64,000 nt of DNA. Source: an uncultured Altererythrobacter sp. GTDB lineage: Bacteria; Pseudomonadota; Alphaproteobacteria; Sphingomonadales; Sphingomonadaceae. The stretch is taken from NCBI GenBank assembly GCA_913056125.1, contig CAJXNC010000003.1, positions 248,001 through 312,000 of the forward strand, given 5' to 3'. Numbering within the stretch: position 1 is the first letter of the stretch; each line of letters begins with the position of its first letter. Below are positions 1 to 64,000 of this stretch, one piece after another. A model generated the notes under the pieces. The model was not told the origin of the DNA and searched no databases. It was given only the letters and a program-made list of their open reading frames with translations. The translations under genes and the position numbers were made by a program.

Positions 1-662
1 ATGATGATGTCGCCGAGGCGCTTCTGCAGGTCGTCGAGGTCCGAAGCGAGGCACAGGATGGCCATGATTTCGGAAGCCACGGTGATGTCGAAACCGGTTT
101 CGCGCGGGAAGCCGTTGGCAACGCCTCCGAGCGGGCCGGCGATCTGGCGTAGCGCGCGGTCGTTCATGTCGAGCACACGGCGCCAGGTGACGCGGCGCAC
201 GTCGATGTCGAGCGGGTTGCCCCAGTAGATCGAGTTGTCGATCATCGCCGAGAGCAGGTTGTGGGCGCTGGTGATGGCGTGGAAGTCACCCGTGAAGTGC
301 AGGTTGATCTCGTCCATCGGCATGACCTGGCTTTTGCCGCCGCCGGCGCCGCCGCCCTTGACGCCGAAGCACGGGCCGAGGCTCGGCTCGCGCAGGCACA
401 GCATGGTCTTCTTGCCGATCAGGTGCAGGGCGTCCGACAGGCCGACCGACGTGGTGGTCTTGCCTTCGCCTGCAGGCGTCGGGTTGATGGCGGTGACGAG
501 GATCAGCTTGCCGTCGCTGGTGGTGGGCAGGGTCGCGGTATCGACCTTGGCCTTGTACTTGCCATAGGGGATCAGCGCTTCGTCCGGAACACCGGCGTTC
601 TTGGCGACTTCGGTGATCGGGATAAGCGTAGCTTGACGGGCAATCTCGATATCGGTGGGCAT
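1..662 (-). CDS. fhs: Formate--tetrahydrofolate ligase, N-terminal part (truncated by window edge)
   Basis: Minus-strand translation [40 protein letters not shown]...[27 protein letters not shown]...[24 protein letters not shown] is characteristic of FTHFS. Confidence 0.95.
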
Positions 663-889
663 GGGTGATCCTCTTCCTTGTAACCGGGTCAGACTTTTCA
701 CCATCGCGAAAATTTCGCGAATCTGAATTTGTAAGCACCCCATACAATCTTGCGGGGCACATTCTCAAGTACGATTTGCAGTGCTGGGCTTAGCGTGAAT
801 CGTGGATGATTGCGCGGAGGAACTTGTGTGCATTCCAGAACAGCGATAGGTTCTCTTTTCGTTCTCCTTTGTTCCTTTCAGGTCACCTT

Positions 890-2302
890 ATGGATCCGCT
901 TGTTCTTGCGATTGTCGTCGGCGCTCTCCTGCTGGGGGCGGCATTGGGCTACTGGTTTGGCAGCCGACCTGTGGCCGAGTGGAAGGAGCGTGCCGGTAAG
1001 GCAGAACAAGAGGCGGGGGCGCATGAAGAGAAGCTGGCTCGCATGGCTCCCGAGCTAGCGACCATGTCGGAACGGGCCTCTCGCGCAGACAAGTTGGCGG
1101 AGGATCTCGACAGGGCGCGCGAAGAGAATGCGCAGTTCAAGGCAGAACGCGCCGGCTTTGCCGAGCAAAAGCGCCTGCTGGAGGAAAGCCGCGACAAACT
1201 GCTCAAGGAGTTTGAGAATACGGGCGCCAAAGTTCTAGAGGCAGCGCGCGAGCGATTCAGCGCCGAAGCGACTGCACGGCTTGGCGACGCGCAGGAAAAG
1301 AACAAGGAGGCCGTGGCCAACCTCCTGAAGCCGGTTCAGGACCGCCTGCAGAAATATGAGGACCAGGTTGGATCGCTGGAGCGACAACGGACGGATGCCT
1401 TTGCCAAGCTCCATCAGCAGATCGAAACGATGCGGCTGGGGCAGGAAGAGGTGCGGCGCGAAGCCCAGCGGCTCGGCAATTCGCTGACCAATGCGCCCAA
1501 GGCGCGCGGCCGCTGGGGCGAGCGGGCACTCCAGAACGTGCTTGAGCAATGCGGCCTTTCAGAACACACCGATTTCGATCTCGAGCACTCCATGGAGACG
1601 GATCAGGGGCGCCTTCGGCCCGATGCCATCGTCCACGTACCGGGACAGAAGAAGCTGGTGATCGATGCCAAGGTTTCGCTCAACGCCTACCAGGCGGCTT
1701 TCGAGGCCGACGACGATGATGAGCGCAAGCGCCACCTGGACCTGCATGCCAAGTCCATGCGTACCCACGTGCAGACCTTGGGCAGCAAGGGCTACCAGAA
1801 CCAGTTCGACGACGCGCCGGATTACGTGGTGATGTTCGTGCCCGGCGAGCATTTCGTCGCCGCCGCGCTCGAACACGATCCGGAGCTGTGGGACTTCGCC
1901 TTCAAGAACGGCGTGCTGCTGGCAACGCCGACCAACCTCGTCGCCATTGCCCGCACCGTCGCGCAGGTCTGGCGGCAGGACAAGATGGCTGAGGAAGCGC
2001 AGGAAATTGGCCGCATGGGCGCCGAGCTATACAGCCGTCTTGAGACAGCTGCCCGACACTTGAAGCGCGTTGGCGGCGGGTTGGAAACGGCGGTGAAGGG
2101 TTACAACGAATTCACTCGCAGCTTTGAAAGCCGAGTGCTCGTGTCAGCACGAAGGATGCAAGAAAAAGGCATCGAGATTGCCAAGGAAATTGACGAGGTC
2201 CCCCTTGTAGAAGGCGCTCCGCGTTATACCTCTGCAGACATTCAGGAACCGGACAGCCCGCTTCTGGTTGAGGCTGGCGAGGAGGAGGATTCCGGTCAAT
2301 GA
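890..2302 (+). CDS. rmuC: DNA recombination protein RmuC
   Basis: N-terminal TM, long coiled coil, then GRWGERALQNVLEQCGL...VIDAKVSLNAYQAAFE, typical RmuC; internal ATG at 890 preferred over 806. Confidence 0.93.
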   Translation: MDPLVLAIVVGALLLGAALGYWFGSRPVAEWKERAGKAEQEAGAHEEKLARMAPELATMSERASRADKLAEDLDRAREENAQFKAERAGFAEQKRLLEESRDKLLKEFENTGAKVLEAARERFSAEATARLGDAQEKNKEAVANLLKPVQDRLQKYEDQVGSLERQRTDAFAKLHQQIETMRLGQEEVRREAQRLGNSLTNAPKARGRWGERALQNVLEQCGLSEHTDFDLEHSMETDQGRLRPDAIVHVPGQKKLVIDAKVSLNAYQAAFEADDDDERKRHLDLHAKSMRTHVQTLGSKGYQNQFDDAPDYVVMFVPGEHFVAAALEHDPELWDFAFKNGVLLATPTNLVAIARTVAQVWRQDKMAEEAQEIGRMGAELYSRLETAARHLKRVGGGLETAVKGYNEFTRSFESRVLVSARRMQEKGIEIAKEIDEVPLVEGAPRYTSADIQEPDSPLLVEAGEEEDSGQ

Positions 2303-3051
2303 GATTTGCTGTCTGCGCCATTCCACTGCTGGGCCTGCTGGCCGCATGCAGCCAGTCCGACGCACCATCCGACGAACTCGAAGCTGCGGCCGAGGAATTG
2401 GTCGAGAATGTGGTCGAGACGCCTGATCCCAATGCAGGCCTCGGTCCGTTCGAGCCGCGCGACGAATGCAGCGAGATCGAAGGCTACGATTCCTTCCTCG
2501 CTGCGCTCAATGCGGCGATCGATTTGCGCGATACCGATCTGATGGTCGCCTTGGCCGCGACCGATATCAAGCTTGGCTTTGGCGGCGAGGATGGCGAGGA
2601 GAATTTGCGCCTCGCGCTCGACAATTCCGAAGGCGGATTGTGGAGCGACCTGGCCGAAGTGACGACATTGGGCTGCGCTGCCAATTCGCAGGGCGGCGTG
2701 ACCATGCCTTGGTATTTCGCGCAGAACACGGGCGGCGATCCGTTCGAGACGATGATCGTCACCGGCAAGGCCGTGGCCCTGCGTTCTGCACCCGGTATGG
2801 AAGAACCCGTCGTGGCCACGATCGACTGGGACGTGGTTGAACTGGTACTCGACGAGGATTCGGGCATTTCGACTTTTGGTGGCGAAGGCGAGGATAGCTG
2901 GACCCGTGTGCGCTACGCGAATGGTCCCGAAGGTACTCCCGTGGAAGGCTATATTCGCTCGCCCAACCTGCGTAGCGTGATCGATTATCGCCTGATCGCC
3001 TCGAGCCGCAATGGCCGCTGGCGGATTACTGCTTTCCTCGCCGGCGACTAG
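2299..3051 (+). CDS. Hypothetical lipoprotein with SH3-like C-terminal region
   Basis: Lipobox LLAAC; ATGA overlap with rmuC; WTRVRYANGPEGTPVEGYIRSPNLR resembles an SH3b-like segment. Confidence 0.7.
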   Translation: MRFAVCAIPLLGLLAACSQSDAPSDELEAAAEELVENVVETPDPNAGLGPFEPRDECSEIEGYDSFLAALNAAIDLRDTDLMVALAATDIKLGFGGEDGEENLRLALDNSEGGLWSDLAEVTTLGCAANSQGGVTMPWYFAQNTGGDPFETMIVTGKAVALRSAPGMEEPVVATIDWDVVELVLDEDSGISTFGGEGEDSWTRVRYANGPEGTPVEGYIRSPNLRSVIDYRLIASSRNGRWRITAFLAGD

Positions 3052-3848
3052 CTGCCGAGGCTGTCCAGCACTTCGTAAGCGAGCACCGCACCCGCCACGG
3101 CGGCGTTGAGGCTGTCGGCACGTCCCTTCATCGGCATCGTCACGCGCAGATCGCAGGCCATTTCGTAGTCCTCGGGCAGGCCGCGGGACTCGTTGCCGAC
3201 AAGCAAGAAGCAGGGCGCCTGATAGGGTGCGCCGCGATAGGGCACAGCTTCGCGTAACGACGCGGCGACCAGCTGGCCCTCTCCGCCACGCAGCCAGGGC
3301 AGGAATTCGTCCCAGCTCGCCTGCGCGATCGCCTGTGTGAACACCGCGCCCATGCTGGCGCGCACGGCCTCGACACTGAAGGGATCGGCGCAATCGTCCA
3401 CCAGGATCAGTCCACCGGCGCCCACGGCATCGCCCGTGCGCAGCATGGTGCCGAGATTGCCCGGATCGCGCAGGGCCTGCGCCACCAGCCAGATTTGTGC
3501 TGAGGAACGGTCCAGACCACCAAGCGAAGTGTCGAATTCGGCGAACATGCCGACCACGCTTTGCGCGTTATCCTTGCCGGTAATCTTGGAGAGGATATCG
3601 GGCGAGGTCTCGACAATCTCGCCACCGGCACTTTCCACTGCCTCTTCCAGTTCCTCCAGCAGAGGATGCGGATCGCGGCTCTCGGCCATCACCAGCATTT
3701 CCGGCAGGCGGCCGCATTCCCGCGCATCGGTCAGCAGGCGTAGCCCCTCGGCAAGGAACTTGCCCTCTCGCTTGCGGTGCTTCTTCTCGCGCAAGCTACG
3801 CAGATATTTGACCGTGGGATTGGAGAAGCCGGTTATCGTGCGGCGCAT
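3048..3848 (-). CDS. TrmH/SpoU family RNA 2'-O-methyltransferase
   Basis: QALRDPGNLGTMLRTGDAVGAGGLILVDDCADPFSVEAVRASMGAVF...LLVGNESRGLPEDYE...DSLNAAVAGAVLAYE motifs. Confidence 0.93.
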   Translation of the reverse strand: MRRTITGFSNPTVKYLRSLREKKHRKREGKFLAEGLRLLTDARECGRLPEMLVMAESRDPHPLLEELEEAVESAGGEIVETSPDILSKITGKDNAQSVVGMFAEFDTSLGGLDRSSAQIWLVAQALRDPGNLGTMLRTGDAVGAGGLILVDDCADPFSVEAVRASMGAVFTQAIAQASWDEFLPWLRGGEGQLVAASLREAVPYRGAPYQAPCFLLVGNESRGLPEDYEMACDLRVTMPMKGRADSLNAAVAGAVLAYEVLDSLGS

Positions 3849-3852
3849 CGGA

Positions 3853-4134
3853 TCAGGACTTGTCCTCGCCGAAGCCGTCTTCGACCAGCGCGACCAGTTC
3901 CTGCAGGCGTGCCTCGCAATCCTCGCCAGAGACGCTGATCTCGACCGTGTCGCCCTTGGCTGCTCCGAGCATCATCAGGCCGAGGATCGATCCGCCTGCG
4001 GCTTCATTTCCATCCTTGCAGACCTTCACTTCCACGCCCTCCATCGGCGCCACGGCGCCGACGAACTTGGCGCTCGCCCTTGCATGCAATCCACGTTTGT
4101 TGACGATCAGGACTTCCCGCCTGGCCTCACTCAC
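3853..4134 (-). CDS. ptsH: HPr family phosphocarrier protein
   Basis: NKRGLHARAS (phosphorylatable His) and GGSILGLMMLGA (regulatory Ser) motifs. Confidence 0.95.
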   Translation of the reverse strand: MSEARREVLIVNKRGLHARASAKFVGAVAPMEGVEVKVCKDGNEAAGGSILGLMMLGAAKGDTVEISVSGEDCEARLQELVALVEDGFGEDKS

Positions 4135-4166
4135 TCTCGTCCCCCCAAGCCTGTGCTTTTCAGGCC

Positions 4167-4571
4167 TTATGCATCCTGTCCGAGGAATTCGGAAGCCAGA
4201 GTGATATAATTACGCCCGGCATCGCGTGCCGCGGCAGCTGCGCCATGCAGGTCGAGCTCCTTGCGGGCGCCCGAAAGGCGGATCAGCATGGGCAGGTTGA
4301 TGCCCGCGATGACCTCGGTACGGCCCGCCTGCAGCAGTGAAATGGCGAGGTTGGAGGGCGTGCCGCCAAACAGGTCGGTCAGGATCACCGCGCCTTCACC
4401 GCTATCGACTTCATCAATGGCCTTGGCGATGTCTTCTCGCCGCGCCTCCATGTCGTCATTGGGGCCAATACAAATGGTGGCGACGGCTTCCTGTGTGCCG
4501 ACCACATGCTCCATGGCTTGGACAAACTCTTCGGCCAGGCGGCCGTGGGTAACCAGAATCATGCCGATCAT
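4167..4571 (-). CDS. PTS EIIA component, mannose/fructose family (EIIA-Man)
   Basis: MIGMILVTHGRLAEEFVQAMEHVVG...VILTDLFGGTPSNLAISLL; start chosen at MIGMI. Confidence 0.93.
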   Translation of the reverse strand: MIGMILVTHGRLAEEFVQAMEHVVGTQEAVATICIGPNDDMEARREDIAKAIDEVDSGEGAVILTDLFGGTPSNLAISLLQAGRTEVIAGINLPMLIRLSGARKELDLHGAAAAARDAGRNYITLASEFLGQDA

Positions 4572-4626
4572 GCGTGAATGCAACTCGCGAAGGGGAGGGG
4601 GAATGTCTTGATTGTTCTGTTGGCGA

Positions 4627-5535
4627 TCATGGGTGTTGCGATCCTTCGACCTGGTCGGCCGCGCGCGATCCCAGATTGCGGTGCAGGACAGTGGGCGAAA
4701 AGCCGCCTTCGCGCAAGGCCTGTGCCATGCGTTCTGCGGTGTAAACACTTCGATGTCTCCCCCCGGTACAACCGAAGGCGATGTTGACGTAGCTCTTGCC
4801 CTGTTCGGCATAGTGCGGAAGCAGTTCGAGCAGCAGGTCGCGAATCCGGGCGAAAGAGGGATCGAAAATCGGGTTGCCTGAGATGAACTCGGCGACAGGC
4901 TCGTCGAGGCCGGTCAGTTCCTTCATGCCTGGTTCCCAATGCGGGTTGTCGAGAAAACGCATGTCGAAGACGAGGTCGGCCGTGGGCGGCATGCCGCGTG
5001 AAAAGCCGAAGCTCGATACCGTCACGGTCATCTCGCGCGGGGCCGTTTGGGCGAACTGTTCGCGGATCGTCTGCTTGAGGTCGTTGGTGGTGAACTCGGT
5101 CGTGTCGATCAGCACGTCGGCCCAGCGCCGCAGCGGAGCAAGCAGTTCGCGCTCCGCCTTGATGCCAGAAGGAACCGGCATGTCGTGGGCTAGATAATGC
5201 CTGCGCCGGGTTTCGTTGAAGCGGCGCTCCAATTCGTGCCCGGCACAGTCGAGGAATAGCGTCGTCACCTCGAGGTCGGGGATGAGGGAGATATCCTTCA
5301 CATGCTCGATAATGTCGGCGGGAACGAAGCCGCGCGTGCGGCAATCGAACCCGATCGCCAGGGGCATGGGGCTGACATCGTGGCCGAGCAGCCGGTCGAG
5401 CAGGCGGATGGGGAAGTTGTCGATGGATTCCCAGCCGAGGTCCTCGAGCTCGCGCAAGGCGGTGCTCTTTCCCGCCCCGAGCATGCCGGTGACGAGGAGG
5501 ATGCGTTGTCGGCTCAGGGCTGAGTCGCTGGCCAT
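4627..5535 (-). CDS. rapZ: RNase adapter protein RapZ
   Basis: VTGMLGAGKSTALRELEDLGWESIDNFPIRLL Walker A and NIAFGCTGGRHRSVYTAERMA C-terminal motif. Confidence 0.95.
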   Translation of the reverse strand: MASDSALSRQRILLVTGMLGAGKSTALRELEDLGWESIDNFPIRLLDRLLGHDVSPMPLAIGFDCRTRGFVPADIIEHVKDISLIPDLEVTTLFLDCAGHELERRFNETRRRHYLAHDMPVPSGIKAERELLAPLRRWADVLIDTTEFTTNDLKQTIREQFAQTAPREMTVTVSSFGFSRGMPPTADLVFDMRFLDNPHWEPGMKELTGLDEPVAEFISGNPIFDPSFARIRDLLLELLPHYAEQGKSYVNIAFGCTGGRHRSVYTAERMAQALREGGFSPTVLHRNLGSRAADQVEGSQHP

Positions 5536-5577
5536 TCGCCGCGCTGTGCGCCGCAAAATCGCAATTGTGAAGGGGCG

Positions 5578-6000
5578 CTATTGTCGCAAACCGTATTGCC
5601 TGAGCGCCCATTCGGCCCTCAGTGGCAGGATGGACGGGTCTGGAAACAAAGCAATTACAGGGACTTCGAGGCCAAGAAATGAAGCTGTCCCTGCCTGTTC
5701 AACAAAACGTGGAGCGTCTGTGTCGAGACGCAAAAGCAGCGCCACCGGGCCACTGGTGGCGGGCATTTCTACCAGGCCGACATTGCGAATCTCGATCTGC
5801 CCTGCGGTATTGGGTGGCGGATCGGCCCACAATGCCTCGCCGCGCGTCGAAAGGGTGACACCGTCATCGCCGATTAGCTCGGCCCCTCGATCCACCAGGG
5901 CGAGGGCGAGGCTCGACTTGCCGCTTCCGGGAGGGCCTTCGATCAGCACGGCGCGGCCGCCGATCGACACGCAGGTCGCCTGATGGACGGCAGAGTTCAT
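5578..6000 (-). CDS. hprK: HPr kinase/phosphorylase, short alphaproteobacterial form
   Basis: IEGPPGSGKSSLALALVDRGAELIGDDGVTL; 140 aa, lacks N-terminal domain. Confidence 0.9.
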   Translation of the reverse strand: MNSAVHQATCVSIGGRAVLIEGPPGSGKSSLALALVDRGAELIGDDGVTLSTRGEALWADPPPNTAGQIEIRNVGLVEMPATSGPVALLLRLDTDAPRFVEQAGTASFLGLEVPVIALFPDPSILPLRAEWALRQYGLRQ

Positions 6001-7565
6001 GCGGCGGGCAGGTCGAGAATGAGGCAGGCTCCGGGCTTGCCATCGGCCCTGTCTTCGACGCCGAGCGCGCCGTCATGCGCCTCGGCAATGGTGCGGGCGA
6101 TGGCAAGGCCTAGCCCGGAATGATTGCCGAAGCCTTCCCCTTCGGGGCGATCCGAGTGGAAGCGGCGGAAGACCTTTTCGCGCACGGCCTCGGGAATGCC
6201 AGGCCCCTCATCGCATACCGATGCGATCACGCGGTCGCCGCGGCACATTACCTCGACCGTTACTTCGCCATTTTCGGGCGAGAAGGAGACGGCATTGTCG
6301 AGCAGGTTATCGGCAATCCTCTCCAGCCGCAGCGGCACGCCCATGACTCGGCAATTGCCGCCATCGTGATGCAGGCTGATCGTGCAGCCGGCATTCTCGC
6401 CGCGGTCTTCGCGCGTGTGGATGATGTTTGCGAAGAGACTGGCGAGATCGACCTCTTCGAAGGTCGTACGGCTGATCTCAGCATCGACCCGGCTCGCTTC
6501 GGAAATCTCGCTCACCAGCCGGTCGATCCGGCGCACGTCATGCGCTGCAACCTCGACAAGCTGTGCGCGAAGTTCGTCATCCTCGACCCGGGTCAGCGTG
6601 TCCGTGGCGCTGCGCAGGCTGGCGAGCGGGTTCTTGATTTCATGCGCGACATCGGCGGCGAAGCTTTCCACGGCGTCGATGCGATGGCGCAGGGCTGCGG
6701 TCATATCCGACACGGCGCGGGCAAGCAGGCCGATCTCGTCCTTGCGCTGTTGCATGCGTGGGACTTCGACGCCGCGCTCGCGACCGGTGCGGACCTGCAC
6801 GGCAGCGCGGACCAGCCGACGCAGCGGTTCGATGATGGTGTTGGCGAGATAGAGCGAGAGCACGATCGAGACGAGCAGCGAGAGCGCGATGATTGTCATC
6901 ACGCTGCCCCGTGCCTCGCGCACGGCCTGGGTAATGTCCACCGCGTTTCGCGTGGTCATCAGGGTGTCGCCATTGATGCCGACGGGCGCTGCAGCATTGA
7001 TGACGGGCGTGTCGTCAGGGGCCCGACGCAGTTCGATCTGGGTGAGGCCTTGCTCGCGGGCGCGGACCAGTTCGGGCCAGGCAGAGGCACCCTGTTCTTC
7101 CGGCTCTATATAGGGTGGCGGGTTTGGCGCGCCGACGATGAAATTGACGGCATTGTCGGTCCAGCGCGCCAGGTCTTCCCCCAGCGGTTCCGCTACCGGA
7201 TCGTCGAACGTGAAACTGGGACCGTCCAGCAGGAAGGAGTCTGCCATGAGGCTGCCGTTGGCATCGTACATGCGCAGCCGCATGCGCTGTTCCTTGCCGA
7301 TCTGGATCAGCAGCGCTTCCTTGCGCTCGCGCGTCGCACCGGCCAGCGCCTCGGCAGTGATTTGTGCCTCGATGCGCGCCAGCTTGAAGCGCTCGTCGAG
7401 CAATTGCCGGCGGTAGGAATCGAGGAAGAACAGGCTGCCCGCCAGCACCAGCAGCGGGATCAGATTGACCGCCAGGATGCGGGCTGTGAGCGAGGCGCCG
7501 AGCGGGAAGGCAAGTCGTTCGAGCCTGCCCGTGCCCCCTTGCTTGCCCGGTTGCGTTTCAGGCAT
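5997..7565 (-). CDS. chvG: Sensor histidine kinase, ChvG/ExoS type
   Basis: HAMP region, [21 protein letters not shown]-box, DNAVSFSP N-box, GPGIP and [10 protein letters not shown] motifs; adjacent to hprK and chvI-type regulator. Confidence 0.9.
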
Positions 7566-8334
7566 CGGAGAAACTGTAGCCGGCCCCGTAGAGCGTTTCG
7601 ATGGCACCGAATTCGGGATCGACTGCGCGGAACTTGCGGCGCAATCGCTTGATGTGGCTGTCCACTGTGCGGTCATCCACGAAGACATCGTCCGGATAGG
7701 CGGCATCCATCAGCTGGTTGCGGCTCTTGATTACGCCGGGGCGCGCGGCCAGCGCTTCGAGAATAAGGAACTCGGTGACGGTCAGCGAAACCGGCATGCC
7801 GTCCCACTTCACCTGGTGGCGTGCCGGATCCATGGTCAGGCGTCCGCGATGGATTGCCTCGCTGTCTGGAAGAGTATCCACCGAACCTTCGGTCGTGACC
7901 TCCGTCATCGGATGTGCACGGCGCAGGATCGCCCGGATGCGCGCCACCAGCAGGCGTTGGCTGAAGGGTTTGGCGATATAATCGTCCGCACCCATGGCAA
8001 GGCCTGCTGCCTCGTCCTGTTCCTCGTCCTTGCTGGTTAGAAAGATAACAGGGATATCAGATGTTTCCCGCAGTTTTTGCAGGAGCTCCATGCCGTTCAT
8101 ACGCGGCATCTTGATGTCGAATACGGCGAGGTCTGGTGGGTTCGAGCGCAGGGCGGAGAGGGCCGCTTCGCCGTCGGAATAAACGCGCGTGGCGAAACCT
8201 TCGGACTGCAATGCAATCGAAAGCGTGGTCAGGATGTTGCGGTCGTCATCGACCAGGGCAATGGACTGCTGCCCGTCCAGTGAGGCGGCGACCTTTCCGT
8301 CTTGCTCCGGATTCGCGACCGAATTGCTGGTCAT
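7558..8334 (-). CDS. chvI: Response regulator, OmpR/ChvI type
   Basis: Receiver domain ([31 protein letters not shown]) plus winged helix ([30 protein letters not shown]). Confidence 0.9.
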
Positions 8335-8574
8335 TGTCCCGCCATCTTTGCTGCACCTGGCTCAGACGTATTGCGTAACCACAAGTGAGGGCCGAAACAA
8401 CTGTGACGGCACTGTTCGCACGATACATCGGCGCGTCCGATTTCACTTTGCGGAAATTCCTTGCATTTCCTTCGCGGGTGCAAATTGACCTTTCGGAGTC
8501 GCCCCTATATGCGAATTTCGAGTCAAGCGGGGCACTTCTGATCCCGCACCATTTCCCTCAGGGAGATCTATTCA

Positions 8575-10185
8575 GTGTCGACGACGCTTACCGTTTCACT
8601 TGCCGACCAGGGCATCGCTACCGGTGCCAGGATTCATGCCAACCTCGGAACCGCAGCATTGGTGGAGCATGCGCTCGCCAAGGGCGAAGGCAAGCTGGCC
8701 GCGCATGGCCCGCTGGTTGTCGAGACGGGACGTTTCACTGGGCGCAGCGTGAAGGACAAGTTTGTCGTACGCGATGCGATGACGGAAGAGACCATAAACT
8801 GGGGTGCCATCAACCAGCCGATGAGCCCCGAGCACTTTGCCAACCTCAAGGCCGATTTCCTCGCCGCGGTAAAGGACCAGGACGAGCTTTATGTGGCTGA
8901 CCTGTTCGGAGGTTCGCAGCCGGAATATCGCGTCAATGTGCGCGTCATTTCACAGCTGGCCTGGCACTCCCTGTTCGTGCGCACCATGCTGGTTCGCCCG
9001 TCCGAGGACGAGCTTGCCGGCTTTGCGCCCGAATATACGATCATCAACCTGCCGAGTTTCAAGGCCGATCCTGAGCGTCATGGCTGCCGCAGCGATACGG
9101 TGATTGCGGTCAATCTCAGCGAGAAGCTGATCCTGATCGGCAACACCGAATATTCGGGTGAGATGAAGAAGGGCGTGTTCGGCCTGCTCAACTACCTCCT
9201 GCCCGAGCAGGGTGTGATGCCGATGCATTGCTCGGCCAATGTTGGCGCCGACGGCAAGACGGCGATCTTCTTCGGCCTGTCCGGCACCGGCAAGACCACA
9301 CTGTCCGCCGATGCCAGCCGTACGCTGATCGGCGATGACGAGCACGGCTGGTCGGACAGCGCGGTCTTCAATTTCGAAGGCGGCTGCTACGCCAAGATGA
9401 TCGACCTTTCCGCAGAAGCGGAGCCGGAGATCTACGCCACCACCAAGATGTTCGGCACGATCCTCGAAAACGTGGCGATGGACGAAGACACGCGCGAGAT
9501 CGACTTCACCGATACCAGCAAGACCGAGAATACGCGCGGCGCATATCCGATCGAATTCATCCCCAACTGCTCGGAAGAGAATTTGGGTCCTGTGCCTTCA
9601 AACGTGATCATGCTGACCGCCGATGCGTTCGGCGTGCTGCCTCCGATCTCGCGACTGACGCCCGAGCAGGCCATGTACCACTTCCTGTCGGGCTACACCG
9701 CCAAGGTGGCGGGTACCGAGATCGGGGTGACCGAGCCCGAAGCGACCTTCTCGACCTGTTTCGGCGCGCCCTTCATGCCGCGCCATCCGAGCGTCTACGG
9801 GAACCTGCTCAAGAAGCGCATTGCCGAGGGCAATGCCCAGTGCTGGCTGTTCAATACCGGCTGGACCGGCGGCAAGTACGGCACTGGCCATCGCATGCCG
9901 ATCAAGGCCACGCGCGGCCTGCTTAATGCTGCGCTCGACGGCAAGATGGACGATGTCGAATACCGCAAGGATCCGAATTTCGGTTTCGACGTGCCGGTCT
10001 TTGTCCCTGCGCTGGAGGAACTGGGCATCGACCAGGCTATCCTCGATCCGCGTTCGACCTGGTCTGACAAGGATGCCTATGACGATATGGCGCAGCACCT
10101 GGTGCAGCTCTTCGCCGACAATTTCGAGCAGTTCGCTGCCTATGTCGACGAAGGCGTACGGGCTGCCGCTCCTCAGGCGGCCTGA
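8575..10185 (+). CDS. pckA: Phosphoenolpyruvate carboxykinase (ATP)
   Basis: [49 protein letters not shown] start. Confidence 0.97.
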
Positions 10186-11213
10186 GCCTCGAAAGCAAGG
10201 CAGGCGATAGCGAGCGCTGTAAGGCTCGTATTGCGTTTCCAATTGCGGCCGTAGACCATGTTGCCCACGGCCTGTTCCAGCATGCGTTCACCGGTGCGCA
10301 GATAGCTCGCCGGTAGCGCGCTGGGTACACTCGTCCGGACTGCCACTTGCGGTGGATTTTCGGCGTAGGTTGCAGTGCTCGCATCGCGCATGTTCGCGAG
10401 AATCTCGCAATAGCGATCGAAGCGACGCTTCACGAGGGTGTTGATGCGCTCGCGATTGCGGCAGAGCAGCTCGAAACTGTGTGAAACGATGGTGAAGCTG
10501 TCGAGATCGGCTGCGACCGCATGTTTTGTCGCCGCTACCAGTTCTCGCAGCGACAGCGCCGTCAGCTGGGCGTGGCGCAATTCTGCCAGCGCATCGCCAA
10601 TACAGCCGACCGGCACTTCGGTGACGCCAAGGATCCTCGTCGGTTGCTGGTGGCGTTGATCGAGCTCGATCCTGCAGAGTGAATCGGCAAAGCCCGGCGT
10701 ATGGCTGGAATCGTATCCGAAGCCGAGCTGGGCGAGGGCGCGCAGCGTGTCGTTGTTTGCCGCATAATTACCCGCGCGGAAGGCGACCGGGCAGGGCGCA
10801 CCTGCTTTCATCAATTCGTTGCGTGCCCAGTCGATCAGGGCGCATTGATCCTCGAAGGAAAAGTCTGAAAGGTTGTTGCCCTTTCGCGTGCCGGTAATCG
10901 GATTGCTGTCGCCAATTCCCAGCCATTCGGTGTGGAGGTGCAATTGCACATCATGGCCGCGCTTCAGTATCGGCTCGACGATATCGGCAATCGCTGCGGT
11001 GCCCCAATGCAGTGCAGGCATGGGATCGACGAAAAAGACGCCGCGATGGCCGAAGCGTTCGAACACATCCATCTGGTAGAAGATCCCGACATCGCCATCG
11101 CTCGTGCGGCCACGAACGGCGCGGTCGAAATTCTCTTCGCGCCGGTCGAGTCCCTGGCAGCGCGCAAAGCCCGCCTCGTACTCGGTGTCGATGGTGAAAT
11201 AGATGCGTCTCAT
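10173..11213 (-). CDS. Polysaccharide deacetylase-like protein
   Basis: [10 protein letters not shown]...[14 protein letters not shown]...[28 protein letters not shown] motifs. Confidence 0.75.
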
Positions 11214-11461
11214 AGCGGTCTTGTCACATCAGCCCTGTACGCCAGCGCTGGGAATTCTCCTCTGTTGCGCCATGCAAGGCGCGCACTGACGCAGCAACTA
11301 GCGCAAATTGCTTGCTAAATGCTCAACCGTGAGAATTTCATCCCTTATCGCGGGCCGCGAAGGCCTCTGCCTCTTTGTTTTGACTTGAGGCAATGCGTCA
11401 CAAAGGCATGATGCTGATAAGAATAGAGTCGTATCGTACGAGCTGGAAAGGGAGTTGGCCG

Positions 11462-11824
11462 ATGAGTATCCTGAACGAAATCCTGAAAGGCATTGGCGGC
11501 GCGCCGGACGATGTCGCGAACTTGGCCGAAAAGGTCGGCATTTCCCCGAATATGGCCGAAATGGCGATTGCAGCGCTAGGGCGCTCGCACCAGATGCAGG
11601 GCGATACGGTGGAACTGGCATCGGCGCAGACCGGACTCGATACCTCAGTTCTTTCGACCATTGTCGAGCAGATCGGAGGCGAGGGCTCGCTGACCCATTT
11701 CGCCAGCATGCTGGAGAACAACCCGCAGGCGAAGGGCCTGCTCGACATGCTCGACCGCGATGGTGACGGCTCGCCGGTCGATGACATCACCGATATGGCC
11801 AAGGGCTTTTTCGGCAAGAAGTAG
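11462..11824 (+). CDS. DUF937/YidB-like small protein
   Basis: MSILNEILKGIGG...ASMLENNPQAKGLLDMLDRDGDGSPVDDITDMAKGFFGKK. Confidence 0.6.
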   Translation: MSILNEILKGIGGAPDDVANLAEKVGISPNMAEMAIAALGRSHQMQGDTVELASAQTGLDTSVLSTIVEQIGGEGSLTHFASMLENNPQAKGLLDMLDRDGDGSPVDDITDMAKGFFGKK

Positions 11825-11845
11825 CCCGCGCCGGCTGCCTGCCTG

Positions 11846-12013
11846 TCAGGGCATGCTTGCCATCAGAGAATACATCGAGCCTACCAGCCCGATGGCGAAC
11901 AGCGCGGTGGCTCCTCCGCGTTGCAGGAAGCGCTGCCTGCGATCCTTCGAATGGGGTACGATCATTAGCAGGATGAAACCTGCGGCCAGGGCCAGGATGA
12001 AATAGGTCATCAT
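11846..12013 (-). CDS. Small membrane protein
   Basis: MMTYFILALAAGFILLMIVPHSKDRRQRFLQRGGATALFAIGLVGSMYSLMASMP; two hydrophobic stretches. Confidence 0.5.
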   Translation of the reverse strand: MMTYFILALAAGFILLMIVPHSKDRRQRFLQRGGATALFAIGLVGSMYSLMASMP

Positions 12014-12157
12014 GGAGTCGTCTCCTCTCCCTTGTATTGAAGATGGAGTGGACCGGGCTGGTGAATACCGCCTCAACGAACAGGGCAAACCACCCGGCAA
12101 GCATATTGCCATGCCAAGCTGGCGGGAAGCGCAGGTCGGGAGTAGGAAGGCCAAACC

Positions 12158-12370
12158 ATGTCCGACCTGATCCTGTCCGTCACCGTCCTTACCGCATTCC
12201 TGCTGATCGGCGGGGCCATCTATCTCTGGCGCAAGAAGGGCAATACAAAGCAGGCCATCCTGATGGCGGTGCTGGCCTTCGTGATGGTGGCCAATGTCGC
12301 AATCTGGCTGATCCCCGCGCCGGAAGAAGTCGGCGGCGCCGTCGTCGACTCGGCACCGCCGGCCCCCTAG
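12158..12370 (+). CDS. Small membrane protein
   Basis: Two predicted TM segments (LSVTVLTAFLLIGGAIYLW, AILMAVLAFVMVANVAIWLI). Confidence 0.55.
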   Translation: MSDLILSVTVLTAFLLIGGAIYLWRKKGNTKQAILMAVLAFVMVANVAIWLIPAPEEVGGAVVDSAPPAP

Positions 12371-12403
12371 CGACCAAACCCTCGGGCTGCGACCCTCAAA
12401 GGA

Positions 12404-13105
12404 TCATCGGTCGTCGGGAATGGTCCAGGTCACGGTTCCCGAATAGGTTCCGCCAACCGGTTCGCCGCGAGCATTGATACCCGGATCGAACTCGGCCCTA
12501 CGTTCGACCCAACGGCAGGTTGCCTGGTCGAGCAGGCGATGGCCCGTGCTCGAGGTGATCCGGCAACCCTGCACCTCGCCGCGCGCATCCACCTCAAGTG
12601 CATAGCTCGCCGTCCCTTCCTGTTCGCGCATCAGCGAACGGGTCGGATATTCGTTATTGGTAATCCAGCCGGCAGGGCCATTGGTCGGGAGCGGGCCATG
12701 GGCATCGAATTGCGGGGTGAGCGGCGCGAGGGGTGTGGTGTCCACCGGGGGAACCACGCGGATCACCTCGTCGAGCGGTGCCAGTTCGGTCACCGTTTCG
12801 AATTCAGCAATCTGGGTGATCTCGAAAGGCGGGGTGGGCGCAACCGGCGTCGATTCGACCACCTGCGTGGTGTCGGGCGGCGTATCTGTCGGTTTGGGGT
12901 CAGGGGGTGGGGGATCGAGCCTGACATCGGTCGTCCTGACGCGCGGTTCGGGTTCGGGCGTGAAGACCTTTACTGTCAGGCCCACGGCCAGGCCGGCCGC
13001 CAGCACGACATGGACCAATGCCACGCCGGTGACGCCGGCAATCCTCTTGCATGTATGGGGTTGCGGATCTGCGTAAGCCATTGACGTTTCTCCTCTTCCA
13101 GCCAT
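12404..13105 (-). CDS. TonB-like energy transducer protein
   Basis: Single N-terminal TM, Pro-rich periplasmic linker, C-terminal EYPTRSLMREQEGTASYALEVDARGEVQGCRITSSTGHRLLDQATC; start may be 13081. Confidence 0.85.
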   Translation of the reverse strand: MAGRGETSMAYADPQPHTCKRIAGVTGVALVHVVLAAGLAVGLTVKVFTPEPEPRVRTTDVRLDPPPPDPKPTDTPPDTTQVVESTPVAPTPPFEITQIAEFETVTELAPLDEVIRVVPPVDTTPLAPLTPQFDAHGPLPTNGPAGWITNNEYPTRSLMREQEGTASYALEVDARGEVQGCRITSSTGHRLLDQATCRWVERRAEFDPGINARGEPVGGTYSGTVTWTIPDDR

Positions 13106-13116
13106 CCATTTCTAGA

Positions 13117-13135
13117 ATGTTATAATGTAACATTA
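13117..13135. promoter_or_regulatory. Nested palindrome upstream of tonB-like gene
   Basis: ATGTTA-TAATG-TAACAT (13117-13133) and TAATGT-A-ACATTA (13123-13135), both perfect inverted repeats. Confidence 0.5.
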
Positions 13136-13203
13136 CATGAGTCGGGAGAAGATTGCAAATCCGCCTCTCTTGCAGGCCGATTGCTTAGGGGGTCAGGCGT
13201 GGA

Positions 13204-13860
13204 TCAGGTGATCTCGCAGGACGGGTCCAGACGGAAGTCGAGATACTTGTCGACCGAGCCCTTGAGCTGGTCCATCTCGTTCTCGAAAAAGTGGTTTGCC
13301 CGCGGAATTTCGTCGTGATGGATGGTGATGTGCTTCTGCGTGCGCAGCTTGTCGACCAGCTTCTGCACCGAATTGGGTTGCACCACCGTATCCGCCGTCC
13401 CTTGGATGAAGATTCCGCTTGCCGGGCAAGGTGCGAGAAAGCTGAAATCGTACATGTTGGCGGGCGGGGCGATCGAGATGAACCCGCGGATTTCAGGGCG
13501 CCGCATGAGCAGCTGCATGCCGATCAGCGCGCCGAAGCTGACGCCGGCGACCCAGGTGGTCTGCGCTTCCTGGTGGATCGACTGTACCCAGTCGAGCGCG
13601 GCAGCCGCATCTGACAACTCGCCGATGCCGTTGTCGAAGCTGCCCTGGCTGCGGCCGACGCCGCGGAAATTGAAGCGCAAGGTGGCAAAGCCGCGATCGA
13701 CGAAGTTCTTGTACAGCATCTGCACGATCCGGTCGTTCATGGTGCCGCCGCCCTGCGAATGGGGGTGCAGGATCATGGCCACGGGCGCGCGCGGACGCGG
13801 ACCGGGAGAGAAACGACCTTCAAGGCGGCCTTCGGGGCCGGGGAAAATTACATGAGGCAT
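13204..13860 (-). CDS. Alpha/beta hydrolase
   Basis: VAGVSFGALIGMQLL nucleophile elbow; ILHPHSQGGGTMNDRIV; RFNFRGVGRSQGSFDNGIGE. Confidence 0.88.
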   Translation of the reverse strand: MPHVIFPGPEGRLEGRFSPGPRPRAPVAMILHPHSQGGGTMNDRIVQMLYKNFVDRGFATLRFNFRGVGRSQGSFDNGIGELSDAAAALDWVQSIHQEAQTTWVAGVSFGALIGMQLLMRRPEIRGFISIAPPANMYDFSFLAPCPASGIFIQGTADTVVQPNSVQKLVDKLRTQKHITIHHDEIPRANHFFENEMDQLKGSVDKYLDFRLDPSCEIT

Positions 13861-13958
13861 GGTGTGCGAATGCTCTGTACTGGTTCTGTGAACCGCGCGG
13901 GTGGCGCGATGGAAGTCGCGGGCTATATAGGAATTCGCCGAGGTTTCGCAATTATTCC

Positions 13959-15005
13959 ATGACGCAACGTATTTATCTCGATCATGCGGCCACCACGCCG
14001 CTCCGCCCCGAAGCGCTGACAGCGATGGAAGAGGGCTATTCGATCTGGGCCAATCCTTCTTCCCCGCATGGTGAAGGCCGCAAGGCCAAGGCTGCGCTCG
14101 AGGATGCGCGTGCGCGGGTGAAATCCGCCCTCAAATGGGAAGGCGAAGTGATCTTCACCGGCGGAGCGAGCGAAGCGTTGATGATCGGCTTGCGGCAGGC
14201 CAAGGCCGCGCGCAGGCTGGCATCTGCGGTCGAACACGATGCCGTGTTCCGGGCCGCGCCCGATGCCGAAGTCGTTCCGATGGATGATGGTGCAGTTGAC
14301 CTCGGCGCGCTCGAAAAGGCGCTGGCGGGATCGGGCAATGCAGTTCTCTCACTGCAATCGATCAACTCGGAAACGGGCACGGTGCTGATACCGCATGAGG
14401 GGACAGAGGCACTCGATATGGTGCGCGAGGCGGGCGGGCTTTTCCTTGCCGACTGCTCGCAAAGTGCAGGCCGTGTGCCTCTGCCCGATGCCGACATGGT
14501 GGCTGTCGCCGGACACAAGTTCGGCGCGCCGGTAGGCGTCGGCGCGCTGCTGGTGCGCGATTTTGCCATGCTTGAGCCTACAGGTGGTCATGAGCGAGGC
14601 TATCGCCAGGGAACGGAGAACCTCCCTGCGATCATGGGCCTGGCTGCGGCGCTGGAGGCGGGCGGTATCGAGACCTGGCCGACAACCTATCCCGACAGGT
14701 TCGAATTCAAGGACCGCATGCGCCGCCACGGCGAGGTCATCTGCATCGGCCCGCAATGCTCGCACATCATCGCCGTGGCCCATCCGGAGATGAGTGCGCA
14801 GGCTCTGCTGATCCGCCTCGATGCGCTGGGCTTCGCGGTTTCCGCTGGCAGCGCTTGTTCCTCCGGGACGCTCAAGAAGAGCCGCGTGCTTGACGCCTTC
14901 GGCGTGAGCGATGACTTGGCGAGCCGGACGATCCGCGTGAGCATGGGCTGGAACACGACACCTGCAGAGCTGGATGCCTTCGTTGCGGCGTGGAAATCGG
15001 TCTAG
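13959..15005 (+). CDS. Class V aminotransferase / cysteine desulfurase (first copy)
   Basis: IYLDHAATTPLRPEA, VAVAGHKFGAPVGVGALLVR (PLP Lys), SAGSACSSGTLKKSRVL (active-site Cys). Confidence 0.9.
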   Translation: MTQRIYLDHAATTPLRPEALTAMEEGYSIWANPSSPHGEGRKAKAALEDARARVKSALKWEGEVIFTGGASEALMIGLRQAKAARRLASAVEHDAVFRAAPDAEVVPMDDGAVDLGALEKALAGSGNAVLSLQSINSETGTVLIPHEGTEALDMVREAGGLFLADCSQSAGRVPLPDADMVAVAGHKFGAPVGVGALLVRDFAMLEPTGGHERGYRQGTENLPAIMGLAAALEAGGIETWPTTYPDRFEFKDRMRRHGEVICIGPQCSHIIAVAHPEMSAQALLIRLDALGFAVSAGSACSSGTLKKSRVLDAFGVSDDLASRTIRVSMGWNTTPAELDAFVAAWKSV

Positions 15006-15012
15006 GCGTAGC

Positions 15013-16086
15013 GTGATCTATCTCGACTACCAGGCGACGACGCCGCTGGCACCCGCAGCGCGCGAGGCCATGATGAAGTGGCTCGACGGGCCGGAAGGAA
15101 CCAGCTTCGGCAATCCGCACAGCCAGCACCGCATGGGCCGCATGGCCGCCGCTGCGGTGGAACTGGCGCGTGAAAGGGTCGCCGCGCTACTGCCGCCGGG
15201 CGGGACGGTGATCTTCACCGGCAGCGCGACCGAGGCGATCAACCTTGCCATTCGCGGGAGCGGGCGGGGCGGTAGTATTGCCGTCTCGTCGATCGAACAT
15301 GCCGCCGTGCTCGATACGGTCGAAGACCTCGGCAACGGCCATGTTTTGAAGACCGATGCAGATGGCACCTGTCACCCGGATCAGGAATGGCCGAGCGACA
15401 CCCGCCTGATCGCGGTGATGCAGGTCAATAACGAGATCGGCACGATCCAGCCGATGGATAAATGGCTGGCTGTCGCCGGCACGCAGGACAAGCTGCTGCT
15501 GTGCGACGCGGTGCAGGCGGCAGGCAAGATGCCGGTGGCCGGGGCGGACATGATCGCCATTTCCGCCCACAAGATGCACGGCCCCAAGGGCATTGGCGCG
15601 CTCTGGGTGCGCGATGGGTTGGATCTCGACCCGCTGATCACCGGCGGCGGGCAGGAACAGGGCCTGCGCTCGGGCACGCTCAGCCCGGCCCTGTGCGCGG
15701 GTTTCGGCGCAGCGGCACAGCTCGCGGCCGAGCGAATGGAGGAGGATACGGCGCATATTTCTGCCCTGTGGGACCGCGCGCGCGACATGTTCGACGGCTG
15801 GACGCTCAACGGCTCGGCCGGGCACCGCTGGAAGGGCAATCTCAACATTCGGCGGGACGGTCTCGATGTAGCCCGGCTGATGAGCGAGTGCCGCGATGTG
15901 ATGTTTTCTGCAGGCTCGGCCTGCGCCAGCGGCTCGGGCCGCCCCAGCCATGTGCTGCGTGCCATCGGCCTTTCCGACGAACAGGCGAAAAGCTCCATCC
16001 GCCTCGGTTTTGGCCGCTATACGAGCATGGAACAGCTTGAAGAGGCCGCGCGATCGATTATCGCTGCCGCCGACAGCCAGGGGTAA
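15013..16086 (+). CDS. Cysteine desulfurase (second copy)
   Basis: IYLDYQATTPLAPAAR, ISAHKMHGPKGIGALWVR, SAGSACASGSGRPSHVL; GTG start at 15013. Confidence 0.92.
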   Translation: MIYLDYQATTPLAPAAREAMMKWLDGPEGTSFGNPHSQHRMGRMAAAAVELARERVAALLPPGGTVIFTGSATEAINLAIRGSGRGGSIAVSSIEHAAVLDTVEDLGNGHVLKTDADGTCHPDQEWPSDTRLIAVMQVNNEIGTIQPMDKWLAVAGTQDKLLLCDAVQAAGKMPVAGADMIAISAHKMHGPKGIGALWVRDGLDLDPLITGGGQEQGLRSGTLSPALCAGFGAAAQLAAERMEEDTAHISALWDRARDMFDGWTLNGSAGHRWKGNLNIRRDGLDVARLMSECRDVMFSAGSACASGSGRPSHVLRAIGLSDEQAKSSIRLGFGRYTSMEQLEEAARSIIAAADSQG

Positions 16087-16088
16087 GA

Positions 16089-16421
16089 ATCATCAAGATC
16101 AAATTCATCACGCGCGACGGTGACAAGGTCGAGACAGAGGCGAAAGCAGGGGATCGCCTGCTCGAGGTCGGCCAGGCTGCGGGCATGCCGCTCGAAGGGA
16201 CATGCGAAGGGCAAATGGCATGCTCGACGTGCCACGTGATCGTGGCGCAGGACTGGTTCGGGAAGCTGCCAGAAGCCTCCGATGACGAGGAAGACATGCT
16301 CGACCTCGCCGCGGACGTGCAGCCGACCAGCCGCCTGTCCTGCCAGATCCTGCTGACCGAGGAGATGGACGGGCTCGAAGTCCGCATCCCCTCCGACAGT
16401 CACGACATGCAGGGTTATTGA
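16089..16421 (+). CDS. [2Fe-2S] adrenodoxin-type ferredoxin, apparent non-canonical ATC start
   Basis: IIKIKFITRDGDKVETEAKAGDRLLEVGQAAGMPLEGTCEGQMACSTCHVIV...RLSCQILL; no ATG/GTG/TTG between the in-frame TGA at 16038 and the internal ATG at 16185; AGGGG at 16079-16083. Confidence 0.85.
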   Translation: MIKIKFITRDGDKVETEAKAGDRLLEVGQAAGMPLEGTCEGQMACSTCHVIVAQDWFGKLPEASDDEEDMLDLAADVQPTSRLSCQILLTEEMDGLEVRIPSDSHDMQGY

Positions 16422-17437
16422 GGAGCTTCCTCCTCGCTCTTGGTCTTTGTTGCTGCTTCCTCAGCTGCCGCTGAGGGCTTCTTCCTGAAACGCCAGAAGG
16501 GCAGTTTCAGCTTGCGCCAGACCCAGACGATCCCGGCGAGCGCCAGCCCCCAGGGCAACAGATAGGCGAACAGCATGATCACGGCGGCAATCGCGCTGCC
16601 CAGGGTCGCGCCCAGGGAGCCAAGTGCCCACCGGACCGGCTCCCAGAACCCGCCCGAACTACGCGAGCCGGATTCGTAGCCGATTGTGATGTCGCTAAAG
16701 GCGACGCGGCCGCGCATTTCGGCAAGCCAGCTGCGGGCCCGGTCGATCTCCTCATTCACCTGCGCAACGCCGCGCTCGGCCTCGACCAATTCGGCGACCG
16801 TGCCATTGCGGTTGCGCAGCACTTCCATCAGCCGGTCACGCAGCAAGGTACGGGCACGCAGCCGCGCTTCGGTATCGACGATCTGCTTGGACAGGTCCTC
16901 GCCCGAGATGGAGGAGGAGACTTGTTCGCCTCCAGCGCCCTCGGCGGCAGTCGCCAGCTCCTTGCCGAAATCGCGTGCCTGGTCGGCCACCACCTCGATC
17001 TGCAGCCTTCCATAAGCGTAATCACCCGATGAGCCGGACTGGTTCATGGCAATGATCCGGCACACATCGGGGCCTTTGCTCACGCAGAGATCGGCATGCT
17101 GCTGTTGCAGCGGCGTCAGCACGTCGCTGTCGACGCGAAAGCCGTATTCATAACGGTAGGCAATCTGCGGCATGCCGATTGGGATTTGTTCGCTTGCATC
17201 GCCATCAAGCGTGTCGGGCTCCGGCTCCGCGATATCGACAGAGACATATTGCCTCACGGGTTCGGCGGGAGCGGGGGGAGGGGACAGGTCGGGCAGTATG
17301 CTCGGACTTTCCATCGCTTCGTAGAAGCCGAATTGCTCCTGCGGGGCCTCGGTATTCTCGCGGGCTGCGCGATTGGGGGAACCGCATCCGGCCAGCATGG
17401 TCGTGGCCGCCAGGACTCCAATCAGTCTCTTGAGCAT
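16415..17437 (-). CDS. DUF4349 domain-containing lipoprotein
   Basis: Lipobox TTMLAGC; coiled-coil LSKQIVDTEARLRARTLLRDRLMEVLRNRNGTVAELVEAERGVAQVNEEIDRARSWLAEMRGRVAFSDITI typical of DUF4349. Confidence 0.85.
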   Translation of the reverse strand: MLKRLIGVLAATTMLAGCGSPNRAARENTEAPQEQFGFYEAMESPSILPDLSPPPAPAEPVRQYVSVDIAEPEPDTLDGDASEQIPIGMPQIAYRYEYGFRVDSDVLTPLQQQHADLCVSKGPDVCRIIAMNQSGSSGDYAYGRLQIEVVADQARDFGKELATAAEGAGGEQVSSSISGEDLSKQIVDTEARLRARTLLRDRLMEVLRNRNGTVAELVEAERGVAQVNEEIDRARSWLAEMRGRVAFSDITIGYESGSRSSGGFWEPVRWALGSLGATLGSAIAAVIMLFAYLLPWGLALAGIVWVWRKLKLPFWRFRKKPSAAAEEAATKTKSEEEAPQ

Positions 17438-17485
17438 TGTGCCTCTCCTTCTCCTGCCGCCGGTCTTCCGGCCTGCGCACATCTT

Positions 17486-17502
17486 ATGTGATAATGTATC
17501 AT
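17486..17502. promoter_or_regulatory. Palindrome-like element upstream of DUF4349 gene, related to 13117-13133
   Basis: ATGTGATAATGTATCAT, 15/17 identical to ATGTTATAATGTAACAT at 13117-13133; contains perfect IR TGATA-ATG-TATCA. Confidence 0.5.
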
Positions 17503-17591
17503 GGTCAAGTTGAGAGGATTTTCCACGCCTCTTGGGGAAATATCCTCCGCCCCCGCTGTCGCCCGCGAAGACCCGGTGTTAGGGCATCTGC

Positions 17592-19889
17592 ATGTCCACC
17601 ATCGAAGACGACAAGGATCCGTTCGACGCCATTGTCGATGCGCCATTCGACAGCGCATTGTCCGAACGCTACCTGGTCTATGCGCTATCCACGATCACCG
17701 CGCGTTCGCTTCCCGATCTGCGCGACGGGCTGAAGCCGGTCCACCGCCGCATCCTGTGGGGCATGCGGCAATTGCGCCTCTCGCCCGATAGCGCCTTCAA
17801 GAAGTCCTCGCGCGTCGTGGGTGACGTGATGGGCAAGTTCCACCCGCATGGCGATGCCGCGCTCTACGATGCGATGGTCCGCCTGGCCCAGCCGTTTGCC
17901 ATGCGCTACCCGTTAGTCGAGGGGCAGGGCAATTTCGGCAATATCGACGGCGATAATGCCGCTGCCGCGCGCTACACCGAATGCCGCCTGACGCGCACCG
18001 CCATATTGCTGATGCAGGGGCTGGACGAAGGCACGGTCGATTTCGTCCCGACTTACAATAACGAGGAAGAAGAGCCGGTCATCTTCCCCGGCCTGTTCCC
18101 CAACCTGCTTGCCAATGGCGCCAGCGGCATCGCGGTGGGCATGGCGACCTCGATCCCCAGCCACAATGTCGCCGAAGTGATCGATGCGACGCTGGAGCTG
18201 ATCGACAATCCGCATGTCGAACACGCGCGGCTGATGGAGCTGATGAAGGGGCCGGACTTCGCCACCGGCGGCCTGATCGTCGACAGCGCGGAAAGCATTT
18301 CCAACGCCTATGAGACCGGGCGCGGGAGCTTCCGCGTGCGCGGTCGTTTCCATGCTGCCGAAGCTGAAAATGCCGAAGATCGCGAGCTTGGGATTGAGCG
18401 GATCAAGGGCGGCGGCTACCAGCTGGTCATTTCCGAAATCCCCTACCAGGTGCCCAAGGGCAAGCTGATCGAGCAGATCGCACAGGCGATATCGGACAAG
18501 AAGCTGCCCATCCTCGAGGATGTACGCGACGAGTCCGACGAGCAGATCCGCATCGTGCTGGTCCCGCGCAGCCGCAATGTCGATCCGGAGCTGCTCAAGG
18601 AATCGCTCTACAAGCTGACCGATCTCGAAACGCGCTTCAGCCTCAACCTCAACGTGCTCGATGCCACGCGCACACCGATGGTGATGGGGCTGAAGGAGCT
18701 GCTCGGAAACTGGGTCGCCAGCCAGATCGACATACTCCAGCGGCGCACGCAGCATCGGCTGGACAAGATCGCCGACCGGCTCGAACTGGTCGAGGGTTAC
18801 ATCATTGCCTTCCTCAATCTCGACCGCGTGATCGAGATCATCCGTACCGAGGACGAGCCCAAGCCGGTGATGATGGCCGAATTCGGCCTGACCGACCGCC
18901 AGACCGAAGCAATCCTCAACATGCGCTTGCGCAGCCTGCGCAAGCTCGAGGAAATGCAGTTACGGCAGGAGAAGGACGATCTTCTCGCCGAGCGGGACGA
19001 GCTCGAAAAACTGCTCGCTTCGCCCGCTCGCCAGCGCACGCGCCTCAAGCGTGACCTCAATGCATTGCGCAAGGAATACGGGCCGGACACCGCCATCGGT
19101 GCGCGCCGCACCACTATCGAGGAAGCCGAGCCGGCGGTCGAATTCAGCATGGATGCGATGATCGAGAAGGAGCCGGTGACGGTGATCCTATCGAAAAAGG
19201 GCTGGATCCGTGCGGCCAAAGGACATGTCGACCTTGGCGAGGATGGCTGCGGCGATTTCAAATACAAGGAAGGCGATGAGGCGGCATTTGCTGTCCATTG
19301 CCAGACCACCGACAAGCTGCTGCTGGCGGCTGACGATGGCCGCTTCTTCACGCTCGGCGCAGACAAGCTGCCCAGCGCGCGCGGCTTTGGCGAGCCGGTG
19401 CGCAACACGCTCGATATCGATGCTTCGGCGCAGATCGTCGCGCTGATCGTGCATGAGAAAGACAAGCAGCTGCTGCTGGCCTCTACCATCGGCAAGGGCT
19501 TTGCGGCGGTGACCGACGAGCTGCTGGCCGAAACGCGCAAGGGCCGCCAGGTGGTCAATCTGAAGGGCGATGCGAAGCTGGCCGTTGCCACCACTATTGC
19601 ACCCGAGCACGACCATGTCGCCGTGGTGGGGGAGAACCGTAAGCTGGTGGTCTTCGCGCTCGACGAAATGCCGGTGATGACGCGCGGGCAGGGCGTGACG
19701 CTGCAGCGCTACCGCGATGGCGGACTGTCCGATGCGACCACCTTCACGCTCGCCAATGGCCTGTCATGGGCGATGGGCGGCAAGGGCGATCGCACGCGCA
19801 CGGAAGAGGAAATCCACATGTGGAAGGTGGCGCGCGGCGCCGCCGGGCGCTTGCCACCGCGCGGCTTCCCGCAGGATAACAAGTTCTAG
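17592..19889 (+). CDS. parC: DNA topoisomerase IV subunit A
   Basis: RYLVYALSTITARSLPDLRDGLKPVHRRILWGMRQL, YTECRLTR active-site Tyr region; C-terminal repeats. Confidence 0.96.
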   Translation: MSTIEDDKDPFDAIVDAPFDSALSERYLVYALSTITARSLPDLRDGLKPVHRRILWGMRQLRLSPDSAFKKSSRVVGDVMGKFHPHGDAALYDAMVRLAQPFAMRYPLVEGQGNFGNIDGDNAAAARYTECRLTRTAILLMQGLDEGTVDFVPTYNNEEEEPVIFPGLFPNLLANGASGIAVGMATSIPSHNVAEVIDATLELIDNPHVEHARLMELMKGPDFATGGLIVDSAESISNAYETGRGSFRVRGRFHAAEAENAEDRELGIERIKGGGYQLVISEIPYQVPKGKLIEQIAQAISDKKLPILEDVRDESDEQIRIVLVPRSRNVDPELLKESLYKLTDLETRFSLNLNVLDATRTPMVMGLKELLGNWVASQIDILQRRTQHRLDKIADRLELVEGYIIAFLNLDRVIEIIRTEDEPKPVMMAEFGLTDRQTEAILNMRLRSLRKLEEMQLRQEKDDLLAERDELEKLLASPARQRTRLKRDLNALRKEYGPDTAIGARRTTIEEAEPAVEFSMDAMIEKEPVTVILSKKGWIRAAKGHVDLGEDGCGDFKYKEGDEAAFAVHCQTTDKLLLAADDGRFFTLGADKLPSARGFGEPVRNTLDIDASAQIVALIVHEKDKQLLLASTIGKGFAAVTDELLAETRKGRQVVNLKGDAKLAVATTIAPEHDHVAVVGENRKLVVFALDEMPVMTRGQGVTLQRYRDGGLSDATTFTLANGLSWAMGGKGDRTRTEEEIHMWKVARGAAGRLPPRGFPQDNKF

Positions 19890-19899
19890 GCGACAATAG

Positions 19900-19934
19900 A
19901 AAAGGGCCAGCGGATCGCTCCGCCGGCCCCTTCG
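19900..19934. terminator. Probable bidirectional intrinsic terminator
   Basis: AAAAGGGCCAGCGGA-TCGC-TCCGCCGGCCCCTT hairpin between convergent parC and the 19956 gene. Confidence 0.75.
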
Positions 19935-19955
19935 TTTGTTCGAATGCCTTCCGGC

Positions 19956-20498
19956 TTAGCCGCCGTTCAGGGCTGCCTGGATTTGCTCCAGCGTGGCGAG
20001 CACGGTCAACGAACCAGCGTCATCAACCCAGAAGAGGTTGCTCGGCAGCGTAACCAGCTGTTCGCCTTCGCCTTTGATAACGACATTTTCGCCGGCCAGC
20101 TCGTCGATCATGCCGAGCGACTGCGCGTCACGGGTGATGACCGGAGTGCCAACCACCAGCGCGGCAGCAAGTGCTTCGGCCTGTGCGGCTTCGGCTGCGG
20201 CCTGGGCTTCGGCTGCAGCAGCTTCCTGCTGCGCGACCTGGGCGGCCATCATTTCTTCAAGCGCGGTCTTGGTGATGTTGAGCGTCGGGCCAGCCTCGCT
20301 GGTGCCGAACGAATTGGCAGGCAGCGGAACCTGATAGGTGCCGGTGTCGATAGTGACGTTGGTGCCGTCATTCGCGATGATCTGGCCGATCGGTGCATCG
20401 TCATTGCCCATCACGGTGTCGCCGACTTCCTGTGCCTGTGCGGAGATGGGTGCGGCAGCGACGGCTGCGGCGGCGAGGAGTACCTTACCTAGCTTCAT
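19956..20498 (-). CDS. Exported protein with two tandem about 65-aa repeats, possibly PRC-barrel-like
   Basis: Signal peptide MKLGKVLLAAAAVAAAPISAQAQ; two VG..V-type modules flanking an Ala/Gln/Glu-rich linker. Confidence 0.65.
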   Translation of the reverse strand: MKLGKVLLAAAAVAAAPISAQAQEVGDTVMGNDDAPIGQIIANDGTNVTIDTGTYQVPLPANSFGTSEAGPTLNITKTALEEMMAAQVAQQEAAAAEAQAAAEAAQAEALAAALVVGTPVITRDAQSLGMIDELAGENVVIKGEGEQLVTLPSNLFWVDDAGSLTVLATLEQIQAALNGG

Positions 20499-20706
20499 GA
20501 ATTCCTGTCCCTTGCAACTTCGAATCTCAAAAACGATGTCGTCCCGATCCCGCCAGAGCAGGCATGAGGCCGACCAAAATGGGAAAAAGGCATGTTTACC
20601 TTCACGGTCCGGGGTATCGCCCGAACCGTTAGCGTGCAACCCATTCTGGTCACAAAATATGCAGGAATCGGCCTGAATTGTGCCTTATTCGGATGAAATC
20701 GCAGGT

Positions 20707-22077
20707 TCAGCTTTGCGATTTCGCCCGATTGGGACGCCGTCGCTGACGGCGCGACTGGCCTTCCGAACGCTCCCCGCGCGGGGTCACGCGGGCATCGGGA
20801 TTGCGCTTGGGACGGCTGTTCTTGGCCCGCTGGCGACGATTGGAATTGCCCCCGCGACCTTCCCTGCGCTCATCCGAATGCTCGGCTCCCGCGGCTTTGC
20901 GCGAAGGCTTGGGCAGGCGCGCAGCCTGAGCCACGAAGTCCTTGGGCAGCGGGGCAGGGGACAGCTGCACGCCGGTCAGCCGCTGGATGTCGCGGATGTA
21001 GCTTTTCTCGTCCGGCGCAACATAGGAGATCGCCAGGCCAGAGCGCCCGGCACGCGCGGTGCGGCCGATGCGGTGCACATATTGTTCGGGCACGTTGGGA
21101 ATTTCGAAATTGAACACGGCGGAAACGCCGGGCACGTCGATCCCGCGAGCGGCGATGTCGGTCGCGACCAGCACGGGTATGCGGCCGGCGCGAAACCCGT
21201 CGAGCGCGCGGGTGCGTTGGGCTTGCGTCTTATTGCCATGGATGGCGGCAGCCTCGATCCCGGCGGCGATGAGGTGGCGTACCACGCGGTCCGCGCCATG
21301 CTTGGTCCGGGTGAAGACGAGACAGGATTCAATCTCGCCGGATGCCAGGCCCTTCTGCAACGTCAGGGTCAGCAGGGCCTGCTTTTCCTTCTGCTCGATG
21401 AAGGTCGCGAACTGGTCGACGCGTTCTGCGGTGGTCGATTGCGGGGCCACTTCCACCTTCACCGGATCGGTGATGAAGCGCTTGCCAAGCTGGGCGATCT
21501 CGTCCGGCATGGTGGCGGAGAAGAACAGGCTCTGGCGCTGGCGCGGCAGAAGGTTGGCGATGCGGGTAAGCGGCTTGATAAAGCCGAGGTCCATCATCTG
21601 GTCTGCTTCGTCGAGCACGAAGATGCCGACATGGTCGAGCACCAACGCGCGCTGTTCGATCAGGTCGAGCAACCGGCCGGGCGTGGCGACAAGGATATCG
21701 ACGCCGCGGCGCAGCGCGTTGATCTGCTTGCTCACCGGCACGCCGCCAAAGACGGTCTGTACCGAGAGATTGAGGAAGCGCGCATAGGCGCGGGCATTGT
21801 CGGCGATCTGCGCGGCCAGCTCACGCGTGGGCGAAAGCACCAGCATGCGGCAGCCCTGCGGATAGCGGCCGGTGCTCTCCTGCGCGAGGCGGTGGAGCGA
21901 AGGCAGCATGAATGCGGCGGTCTTGCCGGTGCCGGTTTGCGCGATGCCGAGCAGGTCGCGGCCTTCGAGCAGGGCGGGAATGGCCTGGCGCTGGATCGGG
22001 GTCGGGTCGTTGTAACCCTTTTCCTCGAGCGCGCGCAGGATAGGCTCGGCAAGGCCGAGATCGGAAAAATAGGACAT
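20707..22077 (-). CDS. DEAD/DEAH-box RNA helicase, RhlE-like
   Basis: AQTGTGKTAAFMLP, PTRELAAQI, VLDEADQMMDLGF, SATMPDEI, HRIGRTARAG motifs; basic C-terminal tail. Confidence 0.95.
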   Translation of the reverse strand: MSYFSDLGLAEPILRALEEKGYNDPTPIQRQAIPALLEGRDLLGIAQTGTGKTAAFMLPSLHRLAQESTGRYPQGCRMLVLSPTRELAAQIADNARAYARFLNLSVQTVFGGVPVSKQINALRRGVDILVATPGRLLDLIEQRALVLDHVGIFVLDEADQMMDLGFIKPLTRIANLLPRQRQSLFFSATMPDEIAQLGKRFITDPVKVEVAPQSTTAERVDQFATFIEQKEKQALLTLTLQKGLASGEIESCLVFTRTKHGADRVVRHLIAAGIEAAAIHGNKTQAQRTRALDGFRAGRIPVLVATDIAARGIDVPGVSAVFNFEIPNVPEQYVHRIGRTARAGRSGLAISYVAPDEKSYIRDIQRLTGVQLSPAPLPKDFVAQAARLPKPSRKAAGAEHSDERREGRGGNSNRRQRAKNSRPKRNPDARVTPRGERSEGQSRRQRRRPNRAKSQS

Positions 22078-22509
22078 GAAAAGCACTCGTCACTTGGGGC
22101 GCACCGGATGGATTCCGGGCGCGAATTGGGGCCTTAAAGGCGACCCAAGCGTGACACGGGAAGCTTTGGCAGTAATTGCGACCGCTAGTCGGTGCCGGTC
22201 CTTACCCTGTTGGAAGTGGGCAGGCTCACGCTTGCATCCGATTGCACGACGGTTTCGTGCCGGTCGCCGCGCCAGATAGAGAAGTTTCAGCAGAAAGCAA
22301 GGAAATTACACGAACGGGCGAGCCCTGATGCACCTGCGTGTCACAACGTTTCACCGCAGGATCGGCTCGCACCGTCCCCATTTATCGAGAATCTGCGGGA
22401 ACCGTTCACTCGCAATCGCGTCAGCCCTGAACGGTCGGACAAGCCGCAACAGTGGGGCATCTGCAAGGATGGCGCGCAGTGCGACCGGAGAAGTTTGAAG
22501 GAGCAGAAT

Positions 22510-23409
22510 ATGCCTATCAATTCACGTACCCCCACAGCCCTTGCTCTGGTGGCCTTGCTGGCCGTGTCGGCGACGGGCCTCTCCGCCCAGGAACTGGAGC
22601 CGACCGATCCCGATACGCAGATCACCGTTTATGGTTCTGCCCCGGCCGATCTTTCCGGGCTCGAAGCCGGGCCGGAGCTGGAAGGCTTCATCTCCGCCCG
22701 TCACGGCAATGAGTTGCAGGTCACAGGCGCGAATGGCCTGAACACCGATGTGCTGGTCGCCGAAGCTACCGATATCCGCGGGCGCGGGGGCTTTCTTGGC
22801 CTTGGTCGCACCGATCGCGCGGAAGATGCGCTTCTCAACGGCCTTCCTGTGACCGTGGAGACCGTGCAATGGGATGGCGGTCTTGTTGCGAGCCGGATCC
22901 GTTTCAGCAATCGCGATTACGAGACTGCCGCCATGATCCGCGGCGCCACCGCGCAGCAATTCGCTGCCCATGACGAAGCGATCGAGGAAAATGCGCTGGC
23001 GACCGAGGCGCTTCGCGGACGCGTGGCGAATATCGACCAGTACAACATTCGCGGCACCACCAATGTCTATTTCGACACTGGCAAATCGGCGCTGTCGAAC
23101 GAGGCGCGGGCAGAGCTTTGCGCCGCCGCCGACCAGGCGCGCAGCATGGATAATGCCCTGCTGCTGGTGGTCGGATACACGGATTCCACCGGTAGCCAGG
23201 AATTCAACCAGGTGCTCAGCGAGCGCCGCGCGGGCAGTGTGGTCAATTACCTGCAGCAGCAGTGCGGTTGGGCACCCTACCGCATGCTGACCCCGACGGG
23301 CATGGCCGAAGCCGACCCGCTGGCGGACAACACCACGCCCTATGGCATGGCGCAGAACCGCCGCGTTGCGGTGAACGTGCTGGTCAGCAAGGCTGTCGAC
23401 GAAGGTTGA
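22510..23409 (+). CDS. OmpA family protein with N-terminal DUF5666/OB-like region
   Basis: Signal peptide; C-terminal VYFDTGKSALSNEARAEL...VVGYTDSTGSQEFNQVLSERRAGSVVNYL OmpA motif. Confidence 0.85.
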   Translation: MPINSRTPTALALVALLAVSATGLSAQELEPTDPDTQITVYGSAPADLSGLEAGPELEGFISARHGNELQVTGANGLNTDVLVAEATDIRGRGGFLGLGRTDRAEDALLNGLPVTVETVQWDGGLVASRIRFSNRDYETAAMIRGATAQQFAAHDEAIEENALATEALRGRVANIDQYNIRGTTNVYFDTGKSALSNEARAELCAAADQARSMDNALLLVVGYTDSTGSQEFNQVLSERRAGSVVNYLQQQCGWAPYRMLTPTGMAEADPLADNTTPYGMAQNRRVAVNVLVSKAVDEG

Positions 23410-23417
23410 TAATGCAC

Positions 23418-23439
23418 GGGGCGGGCGAAAGTCCGCCCC
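23418..23439. terminator. Probable intrinsic terminator / stem-loop
   Basis: GGGGCGG-GCGAAAGT-CCGCCCC between convergent OmpA-like and PilZ genes. Confidence 0.55.
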
Positions 23440-23453
23440 TGCTTTCCTTCAGC

Positions 23454-23963
23454 TCAGTGCGAGATCGGCAGGAAGCCGAGCGCGAAAACGAATGCGCCCA
23501 GGATGACTATCGAAATCGCCGCCATCGCGAGCAGGAACCAGTCTGAAACCGGCACCGGCTGATTGGCATCGAAATCCGAGACGGCAGGCCAGCTTTCCTG
23601 GCGCTGACCTGCTGCGGAAGGAGCTTCGGCCGGGGAGGCCAGAATGACAGCACTGACGCTTGCCTGGTTGATCGGCTCGTCGAACTCGGCGCCATAGACC
23701 GGCGGAGTCTCGCCCGGAGCCGAACGCACGATCCTTGCAGCGACGAGGCCCGCCTCGGGGATATCGACTTGCAGGGTCTCTCCCACTTCGAGGTGAGCGG
23801 ATGTCTGGATACGCATGCCGGATCTGGAAAGATCGAGCAGCAGCACACGCTTGGCGCCCTGGCGTGCGGCGGCATCGAAGCCGAACTTGATGGCGCGCCT
23901 CTTCTCTCCGCGCTTTTCCGGCGAGAGGGCGTGATCGGATAGGCTTGCGATCTGTGGCAGCAC
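23454..23963 (-). CDS. PilZ domain protein with C-terminal TM segment
   Basis: GEKRRAIKFGFDAAARQGAKRVLLLDLSRSGMRIQTSAHLEVGETLQVDI (RRxxR-like and D/NxSxxG motifs); probable GTG start at 23963. Confidence 0.75.
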   Translation of the reverse strand: MLPQIASLSDHALSPEKRGEKRRAIKFGFDAAARQGAKRVLLLDLSRSGMRIQTSAHLEVGETLQVDIPEAGLVAARIVRSAPGETPPVYGAEFDEPINQASVSAVILASPAEAPSAAGQRQESWPAVSDFDANQPVPVSDWFLLAMAAISIVILGAFVFALGFLPISH

Positions 23964-24042
23964 GGCTTTTCTCCGCTGCCAACAATCGAGCAAAGGTGTA
24001 AATTGTGCGTTAAGCCCGTTGCGAGCCGACTTGCCCTGCAGT

Positions 24043-25215
24043 TCAGCGCAGCTCTTCGGCGAGGATCTCTTCGACCCGGGCGCGAGGCGGGAAACCCTCG
24101 GCGACCCAGCGCTTCTCGACCGCCTGCAGGATTCGAGCGACTTCGGGGCCCTTGCCGACGCCGCGTTCGACGATCTCGCCGCCCTTGAGCGGGAGGACGG
24201 GAATTTCCCAGTCGAGCACGGGGGCCGGGTCTTCTCCGAGAAGCAGCATCCGGTCCCGAGCACATTCGCGGCCCACGCGATAGGCGAGGGCCTTGGGGGC
24301 CTGCGAATCGTCCTGGCCTCGTTCGGCGCAGCATTTAAGGTGCTTGCGCTGGTCGTTCGAAAGCTTGAGCCGCGCGGCCACCTTGCCGGCAATATCCGGA
24401 TCGGGCGGAATAAGCGCTGCCATGCGCCGCAAGGCAAAGGGTTCCACCTTGCATGCCACTTCATAATCGAGCAGCCGCTCGAGCAGCATGATCTCGTCCC
24501 CTTTGGCCTCGGGCAAGACCACTGGCAGCACGCCGAGCGTGTTCATGCGCGTCACAGCATGACCCGGTTCCTTCAGTGCCAACAGATTGAGCAGTTCCAT
24601 CGCCACGCGCTCTCGGCTGAGGCCCTTGAGCGTGCTCGCCAGTTCCTGACAGGCCTCCTCCGCTTCGTTGTCGACCTTGCAGCCGAAACGTGCCTGGAAA
24701 CGGAAATAGCGCAAGATGCGCAGGTGATCTTCCTTTATCCGTTCGCGCGCATCGCCGATGAATTTGACCCGCCGCTCCTCGAGATGGAGCAGTCCGCCGA
24801 AATAGTCGAACAGTTCGAGAGTCTCGGGATCGGCATAGAGCGCGTTGATGGTGAAATCGCGCCGCGCTGCGTCGTCCTTCCAGTCCTCGGCATATTTGAC
24901 AGTTGCGCGGCGGCCATCGGTCGAGACGTCATGCCGCAGCGTAGTGATCTCGACATTTCCGCCCGGAAGGATGGCAGTTACGGTGCCGTGATCGATCCCG
25001 GTGGGCACGGTGCGAATACCGGCCTTCTTGCACAGCTCGACGACTTGTTCCGGCATATGCGTGGTCGCGGCATCCACATCGGCGACATCAGCGCCCAACA
25101 GGGTGTCGCGCACCGCGCCGCCGACCCAGCGGATTGTGCCATTGCCGAGCGCGGCCACGAGCTCGGCCAAATCCTCGCGCTGGTTCCATTCGGCTTCGGG
25201 CAGGGTGGTCGTCAT
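24043..25215 (-). CDS. cca: CCA tRNA nucleotidyltransferase
   Basis: WVGGAVRDTLLGADVADVDAATT, ARRDFTINALYADP, FRFQARFG motifs. Confidence 0.93.
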   Translation of the reverse strand: MTTTLPEAEWNQREDLAELVAALGNGTIRWVGGAVRDTLLGADVADVDAATTHMPEQVVELCKKAGIRTVPTGIDHGTVTAILPGGNVEITTLRHDVSTDGRRATVKYAEDWKDDAARRDFTINALYADPETLELFDYFGGLLHLEERRVKFIGDARERIKEDHLRILRYFRFQARFGCKVDNEAEEACQELASTLKGLSRERVAMELLNLLALKEPGHAVTRMNTLGVLPVVLPEAKGDEIMLLERLLDYEVACKVEPFALRRMAALIPPDPDIAGKVAARLKLSNDQRKHLKCCAERGQDDSQAPKALAYRVGRECARDRMLLLGEDPAPVLDWEIPVLPLKGGEIVERGVGKGPEVARILQAVEKRWVAEGFPPRARVEEILAEELR

Positions 25216-25811
25216 GCCACCAGCTCCTGCCATGCGAGGCGATGAGAGAGATTGCTCAAGATGCCCGCCGTGATGCCCCAGATGCGATGGCCTTGCCAGT
25301 TGATCTCGATATAGGCGCGCTCATGCCCCTTGAAGAGTCCTACCTTTTGCTCATGGTTTGCCGGGTCGAGCACAAACCGTAGTGGCGCTTCGAACCAGTC
25401 ATCCACTTCGCGCGGATCGGGCGATATGGAAATGTCGGGCGGAACGACGCCGAGGACGGGGGTAAGGTCGTAGCCCGAGCCGGTGGCGAATTGTGCCGCC
25501 TCGCCAACCACGCGCACGGCCGATGGAGTGATGGAGAGCTCCTCTTCCGCCTCCCTCAGGGCGGCTTCTATCGCGCTCTCGCCCGCCTCGATCTTGCCAC
25601 CGGGAAAAGCGACCTGGCCGGGATGACTTTGCATGGATTGCGGGCGGTGCGTCAGGATCACGCCGGGTTCGGAACGCTCGGTCACCGCGATCAGCACGGC
25701 AGCGGGGCGCCTGCGTTCCGGGACAAAGCGGCCATCATCGTGCAGGCCTTTTGCGCCGATATGCGCGCTGCCTTCGAACAGGCGGCTCACCCGGTCGAAA
25801 AACGTGCTCAT
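25212..25811 (-). CDS. NUDIX hydrolase, CoA pyrophosphatase-like
   Basis: FPGGKIEAGESAIEAALREAEEELSI Nudix box. Confidence 0.93.
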   Translation of the reverse strand: MSTFFDRVSRLFEGSAHIGAKGLHDDGRFVPERRRPAAVLIAVTERSEPGVILTHRPQSMQSHPGQVAFPGGKIEAGESAIEAALREAEEELSITPSAVRVVGEAAQFATGSGYDLTPVLGVVPPDISISPDPREVDDWFEAPLRFVLDPANHEQKVGLFKGHERAYIEINWQGHRIWGITAGILSNLSHRLAWQELVA

Positions 25812-25868
25812 CGCTTGAATGTCCGGCCTGCGTCAAAGGGCATGCAGGCTAAATGGCAGCAAGGCCTG

Positions 25869-26399
25869 TCAGTTCCAAGGGCCGAGCGTGCCTTCGTGGG
25901 GGAGGACTGCCGGATTGGCGCAGCGCACCAGCAGGCGCTTGGGATCCCACGGGCCGGGTAGGGTCCAGCCCCCTGTGTGCTGCGCGGTGAAGCCGAACTT
26001 GCTGTAATAAGGCTCGTCCCCGATCAGCACTTGCGGCAGCGGAGCGGCCGAATTCGCGGCCAGGGCTTCGATCGCTGCGCTCTGCGCCGCCATCAGTGCG
26101 CGACCGAAGCCCTCTCCCTGGCGTTCGGGAAGCACGGCGACGGGGCCGATCATCAGCATGGGATGCGGGCGACCGGCAGCATCGGTCAGGGCGACCGGAT
26201 AGGCCTGGATCGTCGCGACGAGCATGTCGTCTTCATCCAGCGCGGCAAAGCTGAGCGCGGGTAGGGCCTGAGTTCCCTCACGCACCTTGTAGGCGGTGCG
26301 CGATTGCCGCCCAGGTCCGAAGGCCCGGTCGAGCAATTGCTCGACCAGCTCGGGATCGACTCCCTCGAGGGGAATCAGGCTGAGCGCGGCATCGGTCAT
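25869..26399 (-). CDS. GNAT family N-acetyltransferase
   Basis: MIGPVAVLPERQGEGFGRALMAA acetyl-CoA binding motif. Confidence 0.88.
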   Translation of the reverse strand: MTDAALSLIPLEGVDPELVEQLLDRAFGPGRQSRTAYKVREGTQALPALSFAALDEDDMLVATIQAYPVALTDAAGRPHPMLMIGPVAVLPERQGEGFGRALMAAQSAAIEALAANSAAPLPQVLIGDEPYYSKFGFTAQHTGGWTLPGPWDPKRLLVRCANPAVLPHEGTLGPWN

Positions 26400-26465
26400 G
26401 GGAGCGCGCCGATAGGACCCGGCGCGCCGCCATGCAATTGTTTCAGCCGTTACTGTGTTCGGCCT

Positions 26466-27665
26466 TTATCCGGCTGGCGTGAGGTGCAGAAGCTTGCCGC
26501 GCGGGCCATCCTCCAACACCCAAAGCGAGCCATCATCTGCCTCGACGATGTCGCGCAGGCGGCTGGGGAAGGCATAGCGTCCTTCTTCCGTTGCGCTACC
26601 GGTGCCCGTGGCATCGGTAGCAACGCGCACGATGGACGTAGTGCCCAGATTGGCGATCAGCGCCTGCCCGGTCCAGTCGGCAAACAGGTCTCCGCGATAG
26701 AAGATGAAATCGCCCGGCGCGATGACCGGCGTCCAGTAAATGGCGGGCTTGGTGAAGCCGTCATCCTCCGTGTGGTCGGGAATATCGGTGCCGCGATAAT
26801 TGATGCCCATGGAGCGGATGGGCCAACCGTAATTGTTGCCCTCCATCACCTTGTTGATCTCGTCTCCTCCGCGCGGACCATGTTCGAGATCCCAGAGCTG
26901 GCCATCGGCATCGAATTGCAGGCCCAGCAGGTTGCGATGGCCGTAGGACCAGATCTGGTCGGTCGGGCTGCCCATGTCGGCAAAGGGGTTTCCGGCAGCA
27001 GGGGAGCCATCGAGGATGAGGCGCACAACCGTGCCGAGATTGTTGGACAGGTCCTGTGCTGGATCCTGCTGCTGGCGGTCGCCGCTCGAAACGAAAAGGT
27101 ATTCTCCGTCGGGCGAAAAGGCGATCTTGTGGCTGAAATGGCCATTGCTCGCGATGGCGAGGCTCTGCTGCCAGATTTCCGTCAGGCCCTCGATGACGCA
27201 GCTATCGGCCTGCTCGCAGACGAGCGTTCCGCGGCCAAGTGCTGCGCGGCGCGCATCGCCTTCGTCGGCCTTTGCCCAGGACAGGTAGATCGTGCCGCTT
27301 TCGGCATAGTCGGGCGCAAATGCGATATCGCCAAGCCCGCCCTGGCCACCATAGGCGACTTCGGGAAGGCCGCTCTCGATCGTTCCCAGGCTTCCGGTGG
27401 CGGGATCGTAGAACTTCGCCGTGCCGCCCTTTTCGGTGATGAAGAAACGGCCTGTGGTCGGCTCGATGGCGATGGCCCAGGGTTCGGCGAACTGGCCGTG
27501 GCTTTCGGCGGTAAAGGGCGAGCCTGCTTCAAGCTCGATGGCTTCGCCCGAGACGACCGCTGACGAAGTTGCCGCTGAAGGACTATCCCCCGTCTGTGCA
27601 GCGCTGCAGCTTGCAGCGAAAATGGCGACCGGGAATAGTGTGGATGTCAGGATTTTACGGTTCAT
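26466..27665 (-). CDS. PQQ-dependent sugar dehydrogenase-like lipoprotein
   Basis: Lipobox FAASC; LPEVAYGGQGGLGDIAFAPDYAESGTIYLSW, YGHRNLLGLQFDADGQLWDLEHGPRGGDEIN. Confidence 0.9.
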   Translation of the reverse strand: MNRKILTSTLFPVAIFAASCSAAQTGDSPSAATSSAVVSGEAIELEAGSPFTAESHGQFAEPWAIAIEPTTGRFFITEKGGTAKFYDPATGSLGTIESGLPEVAYGGQGGLGDIAFAPDYAESGTIYLSWAKADEGDARRAALGRGTLVCEQADSCVIEGLTEIWQQSLAIASNGHFSHKIAFSPDGEYLFVSSGDRQQQDPAQDLSNNLGTVVRLILDGSPAAGNPFADMGSPTDQIWSYGHRNLLGLQFDADGQLWDLEHGPRGGDEINKVMEGNNYGWPIRSMGINYRGTDIPDHTEDDGFTKPAIYWTPVIAPGDFIFYRGDLFADWTGQALIANLGTTSIVRVATDATGTGSATEEGRYAFPSRLRDIVEADDGSLWVLEDGPRGKLLHLTPAG

Positions 27666-28299
27666 GCTCTCAGGAACTCCCTCTCGCGATTTCGGCGCCC
27701 GGCTTGCCCCGGATGCCCTTGTTGCGGGCGTTGACGAGGCAGGGCGCGGACCATTGGCGGGGCCGGTTGTGGCGGCTGCCGTGCTGCTATGCAAGCCGGG
27801 ACCAAAGGGCATAGGCGATTCCAAGAAACTGAGCACTACGAAGCGTGAGAGACTGGAAGTTGAAATCCGCCAGAGCTGTGCCTTCGGTATTGGCGTGGTC
27901 GAGCCGGAAGAGATCGACCGGATCAACATCTTTGCGGCGACGATGCTGGCCATGACCCGGGCGATGGAGCGCCTGTGTGAAGCTGTGGGAACGGAGCTTG
28001 CAATGGCACTGATCGACGGCAATCTGACGCCCGATGGCCGCCATCCAGACTGGCGCTGGCCCGCCCGCGCGATTGTTGGCGGGGATGGCAAGGAGGCGAG
28101 CATCGGGGCTGCCTCCATCCTCGCCAAGACCTGGCGTGACAGGATCATGGTGGAGGCGGCCAAGGAGCATCCCCATTACGGCTGGGAGCGGAACAAGGGA
28201 TATGGCTCGAAGGAGCATATGGAGGCGTTGCGCCTCCACGGTCCTACGCCGCTGCACCGGCGCAGCTTCGCACCGGTGGCGCAATTGGCATTGCTGTGA
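27664..28299 (+). CDS. rnhB: Ribonuclease HII
   Basis: VAGVDEAGRGPLAGPVVAAAVLL, GDSKKLS, MALIDGNL motifs. Confidence 0.94.
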   Translation: MLSGTPSRDFGARLAPDALVAGVDEAGRGPLAGPVVAAAVLLCKPGPKGIGDSKKLSTTKRERLEVEIRQSCAFGIGVVEPEEIDRINIFAATMLAMTRAMERLCEAVGTELAMALIDGNLTPDGRHPDWRWPARAIVGGDGKEASIGAASILAKTWRDRIMVEAAKEHPHYGWERNKGYGSKEHMEALRLHGPTPLHRRSFAPVAQLALL

Positions 28300-28347
28300 A
28301 ACCACTGTAAGCGACATCGACAATTGCCATGACTTGTCGGACCGGTC

Positions 28348-29097
28348 ATGGGCTTGGAAACACGGCGTATTGGAGAGAAGATCTTGGGACTTAGGCAGCT
28401 CATCAAGCAACCGTTCCAGCCGATCATGCGCGCCCGCCGTGCTGCAGAAGCGACGAGGTCGCTTCATCCGCGTACATGCCCGATGTGCGGTTACCGTGGC
28501 TATTTCGACGCCTATGGGCGCCCGCCGCGGCTCGATGCCATGTGCCGTTCCTGTTTTTCGCTCGAGCGGCACCGGCTTTTCTGGCTGTGGTTTCGGGACA
28601 ATAGCGACAAATTGCTGGAGCCGGTGGTGCATTTCGCGCCCGAGAAGATCTTCGTCTCGCGCTTTCGAGAGGCCCTCGCCGATTATCGCACGAGCGACCC
28701 GATGATGGCTGATGTCGATTTGCGGCTCGACCTTGAACAGCTCGACCTGCCCGACGATTCCGTCGGCACGGTGATCTGCAATCACGTGCTCGAGCATGTC
28801 GACGATACCAAGGCCATGGCGGAGATCTATCGCGTGCTGAAGCCGGGCGGCCTTGCCATTCTTTCCGTGCCCATCGTTGAAGGCTGGGAAAGCACTTACG
28901 AAGTAGATGGCATCACCTCGGAGCACGATCGCGAATTGCATTTTGGCCAATATGACCATGTGCGATATTTCGGCCGGGATTTTCGCGACCGGCTCAGGAA
29001 TGCGGGCTTCTCGATCGAGGAAGTCACAGCCGAAGGCCCAGCCGTGATCGAATATGGTTTGCAGCGCGGCGAAAAGGTTTTCCTCTGCAGCAAATGA
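28348..29097 (+). CDS. Class I SAM-dependent methyltransferase with N-terminal zinc-ribbon-like CxxC pairs
   Basis: CPMCGYRGYFDAYGRPPRLDAMCRSC; NHVLEHVDDTKAMAEIYRVLKPGGLAILSVP. Confidence 0.85.
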   Translation: MGLETRRIGEKILGLRQLIKQPFQPIMRARRAAEATRSLHPRTCPMCGYRGYFDAYGRPPRLDAMCRSCFSLERHRLFWLWFRDNSDKLLEPVVHFAPEKIFVSRFREALADYRTSDPMMADVDLRLDLEQLDLPDDSVGTVICNHVLEHVDDTKAMAEIYRVLKPGGLAILSVPIVEGWESTYEVDGITSEHDRELHFGQYDHVRYFGRDFRDRLRNAGFSIEEVTAEGPAVIEYGLQRGEKVFLCSK

Positions 29098-29107
29098 AGT
29101 GAGCGCA

Positions 29108-30004
29108 ATGGGCTTTTCCGAAGGGTGTATCGAAAGCCAGGAAGGCCACATCATCCTCATCACCGGGGCCAATAGCGGCATTGGCTTCAGCGCAGCCAAG
29201 ATGCTGGCCGGGCAGGGCGCGAAAGTGCTGTTCGCCTGCCGCAGCGAGGCTAAGGCGCGCGCGGCAATGGCGCAGCTGCGGGACTATTACGACGGGGATG
29301 TCGATCTCGGTTTCGTCCCGCTCGACCTGGCGGATCCTGCCAGTATTCGCGCGGCAGTGGAGCAGGTGGAACGGCTGGATGTGCTGATCAACAATGCCGG
29401 GATCATGAACCCGCCACTTCGCCTGACCGATCTGGGCGTGGAATCGCAATTTGCCACCAACCACCTCGGACATTTCGCGCTGACCAGCTTGCTGCTTCCC
29501 AAGATTGACGGGCCGGACCCGCGCGTGGTTTCCGTCGCCAGCCTTGCCCACCGCCGGGCGGCAATCGACTTCGACAATTTCGACGGTAGCAGGGGCTATC
29601 GCGCCATGCAGTTCTACGGCCAGAGCAAGCTGGCCAATATGCTCTTCTTCGCCGAGCTCGACCGGCGACTGCGCGCTATCGGATCGCCGATCAAGGCGAT
29701 GGGCTGCCACCCCGGGCTGGCCGGGACCGGACTGGGCAATGGCGTGCTTGAGAACATGGTCTTCAAGCTGGCGGGTGTGTTCTTCAACACGGCCGACGCC
29801 GGGGCCTTGCCGACCTTGCAGGCTGCTACCGATCCCGAAGCGCAGGGCGGGGACTATTACGGGCCACAGGGCTTTGGCGAAACCCGGGGGGCCTCGGGCA
29901 AGGCGAGCCGAACCGCGCAGGCGGCCGATCCGCAGCTTGCGGCGCGTTTGTGGAATGTCTCGGTAGAGCTGACCGGAGTGGATCCGGGATTGGTTCCCGC
30001 CTAG
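29108..30004 (+). CDS. Short-chain dehydrogenase/reductase
   Basis: ILITGANSGIGFSAAKMLA, NNAGIMNPP, YGQSKLANMLF. Confidence 0.93.
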   Translation: MGFSEGCIESQEGHIILITGANSGIGFSAAKMLAGQGAKVLFACRSEAKARAAMAQLRDYYDGDVDLGFVPLDLADPASIRAAVEQVERLDVLINNAGIMNPPLRLTDLGVESQFATNHLGHFALTSLLLPKIDGPDPRVVSVASLAHRRAAIDFDNFDGSRGYRAMQFYGQSKLANMLFFAELDRRLRAIGSPIKAMGCHPGLAGTGLGNGVLENMVFKLAGVFFNTADAGALPTLQAATDPEAQGGDYYGPQGFGETRGASGKASRTAQAADPQLAARLWNVSVELTGVDPGLVPA

Positions 30005-30699
30005 CCGGCGAAGGCCTTGGCTCGCAATTCCTCGATATAGCCGCCCGCAAATCCTTCGAGGATAGCCGGATCGGCGGGCAGTCCCCCCTGTTCGTCCGAC
30101 TTGCCGCCAAGTTCGTCACGGCTGTTGACCTTGGGGAAGGGCGCATCGGGCACGGGCACGCCGAGGAAATTGCATAGCGGCTCCCACCCTTCCTTCGGGT
30201 GGAAAACCAGCAGCCGCTCGGGCGCGATCGTGTCGATCACAGCCTGGTTATGCGCCTTGTACCATTCGGTCATGAAGGCGCGGTCGGACAGTTTGCCGCC
30301 GCCGAAATCGCGCAGATATGTTCCCTCGAACATCGTCATCAGTGGCGAGCCTTCGAGCGAGGCGAGCATGCGCGGCGACATGATCGTTTCGCTGACCGAT
30401 TCGAACCACGTATCCGGATCGCGCACGGTCAGCAGGACCTTGGCATCGGGGTAATATTCGGACAGCTCGCGCCAGTAAGTGCTGGCGGGGAAATCGGTGG
30501 TCGAGCGATAGCCGTCGAAGATCGCATCCCAGTCGGGCTTGCCGTCGGCGACGTCCTGCCACAGCGGGATGTTCCTCGTCGCCCCGCGAAACACCTCCGC
30601 CATGTGGTAGCACGGACCCATGCCGATGTGCTCGAGTGCGAATTTCATCGAGAAGGTTGCGGTCCGACCCGGACCTGCGCCGATTACTTCCAGAGCCAT
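30001..30699 (-). CDS. Sulfotransferase family protein (Sulfotransfer_4-like)
   Basis: VIGAGPGRTATFSMKFALEHIGMGPCYHMAEV, AKVLLTVRDPDTWFESV. Confidence 0.85.
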   Translation of the reverse strand: MALEVIGAGPGRTATFSMKFALEHIGMGPCYHMAEVFRGATRNIPLWQDVADGKPDWDAIFDGYRSTTDFPASTYWRELSEYYPDAKVLLTVRDPDTWFESVSETIMSPRMLASLEGSPLMTMFEGTYLRDFGGGKLSDRAFMTEWYKAHNQAVIDTIAPERLLVFHPKEGWEPLCNFLGVPVPDAPFPKVNSRDELGGKSDEQGGLPADPAILEGFAGGYIEELRAKAFAG

Positions 30700-30868
30700 G
30701 TGATCCCCCGAGTTGAGTGGTTTCACGTTGACCCAGAATACCGGCACGAGCAACGGGAATTCCTCAGAGCAGGGTCGCTACCGGCCCAACACATTGCCCG
30801 TGCTTGCAATTTTCGGCTATCCCCAGCTTCCGCGTGTCCCGGAAGGGGAAACGAGGGAGGGAGAGTTC

Positions 30869-32542
30869 ATGCCGTTGCCGATTGGCAGGACCGGGCGAAT
30901 ACCGCGCCTGTACCTGCAATTGTTCCTGTCGGTCCTTGCGACGGCTTTCTTCGTCAGCGCCGAGCCCGCCCGCGCCGCGCCTCCGGAAGCATGCTCGCGC
31001 ATGCCTGCCCAGCTTTCGGGCGCCGATCTCGACTGGTTTCGCTTCCGCCTCAAGCATCTCTTCCCGTCCAGATATGCGGAAATTCTCTCCGACATCGCAA
31101 TCCGCGAGGCAGACGAAGACATGCTGGTCGGTCCGCAGTTCCGCCCGGCGCAGCAGGCAGAGATCATCCTCCCGCAGCAATTCCTGCCGCGCCTATGCCG
31201 CATGATCGTGGTCCAGGTGCTCTACGACCCGGATCGACAGCGACTGTTTGCGCCGATCGAGCCGCTGGCGCGTAGCTGCGTCGAGGAAGGCGGCTTCGAA
31301 CCGCAATGCCTCGACCTCGCGATTCAGGATTTCTTCGCCCGGGTGCCGATTTTCGGCGAAGCCACCTTCTATACCGACGGCGACGTCCCGACCATGCTGA
31401 CCTATCAGGTCGCCACGTTCCTGCTGGCGCACGAAGCGGGCCACGCCGTGCTGAGGGCGACGCTGACACCCGACGAGTTCATGGAGGTGGACGAGGAAAC
31501 CGAGGCCGACATGCTCGCCCTGATGGCAACGGTCGATTCCATGACGGCGCCCGTCGCGCCCACCTTTGCCCTTGCCAGCGCCTCGCTTGTCGAACAGCCG
31601 GTGGACCCGCGCTTCGGTACCCATCCCAGCGCCTTTTGCCGCTACCGACGGGTTGGCACGCTGGTCGGAAGCGTCATCGACGGGCTCAGGACCTTGTCGA
31701 GCCTTTCCCGCGGACAGGGTGATCAACGGTCGGGAACTTCGGCACGGGAAAGCTGGCGCGATGTTCGCTCGCTGCTGCCAGCCGCGCCAGCCGTCAATTG
31801 CGAGGAGATCTCGGAGGAGCGCTTCGCACCACTGACCCGGGACCTGGATGATGTCGCGGCAATTGTCCGGCAGGCCGGTGTCGCACCGTTTGCGGATGAA
31901 AAGGCGGAAGCTGCGATAGCCGCACTGCAACAGTTCTCGGCCCGTACGCAGCAGGGCAGGGGAATGGCCGACACGGCCGCGCTGAACCTTCTCCTGCATA
32001 TGCAGAGCACGCAGAGCGCGATGGGCAATGAAGATCTGGGCCAGCCAGCATCGGAAGCGGATAAGGCTCGGGTGGCGGACCGGGTCCTGACGCTGTTCTC
32101 ACCCGACGAAATGGAGGAGTTCGGCTCAGGAGACCGGTTTTTGATCAGTTGGCTTCGCGCAATGACCAACTTTGCCCGAAAGTCGACTGACACGCCCTTT
32201 GCGGAAGCGATCGCCGAACTACAAGAAGATCTCGACCTGGCGTTCTCGTATGCCGATCCGGTCGAATGGCTGCAAGCCAATGCCTATGGATTGACGAGGG
32301 TCCTTAGTCAGTCGCCGAGCGATCTCGAACAGGCCACGATAGCTGTGCTGACCTATACCAGCACGCAACTCGTCATCGGGGACTGCAGCGATGAAGCGAT
32401 GCGTGCAAACCTCATGTCCCGCAGGACATACTCTGTCGTCGGCCAGGTCGCTCCGATTATGAGCGTGGAGCAATGCCAGACGGCGCGGCGCGAATTCGGG
32501 CGCCTGCTGGCACAGAATAACGGGTACGTCTTCGAGCCCTGA
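30869..32542 (+). CDS. Exported protein with HEAGH putative zinc-metalloprotease motif
   Basis: Signal peptide MPLPIGRTGRIPRLYLQLFLSVLATAFFVSAEPARA; LLAHEAGHAVLR with downstream EVDEETEADMLALM as candidate third ligand. Confidence 0.65.
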   Translation: MPLPIGRTGRIPRLYLQLFLSVLATAFFVSAEPARAAPPEACSRMPAQLSGADLDWFRFRLKHLFPSRYAEILSDIAIREADEDMLVGPQFRPAQQAEIILPQQFLPRLCRMIVVQVLYDPDRQRLFAPIEPLARSCVEEGGFEPQCLDLAIQDFFARVPIFGEATFYTDGDVPTMLTYQVATFLLAHEAGHAVLRATLTPDEFMEVDEETEADMLALMATVDSMTAPVAPTFALASASLVEQPVDPRFGTHPSAFCRYRRVGTLVGSVIDGLRTLSSLSRGQGDQRSGTSARESWRDVRSLLPAAPAVNCEEISEERFAPLTRDLDDVAAIVRQAGVAPFADEKAEAAIAALQQFSARTQQGRGMADTAALNLLLHMQSTQSAMGNEDLGQPASEADKARVADRVLTLFSPDEMEEFGSGDRFLISWLRAMTNFARKSTDTPFAEAIAELQEDLDLAFSYADPVEWLQANAYGLTRVLSQSPSDLEQATIAVLTYTSTQLVIGDCSDEAMRANLMSRRTYSVVGQVAPIMSVEQCQTARREFGRLLAQNNGYVFEP

Positions 32543-32561
32543 GCGGGGGCGGAATGCGGTT

Positions 32562-33113
32562 TCAGCCTTGGCAGCTCTCAGCGAGATAAGCGTCCAGTCT
32601 TGCGCCCAGTGGGCTGCCGTAGGTCGCGCGCAATTGTTCGAAGCCGATCAGCCCGGCAAATTCGGTAAAATTGCAGATGTCCTCCTGGAACCATTCGTCC
32701 AGCATATCGGCATCACAGCGACTGCTTTCCCTGCACGTCAGGACATCGTCGTAATAGTCGATCAGGGTAATGAACTGTCGCTGGGTGTCGCTGTCCAGCG
32801 AAACCGATGGCTTGGCGTCACCAATCAGGTTTGCCTGGTAGGCGAGAAGGTAGTCCTCCTCGTGCTCGACGAAGAAAGCGCTGACCGCCTGTTCTGCCGC
32901 GACGATCGTCTGGTCGTAGCCGATCTGCAGGATCGTCAACGATACCTGCTTACGCATCATGTCCTGCTGCTGGTCGCGCTCACCCGTATAGATCAGCCAC
33001 ATCACGGCAACGGTCGCGATCACCGCTAGGTTGGCGATCGGAGTGATCGATGCCAGCAGAAGCGCGCCAATGCCGCGTCGCGTTGGCACCTCAAGTTCGC
33101 TGTCGTTGCTCAA
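32562..33113 (-). CDS. Membrane-anchored hypothetical protein, TTG start overlapping upstream stop
   Basis: TM segment GIGALLLASITPIANLAVIATVAVMWLIY; TTGA overlap (33110-33113) with the upstream gene; the ORF-track extension to 33287 lies over that upstream gene. Confidence 0.6.
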   Translation of the reverse strand: MSNDSELEVPTRRGIGALLLASITPIANLAVIATVAVMWLIYTGERDQQQDMMRKQVSLTILQIGYDQTIVAAEQAVSAFFVEHEEDYLLAYQANLIGDAKPSVSLDSDTQRQFITLIDYYDDVLTCRESSRCDADMLDEWFQEDICNFTEFAGLIGFEQLRATYGSPLGARLDAYLAESCQG

Positions 33114-33466
33114 CTCTCGCCACAGGGCCGCAGGAACAACTCGACCTTGGCATCGTCGCGTTCGACCGCAATTGACCGATCGCCCGGCCTGATCTTGCGC
33201 AGGCATTGCACATCTTCGGGTGACAGCAGGAGATAGCGCTCGCTGAAGCGTTGCGGGAAGGCCCCGAGTACGGGCGTCGGCGGGCATTCGCCGAGATCAA
33301 GTACGGTGCCGCGTCGACTGACGACCAGTTCGTCCCGGTGTTGTAGCAGGCATCGGTATTGCTCTTGCGTCACCACCGAAGAACGGGATTGCTCATTGTC
33401 CTGAGCGGTCGCCTGTTGCGAGGCTAATGTCCCAGCGATTACGCAGAAGAAGACGCTCGATCTCAC
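33110..33466 (-). CDS. Exported hypothetical protein
   Basis: GTG start at 33466 preceded by GGAGGCCAG; signal peptide VRSSVFFCVIAGTLASQQATAQ. Confidence 0.6.
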   Translation of the reverse strand: MRSSVFFCVIAGTLASQQATAQDNEQSRSSVVTQEQYRCLLQHRDELVVSRRGTVLDLGECPPTPVLGAFPQRFSERYLLLSPEDVQCLRKIRPGDRSIAVERDDAKVELFLRPCGES

Positions 33467-33581
33467 CTGGCCTCCACTCCCTTTTCTTCTTACTTCTGAG
33501 GGTTCTGCCGCAGTCGAACCCGAGAGGCAAGCGGGCGCGGTGCCGTATTTCCCGACCCAATCGCCGACATTCCCCATAACC

Positions 33582-33747
33582 GAGTCTTCCGCGCCACACC
33601 CCATCATATCGAGTCTGCAAAGAGTCAGGAGACTCAATATCTTGTGCCGGACTCTTTTCGTTCCGCATTAACCATATTCGCCCAACATGCCTCGCAGCGG
33701 CATTTGCTGCTTGACCCGGGACTCCTCAGGACTCACCCTGTGGATAA
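33582..33747. promoter_or_regulatory. ccrM upstream region: GANTC cluster plus perfect DnaA box
   Basis: GANTC at 33582, 33611, 33622, 33631, 33650, 33720, 33730; TGTGGATAA (reverse complement of TTATCCACA) at 33739-33747. Confidence 0.75.
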
Positions 33748-34899
<1,152 letters not shown>

Positions 34900-35065
34900 G
34901 CGCGGCCTGTCCTACATGACCCTTCAGTTCTAGCTGTCGGGATCATGAGTACCGAAAATCACTCATTCGTGTCTTTTCTGAGTGGAAAACTGCCCGCCCG
35001 GTTTTCTCGTTCAGGACAGTGTGTCAGGTGTGAGGGGTTAGCAGGATTTACCGGGTGAAAGTGCC

Positions 35066-36190
35066 GTGACCGAATCGATCTATCTCCAGCCCGTCGCGCT
35101 CGCCCTGTCCCCGCAAAGCGTGCATGGCGATGCCGTGCGGCTAGGCGGCTCCATGGCCTACGCGCATACATTCGCGGTGACGACAGTCCGCGATGGTGTG
35201 GTGGTCGAGCGCAATGTCTGCGGTGCCCGCGACATGGCCGAAGTGATCGGCAATTTACCTGAAGGCTTGGCGGCGGAGGCCGAGGCGCAATGGACCGCGC
35301 TCGGCAAGCAGCATGCCCCGCTGCAACTGGGCGAACGCACGATCCGGCTCGACCAGCCACAGGTCATGGGCATCCTCAATGTCACGCCGGACAGCTTTTC
35401 CGACGGCGGCAAGTTCATGGACGATCCGCTCGCCATGCAGGAACAGGCCGCCGACATGCACGAAGCGGGTGCGGCGATCATCGACATTGGCGGCGAAAGC
35501 ACACGGCCCGGAGCAGCGGCGGTGTGGGAAGGCGACGAGGTGGAGCGTGTCATCCCCGCCATCGACTATTGCCGGGGCATGGGCGCGGCGATCAGCGTCG
35601 ATACGCGCAGGCCGGGCGTGATGGAGAAGGCGATTGAGGCAGGCGCGCATATCATCAACGATGTCTCGGCCTTGCGCCACGATCCACGCAGCCTGGAATT
35701 TGCTGCAGCCAGCGGCAAGCCGGTGATCCTCATGCACGCTCCGGGCCCTAGCGCCGAGGCGGCGGAAAAGCTGCATGACGATGCGAGCTATGGAAACGTC
35801 GTGTTCGACGTGTTCGACTGGCTCAAGGAGCGGCGCGATGCCGCGCTGGAGGCGGGCATTGCGCGCGAGAACATCATTCTCGATCCGGGTGTGGGCTTCG
35901 GCAAGAACGTGGCACAGAACCTTGCCTTGCTGAACGCGCTGCCTTTGTTCCACGCGCTCGGCCAGCCGCTCCTGCTCGGAGCCAGCCGCAAGCGCATGAT
36001 CGGCGCGCTGTCGAACGAGGCGGCGGCGCACCAAAGGCTCGGCGGATCACTGGCGCTGGCGCAGCTCGGCATGGATGCGGGCTATCACCTGCTGCGCGTG
36101 CACGACGTGTTCGAGACGGTGCAGGCGCGCAATGTCTGGCGGGGCCTACGCGATGCGGCGCTTACCGATTTCACCGGGTTGGTGGACTGA
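35066..36190 (+). CDS. folP: Dihydropteroate synthase
   Basis: MGILNVTPDSFSDGGKF, IIDIGGESTRPGA, NDVSALRHDPRS motifs. Confidence 0.95.
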   Translation: MTESIYLQPVALALSPQSVHGDAVRLGGSMAYAHTFAVTTVRDGVVVERNVCGARDMAEVIGNLPEGLAAEAEAQWTALGKQHAPLQLGERTIRLDQPQVMGILNVTPDSFSDGGKFMDDPLAMQEQAADMHEAGAAIIDIGGESTRPGAAAVWEGDEVERVIPAIDYCRGMGAAISVDTRRPGVMEKAIEAGAHIINDVSALRHDPRSLEFAAASGKPVILMHAPGPSAEAAEKLHDDASYGNVVFDVFDWLKERRDAALEAGIARENIILDPGVGFGKNVAQNLALLNALPLFHALGQPLLLGASRKRMIGALSNEAAAHQRLGGSLALAQLGMDAGYHLLRVHDVFETVQARNVWRGLRDAALTDFTGLVD

Positions 36191-36199
36191 ACTGGCCGC

Positions 36200-37618
36200 T
36201 CAGGCGGCGTTGTCGATTCCGAGGTCGCTGAGCTTGCGGTAAAGCGTCGAGCGGCCAATGCCCAAGCGGCGGGCGACTTCGGTCATGCGACCACGGTAAT
36301 GTCCGATGGCAAGGCGGATCACGTCGGCTTCGATATCCTCGAGCGGCCGCAAATTGCCGTCATCGGTGTAGAGCATGACGCCCGCACCCTCGGTCACCGG
36401 CTTGGAGCCTTCGGCCATTTCGCCGATGATTTCGGAGAGCTGCGGGAAGTCCTGCGCGGTCAGCGCATCGCCATCGCAGAACACCGCGGCGCGGAACAGC
36501 ACGGCCTGGAGCTGGCGGACATTGCCCGGCCAGTCGAAGGCAGCGAGGAGCTTGAGCGCAGCATCGGTAATGCCCAGTTCGCGAAGGCCCGGCTGTTCGC
36601 CAATGCGGGCAAGGAAGTGGCGGGTGAGCGCGGCGATGTCGCCATTGCGGTCGCGCAGCGGAGGCAGGGTGATGGTCGTGCGCGAGATCGCCTCGAGCAG
36701 TTCCTGGCGGAACAGCCCGCCGGTCACCATGTCGGCCAGCGGCAGATTGCTGGCGCAGATGACGCGAACATCGACCTTGAAACTGTGCTTTGCGCCGATC
36801 GGGCGGACCTGGCCGGTCTGCATGGCTTCGGCGAGGCGGTCCTGCAGGTCGAGCGAGAGGCGGTCCACCTCGTCGAGCACCAGCGTGCCGCCGTCGCAAT
36901 TCTGCAAGGCGCCGACCTGGCGTTCGAAGGCGCCGGCAAAGGCACCCTTCTCATGGCCGAACAGGACCGATTCGAGGCTGGAAGCAGGCACGCCCCCGAT
37001 ATTGATCATGCGGAAGGGCGCCTTGGCACGCGGGCTTGCCGCATACATGGCGCGCACCAGCATTTCCTTGCCGGTGCCGCTTTCTCCCTCGATCAGCACG
37101 TTGCCGTGCCCGCGCGCAGCCTTTGCCGCCTTGGCCAGCGCATCGCGGAAGGGCGGCGCGGTGCCGACCATCGCATCGAAGTCGAGATCGGACCCCATCT
37201 TCTCGGTCAGCGGGGTGAGTTCGTCGCGCGGTGCCTCGCGCGTCGTCGCATTGCGCAGCGCCTGCATCAGGCGTTCCGGCGCGACCGGCTTGACGAGGTA
37301 ATCGGTAGCGCCCGCACGCATCGCTTCCACCGCAAGGAGTGGCGAGGTGCTGGCCGTCAGCATCAGCACGGGCAGGGCGGGGCGGCGCGCCTTGAGCTCG
37401 GAAATCAGTTCGCAGGCCTGGTCGCCGGGCACCCACTGATCGAGGATGATGGCGGACAGCTGCATGCCCTGGCGCGTGCCGAGCGTGGCGATGGCTTTCT
37501 CAGAATCTTCGACGACCAGCGTGCGCCAGCCCTCACGCGCGGCAAGCGCAGAGATCAACCGGCTTTGTGCCGGTTCGTCGTCGATCAGCATCAACATGCG
37601 CTGTTCGGGCTCGGCCAT
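36200..37618 (-). CDS. Sigma-54-dependent NtrC-family response regulator
   Basis: Receiver domain, GESGTGKEMLVRAMYAAS Walker A, AAA+ domain, C-terminal Fis HTH (MTEVARRLGIGRSTLYRKLSDLGID). The GAFTGA position reads GAFAGA. Confidence 0.92.
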   Translation of the reverse strand: MAEPEQRMLMLIDDEPAQSRLISALAAREGWRTLVVEDSEKAIATLGTRQGMQLSAIILDQWVPGDQACELISELKARRPALPVLMLTASTSPLLAVEAMRAGATDYLVKPVAPERLMQALRNATTREAPRDELTPLTEKMGSDLDFDAMVGTAPPFRDALAKAAKAARGHGNVLIEGESGTGKEMLVRAMYAASPRAKAPFRMINIGGVPASSLESVLFGHEKGAFAGAFERQVGALQNCDGGTLVLDEVDRLSLDLQDRLAEAMQTGQVRPIGAKHSFKVDVRVICASNLPLADMVTGGLFRQELLEAISRTTITLPPLRDRNGDIAALTRHFLARIGEQPGLRELGITDAALKLLAAFDWPGNVRQLQAVLFRAAVFCDGDALTAQDFPQLSEIIGEMAEGSKPVTEGAGVMLYTDDGNLRPLEDIEADVIRLAIGHYRGRMTEVARRLGIGRSTLYRKLSDLGIDNAA

Positions 37619-37775
37619 GTGTCCCCACTTGTTTCTTGGCGACCGCGAAGGGTGCGGGGACAGGCATTATCAGCAGTGAGTAAAGAGCCGATTAAGGCAA
37701 CACTTGAGTGCTGCCTTGTCCAGCGATAGAGGGTCTGGCAGTTTGCACCGACACTAAGAGAACAAAGGCGAGAAA

Positions 37776-37898
37776 ATGGCCGATTCCCACGACATGAAGC
37801 CCAACGAGTCCACCTATGGCGGCTTCATCTCCATGCTCAAATGGTCGATCCCGGTTATCGCGATTATCGTCGCTATCGTTATCGCGCTGATTTCCTGA
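37776..37898 (+). CDS. aa3-type cytochrome c oxidase subunit IV-like small protein (40 aa)
   Basis: MADSHDMKPNESTYGGFISMLKWSIPVIAIIVAIVIALIS; missed by the ORF track because of size. Confidence 0.8.
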   Translation: MADSHDMKPNESTYGGFISMLKWSIPVIAIIVAIVIALIS

Positions 37899-37908
37899 GC
37901 CCGCTCTG

Positions 37909-39039
37909 ATGGGGGGTCTCAGAATTGCGGTACTGAAGGAACAGGCCGCCGGGGAAACGCGCGTCGCCGCGACGCCCGAGACGGTGAAGAAATTCATCGG
38001 GCTGGGCGCCAGCTTCGCAGTGGAACAGGGTGCGGGGACGGGAGCCTCGATTTCCGACAAGGATTATCGTGCCGCAGGTGCCGATGTGCTGCCCGCTGCG
38101 CAGGCCGTCGAAAAGGCGGATATCGTGCTAGGTGTGCAGGCACCTGACGTGGAGGCTCTGGCGGGGGCCAATCCCGGCGCATGGGTGGCCGCGACCTTCG
38201 ATCCCTTCGGCAGGAAGGACCGCGTCGATGCCTATGCCAAGGCAGGCCTTGAGGCGCTCAGCATGGAGTTCATGCCGCGTATCACCCGGGCGCAGAGCAT
38301 GGACGTGCTCTCCAGCCAGTCCAATCTTGCCGGCTATAAAGCAGTTCTCGCGGCAGCCGACCAATATGGCCGCGCCTTCCCTATGATGATGACCGCGGCG
38401 GGCACGATCTCGGCTGCCAAATGCTTCGTTATGGGTGTGGGCGTTGCGGGGCTGCAGGCGATCGCCACGGCGCGCCGCTTGGGCGCTCAGGTTTCGGCGA
38501 CCGACGTGCGCTCTGCGACCAAGGAACAGATCATGTCGCTCGGGGCCAAGCCGGTTTTCGTCGAGAGCGTCGAGGGGATAGAGGGCGAAGGTTCGGGCGG
38601 CTATGCCACGGAGATGTCCGAAGAATACCAGAAGGCGCAAGCCGAACTGGTATCCTCCCACATCGCCAAGCAGGATATCGTAATCACCACCGCGTTGATC
38701 CCGGGACGCGCCGCACCGCGCCTGATCTCGGACGCGCAAATCGCCACGATGAAGCCTGGCAGCGTGATCTTCGATCTCGCCGTGGCGCAGGGCGGCAATG
38801 TCGAGGGCAGCGTAGCCGACCAGGTGGTTGAGAAGCACGGTGTCTTCATCATGGGATATTCGAATGCGCCCGCGCATCTCTCCGCAGATGCCAGCGCGCT
38901 GTTCAGCAGGAACCTGTTCAACTTCCTCTCCGCCTTCTGGGACAAGGAGACGGGCAAAGTCGAACTGGACGAGGAAATCGGAGATGCCGTTCGCCTGACC
39001 AAGGGCGGCGCAATCGTAAACGAGAGGATTATGGGATGA
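37909..39039 (+). CDS. pntAA: NAD(P) transhydrogenase subunit alpha part 1
   Basis: IAVLKEQAAGETRVAATPETVKK, VMGVGVAGLQAIATARRLGAQVSATDVR. Confidence 0.95.
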   Translation: MGGLRIAVLKEQAAGETRVAATPETVKKFIGLGASFAVEQGAGTGASISDKDYRAAGADVLPAAQAVEKADIVLGVQAPDVEALAGANPGAWVAATFDPFGRKDRVDAYAKAGLEALSMEFMPRITRAQSMDVLSSQSNLAGYKAVLAAADQYGRAFPMMMTAAGTISAAKCFVMGVGVAGLQAIATARRLGAQVSATDVRSATKEQIMSLGAKPVFVESVEGIEGEGSGGYATEMSEEYQKAQAELVSSHIAKQDIVITTALIPGRAAPRLISDAQIATMKPGSVIFDLAVAQGGNVEGSVADQVVEKHGVFIMGYSNAPAHLSADASALFSRNLFNFLSAFWDKETGKVELDEEIGDAVRLTKGGAIVNERIMG

Positions 39040-39542
39040 AGAAGGCACTTTTCGGCCTGGCAGTCGCCGGCGCAATGATGACGGCAACAGGCACTCAGGC
39101 GCAGGCGCCGGAATACGCCGATGAGCCGAAGATCGAACTCAACCACTTCCTGATGGCGCTTTCTGTCGAGGATATCGAGGCGGTGACCGCCTTCTATGTC
39201 GACGTGCTAGACTTCGAAGTGGTGAAAGACGCGCCGCTTGGCCCGGCAATGCACTTCCGCTGGCTCCGCAACGGTACGCAGGGCCTCGAACTGGTCCAGG
39301 TTGCCGACTCCGTGCCCGGTCCCGAGCGTGGACCGCCGCCGGCACATCTTGGCGTGCGCGGCCCCGGCCAGCTGATGATGCAGGTCGAAGATCTCGAAGC
39401 GACCAAGGAAATCCTCCTGTCCAAGGGCGTGACTCCTGCTGTCGATATTACCGACCTGACCGCCATGCTCGGCATCAAGGTGATGTTCGTCGTCGACCCC
39501 GAAGGCAACAATATTGAACTGGTCGAGGTGACTGAAGAGTAA
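39036..39542 (+). CDS. Exported VOC/glyoxalase-like protein
   Basis: Signal peptide MKKALFGLAVAGAMMTATGTQAQA; VEDIEAVTAFYVDVLDFEVV...VMFVVDPEGNNIELVEV; ATGA overlap with pntAA. Confidence 0.85.
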   Translation: MKKALFGLAVAGAMMTATGTQAQAPEYADEPKIELNHFLMALSVEDIEAVTAFYVDVLDFEVVKDAPLGPAMHFRWLRNGTQGLELVQVADSVPGPERGPPPAHLGVRGPGQLMMQVEDLEATKEILLSKGVTPAVDITDLTAMLGIKVMFVVDPEGNNIELVEVTEE

Positions 39543-39545
39543 GCC

Positions 39546-39830
39546 ATGGACTTCATTTCCATCCTGTCGATCTTCGTACTGGCCTGCTTCGTGGGCTATT
39601 ACGTCGTCTGGTCGGTCACCCCGGCGCTGCACACGCCGCTCATGGCGGTGACCAATGCCATCAGCTCGGTGATCATCGTTGGCGCGTTGATCGCTTCGGC
39701 TGAGGCAGGAAGCATGCTGGCCAAGTGGCTCGGCCTTGCCGGCGTGGTGCTGGCGAGCGTGAATATCTTCGGCGGATTTGCCGTCACCGAGCGCATGCTG
39801 GCCATGTACAAGAAGAAGGAGAAGAAGTGA
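39546..39830 (+). CDS. pntAB: NAD(P) transhydrogenase subunit alpha part 2
   Basis: FVGYYVVWSVTPALHTPLMAVTNAISSVIIVGALIA; NIFGGFAVTERMLAMYKKKEKK. Confidence 0.95.
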   Translation: MDFISILSIFVLACFVGYYVVWSVTPALHTPLMAVTNAISSVIIVGALIASAEAGSMLAKWLGLAGVVLASVNIFGGFAVTERMLAMYKKKEKK

Positions 39831-41272
39831 TGCTCTCCTTCCTCGCGGCAGGCTCGGCACACGGGCCGGTGAACCCATGGGTGGCCCTGGCCTACCTTGT
39901 TTCGGGGATCCTCTTCATCCTCGCTTTGCGCGGACTTTCGCATCCCACCACCAGCCGGGCGGGCAACCGCTTCGGCATGGTCGGCATGCTGATCGCCATG
40001 GTGACGACGCTCGTCACCCATGACATCGCCAACATTATCGAGATTGGCATTGCTATTCTGATCGGCGGTCTGATCGGCTTCACCATTGCCCGCCGCATCG
40101 CCATGACCGCCATGCCCGAGCTTGTGGCGGCGTTCCACTCGCTGGTCGGCTTGGCCGCGGTGCTGGTGGGCTGGGCGGCCTATCTCAATCCTGATGCTTT
40201 CGGATTGCTGGTCGATGGCGGGATTGCGCCTGTCAGCAAGATCGAAATGGGCCTCGGTATCGCCATCGGTGCGATCACCTTCTCCGGCTCAGTGATCGCC
40301 TTTGCCAAGCTTTCGGGCAAGATGAGCGGGTCGCCGATCATCCTGCCGCTGCGCCACGTCATCAATCTCGGTACGTTGGCAGCGATCATCGTCCTGACCG
40401 CGCTGTTCGCCATGGCTGCACCGGCAGAGACCTTGCCGCTGATCGTGGCGCTGACCGTGCTCGCCTTCATCATCGGTTTCCTGCTGATTATCCCGATCGG
40501 CGGCGCGGATATGCCGGTCGTCGTTTCCATGCTGAATAGCTATTCGGGCTGGGCAGCGGCGGCGATGGGCTTCACGCTTGGCAATACGGCGATGATCATC
40601 ACTGGCGCGCTGGTCGGATCTTCGGGCGCGATCCTCAGCTACATCATGTGCCGGGCCATGAACCGCAGCTTCATTTCGGTGATCGCGGGCGGCTTCGGTG
40701 CAGATGGCGGTTCGGGCGGCGGCGAGGCGCGCGAACAGCGCCCCTACAAGCAGGGCAGCGCGGACGATGCAGCCTTCATGCTCAGCCAGGCCGAGAACGT
40801 GATCGTCATCCCCGGCTACGGCATGGCGGTGGCGCAGGCCCAGCATGCGCTGCGCGAAATGACCGATTTGCTGGAAGAGCAGGGAGTCAATGTGAAGTTC
40901 GCCATCCACCCGGTGGCGGGCCGCATGCCCGGGCACATGAACGTTCTACTGGCGGAAGCTTCGGTCGATTACGACAAGGTGTTCGAGCTGGAGGACATCA
41001 ACAGCGAATTCGCGCAGTGCGATGTCGCCTTCATCATTGGCGCGAACGACGTGGTGAATCCGGCGGCCAAGACCGACAAGTCCAGCCCCATCTACGGCAT
41101 GCCGGTGTTCGATGTGGACAAGGCCAAGCAGGTCTTCTTCATCAAACGCAGCATGGGCGGTGTGGGCTATGCCGGTGTCGACAATGACGTGTTCTACATG
41201 GACCAGACCATGATGCTGCTGTCCGATGCCAAGAAAATGGTCGAGGAAATCAACAAGTCGCTGGGCGACTGA
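39830..41272 (+). CDS. pntB: NAD(P) transhydrogenase subunit beta
   Basis: Multiple TM segments, VIVIPGYGMAVAQAQHALREM, GRMPGHMNVLLAEA, GANDVVNPAA motifs. Confidence 0.96.
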   Translation: MLSFLAAGSAHGPVNPWVALAYLVSGILFILALRGLSHPTTSRAGNRFGMVGMLIAMVTTLVTHDIANIIEIGIAILIGGLIGFTIARRIAMTAMPELVAAFHSLVGLAAVLVGWAAYLNPDAFGLLVDGGIAPVSKIEMGLGIAIGAITFSGSVIAFAKLSGKMSGSPIILPLRHVINLGTLAAIIVLTALFAMAAPAETLPLIVALTVLAFIIGFLLIIPIGGADMPVVVSMLNSYSGWAAAAMGFTLGNTAMIITGALVGSSGAILSYIMCRAMNRSFISVIAGGFGADGGSGGGEAREQRPYKQGSADDAAFMLSQAENVIVIPGYGMAVAQAQHALREMTDLLEEQGVNVKFAIHPVAGRMPGHMNVLLAEASVDYDKVFELEDINSEFAQCDVAFIIGANDVVNPAAKTDKSSPIYGMPVFDVDKAKQVFFIKRSMGGVGYAGVDNDVFYMDQTMMLLSDAKKMVEEINKSLGD

Positions 41273-41393
41273 TCGCGTCTATCGCTCGGCTCGCATGGTT
41301 ACTTTCAAGGAACCGCTTGCACGTCTGGGCGGTTGACTGAAAACTGAGCGCTGGCGGTGATGGTATCGCCATTTCAGGCAAGGGACTGTCGAT

Positions 41394-42089
41394 TTGCGGA
41401 AGCTGGGGCTGATCGGGGGAATAAGCTGGGTCTCGACCCGCAGCTATTACGAACAGATCAACCGTATCGTGCAGAAGCGCGAGGGACCGCGCTCGAGCGC
41501 GCCGATGTTGATCGAGAGCCTCGATTTCGCGCCGCTCTTCCGCCTTCAGACCGATGAGGATTGGGAACGTGCGGCAGCCATCCTGATTGCTTCTGCCAAG
41601 CGGCTCGAGAGCGCTGGTGCAGGCATGCTGGTGATCGGCGCCAATTCGATGCACCGCGTCTATCGTCAGGTGGAAGCCGAGATATCCATCCCCATCCTGC
41701 ACATTGCCGAATGCGTCGGTGAAAAGATGGCCGCAGACGGCGTGAAGCGTGCCGCCTTGATCGGCACGCGCAATGTCATGACAGAAAGCTTTTACCGCCG
41801 CCGCCTTGTCCAGCACGGCGTGGACCTGCTGCCGCCGCAGATGGACACTGTCGAGGCGGTCGAAAAGATCATTTACGAAGAACTGATCATCGGCAAGGCG
41901 ACACGCCAATCCGAGCGCGTGTTCAAGACGATCATTACCGAAAAGGCGCAAGAAGGCGCACAAGCCATCGTGCTCGGGACGACAGAGCTTGAGCTGGTGG
42001 TTGACACCAAGGCCAATGTCCTGCCGATCTATGACAGCACACAGATCCACGCCCAGAGCGCAGCCGAGTGGATCTTGTCGGGGGATTGA
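41394..42089 (+). CDS. Aspartate/glutamate racemase family protein
   Basis: KLGLIGGISWVSTRSYYEQIN, VIGANSMHRV, IVLGTTELELVV; TTG start. Confidence 0.88.
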   Translation: MRKLGLIGGISWVSTRSYYEQINRIVQKREGPRSSAPMLIESLDFAPLFRLQTDEDWERAAAILIASAKRLESAGAGMLVIGANSMHRVYRQVEAEISIPILHIAECVGEKMAADGVKRAALIGTRNVMTESFYRRRLVQHGVDLLPPQMDTVEAVEKIIYEELIIGKATRQSERVFKTIITEKAQEGAQAIVLGTTELELVVDTKANVLPIYDSTQIHAQSAAEWILSGD

Positions 42090-42159
42090 GCGCACGCTTC
42101 GCCGCCGTTCGCTTGCTGTTCCCGTTGTCACATTGCCGCGCCCTCTCTAGCTGACTGCC

Positions 42160-43320
42160 ATGTCGCTTGCTGCCTATGCTGCCGATCCCGCAAAGACCCG
42201 AGGTCGCGAATTCACCCATGCGGGTGAAGGGACGCGCGGGCCGCGCAGTGCTTTCCAGCGTGATCGCGACAGGATCATCCATTCGATCGCCTTCCGGCGT
42301 CTGGCGGGCAAGGCGCAGGTCTTCGTCGCGCCCGATGGCGATCATTACCGGGTCCGCCTGACGCACAGCCTCGAAGTGGCGCAGATCGGCCGCGTGCTGG
42401 CGCGTTCGCTCGGCCTGGACGAGGACCTGACCGAGGCTTTGTGCCTGTCACACGATATCGGCCATCCACCCTTCGGTCATTCGGGCGAGGATGCGCTCAA
42501 CAATGCGCTGCAGGTGCATGGCGGCTGGGATCATAACGAGCATTGCCTGCGCGTGCTGATGCGGCTCAACAGCCCCTATTGCGATGTTCAGGGCCTCAAT
42601 CTCAGCTGGGAGGTGCTCGAAGGGCTGGCCAAGCACAATGGCCCGGTGAGCGAGCCGGGCTGGGCCTTGTCAGAGCTCGATGCCGACTTCCCGATGGACC
42701 TGCGAAAATGGCCCTCGCTGGAGGCGCAGGTGGCGGCGCTCGCGGACGATATCGCCTATGACAATCACGATATCGACGATGGGCTGCGCGCCGGATTCCT
42801 CAAGATCGACGATCTGCTGGCGCTCGATTTTATCCGCGAGCAGTGGGAGCGCGTGCAGTCACGTCATTCGGATGCTCCGTTGGCAGCGCAATTGCGCGAA
42901 CTGGTGCGCGACCAGATCGGGATCATGGTCAACGATCTGATCGAGACGACGCGCAGCAACCTGGCAGGCATCAATTCGCCCGAGGACGTGCGCGAAACGG
43001 GCGCAGCTATCGCTTCGTTCTCCGAGAAATGGGCCGCGCGCGAGAGGGAACTCAAGGCCTTCATGTATGAGCGGCTCTATTACCATCCGGAGCAGCTCAA
43101 TACGGCGGAGGCGGCACATAAGGTGGTTGCGCACCTCTATGCGGCTTATGATCAGGACCCTTCCCTGATGACCGAGAAGTGGCGCGACAGCCTGCCCGAT
43201 GATTCCGCGGGCAGGGCGCGGCATATTGCCGATTTCATTGCTGGCATGACTGACAGATATGCCATGGACCGGTACCGGGAAATCTTCGGGGGGGTGCCGG
43301 ACGGGCTTTCGAATGTCTGA
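42160..43320 (+). CDS. dgt: Deoxyguanosinetriphosphate triphosphohydrolase-like (HD domain)
   Basis: RDRIIHSIAFRRLAGKAQVF, RLTHSLEVAQIGR, LSHDIGHPPFGHSGEDAL. Confidence 0.93.
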   Translation: MSLAAYAADPAKTRGREFTHAGEGTRGPRSAFQRDRDRIIHSIAFRRLAGKAQVFVAPDGDHYRVRLTHSLEVAQIGRVLARSLGLDEDLTEALCLSHDIGHPPFGHSGEDALNNALQVHGGWDHNEHCLRVLMRLNSPYCDVQGLNLSWEVLEGLAKHNGPVSEPGWALSELDADFPMDLRKWPSLEAQVAALADDIAYDNHDIDDGLRAGFLKIDDLLALDFIREQWERVQSRHSDAPLAAQLRELVRDQIGIMVNDLIETTRSNLAGINSPEDVRETGAAIASFSEKWAARERELKAFMYERLYYHPEQLNTAEAAHKVVAHLYAAYDQDPSLMTEKWRDSLPDDSAGRARHIADFIAGMTDRYAMDRYREIFGGVPDGLSNV

Positions 43321-43990
43321 AGTGCAGAGGATCTTGCTGGTCGGCGCGTCCGGTCTCATCGGGCGCGAGGTAATTGCCCGTGCCGTCGGCCGCGAGGATC
43401 TGCGCCTGCTGGCGCTTGCCCGGCGCGAGCTGGACCTGCCGCGCGGCGCGCGCATGGAAGTATTGCTGGCTCCGGCGGAGGGCTGGGACGAGGCAATCCA
43501 CGCCATTGCTCCAGACCGGGTGATCTGCGCGCTCGGTACCACGCAGCGAAAGGAAGGCGGTGACAAAGAGGCCTTTCGCGCAGTCGATCACGATCTCGTG
43601 CTGCAGGTCGCCCGGGCATCCAAGGCAGCGGGCGCGACGGGTTTCGTCGTGATCTCCTCTGTGGGCGCGGATGTTCACTCGAAGAACTTCTACCTTCGCA
43701 CCAAGGGTGAGATGGAACGCGAGTTGATGAAGATCGGCATCGACCGGCTCGACGTGCTGCGTCCCGGCCTGCTGCTCGGCCAGCGCCGCGACGATCTGCG
43801 CCCGCTCGAGAAACTTGGCCAGTTGGCTGCTCCGCTGACCAACATGTTCCTGACCGGTGAGCGCAGCAAATACCGCGCAATTGCTGCGAGCGATGTCGCT
43901 GCGGCGGCGCTGCAATGCTGCCGCGAGAAGGCGCGCGGGCGTTTTGCCTATCAATATGATGGGATCATGCGGCTGGTCGGTCGGCTCTAG
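43313..43990 (+). CDS. NAD(P)-binding Rossmann-fold protein
   Basis: ILLVGASGLIGREVIARAVGR; FVVISSVGADVHSKNFYLRTKGEMEREL. Confidence 0.82.
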   Translation: MSEVQRILLVGASGLIGREVIARAVGREDLRLLALARRELDLPRGARMEVLLAPAEGWDEAIHAIAPDRVICALGTTQRKEGGDKEAFRAVDHDLVLQVARASKAAGATGFVVISSVGADVHSKNFYLRTKGEMERELMKIGIDRLDVLRPGLLLGQRRDDLRPLEKLGQLAAPLTNMFLTGERSKYRAIAASDVAAAALQCCREKARGRFAYQYDGIMRLVGRL

Positions 43991-44059
43991 GTCCATCGCC
44001 ATCCCCGGCTTGGCAGGCGTGATGCCACGCTTTACCAATGCCCGCCGGAAGGGGATTGC

Positions 44060-45034
44060 ATGACAGCTTGGATCGATAAGGCGACCAGCCTGTTCGCTAT
44101 CTGGACGGTGCTTGGCGTCGCCTGGGCCTGGGCCGTGCCCGATCATTTCGTCTGGATCACACAGGCACAGTTGGCCGGGCAAGGGCTGATCAGCGTGATG
44201 CTGGGCGTGATCATGCTGGGCATGGGCCTGACGCTGAGCTTGGAGGATTTCAAGCGCGTCGCCAGGCTGCCGCGCTGCGTCGCGGCCGGTGTCGGCCTGC
44301 AATTCACGATCATGCCGCTGGCGGGCCTCACGCTCGCCTTGCTGTTCGGCCTTGAAGAGGGGCTCGCCGTGGGGCTGATCCTCGTTTCCTGCTGCCCCGG
44401 CGGTACGGCCTCCAACGTCGTCACCTATCTCGCGCGTGCCAATCTAGCCCTTTCGGTGACCATGACGCTGGCTTCGACCATGATCGCCATCGTGCTGACC
44501 CCGCTGCTGACCGGATGGCTGGGCGGCGTGTTCATCGAGATCGACCGCTGGAGCCTGTTCCGTTCGATGGTTGCCATCGTACTGATCCCGGTCATCGCAG
44601 GCGTATTGCTCAACACCTTCCTGCCGCGCTTGACCAAGCGCGTAGCGCTGGTCTCTCCGCTCATTTCGGTGATCGTCATCGTGATGATCGTCGGTGCGAT
44701 CATGGCCAATTCCAAACCGTTGATCATCGAACATGCCGGTGTGCTTCTGCTGGCGCTGTTACTGCTTCACGCAACCGGCTTTGCGCTCGGCTATGTCCTG
44801 CCTCGACTGATGAAGTTCGGCGTTGAGGAGGCGAGGACCATGAGCATTGAGGTGGGGATGCAGAATAGCGGTCTGGGCGCCAGCCTTGCCTCTGCGCCCA
44901 GCTTCGCCGCGCAATTTGCCAATCCGATGCAGGCGGCATTGGCACCCGTGCCATCGGCTATTTCATCGGTCTATCATGTCGTTATTGGTTCGATCCTTGC
45001 GGGGATCTGGGGCCGCAAGAAGGGAGGCGAGTGA
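44060..45034 (+). CDS. Bile acid:sodium symporter family protein
   Basis: GLILVSCCPGGTASNVVTYLARANLALSVTMTLASTMIAI; multiple TM segments; EVGMQNSGLGASLA. Confidence 0.93.
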   Translation: MTAWIDKATSLFAIWTVLGVAWAWAVPDHFVWITQAQLAGQGLISVMLGVIMLGMGLTLSLEDFKRVARLPRCVAAGVGLQFTIMPLAGLTLALLFGLEEGLAVGLILVSCCPGGTASNVVTYLARANLALSVTMTLASTMIAIVLTPLLTGWLGGVFIEIDRWSLFRSMVAIVLIPVIAGVLLNTFLPRLTKRVALVSPLISVIVIVMIVGAIMANSKPLIIEHAGVLLLALLLLHATGFALGYVLPRLMKFGVEEARTMSIEVGMQNSGLGASLASAPSFAAQFANPMQAALAPVPSAISSVYHVVIGSILAGIWGRKKGGE

Positions 45035-45492
45035 TGGACTGGTCGATAATCTTTGGCCTGGTCAATGTGGTGGCGCTGTTGTGCTGGGCGGCGCTGATCC
45101 TGCTGCCGCGTTCGAGCACGCTCAGCACGCTGATCTTCTATGTCGGGATCGGACTGCTGTGCCTCATCTATGGCGTTCTTCTGGTCCTGCTTCTGACCGG
45201 TGCCATCTCAGGCGCGGGCGAAGCCGGTTTCACTTCGATCGAGGGCATAAGGTCTATCTTCCGCACCGATGCAGGCGTGGTGGTCGGCTGGACGCATTAC
45301 CTCGCTTTCGACCTGTTCGTGGGCCTGTGGATCTCGCGCGATGCCGACAACAAGCATTTCAGCCGGTGGTTGCAGGCGCCGATCCTGCTGCTCACCTTCG
45401 TTGCAGGGCCGCTTGGTCTGCTGGTCTGGTATGTCGTGCGTGAACCTGCCGCGCGTCGGGCCGCGCGCAGCAAGAGGAGCAGGAGCAAATGA
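45034..45492 (+). CDS. ABA4-like / DUF4281 membrane protein
   Basis: GVVVGWTHYLAFDLFVGLWISRDADNKHFSRWLQAPILLLTFVAGPLGLLVWYVVR; TGATG overlap with upstream gene. Confidence 0.8.
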   Translation: MDWSIIFGLVNVVALLCWAALILLPRSSTLSTLIFYVGIGLLCLIYGVLLVLLLTGAISGAGEAGFTSIEGIRSIFRTDAGVVVGWTHYLAFDLFVGLWISRDADNKHFSRWLQAPILLLTFVAGPLGLLVWYVVREPAARRAARSKRSRSK

Positions 45493-46085
45493 AGCGAGAG
45501 GCACCCGCCGCCGCACGCAATCGCGATCCCATTGCCGATGTTCTTAGGGAGGAACTGCCGGCCATTGGAACGGTGCTCGAATTCGCCAGCGGAACGGGTG
45601 AGCACGTGGTGCATTTCGCAGCTGCCTTTCCGCAATTGCAGTGGCAACCGAGCGATCCTGACCCGGAAGCGCGGGCTTCGATTGCCGCATGGCGCGAAGA
45701 ATGTGGCCTTTCCAATGTCGCGCAGCCTCTCGCGCTCGATGCGTCAAACCTCGAAGCGGCGGACCTGCAGGCCGATGCCATACTATGCATCAACATGGTC
45801 CATATCAGCCCAGTCGCCGCGACAGAGGGGCTGATGGAACTGGCCGGGCGCATCCTGCCCGCAGGTGCGCCCCTGATGCTCTATGGCGCTTATATCGAAG
45901 ACGGGGTCGAAACGGTGCAATCCAATCTCGATTTCGATGCCAGCCTCAAATCGCGCAATCCCGAATGGGGGCTGCGCCATACGGCCTGGATGGACGGACT
46001 GGCTAAGGCTGCGGGGCTCGACCGCTCGCGTCGGGTCGAGATGCCGGCCAACAACATCATCCTGGTCTATCGCAAGCTGGCGTGA
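45489..46085 (+). CDS. DUF938 SAM-dependent methyltransferase-like protein
   Basis: VLEFASGTGEHVVHFAAAFPQLQWQPSDPD; ATGA overlap with upstream gene. Confidence 0.88.
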   Translation: MKREAPAAARNRDPIADVLREELPAIGTVLEFASGTGEHVVHFAAAFPQLQWQPSDPDPEARASIAAWREECGLSNVAQPLALDASNLEAADLQADAILCINMVHISPVAATEGLMELAGRILPAGAPLMLYGAYIEDGVETVQSNLDFDASLKSRNPEWGLRHTAWMDGLAKAAGLDRSRRVEMPANNIILVYRKLA

Positions 46086-46138
46086 GCGATCACGTGCCGG
46101 AACTTGCAGCGCGCATCAACTTCGCAAGCGAGTGTAAG

Positions 46139-46267
46139 CTAGATTGCTTCGTCGACGTCGTTGGCGACGGATTCAAGGTCCTGCCCAGCACCGCGAACCG
46201 TGTTGCAGGCACTTGCAGTGAGGGCGAACAGGCTGGCGGTTACAGCCAGGATGATCTTGCGAGCCAT
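46139..46267 (-). CDS. Entericidin A/B family lipoprotein (42 aa)
   Basis: MARKIILAVTASLFALTASACNTVRGAGQDLESVANDVDEAI; lipobox and CNTVRGAGQD core. Confidence 0.88.
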   Translation of the reverse strand: MARKIILAVTASLFALTASACNTVRGAGQDLESVANDVDEAI

Positions 46268-46329
46268 TACTCTGTCCTTCTTCAAAAGCCCGCCATGCGA
46301 GCCACTTATTGTGAACCCGTGAAGCAGAA

Positions 46330-47244
46330 TCAGGTTCCAGCAGCCTGACGCTGGTCCGAAAACCGCTTTCTGGCAAGTGTTCGCTCGCGCCAGGCGATGA
46401 TCAGCCCGGCAATGATGATGAGTGGAGCGCCGAGCCAAGTGGTCGCCGGAGGGAGCGTTGAGAAGAGCAGCCAGCCAAACAAGGTCGCCCAGACAATCGC
46501 CGAATAATCCATCACGATCACGCTCGAGACCTTGCCGTATCGCAGCGCCACGGTGATCAGCACCTGCCCCCATGTGCCGGACAGGCCGATGCCGAGCAGT
46601 AGCAGCCAGTCTTCCCAGCTATGCCCCTGCATCACGAAGGGCTGGAACGGTGCGGAGCAGATCACGCTGGTGACGGCGAACCAGAAGACGATCACCAGCG
46701 GCTTGTCGGTCTGCGACAGGTCGCGGATCTGGATCGAGATGAGCGCGATCATGAAGGCGCCGCCAAGCGCTACCAGTGCACCGGTGAGCGGGATATGACC
46801 TCCGCCGGGCTGGGCGATGATCAATATGCCGGCAAACCCTGCGGCGACGGCGGACCAGCGCCAGATACCCACGCTTTCCCTTAGCAGGACAATCGACAGT
46901 AGCACGGCGAAGATCGGGACCGAGAAATTGATCGTCTGTGCTTCGGCCAGAGGCAACAGGATCACCGCGCCGAAATTGAGTACCATGCCGACTACGCCAT
47001 AGAGGCCGCGCACCACATGCGCCTTCGGTCTTTTCGTACCCAGCGAGGCGATACCGCCGGTCATCACTGCCCAGGTAAACAGGATGGGTATGGGCACCAT
47101 TTGTCGCCAGAAGATGATTTCGGCGATGTGGATTCCGCGTTGCGATGCGAGTTTGATCAGCGCCGCCATCGCCGCCATGCCGGCAATGCCCGCAACCCTG
47201 ATTGCCAGCGCCAGAAGCGGCTTGTCGTTGGAATTGTCGTCCAC
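46330..47244 (-). CDS. EamA/DMT family transporter
   Basis: Ten hydrophobic segments; GTG start at 47244. Confidence 0.9.
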   Translation of the reverse strand: MDDNSNDKPLLALAIRVAGIAGMAAMAALIKLASQRGIHIAEIIFWRQMVPIPILFTWAVMTGGIASLGTKRPKAHVVRGLYGVVGMVLNFGAVILLPLAEAQTINFSVPIFAVLLSIVLLRESVGIWRWSAVAAGFAGILIIAQPGGGHIPLTGALVALGGAFMIALISIQIRDLSQTDKPLVIVFWFAVTSVICSAPFQPFVMQGHSWEDWLLLLGIGLSGTWGQVLITVALRYGKVSSVIVMDYSAIVWATLFGWLLFSTLPPATTWLGAPLIIIAGLIIAWRERTLARKRFSDQRQAAGT

Positions 47245-47395
47245 CTGCGCGCCATACGCCGATCAATGCGCCGATCAAGCGCCGGAAGTTCTCGCTTGGT
47301 CGGAACGTGTGGACCATTTGTCCAATGGTTGAACCCCTCGTGTCTTATCGTTGTAACACGCTAAGACTCATGATTCTCCATGCGACCTCTTCCCG

Positions 47396-48592
47396 ATGAT
47401 CTGGACGACGCTGCAAATTGCCATGCGCGAGATCAGGCGGCACAAGCTCCGCTCGATGCTGACTTCGCTCGGGATCATTCTCGGGATCATGGGTATCGTG
47501 ACGATGACGACGCTCGGCAAGGGCGGAAGGTATTTCGTCGAACGGCAGATTGCCTCGCTCGGTACGAATGCGATTTTCGTGGCCCCGGTGGCGCTGGGGT
47601 CGGGCCCTCCGCGCAATTTCGAACAGGGCGATATCGATGCCATTCGGGGCGATATTGCCGGCGTCTGGGCGGTGGCGGGCCAGGTTACCCGAGGGGCGAC
47701 GGCTATTTTTGCTGGCGAAAACATGCAGACGACCATCGAAGGAGTCGGCAATGACTATATGGACATTCGGGCCATCGGGATCGAGCAGGGCCGGCGTTTC
47801 ACAGCTCCCGAGGAGGCGAGCGGGGCACGCGTCTGCATTATCGGCCCGACCATTCGCGATACGCTGTTCTGGCGCGGCGAAGATCCGATCGGCCAGCAGC
47901 TAAGGGTCGAGCGTGTTCCGTGCCGCGTCATCGGTGTGTTTGCATCGCGTGCCGTGGGGGACAGCAATGCGGATCTTGATGCCTGGATCCTGATGCCTGT
48001 CCGGGCAGTCCAGCGCCGTTTCCTCGGTTCCGATGGTTTCAGCGCCATCGTCATTGGCTATGACGAGGCCTATTCGAGCGACAGCCTGCAGACTTCGCTG
48101 GTCGACCTGATGCGCGAGAGGCGCCACATCCAGGATGGTGAGGAGATCGACTTCGACCTGTTCGATACGCGACGAATCCAGGAAACCGTACAATCGGTGA
48201 CAGCGCAATTGACGCAGCTCGTCGCCGGAATTGCAGGTATCAGCCTAGTGGTGGGCGGAATCGGGATCATGAACATCATGCTGGTTTCGGTTAACGAACG
48301 AAAGCGCGAGATCGGCATCCGCCTTGCCGTTGGCGCCAAGGCACGTGATATCCAGCTGCAATTCCTGACCGAAGCCGTCCTGCTCTGCGCATTCGGATGT
48401 ATCGTCGGCATACTCATGTCGATGGCGATTTCGTTTGGCTTGCTGAGCCTGCTCGAAATCCCCTTCCAGTTCGATCTTCCGGCCTATTTGGCCAGTCTCG
48501 CAGTCTGCGCGCTGATCGGCATTACCTTCGGTTATTTCCCTGCGAGCAAGGCGGCGCAACTCGATCCGATGGACGTGCTACGGCAGGAATAG
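47396..48592 (+). CDS. MacB/FtsX-type ABC transporter permease
   Basis: REIRRHKLRSMLTSLGIILGIMGIVTM; IGIMNIMLVSVNERKREIGIRLAVGAKARDIQLQFL; PASKAAQLDPMDVLRQE. Confidence 0.92.
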   Translation: MIWTTLQIAMREIRRHKLRSMLTSLGIILGIMGIVTMTTLGKGGRYFVERQIASLGTNAIFVAPVALGSGPPRNFEQGDIDAIRGDIAGVWAVAGQVTRGATAIFAGENMQTTIEGVGNDYMDIRAIGIEQGRRFTAPEEASGARVCIIGPTIRDTLFWRGEDPIGQQLRVERVPCRVIGVFASRAVGDSNADLDAWILMPVRAVQRRFLGSDGFSAIVIGYDEAYSSDSLQTSLVDLMRERRHIQDGEEIDFDLFDTRRIQETVQSVTAQLTQLVAGIAGISLVVGGIGIMNIMLVSVNERKREIGIRLAVGAKARDIQLQFLTEAVLLCAFGCIVGILMSMAISFGLLSLLEIPFQFDLPAYLASLAVCALIGITFGYFPASKAAQLDPMDVLRQE

Positions 48593-48648
48593 AATTCGTC
48601 GGGACGAGGGCGTTGTAGAGCAGCCCTGCGCTCGCCATATCGTCCGCC

Positions 48649-48879
48649 ATGCACTGGCCTGCCTTCATCACTTTTGCCAGCGATGCGACGCTTGTAGGCT
48701 TGTGGGCCGGGGGGTTCCTGCTGCTTGCGGTATTGGCCCTGCTGGCGGATTGGCGCCGGTCGAGGCGCAAGAATATCGACCGCGTGGGCTGCCTTCCATG
48801 GACGCCGATTTTCCTCGCCGCCGCCTTTATTGGTAGCGGATTGCTGATGGTCGCGGTGAAAGGGTGGTTGGCACCTTAG
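48649..48879 (+). CDS. Small membrane protein
   Basis: Two hydrophobic stretches flanking DWRRSRRKNIDRVGCLPW. Confidence 0.5.
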   Translation: MHWPAFITFASDATLVGLWAGGFLLLAVLALLADWRRSRRKNIDRVGCLPWTPIFLAAAFIGSGLLMVAVKGWLAP

Positions 48880-48891
48880 TCTATTGGTTAC

Positions 48892-49125
48892 GCCCTCGCA
48901 TCCGCGAGGGCATCCTCGGTGCTGTTCCCTCCGCTACGCTGCGGGGCACCTGCGGACGGCCGGTCGGCCTTGCGGCTCGCTGGTCGCGAGCCGAACCCAA
49001 GCTTGGTCTTGATGTACGACCGAGCTCGAACCCGATAGCGTTCGCAAGCGCGACCGCGCGCCCGAGCTTATGCGAGGAAACCGCAAGCCCGGATGGGCTT
49101 GCGCAAGGCATGTCAGAGACATGCC
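48892..49125. repeat. Cluster of perfect inverted repeats downstream of cpaF
   Basis: GCCCTCGC-ATCC-GCGAGGGC (48892-48911); CGGCTCGC-TGGTC-GCGAGCCG (48973-48993); CGCAAGCCC-GGAT-GGGCTTGCG (49082-49103); GGCATGTC-AGA-GACATGCC (49107-49125). Confidence 0.75.
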
Positions 49126-50645
49126 TCCAAGTACGCCTGGTCGAAGCCGAACTGGCGGGCTTTTTCCAGCGTGTAGGGACGCAGGCCCGAGGAGCGGAAC
49201 TCGCCGAGGATCTTCCCGTCTTCGCTCTCGTCCAAATATTCGAAGTTGAACAGCTCCTGCGTCACGATCACGTCGCCTTCCATGCCGATCACCTCGGTGA
49301 TGTTGGTGGTACGGCGCGAACCGTCGCGAAGGCGCTTCACCTGCACGATCAGGTCGACCGATTCCGCGATCTGGCGCGAAATGGCTTCCTTCGGAATCTT
49401 GATGTCGCCCATCAGGATCATGTTTTCCATACGGCCCAGGCATTCGCGCGGGCTGTTGGCGTGCAGCGTACACATGGAGCCGTCGTGGCCTGTGTTCATG
49501 GCGGCGAGGAGGTCGAAACACTCCGCGCCACGAATTTCGCCCAGGATGATGCGGTCAGGACGCATACGCAGGGCGTTCTTCACAAGGTCGCCAATGGTGA
49601 TGGCGCCCTGGCCTTCGAGGTTCGGCGGGCGCGTTTCGAGCGGCAGCCAGTGCGGCTGCTGCAGGCGAAGTTCGGCCGCGTCTTCGATAGTCAGCACGCG
49701 TTCGCCCGGGTCGATCATCTTCGACAGGGCGTTGAGCATGGTCGTCTTACCCGAACCGGTACCGCCCGAGATGACGATGTTCATGCGGCAGGCACCGGCA
49801 ATTTTCAGCGCGGTCGCCATCTTCTTGCTCATCGAACCGAAACCTTCGAGCATGTCGATGGTGATCGGCTTTTCGGAGAACTTACGAATGGAGATCGCGG
49901 TGCCGCGCAGCGATAGCGGCGGCACGATCACGTTCACGCGGCTACCATCCTTGAGGCGGGCGTCGGCAAGCGGGGTGGTCTGGTCGACACGGCGACCGAC
50001 CTGGTTCACGATACGCTGGGCGATCTGGAACAGGTGGTTTTCATCGCGGAACTTGATGCCCGCGAGCTGCAGCTTGCCCTTCTTTTCGATGTAGGTCTGT
50101 TCGGGACCGTTGACCATGATGTCCGAGACGTCCGGATCCTGCAGAAGCTCTTCGAGCGGTCCGAAACCGAGCAGTTCGTCGATTAGGACCTTTTCCAACG
50201 CGAACTGTTCGCGGCGGTTGAGGGTGATCTTCAGTTCCGCCAGCACCTCCATGATGATGGGGCGGAATTCCTCGGAAAGCTCTTCCTTGGTCAGCGTTGC
50301 CGCGGCTTCGGGATCGACGCGTTCGAGCAGGCGCGGCAGTACCTGTTCCTTGATCTTGTGGACGCTGGCTTCGAAGCCTGTTGGCTCGTTTGCCGGTTCG
50401 TTGACCGCGTTAGCGCGGTCGGCGAGGCGCGACATCGCATCTTCGCGGACCGGTGCGCTATTGGTGGGCTCGCCGGGAACGGCGCCTTCGCCGGGAATCG
50501 GGGGGAATTGTTCGCCGCCGGATTTGCCGGTTTCGGGCGCAGACCCGTTGGCAGGGCCGCCACGCATAGGCTTGGCGACGCCAAAGGACGGGCGGGCACC
50601 CGGCTTCATGCCGCCTGCACCATTCTTGCGTCCAAAAGCGCTCAT
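49113..50645 (-). CDS. cpaF: CpaF/TadA family pilus-assembly ATPase
   Basis: ISGGTGSGKTTMLNALSKMIDPGERVLTIEDAAELRL, RPDRIILGEIRGAECFDLLAAMNTGHDGSMCTLHANSPRECLGRMENM. Confidence 0.95.
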   Translation of the reverse strand: MSAFGRKNGAGGMKPGARPSFGVAKPMRGGPANGSAPETGKSGGEQFPPIPGEGAVPGEPTNSAPVREDAMSRLADRANAVNEPANEPTGFEASVHKIKEQVLPRLLERVDPEAAATLTKEELSEEFRPIIMEVLAELKITLNRREQFALEKVLIDELLGFGPLEELLQDPDVSDIMVNGPEQTYIEKKGKLQLAGIKFRDENHLFQIAQRIVNQVGRRVDQTTPLADARLKDGSRVNVIVPPLSLRGTAISIRKFSEKPITIDMLEGFGSMSKKMATALKIAGACRMNIVISGGTGSGKTTMLNALSKMIDPGERVLTIEDAAELRLQQPHWLPLETRPPNLEGQGAITIGDLVKNALRMRPDRIILGEIRGAECFDLLAAMNTGHDGSMCTLHANSPRECLGRMENMILMGDIKIPKEAISRQIAESVDLIVQVKRLRDGSRRTTNITEVIGMEGDVIVTQELFNFEYLDESEDGKILGEFRSSGLRPYTLEKARQFGFDQAYLEACL

Positions 50646-50871
50646 TCGAGATTGCCCCTCATCTGTTTCGGTCGTTGCAGCATGCGTGACACATGGTGCT
50701 TTACGATCATCTCTAATGCGGAAATTTGGTAAACAACCGGTAAAGGCTGCCCTCTGACAGGCCCGTTTTGCGAGGAAAATTCCTATCAACAGTCACGATG
50801 GGGCAACTGCTTGATGTGCAGGGGGGCGAGACATATCCCGGCGAGGGCAAATGTGCCGCAGCCGCGCCGGG

Positions 50872-51717
50872 ATGGATTTCTTGCCAGAGGTCACTGTAAC
50901 GCTAACCCGCTATGCCGAGCCCGATGCGCTCCTGCGCGAGGTGCTGGATAGTGCCACGGCGCAGCAAGGCGTCAGTGGGGAAGTACTGCTGGTCGAGCAG
51001 GATCCCGATGGCAGCGTGGACGAAAGCGAATATGCCAATGCCAACCTGCCCCTGCGGATAATTCGCGCCGAGCTTGGCGGGCTGTCCGAAGCTCGGAACC
51101 TGTCGCTCGAGCATGCCAAGCATGACCTCGTCCTCTTCCTCGATGCCGATGCAGTTGCCGTAGAGGATTGGGCAGCCCAGCTGGCCGATGCTTTGGCGGA
51201 GCCCCGAGTGGCGGTCGCAGGCAGCCGGATTGTGCCGCGCTGGACGGGCAGGGAGCCGTTCCTGGCGCGCGCCCGCGTAGTGAGGGACCAGTTCTCGCTG
51301 CTCGACCTCGGGACCGGACAGAAGCCCTATCCGCGTGTCGTCGGGGCGGCTTTCGGTGTCGACCGGGCCAAAACGGGCACGCTGCGTTTCGACCCCAATC
51401 TCGGGCGGCGCGAGGGCCGGCTGTTCGGCGGTGAGGAAAGCGATTTCTGTCACCTTGCGAGCGAAGCCGGTCTCGATATCGTCTATCAGGGTGCTGCCTG
51501 TGTGGAACATGTCGTCGCGCCGGAGCGGATGCGACTGGGATGGATCGCCAAGCGGCTCGTCTTCGCCGGGCAGGGCAGGGGCAGCCTTGGCGGCAAGCCT
51601 TCGCCCAGCCGTTCGCCCGGACTTGTCGACTGGCTGACCCTGCCGATCACCCTGCCACCCTATGCGCTGGGTTGGCTTTGGGGGAAACTGGGATCGGACC
51701 GGCAGGCCAGGCGATAA
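50872..51717 (+). CDS. Glycosyltransferase family 2
   Basis: VTLTRYAEPDALLREVLDS, LSEARNLSLEHAKHDLVLFLDADAV; start may be 50851. Confidence 0.88.
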   Translation: MDFLPEVTVTLTRYAEPDALLREVLDSATAQQGVSGEVLLVEQDPDGSVDESEYANANLPLRIIRAELGGLSEARNLSLEHAKHDLVLFLDADAVAVEDWAAQLADALAEPRVAVAGSRIVPRWTGREPFLARARVVRDQFSLLDLGTGQKPYPRVVGAAFGVDRAKTGTLRFDPNLGRREGRLFGGEESDFCHLASEAGLDIVYQGAACVEHVVAPERMRLGWIAKRLVFAGQGRGSLGGKPSPSRSPGLVDWLTLPITLPPYALGWLWGKLGSDRQARR

Positions 51718-52805
51718 TGCGCAAGATCGGCCTCCTGACCTTGCCGCTGCACCAGAATTATGGCGGCATCCTGCAGATCCTCGCACTCTACCGCTTCCTG
51801 CTCGATCAGGGTTTTGAGCCGGTTTTCCTGCACAAGGAGCCTGTCACCCCGCTGAAAAAGCAGCTCTTTCGTTCGACGATCGGCCGTGTGCTCGAACGCC
51901 TGCCCGTCGATGTCCGTGGCTATCGCGCGCGGGCGATGCACCAGCGCTTCGTGCGCGCGATGATGCCCAGAAGAACGGCAATCCTGCGTACGGAGGAAGA
52001 CCTCGCGGCAGCGGTCGCGGAAGAGCAATTGGATGCCGTGATTGTCGGCAGTGACCAAGTCTGGCGGCTCGATTATCACCGCGACACCGGCCACATGCAG
52101 TATTTCCTCAATTTTGCGCGCGGTGAGCATGTGCGCAAGATCGCCTATGCGGCGTCCTTCGGAACCGAGGAATGGCAATACCCGCAATGGAGTGGTGAGA
52201 TCGGCCGGCTACTCGCCGGTTTCGATGCGGTCTCCGTAAGAGAGCAGGCAGGCCGCGAAATCTGCCGGGAGGAATTCGGCAAGGAGGATGTATCTGTCGT
52301 TCTCGACCCGACTCTGATTGTCGGAATGTCCTTGTATGACGAGCTACTGGAGAGGACGGATCCAGTGATTTCCGAAGGCTCCGTGATGCGCTACGTGCTC
52401 GATCCCAACCCCACGGTCCAGCGCATCGCCAATCTTGTGATGTCCTCCTTGGGCAAGGAAGAGGACGGGATCGAAATCGGCGTCCAGGGCGCGTCACAAG
52501 ACGTTCCGCACTGGTTGAGGGCCTTCCGCGATTCCGGCTTTGTGGTGACGGATTCCTTCCATGGGACCATCTTTGCCATCATCTTCCGCAAACCATTTGT
52601 GTCCGTGGCTAATCGCGAACGCGGCATGGTTCGCTTCACCTCCTTGCTCGATGCTCTTGGCTTGAGCGACAGGCTTGTTGCCGCCGATGATGAAGAGAGG
52701 ATCGCCAGGATGGTGGACACGCCGATTGACTATGGCGCGGTTGAACAACGGCTGGAAGAGCTGCGCAAAGGTTCGCGATCCTTCCTGCTTTCGGCGCTGG
52801 CTTGA
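51717..52805 (+). CDS. Polysaccharide pyruvyl transferase family protein
   Basis: GLLTLPLHQNYGGILQILALYRFL, AVIVGSDQVWRLDY, FVVTDSFHGTIFAIIFRKPFV; TAATG overlap with upstream gene. Confidence 0.92.
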   Translation: MRKIGLLTLPLHQNYGGILQILALYRFLLDQGFEPVFLHKEPVTPLKKQLFRSTIGRVLERLPVDVRGYRARAMHQRFVRAMMPRRTAILRTEEDLAAAVAEEQLDAVIVGSDQVWRLDYHRDTGHMQYFLNFARGEHVRKIAYAASFGTEEWQYPQWSGEIGRLLAGFDAVSVREQAGREICREEFGKEDVSVVLDPTLIVGMSLYDELLERTDPVISEGSVMRYVLDPNPTVQRIANLVMSSLGKEEDGIEIGVQGASQDVPHWLRAFRDSGFVVTDSFHGTIFAIIFRKPFVSVANRERGMVRFTSLLDALGLSDRLVAADDEERIARMVDTPIDYGAVEQRLEELRKGSRSFLLSALA

Positions 52806-53726
52806 GTGGCAATGGATGATCCAACCGCCCCGATTTCGCCTCCACGGGACCTGGCAGGGCAGCAAACGGGCAACCGCTACCTTTTGGTGGCGAGGATTGG
52901 CCCAAATAGCCTGCATAATGGCTGGCTCGAGCCCGCCGGAAACCGGAATTTCGACGTCCTGCTCAGCGCTTTTGACGAGCGAGCCAGTATGCCGGAAGGG
53001 CATGGGATATTCTCCGAGTTCAGGCCGGGGCCGAAGATTGCCGGCCTCGCCGAGATCTTGCGCGATCATGCGGAGCTATGGCGCCGCTACGACCATATCG
53101 CCATGTTCGATGACGATCTCGCCAGCGATGCGAAGACGATCTCCCGCATGTTCGAGCTTTGCCGTGAACATAGGCTGCAAATCGCGCAGCCCTCCCTCGA
53201 CCCTTCCAGCCACACATCCTTCATGGGATTGCTGCAGCAGAAGGGCTGGCAGCTGCGCTACACCAACTTCATCGAGATGATGTGTCCCGTCTTCTCGCGC
53301 GAGGCACTGGAAAAGGTCGAGAGCCTGTTCGGGCTGGGATATGAAAGCGGGATCGACCTTGTCTGGTGCAATATGCTGGCCACGGGAGAACGCGATTTTG
53401 CCGTGCTCGACGAAGTGGCCGTGCGGCATACGCGCCCCATTGGCGGGCAGATGGATGCCAACGGCTTTGTCGACGGGCGCACTTACGAGACCGAGATCCA
53501 GCAAGTGCTCGATCGCTTCTCGCTGCAATATGTCCGGCTGCAACCCTATGCTGCGCTGGATCGCCACGGGCGCGTGGTCGCTTCGCGCTTGCAGCTGGCC
53601 ATTGCGGCACTGCCCCTGCTGTTCAGTTCGCTTGCCCGGGCGCCCCGTTTGCGGCGCGGCTGGAACGCTCTTGTTTATTTTGTCCGAACCCTCCTGTTCC
53701 GTCCGAAGCGACTGCCGGTCGGATGA
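52806..53726 (+). CDS. DUF707 family protein, putative glycosyltransferase
   Basis: YLLVARIGPNSLHNGWLEPAGNRNFDVLLSAFD, YDHIAMFDDDLASD, IDLVWCNML; GTG start. Confidence 0.75.
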   Translation: MAMDDPTAPISPPRDLAGQQTGNRYLLVARIGPNSLHNGWLEPAGNRNFDVLLSAFDERASMPEGHGIFSEFRPGPKIAGLAEILRDHAELWRRYDHIAMFDDDLASDAKTISRMFELCREHRLQIAQPSLDPSSHTSFMGLLQQKGWQLRYTNFIEMMCPVFSREALEKVESLFGLGYESGIDLVWCNMLATGERDFAVLDEVAVRHTRPIGGQMDANGFVDGRTYETEIQQVLDRFSLQYVRLQPYAALDRHGRVVASRLQLAIAALPLLFSSLARAPRLRRGWNALVYFVRTLLFRPKRLPVG

Positions 53727-55129
53727 GTGATTGCGACAAGCCATTGCTCGATAAGGTCATCGAGAATCGCAATTGCATCGGGTGCGGTGCCTGTGCCTTC
53801 GCCTTCCCCGAACAGTTTGCCATGCGCGCGATTCACGGCTCGTGGCAGGCGCAATTGCTGCCCGCCGCGGCAACCGAGCCGGATACCGCACCAGAGACCA
53901 TCTGCCCCCACTCCGGTGCGGGGCTGGATGAGACCGAGATAGGCGCGCGACTCTATCCGCAGGCGAAGAAGGATCCACGGCTCGGGCGTTATCGCTCCAC
54001 GCTGGTCGGGCATGTCGAAGAGGGCGGCTTTCGGGCCGGTGGCAGCTCGGGCGGGATGATTACCTGGCTGCTTGCCGACCTGCTGGAGCGGGGAGAGGTC
54101 GATGGCGTCGTCCATGTACGGCCTGCCATGCATCGAGACGATGGCCTGCTGTTCGAATATGCCATTTCCACCACTGTGGAGCAGGTGCAGGAAGGTGCGA
54201 AGTCCCGTTATTATCCCATTGAAATGTCTGGAGTCCTCAAGCTCGTCAATGAGGGCGACAAGCGCTTCGCCTTTGTCGGCATTCCTTGTTTCGTCAAGGC
54301 GGTCAGGCAGTTGCAGTTCGCTGGCCTGCTGCGCAAGGATGCCGCAAGAATTTGCGTTGGTCTCGTATGCGGACATTTGAAGAGCAAGTATTTCGGCGAG
54401 TACCTGGCCTGGCAGGCAGGTGTCGCCGAAGAGGAGATCGAGACGCTCGATTTCCGCCACAAGCTGGCTGACCGTCCCGCCTCGCAATATGGATTTGCCG
54501 TCAGCCAGCGGGGCAAGGACACTCCGCTTGTCCGTCCCATGCAAGACCTCAATGGGAAGGATTGGGGGGAAGGCCTGTTCAAGAACCCGGCATGCGAGTT
54601 CTGCGACGATGTCTTTGCCGAATGTGCGGACATATCGGTGGGCGATGCCTGGCTGCCCCGCCATGTCGATGATCCCGCGGGCACCAATGTGGTGGTCATC
54701 CGCGATGAGGTCACTGCCACACTGGTGCAGGCGGCTATCGAAGACGGACGCCTCTCATTCGAAGAGGCAAGTTGCGACACGTTGGCTCTGAGCCAGGCTG
54801 CGGGCCTGCGCCATCGCCGTGCCGGATTGAGCCACCGCCTTGCGCGGCGGATCGAGAAAGGGATCTGGGCGCCGAGGAAGAGGGTAGAGCCAGCACTCGC
54901 CAAGTCGCCGCGCCGTCGACTTGTCTATGACTACCGCCTGCAAATCGCCGAGACTGGCGCAGCGCAATTCGAAGCTGCGAAAGCGGCTGGCGATGTGCGC
55001 CTGTTCGAGCAGGCGATGGCTGGCCTGTTGCAGGACTATCGCCGGACGGTTCGTGACAATCTGCCGCTACGCCTGGCGAAGAAGGCATGGCGGTTCGGGC
55101 GCAAACTGCTTCATGCGGCCTTGCCATGA
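53723..55129 (+). CDS. FrhB/coenzyme F420 hydrogenase-dehydrogenase beta-subunit-like protein
   Basis: NCIGCGACAFAFPEQ; GGSSGGMITWLLADLLERGEVDGVVHV; CEFCDDVFAECADISVGDAWLP; ATGA overlap with DUF707 gene. Confidence 0.88.
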   Translation: MSDCDKPLLDKVIENRNCIGCGACAFAFPEQFAMRAIHGSWQAQLLPAAATEPDTAPETICPHSGAGLDETEIGARLYPQAKKDPRLGRYRSTLVGHVEEGGFRAGGSSGGMITWLLADLLERGEVDGVVHVRPAMHRDDGLLFEYAISTTVEQVQEGAKSRYYPIEMSGVLKLVNEGDKRFAFVGIPCFVKAVRQLQFAGLLRKDAARICVGLVCGHLKSKYFGEYLAWQAGVAEEEIETLDFRHKLADRPASQYGFAVSQRGKDTPLVRPMQDLNGKDWGEGLFKNPACEFCDDVFAECADISVGDAWLPRHVDDPAGTNVVVIRDEVTATLVQAAIEDGRLSFEEASCDTLALSQAAGLRHRRAGLSHRLARRIEKGIWAPRKRVEPALAKSPRRRLVYDYRLQIAETGAAQFEAAKAAGDVRLFEQAMAGLLQDYRRTVRDNLPLRLAKKAWRFGRKLLHAALP

Positions 55130-55178
55130 GCGGGCAGGCACTTAAGGCAGAGGTCGCATTGATGCCGGAGAGGGATGC

Positions 55179-55841
55179 ATGGCTGTCGCAATAAAGGGAA
55201 CCAGGCTGGTCTACTTCCCGGTTCCCAAAGTCGCCTGTAGCTCGATCAAGACGGCCATTTTCGAGCACAATGTGCCGGGCCGGAGCGACATGCTGAACTA
55301 TTCTGCCGAAACCGGGCAGGGCAAGCATATCCACCACATCTACCCGACAAAGCGCTTAATGCTGCGCGGTCTGCCCGATCGGCTGCGCTACTCGGTTGGC
55401 TGGAAATGGTTTGCGGTGGTGCGCGACCCGCTTGCACGGTTCGTATCGGGCTATCGCAACAGGATCCTGCATCATCGCGACCTCGAAACCGCGCCGATCC
55501 CCGAAGGCCTCCCGCAAGAGCCTGATATCAATTGCTTCGCCATGGAGCTTGCGCGCTATTGCCGCGCGAATGTCAGCCTGAACCACCATTTCGTGCCGAT
55601 GGTCACCTATCTGGGCAAGCGGCCCGAGCGGTTCGAGCGTATCTTCGACATTTCGCAGATGGCGCAATTGCGGGACTATATCGCCGAGCATGGCGCCGAT
55701 TTGTCATTCGACCGCAAGCAGGTGGGCGGGCCGTCAATCTCGGTCGATGAACTCGATGACCGTTCGCGCGCGGCGCTCAGGGAAGTTTATGCCGAAGACT
55801 ACGCCATTTGGGGGCGCTTCTTTGGCGGTCAGGCGGATTAG
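55179..55841 (+). CDS. Sulfotransferase family 2-type protein
   Basis: VYFPVPKVACSSIKTAIFEHN (5'-PSB-like), VVRDPLARFVSGYRNRI (3'-PB-like). Confidence 0.88.
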   Translation: MAVAIKGTRLVYFPVPKVACSSIKTAIFEHNVPGRSDMLNYSAETGQGKHIHHIYPTKRLMLRGLPDRLRYSVGWKWFAVVRDPLARFVSGYRNRILHHRDLETAPIPEGLPQEPDINCFAMELARYCRANVSLNHHFVPMVTYLGKRPERFERIFDISQMAQLRDYIAEHGADLSFDRKQVGGPSISVDELDDRSRAALREVYAEDYAIWGRFFGGQAD

Positions 55842-57196
55842 CTGTCGCGCTTTGCCGCGCTTCTGCGCGCAATATCGTCCCAGATCGAAAAGTCGAAACC
55901 AAGATTCCGCCGGGCAGAGAAGCTCTGTCCCAGCGCATGCGCCAGCAGTGCCAGGGCCATGGCAATGGCGGCACCCAGCGCGCCGAGTGGCGGTATCAAG
56001 AGCGTTCCGGCAGCTAAGTTGAGGACGATCGCCCCGGCCGTCCAGCGAAAGGATATGGCGGCATTGCCGGCAGTGACGTTCAACCGTCCGGCCGGGCCAA
56101 GGCTCGCGGCCAGGACATAGCCCGCTGCCATGATCCAGACTGCCGGGGCCATTTGCACGAACTCAGCGCCGAAAGCGTGCAAGATGAACCATGCGGCTGC
56201 CGCCAGCGGCAGGGCCAGCGCAAGTGTTGCCAGCGTCGTCACCCGGGTGAAGCTGCGGGTGATGTGCACCAGACGTTCCTTTTCGCCAGCCTGCCAGAGT
56301 TCCGAGGCGCGTGAATCGAAGCGCGCGGCGACGACCTGGTTGGGCAGGAGGAGGAGGGCGGCCATGCGCCCGACCGGCTGATAAAGTCCGGCCTGCTCGG
56401 GTCCGGCAAGCGCCGCCAGCATCATTGTCGCCAGATCGCTCTGGAGCAGGAGCAGCAGCGAAATGCCGAGGAAAGGCATGGCCTTGCGCAGGTGCTCGCC
56501 GATGCGGGGCTGTTCCGCCTTACTGGTTCCCTTTGGCAGTTGTCGCAAGTTACGCCACACGAACCAGCCGCCGAGGAGTGCGACCAGGACATTGACCGCG
56601 AGATAGCCCTGCATGAAGGTCACATGCGTCAACGAGGCCGCACCAAGGAAGAGCGGGCCGAGCCACAGGCACAGCAAGAGCGGGCGGGCAACGTCATGCG
56701 GGATCTGGCCACCGGCGACATCCCCGAAGCCGAGCGCCGTTCCACGCCACAGATAGATGAAGGCGATGACCGGGACCGCGCCGAGGGCGAAGGGCAGTAT
56801 CGAGGTGTATATCGCCAGAGTCTCGTCGAGAATCTCAAAGGCGAGAAGCGCGAATGCGCTGGCCATGGCGCTGACAAGGCAAAGCACCAGGATCGCGCCG
56901 AGCAGGAAGCGTCCAATGCCCTTGCTATTGCCATCGACCCGCATCGCGGCGATCTCGCGCACGGCCAGCGAGGCCAGGCCGAGGACGGATATATTCGCTG
57001 CCAATTGCACGACCGCGATGGTGACCGAGACGATACCAAGACCCTCCGCGCCCAGCAGCCGGGCCATCAGCACGGATTGCAGGAAGGCGAGGCCGATCCC
57101 GGCAACGCGGATGATCATGCTGGTGATCGATCCGCGGGCGATCGGCCCGCGGCTGGCGGCGAGACTGCGCGATATCAAGGTCTCGACAAGCTTCAT
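55838..57196 (-). CDS. Polysaccharide flippase, MATE/Wzx-like
   Basis: About 12-14 hydrophobic segments; RGSITSMIIRVAGIGLAFLQSVLMARLLGAEGLGIVSV. Confidence 0.87.
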   Translation of the reverse strand: MKLVETLISRSLAASRGPIARGSITSMIIRVAGIGLAFLQSVLMARLLGAEGLGIVSVTIAVVQLAANISVLGLASLAVREIAAMRVDGNSKGIGRFLLGAILVLCLVSAMASAFALLAFEILDETLAIYTSILPFALGAVPVIAFIYLWRGTALGFGDVAGGQIPHDVARPLLLCLWLGPLFLGAASLTHVTFMQGYLAVNVLVALLGGWFVWRNLRQLPKGTSKAEQPRIGEHLRKAMPFLGISLLLLLQSDLATMMLAALAGPEQAGLYQPVGRMAALLLLPNQVVAARFDSRASELWQAGEKERLVHITRSFTRVTTLATLALALPLAAAAWFILHAFGAEFVQMAPAVWIMAAGYVLAASLGPAGRLNVTAGNAAISFRWTAGAIVLNLAAGTLLIPPLGALGAAIAMALALLAHALGQSFSARRNLGFDFSIWDDIARRSAAKRDS

Positions 57197-58236
57197 GCGA
57201 TCATTTCCCGCGCCTTGGCGATCACCGCGTCGCTCCAATCGGGGCATTCGGCGAGCCATTCGGAGTGGTTGCGGTGAAAGTCCTCGCTGCTGCCGAGCAG
57301 GTCCAGCGCGGTCTCGGCGAGCATGTCGCGCGCATCCGGCTTCAGCAGCTGCAACAGGCCGCGCCGGGCAAGGCCCTGCGTGTAGCCGGGGAAGTCGGTT
57401 CCCGAATAGAGTGCCGGAACGCCCATGGTCACCGCCTCGCAGGCCATGGTGCAGCTCTCCCCGACATAGGCGTCGCAATGGCCCATCAAATGGTGCAACC
57501 GGGCCGGATCGCCATGCCACAGATGCGGGCGGAGGAAATCGGGCGGTTCGATCTCGGCGGAGACATGCAGCTTGGCCTTCGGAGCGAGCGCGGAGACGAG
57601 CTGTTCGAGCTGCTCCTCGCTCCAGCCGGCCTTGCCAAGGTCGTGGTTCGCTCCCCAGCGGACCAAGCGGATGAGGACATTGCGGCGATCAGGATCGAGC
57701 CCAAGCGCCTTGGCCTTTTCCAAGTCGGGCTGGAATGCGGAAGGATGGAAATAGCTGAGATCCTTGGTCCCGAAGAGCCGGGTGAAGCGGTCTTCGGGCA
57801 ACGCGCCGGTGTAATCCTCTGGCACGATCACATGCGAGATGAAGGGCCACGCAAGCCGCGTCTGCAATTTCGCATTCTCGCTGTCATAGACCGCGAGCGT
57901 CGGGATGCCGAACAGCTTGCCGACATGTGAAATGGCCACGCCGCCAAAACCAATCATGAGGTCGGGCCGGTCCGCGCGCACGAGCCGGGCAAGCGCAGCG
58001 TCGCGTTTCAGCAGTTCCACCGCTAGTCCCGCAGCGCCATTGCCCTGGCGGCTGATCGGTGTGTGCGCGATGGAAAAACGTTCGAGCAGGTCGGTGGCGA
58101 CATCCTTGTGACGCGATGCCACCGTTACCCTGTCGCCATTGGCGATGAAACTGCGGATCGGTCTGAGGAAGAACAGCACATCTGCAGGGTGCACGATCTC
58201 GAAAAGGACATGCAGGGGCTTGTCAGAATTCGACAT
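57193..58236 (-). CDS. DUF354 domain-containing protein, putative surface-polysaccharide GT-B enzyme
   Basis: FEIVHPADVLFFLRPIRSFIANGDRVTVASR, MIGFGGVAISHVGKLFGIPTLAVYDSENA, CDAYVGESCTMACEAVTMGVPALY. Confidence 0.82.
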   Translation of the reverse strand: MSNSDKPLHVLFEIVHPADVLFFLRPIRSFIANGDRVTVASRHKDVATDLLERFSIAHTPISRQGNGAAGLAVELLKRDAALARLVRADRPDLMIGFGGVAISHVGKLFGIPTLAVYDSENAKLQTRLAWPFISHVIVPEDYTGALPEDRFTRLFGTKDLSYFHPSAFQPDLEKAKALGLDPDRRNVLIRLVRWGANHDLGKAGWSEEQLEQLVSALAPKAKLHVSAEIEPPDFLRPHLWHGDPARLHHLMGHCDAYVGESCTMACEAVTMGVPALYSGTDFPGYTQGLARRGLLQLLKPDARDMLAETALDLLGSSEDFHRNHSEWLAECPDWSDAVIAKAREMIA

Positions 58237-59914
58237 AGAGTTCGCCCGATTCCAGCTCTTGGCTCGGCAGGGGCAGGTGATCGCCCCAGACCAGCCTCGG
58301 CTGCTGGTCCGCAGGCACAGTAATCTCATGGTCGCCGCGCGCAATGTGCACGGTCTCGCCATCGACAAGTGCGTTGCCGTCAACCTCGATCGCGCCACCC
58401 TCAACCGTATAGGTTCCGGGCACGAGGAATTCCTCTGTGAAAGTGCCTTGCCGTGCCGAAAAGTCCTTGCCCGCAACCCAGATCGGCCAGGAAAACTCTA
58501 TGTAATTGTCCTGCAGAGCCGCAATGTCCTGAGGGAAGAAGATGTCCCGTCGCTGGCCGCGAATGCTCTCCTCGAGCAGCGAGTGATTGGCGAGGAAAAG
58601 CGGAACCACGCGCGCTTGCATGGCTTCGCGATAGGCGGGCAGCCCGGCGCTCTGGTAGGCATTGATGCCCCATGGGGTGAGGAAATTGTTCGCTTTGGGC
58701 CAGCCGCCAAGCATGTAATTGTGATCGAAATAGGTGACAGGCTCGGCAAAGACCTCGTGCACATTCATTTCGACCTGGCGCTGGCGATCGATCAACTCGC
58801 GATCCTCGATCAGCCAGATGCCGCTTCCGGTGACCAGTAGTACCAGGGCCAGAATGCGGGCCGAATAGCGCTTGGTCAGGAACTCGATGGCCGGTACGCA
58901 GGCGATGGCGAGAGGGGCGAGGATGTAAACATAAAAATAGCCCGCCGTGTTGGTGTAGAAGAGGATCGAGGTGATCGGCAGCCACAGCCCGGCAAATGCG
59001 ATCTTGCGCCCGGCCGGCATGTCCGAACGCCACAAGATTGCGGGAAGCACGGCAATCATGATCGCGAGGATCGGGGCAGTGAATGCGGCCTTCACGGCCA
59101 TGCGCCAATAGGGCGGGGTGCCAAAGAAGAAGGCCCAGTTGCCAGCCGTGCTGACCACTTTCTGCGTGCTGCCCGAGGCGCCGCTTGCAGAGGTTACGCC
59201 CTGCGCATGAAGCATGTAGATGGCGGCAAAGCTGACCATCGCGGCGATGGCACAGCCTGCCAAGCGGACAAATTCCGGGCGACTCCAATCGGTTTTCTGC
59301 CAGCGCCAGATGGCTATGCCGGCAAAGGCTGGTGCGTAGAGCACGGCCTTGACCGAGACCATTGCGGCTAGTCCGGCGAGTACGCCGAAGCCGATGATGG
59401 CTGGCAGGCGCAGCCGGGCTGTCGCCAGCACGGCGAGAGAAGAACAGAGCAGGGCGGTCAGGATCGGATCGACCCGAAAACTCGTACCGTGCTGCAGGAC
59501 ATAGCCTGCCGAGACATAGGCCAGCGCAGCGAAGAGTGCGGTGGCTGTGCTCGCAAAGCGCCTGGCGATTGCGATGATGCAGCCAATCGTCACCAGTTCA
59601 CAGACGAACATGAAGATTCGTGCGAAGACAATATGATCCGTGCTCGTCTGGAACATGCCGGGGAGCCATGCGAAGAGGCGGACATGGATCGTCTGTAGCG
59701 GGCGGCCAAGCTCACCCTGGGTAAACTGCGCGACTTCGCGGAAATAGGAATATTCGTCCCAGTTGATCGCGCGGGTGAAGACCAGCGAGATTTGCAGCAC
59801 CAGCAGGATCAGCAATGCACCGGCAGGCGTGGCGTAGCTGGTGCTATCCTCGTGCGCTTGCGCAGGGGCGATGGCGGGGGCCTTGTCCTGCAAGGGAAGG
59901 ACGGCGCTGGTCAT
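58223..59914 (-). CDS. Glycosyltransferase family 39-like membrane protein
   Basis: FTRAINWDEYSYFREVAQFTQGELGRPLQTIHVRLFAWLPG; multiple TM segments. Confidence 0.85.
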   Translation of the reverse strand: MTSAVLPLQDKAPAIAPAQAHEDSTSYATPAGALLILLVLQISLVFTRAINWDEYSYFREVAQFTQGELGRPLQTIHVRLFAWLPGMFQTSTDHIVFARIFMFVCELVTIGCIIAIARRFASTATALFAALAYVSAGYVLQHGTSFRVDPILTALLCSSLAVLATARLRLPAIIGFGVLAGLAAMVSVKAVLYAPAFAGIAIWRWQKTDWSRPEFVRLAGCAIAAMVSFAAIYMLHAQGVTSASGASGSTQKVVSTAGNWAFFFGTPPYWRMAVKAAFTAPILAIMIAVLPAILWRSDMPAGRKIAFAGLWLPITSILFYTNTAGYFYVYILAPLAIACVPAIEFLTKRYSARILALVLLVTGSGIWLIEDRELIDRQRQVEMNVHEVFAEPVTYFDHNYMLGGWPKANNFLTPWGINAYQSAGLPAYREAMQARVVPLFLANHSLLEESIRGQRRDIFFPQDIAALQDNYIEFSWPIWVAGKDFSARQGTFTEEFLVPGTYTVEGGAIEVDGNALVDGETVHIARGDHEITVPADQQPRLVWGDHLPLPSQELESGELYVEF

Positions 59915-59916
59915 GG

Positions 59917-60942
59917 TTAGCCCTGCTGGCGCTTGGCGATATCGATTACGGGTGTGTCGGCGTGCCCGGAAGCGGTCGTTTCCGGATCGCCCAGCCTTGC
60001 CACCTTCTCCTCGATCTCGCGAACCTTTTGCAGGTTCATTTCGAGCAGCTTGCGATTGGTCGCGATAAGGTCTGCCAGGATGCCCATCACCGCGGTGATC
60101 GTGCCCAGCATGAGCAGGGCCCCGCCAATGACGAGCGACTGGATATGGCCTTCGCCATCGCCGCTCATCCAGAACCACAGGAAGCGCAGGATCGGCAGCA
60201 TGCCGACAAAGGCTGTGAGAAGGCCGGTGCCGACGAAAACGCGCAGCGCATTATGCGTGGTGTATGCGCGCAGGATGGTGACGCCGGTCTGTCCGATAAA
60301 GCCGGGGATCGACTTGAAGAGGCGGCTCGGGCGCTCGGTGCGATGGGTGCGAACCGGCACGGTGGTAATGGCCATCCTCTTGCGGCCCGCCTGGATCAGC
60401 ATGTCGGTGGTGTAGGAAAACTCGGTGGTGATATTGATGCGGCGCGCGGCCTCGCGGCTGATTGCACGGAAGCCGCTCACCGCGTCACTGACCTCTGTGC
60501 CCGCGCAGCTCTGGACTACGCGGCTGCCGATCTTCTGCAGGCGTCGCTTGAACGGGCCGAAATGGGCATTGTCGTGCACGCCGCGATCGCCGATCACGAT
60601 GTCCGCTTCACCCTTGATGACCGGCTGGACCAGCGCAGCGATGTCCTCGCCCTCGTACTGCCCATCTGCATCGGTGTTGACGATCACGTCGGCCCCTGCG
60701 GCCAATGCAGCGTCCACGCCTGTGCGGAAGGCAGCGGCCAGACCGCGATTGCGGCGATGCTGGACCACATGGTGCACACCCCACTGGCGGGCAACCCGAG
60801 CCGTATCGTCGCTGCTGCCATCGTCGATGACGAGATATTCGATCACATCCACGCCCTCGATCCGCCGCGGCAGTTTCGCGAGCGTTTCGGGCAGGTGGTC
60901 CGCCTCGTTCAGGCAGGGAATCTGGATGATCAGCTTGGTCAT
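59917..60942 (-). CDS. Glycosyltransferase family 2 (polyprenyl-phosphate sugar transferase-like) with C-terminal TM segments
   Basis: IIQIPCLNEADHLPETLAKLP, EYLVIDDGSSDDT, VIVNTDADGQYEGEDIAALVQPV. Confidence 0.92.
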   Translation of the reverse strand: MTKLIIQIPCLNEADHLPETLAKLPRRIEGVDVIEYLVIDDGSSDDTARVARQWGVHHVVQHRRNRGLAAAFRTGVDAALAAGADVIVNTDADGQYEGEDIAALVQPVIKGEADIVIGDRGVHDNAHFGPFKRRLQKIGSRVVQSCAGTEVSDAVSGFRAISREAARRINITTEFSYTTDMLIQAGRKRMAITTVPVRTHRTERPSRLFKSIPGFIGQTGVTILRAYTTHNALRVFVGTGLLTAFVGMLPILRFLWFWMSGDGEGHIQSLVIGGALLMLGTITAVMGILADLIATNRKLLEMNLQKVREIEEKVARLGDPETTASGHADTPVIDIAKRQQG

Positions 60943-61104
60943 TGGGCCCCCGGTCACCGGCCCGCATCCGGACCGCGTAATAGGGCTTTGTTAAGCATGA
61001 CGGTTTAACGATTGGTAAAACACGCGCCGCCTTTGGCGGGGCGATTTGCCGAGAGCGCCGGAAAGCCCTAAGCGGCTTCTTCCACTCGGGAGATCGCAGT
61101 TTCC

Positions 61105-62019
61105 ATGCAACAATCGGATCGCGCCGGCCTGCTATTCGCGCTTGCCGGCTTCTGCACGCTCTCGATTGGCGATGCGATCATCAAGGGAATGGCAGGGGAA
61201 TGGCCGGCCCCCGCCATGGCGGCAACGCGCTATATCTTGGGTACGCTGCTGCTTGGCGTGCTGATCGTCCGCAGCGAAGGAGCGGGCGCGCTGGCACTGC
61301 CGAAGGATAAATTGCAGTGGTTGCGCGGCATTGCCATCAGCATGTCGGCGATCGGCATGTTCCTGGCGGTGTGGATCATGCCGCTGGCGGAGGCGACAAC
61401 CATCGCCTTCACGCAGCCGATGATCACTGCCCTGCTGGCCATGCTGTTCCTGAGCGAACGGGCGCACAAGAGCACATGGATCGCCACGATTGCCGCTTTT
61501 ATCGGCGTTTTCATCGTGTTGCGGCCCAATTTCGACAGTGCCGGTTGGGGTGTGCTGTTCCCGCTCATGGGCGCGACGGGCATGGCAATCACCATCATTG
61601 CAAACCGCAAGGTCCACGGCCGGGCGAGCATCCTGGCCATGCAGTACTACATGTCGGTCACGGCGATGATCTTCCTGATTTTTGCGACGCTGGTGGGGCA
61701 CTTCAGCGGACTGGAAGGGTTCACGATGAGCTGGCCGCACTGGTCGATCGTCGCGCGCTGTGCCTTTATCGGCCTTTCCGCCACGCTGGCGCAGTGGTTC
61801 ATCTATATGGGTACGGCGCGGGCCGGGGCAGGGACCATAGCCCCCATGACCTACGGCCAGCTTCTAATGGCGGTAGCATTCGGCTACTTGTTCTTCGACG
61901 ATGTTCCCGATGCGATTGCCATGCTGGGCGCGGCGATCATTATCGGAGCCGGTCTCTATCTCTGGCACGCGGGAAGGCAGCGCGACCGTGCGCGCAAGGC
62001 CGCCAATGGCAACGACTGA
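61105..62019 (+). CDS. EamA/DMT family transporter
   Basis: Ten hydrophobic segments; MPLAEATTIAFTQPMITALLAMLFLSER. Confidence 0.92.
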   Translation: MQQSDRAGLLFALAGFCTLSIGDAIIKGMAGEWPAPAMAATRYILGTLLLGVLIVRSEGAGALALPKDKLQWLRGIAISMSAIGMFLAVWIMPLAEATTIAFTQPMITALLAMLFLSERAHKSTWIATIAAFIGVFIVLRPNFDSAGWGVLFPLMGATGMAITIIANRKVHGRASILAMQYYMSVTAMIFLIFATLVGHFSGLEGFTMSWPHWSIVARCAFIGLSATLAQWFIYMGTARAGAGTIAPMTYGQLLMAVAFGYLFFDDVPDAIAMLGAAIIIGAGLYLWHAGRQRDRARKAANGND

Positions 62020-62290
62020 CGGCGACGAGTGCTGGCTGTGCGGCCGACCGCTGGGGCGCCGGGTACAGCTTCATCATGTGGTGCCCAAGGCGAAGAAGGG
62101 ACGAGAGACGGTGAAGGTCCATCCGATCTGCCACCGCACGATCCATGCGCATTTCACCAATGCGCAACTGGTGCGTCTCGACGGGGCGCGAGAGCCGGTC
62201 GCCGCACACCCGGAAATCGCGACCTTCCTTGAATGGGTTGCGGACAAGCCGGCAGATTTCCATGCGCCGGTGCGGCGCAAGCGGGGCTAG
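62006..62290 (+). CDS. Small HNH-endonuclease-like protein
   Basis: CWLCGRPLGRRVQLHHVVPKAKKGRETVKVHPICHRTIHAHF. Confidence 0.85.
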   Translation: MATTDGDECWLCGRPLGRRVQLHHVVPKAKKGRETVKVHPICHRTIHAHFTNAQLVRLDGAREPVAAHPEIATFLEWVADKPADFHAPVRRKRG

Positions 62291-62463
62291 GGATCGGCCG
62301 ACAGGGAGCGCATGCCCTTGGTCCGGCTTGTCAGGTGATATTGGCGGCACAGTTCGCAGCGATAGGGACGTAGCGTGACCCTAGCCTTCAACGCGGCCTC
62401 GGTCGCCTCTGCAAGCGTGCCATAGCGGCGCTTCCTGGTGCAGATGCCCAATCGGGTTTTCAT
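62287..62463 (-). CDS. Small CxxC-containing hypothetical protein (58 aa)
   Basis: MKTRLGICTRKRRYGTLAEATEAALKARVTLRPYRCELCRQYHLTSRTKGMRSLSADP. Confidence 0.6.
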   Translation of the reverse strand: MKTRLGICTRKRRYGTLAEATEAALKARVTLRPYRCELCRQYHLTSRTKGMRSLSADP

Positions 62464-62483
62464 GCGCGCGCTTTCACCAAACA

Positions 62484-62511
62484 AAAAGGGCGCCGCAAGT
62501 GGCGCCCTTTT
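62484..62511 (-). terminator. Intrinsic terminator downstream of atp genes
   Basis: AAAAGGGCGCC-GCAAGT-GGCGCCCTTTT hairpin with T-tract in minus orientation. Confidence 0.8.
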
Positions 62512-62534
62512 CGAATTTGCGTGGTGCGACTGGA

Positions 62535-62792
62535 TCAGTCTTCAACGTGTTCCGCCAGCACGGTCAGGCCCTTGTCGCCGACTTCGGCGAAGCCGCCCTT
62601 GACCTCAATGCTTTCCGGAGCGGCCCCGGCGGTCTTGTAGACCTGCACAGCGCCGTCCTTGATCGTCGACATGAAGGGCGCATGGCCTTCCAGCACGCCG
62701 AATTCGCCTTCCGCACCGGGGACGACCACCATGTGGACCTCTTCCGAGCGGACCAGCTTGGCCGGCGTGACGAGTTCGAAGTGCAATGCCAT
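62535..62792 (-). CDS. atpC: ATP synthase F1 subunit epsilon
   Basis: [47 protein letters not shown]. Confidence 0.95.
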
Positions 62793-62797
62793 GGCGA

Positions 62798-64000
<1,203 letters not shown>

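Follow-up and report, generated by a model that had tools for sequence, protein, structure and literature searches.

A conserved, predicted promoter module with clustered GANTC sites and a DnaA box upstream of ccrM in Sphingomonadales

Why is the gene for an enzyme predicted to methylate GANTC preceded by a crowd of GANTC sites? The locus lies in a 64,000-nucleotide stretch of DNA from an uncultured Altererythrobacter sp. (the window), where seven such sites and a perfect DnaA box stand upstream of ccrM. A first-pass annotation of the sequence had proposed a switch that reads both methylation and DnaA. It was right about the cluster and the box, and it lacked the core promoter, the distal element, the helical phasing, and the G/C centres described here. 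All of its GANTC positions (33582, 33611, 33622, 33631, 33650, 33720, and 33730) were verified, as were the perfect DnaA box at 33739-33747 (TGTGGATAA) and the GTG start of ccrM at 33763. As anatomy, the “methylation plus DnaA switch” appears well supported.

The GANTC cluster and its conservation

The gene and its translation signal are as follows:

33763-34899, plus strand: ccrM, a GANTC adenine methyltransferase by domain content (NF050803, Pfam N6_N4_Mtase, RAMA), with a GTG start
33752-33759, plus strand: likely ribosome-binding site AGGGGAAA, read from the sequence

The CcrM equivalog model NF050803 is the best match to the product (5e-185, nearly the full model), at 614 bits under a cut-off of 830 bits that was trained on Caulobacter-type CcrM. 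The methylase and RAMA domains (PF01555 and PF18755) both score above their cut-offs and, despite the sub-cut-off equivalog score, the gene is CcrM as judged by its domain content. Also encoded in the genome are gcrA (PF07750 above cut-off, G000:C3:62304-62924) and dnaA. Two small divergent genes on the minus strand of the window (33110-33466 and 32562-33100) gave no Pfam or NCBIfam match, and the product of the former looks secreted, judged from its N-terminus. A CcrM relative with 54% identity is found on a contig from a Chloroflexi-labelled MAG (L091), with zero GANTC in its 300-bp upstream region; the contig may be misbinned or the gene transferred.

The background of one GANTC per 256 bp assumed in the first-pass annotation was an overestimate. 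GANTC is avoided in the source genome, at one per 658 bp in the 464 kb sampled from 3.01 Mb, and in the window, which holds 102 copies compared with 307 in dinucleotide shuffles of the 64 kb. At the sampled rate about 0.23 sites are expected per 153 bp, so the seven present are a strong enrichment over the shuffles and the genome sample alike. The maximum in any other 153-bp stretch of that sample is 4, and Markov shuffles built from the region's own sequence reach seven or more in about 0.1% of trials. Family loci average 5.97 GANTC per 230 bp upstream of ccrM and other families 4.62, while the next-best of the 16 palindromic XYNY'X' pentamers averages 1.9 per 230 bp. The sites are also distinctive in their centre base, which is G or C in 7/7 of the cluster against a genome background of 30% (70% A/T; 464 kb). 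In the 87 family loci, G/C and A/T centres number 452:67 upstream of ccrM and 70:243 in the flanks.

The window's genus is counted here as Aurantiacibacter (Erythrobacteraceae), on the basis of named relatives. We sampled ccrM upstream regions from this genus and its family, from further families in the order, and from alphaproteobacteria beyond it. Alignment of the relatives' regions revealed that the GANTC layout is kept, with the architecture retained in 87 family loci and in 34 loci of other families and orders. Across the genus the sites stand in register, typically at -173, -144, -124, -105, -46, and -36, with the DnaA box at -24. Chance or base composition as the source of the cluster is contradicted by the shuffles, the genome sample, the pentamer comparison, and this conservation; we found nothing in its favour and consider it refuted, with a negligible probability.

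The conserved stretch begins at 33582 and excludes the upstream gene. What lies upstream of ccrM also varies; for example, rnhB is directly upstream in 4/31 genus loci and in 28/56 other family loci. Since conservation stops before the upstream gene and the neighbour changes, the whole module can be assigned to ccrM. We rejected the possibility that it is the promoter of the upstream gene because block A (the distal element described below) stays with ccrM while the neighbours vary. Overall, the region is a conserved, predicted ccrM promoter module across Sphingomonadales.

Two further observations concern the surroundings of the module. At one locus (L010 in G017, about 2690-2930, minus strand), a stretch of some 250 bp, with inverted ends that are nearly perfect (GCCTGTGCTGTCTGGGTGGAA), separates the DnaA box from the ccrM start, and the module upstream of this stretch is intact. 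In other families (for example L118, L128, and L131), AACGCAGGATATGGT and GCACTAAAGCTTGTGGG in the 3' end of the rnhB gene upstream of ccrM look over-conserved for protein and could be an overlapping regulatory element.

The predicted core promoter and the sites around it

Closest to the gene we identified the following features:

33668-33675, plus strand: CtrA-like TTAACCAT, 43 bp before the -35
33711-33716, plus strand: predicted -35 TTGACC, its TTGAC nearly invariant across the order
33720-33724, no strand: GANTC 6 (GACTC), within the promoter spacer, from the sequence and relatives
33730-33734, no strand: GANTC 7 (GACTC), beginning 19 bp past the TTGAC start, its last base opening the -10 position
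33734-33739, plus strand: predicted -10 position CACCCT, degenerate, placed by an inferred 17-bp spacer
33739-33747, minus strand: perfect DnaA box TTATCCACA, spanning roughly -7 to +2 relative to the predicted transcription start

These describe a predicted sigma70-type core, TTGAC-N14-GANTC, in which the second GANTC provides the first base of the -10. The offset from TTGAC to this GANTC is 19 bp in 78 of 91 loci and 20 bp in 2, and the site is absent in 11. Order-wide, another GANTC usually lies inside the spacer of the core. Thus a GANTC is found between the -35 and -10 of a predicted sigma70-type promoter, but 0/7 of the window's sites fit YGAKTCG, the GcrA-activating motif of Caulobacter as cited in PMC7987155. 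Because the position agrees and that motif does not, we do not class the ccrM promoter as a GcrA/CcrM promoter, although it probably works like one. By analogy with Caulobacter, the core would use sigma70 and GcrA (PMC3667746, PMC4287350, PMC7403470).

The twin-GANTC form of the core has 35 matches in the genus against 2 for the reversed control, and only ccrM and ftsK recur with it there. For ftsK it was found at eight loci outside the window's genome in addition to the genome's own. The broader pattern TTGAC-N13-15-GANTC shows no enrichment in the genome (11 vs 18 for the reversed control), and enrichment is therefore limited to the twin form. In the source genome, the ftsK core (G000:C14:18269-18292, L169) is of the same TTGAC/twin-GANTC type as that of ccrM and is conserved in several genus members; the ftsK promoter is without a DnaA box and has a -10 of the CAYNAT type.

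The -10 is of variable quality. In other families it is of the CATGAT/CATAAT type, with a mean of 3.7/6 matches to TATAAT and T at position 6 in all, whereas in species with the DnaA box it is CACCCT or similar, with 2.0/6 matches. As the latter matches TATAAT so poorly, we treat the ccrM start site as a prediction only.

The DnaA box had been described as lying just upstream of the ribosome-binding site. That is correct, and its stronger relation is to the core promoter, where it covers the predicted transcription start (at about -7 to +2, assuming a 17-bp spacer). TGTGGATAA is the only match to a relaxed DnaA pattern in the 64 kb. The box falls 28-32 bp past the TTGAC start in 62 of 87 family loci, a conserved place, and three loci without a box there have a perfect one elsewhere in the ccrM regulatory region. 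Perfect DnaA 9-mers number only six in the 3.01-Mb genome, including that at 33739-33747, which argues for selection behind their repeated placement before ccrM. The three boxes placed elsewhere belong to other genera and lie between the -35 and -10, 12 bp after the TTGAC start (L057), and within block A, at -152 (L103) and -153 (L106).

The position over about -7 to +2 is typical of repression, and DnaA at this predicted start site would most likely repress ccrM; the sign of the effect is the least certain step of our reading. Caulobacter DnaA activates several promoters, and a DnaA that activates ccrM might offset the poor -10. The two features do occur together in loci of the Erythrobacteraceae type, and in other families the -10 is good and the box is missing. 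However, a poor -10 (2.38/6) is also seen in those members of the family that lack the box, and a protein bound at about -7 to +2 normally excludes polymerase. We thus regard activation as rather unlikely, and prefer repression.

A TTAAC half-site at 33668 had been noted as a possible, weak CtrA half-motif. “Weak” was too low an estimate: TTAACC occurs in the forward direction in 36/85 family loci, compared with 3 for its reverse complement and 0-4 for scrambles. Its distance to the TTGAC downstream takes only a few values, namely 27-29, 38-39, or 43 bp. The window holds an incomplete version of the CtrA box TTAA-N7-TTAA (TTAACCAT with TTCG as the left 4-mer), and in several relatives the left half is nearly complete (CTAA, TTAG, or TTAT, for instance). 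CtrA-like sites and DnaA boxes are not mutually exclusive, as both are present in 26 of the 66 box-bearing loci.

A distal element in helical register with the core

Farther upstream, five of the seven GANTC sites belong to the distal element that we refer to as block A:

33582-33664, plus strand: block A, GAGTC..CACACCCCA..ATATCGAGTC-N15-GACTCAATATCTTGTG..GGACTCTTTTCGTTCC, in ungapped register across the family
33582-33586, no strand: GANTC 1 (GAGTC), aligned in relatives
33595-33603, plus strand: CACACCCCA, the conserved non-GANTC part of the left half, from the family alignment
33611-33615, no strand: GANTC 2 (GAGTC), inner end of the left half-site, from the sequence and family alignment
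33622-33626, no strand: GANTC 3 (GAGTC), optional, between the half-sites, in some relatives
33631-33646, plus strand: right half-site GACTCAATATCTTGTG (GANTC 4 at 33631-33635), the helical-phase anchor, 80 bp from the -35
33650-33654, no strand: GANTC 5 (GACTC), followed by conserved TTTCGTTCC, from the sequence and family alignment

Block A consists of two half-sites in inverted orientation, whose inner ends, GAGTC and GACTC, are 20 bp apart; further GANTC stand in the flanks, making four to five in all across relatives. The genome has a second GAGTC-N15-GACTC just upstream of a gene for a CBS-domain protein (G000:C5:169033-169057, L221), without the flanks of block A.

The inverted repeat of complementary GAGTC and GACTC might suggest an RNA stem in a long leader, with the element working as RNA. 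Yet block A lies upstream of the predicted promoter, and we rejected an RNA structure given that there was no Rfam match and that broken stem pairs are uncompensated in relatives. Such a role is very improbable.

From block A to the -35 the intervening sequence is poorly conserved, yet its length is quantised in whole helical turns. In 82 non-duplicate loci the distance is only ever 60, 68-70, 78-81, or 89-91 bp (for L117, which has two TTGACC copies in tandem, we measured to the second, at 80 bp). A pattern search of 401 family genomes, in which every distance from 60 to 90 was allowed, gave 85 matches; among them were 60 hold-out genomes that had not entered the earlier measurements, of which 59 keep the register and the other misses it by 1 bp. 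In the same loci, the distance from the -35 to the start codon served as a control and is not periodic (distinct-value R of 0.08, vs 0.83 for block A to -35).

Mapped on a quick CcrM tree, the length classes require 16 changes by parsimony, and 6 changes in the main class are already demanded by the strongly supported branches. Independent length changes thus number no fewer than 6, and probably some 16. If a uniform null is assumed, the chance that all fall in register ranges from p = 0.004 (6 changes) to 3e-7 (16 changes). Slippage by 10 bp is an alternative cause of whole-turn changes; we saw no obvious repeats in the spacers between block A and the -35. The GANTC positions themselves repeat at about 9.8-10 bp, most of which reflects shared ancestry.

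Whole-turn spacing would follow from a need for polymerase and a protein on block A to lie on the same side of the helix. Upstream sites in CRP class I promoters are likewise tolerated only at whole-turn distances; unlike those sites, block A is built of methylatable sites and its bound factor is hypothetical. A more far-reaching reading, possible though less likely than not, is a methylation-reading enhancer: the array of GANTC half-sites would recruit GcrA or another reader that acts from the same face, with DnaA gating the start. If so, ccrM would count its own methylation marks at a distance.

Block A could instead be the operator of a dedicated transcription factor, with its GANTC partly incidental, as the inner ends of the half-sites, and only the two core sites read as methylation marks. 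The half-sites reach well past GANTC (CAnnATnTyGAGTC / GACTCRAyATCTTGTG), and the flanks CACACC and ATCTTGTG often survive where GANTC is lost, so part of block A may be read by a methylation-blind protein. CAAYATCTTGTG is also essentially unique to ccrM in the genome (14 matches with at most one mismatch vs 12 for the reversed control). A plain operator leaves unexplained, however, that optional extra GANTC recur in or near block A on a grid of about 10 bp, and we consider this explanation doubtful, if still a serious one. ACTCAATATCTTGTGC resembles an NrdR box, but we rejected that identification: the genome's one further exact copy of CAAYATCTTGTG falls within the reading frame of a LysR-type regulator, and near copies of CAAYATCTTGTG in the genome are no commoner than in the reversed control.

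Another scheme is simple product feedback, in which CcrM would sit on, or be titrated by, its sites and shut its own promoter with no part for GcrA or DnaA. The densest GANTC cluster of the sampled genome does precede the methylase gene, but the scheme does not account for the 19-bp core offset, the ftsK core, the helical phasing, or the DnaA box. We judge it improbable.

Candidate inputs to ccrM and their meaning

With moderate confidence, we interpret the ccrM promoter as a multi-input switch composed of the core, the phased distal element, the DnaA box, and the CtrA-like site. In this proposal, RNA polymerase with GcrA would fire the core according to adenine methylation of the two core GANTC, so that passage of the replication fork, and then CcrM, would change the output. 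The protein on the distal element would touch polymerase or GcrA from the same helix face. DnaA over the start site would block initiation while active DnaA is plentiful, and ccrM would consequently be released once replication has begun. Where its site exists, CtrA would give a late activating input.

In Caulobacter, polymerase is recruited to methylated promoters by GcrA (PMC3667746), GANTC between the -35 and -10 accompanies cell-cycle-timed activation (PMC4287350), and a methylation response of ccrM itself is thought probable (PMC3973325). The ccrM promoter described here is similar to that of Caulobacter crescentus in its proposed ties to its own GANTC methylation (for Caulobacter probable, PMC3973325) and to a cell-cycle regulator (in Caulobacter, activation by CtrA, PMC3667746). 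It differs in having two GANTC in its core, a distal GANTC element held in phase, and a DnaA box at the predicted start, and in that the CtrA-like site is auxiliary, being absent in more than half of relatives. Caulobacter ftsZ, mipZ, and ctrA P1 also have GANTC between the -35 and -10 (PMC4287350, PMC3708114) with a sigma70-type -35, and a GcrA gene is present here. Unlike Caulobacter GcrA/CcrM promoters, the promoter described here lacks YGAKTCG, has two regularly placed core GANTC, and carries a distal element in helical register.

Brilli et al. (2010; PMC2877005) predicted a DnaA motif ahead of ccrM in alphaproteobacteria, chiefly in those lacking CtrA sites. That study used a matrix scan, whereas here the box keeps to one position over the predicted start in most loci and coexists with CtrA-like sites in the 26/66 loci noted above. 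Our literature search, which covered few subscription papers, found no experimental work on the ccrM promoter of any sphingomonad. On the literature found, therefore, what is new is a distal element held in phase and the arrangement of the core, while the general kind of control was known before.

To our knowledge, the timing of CcrM beyond Caulobacter and Rhizobiales is largely unstudied. In this bacterial group one short region bears candidate inputs from methylation, DnaA, and CtrA, and the group probably has its own way of linking CcrM synthesis to the methylation that CcrM carries out and to DNA replication. The helical-phase rule makes a sharp prediction, in that whole-turn changes of spacing would be tolerated and half-turn changes would not. 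The module would allow a direct test of whether DNA methylation and the start of replication both act back on the gene for the methylase via a single promoter.
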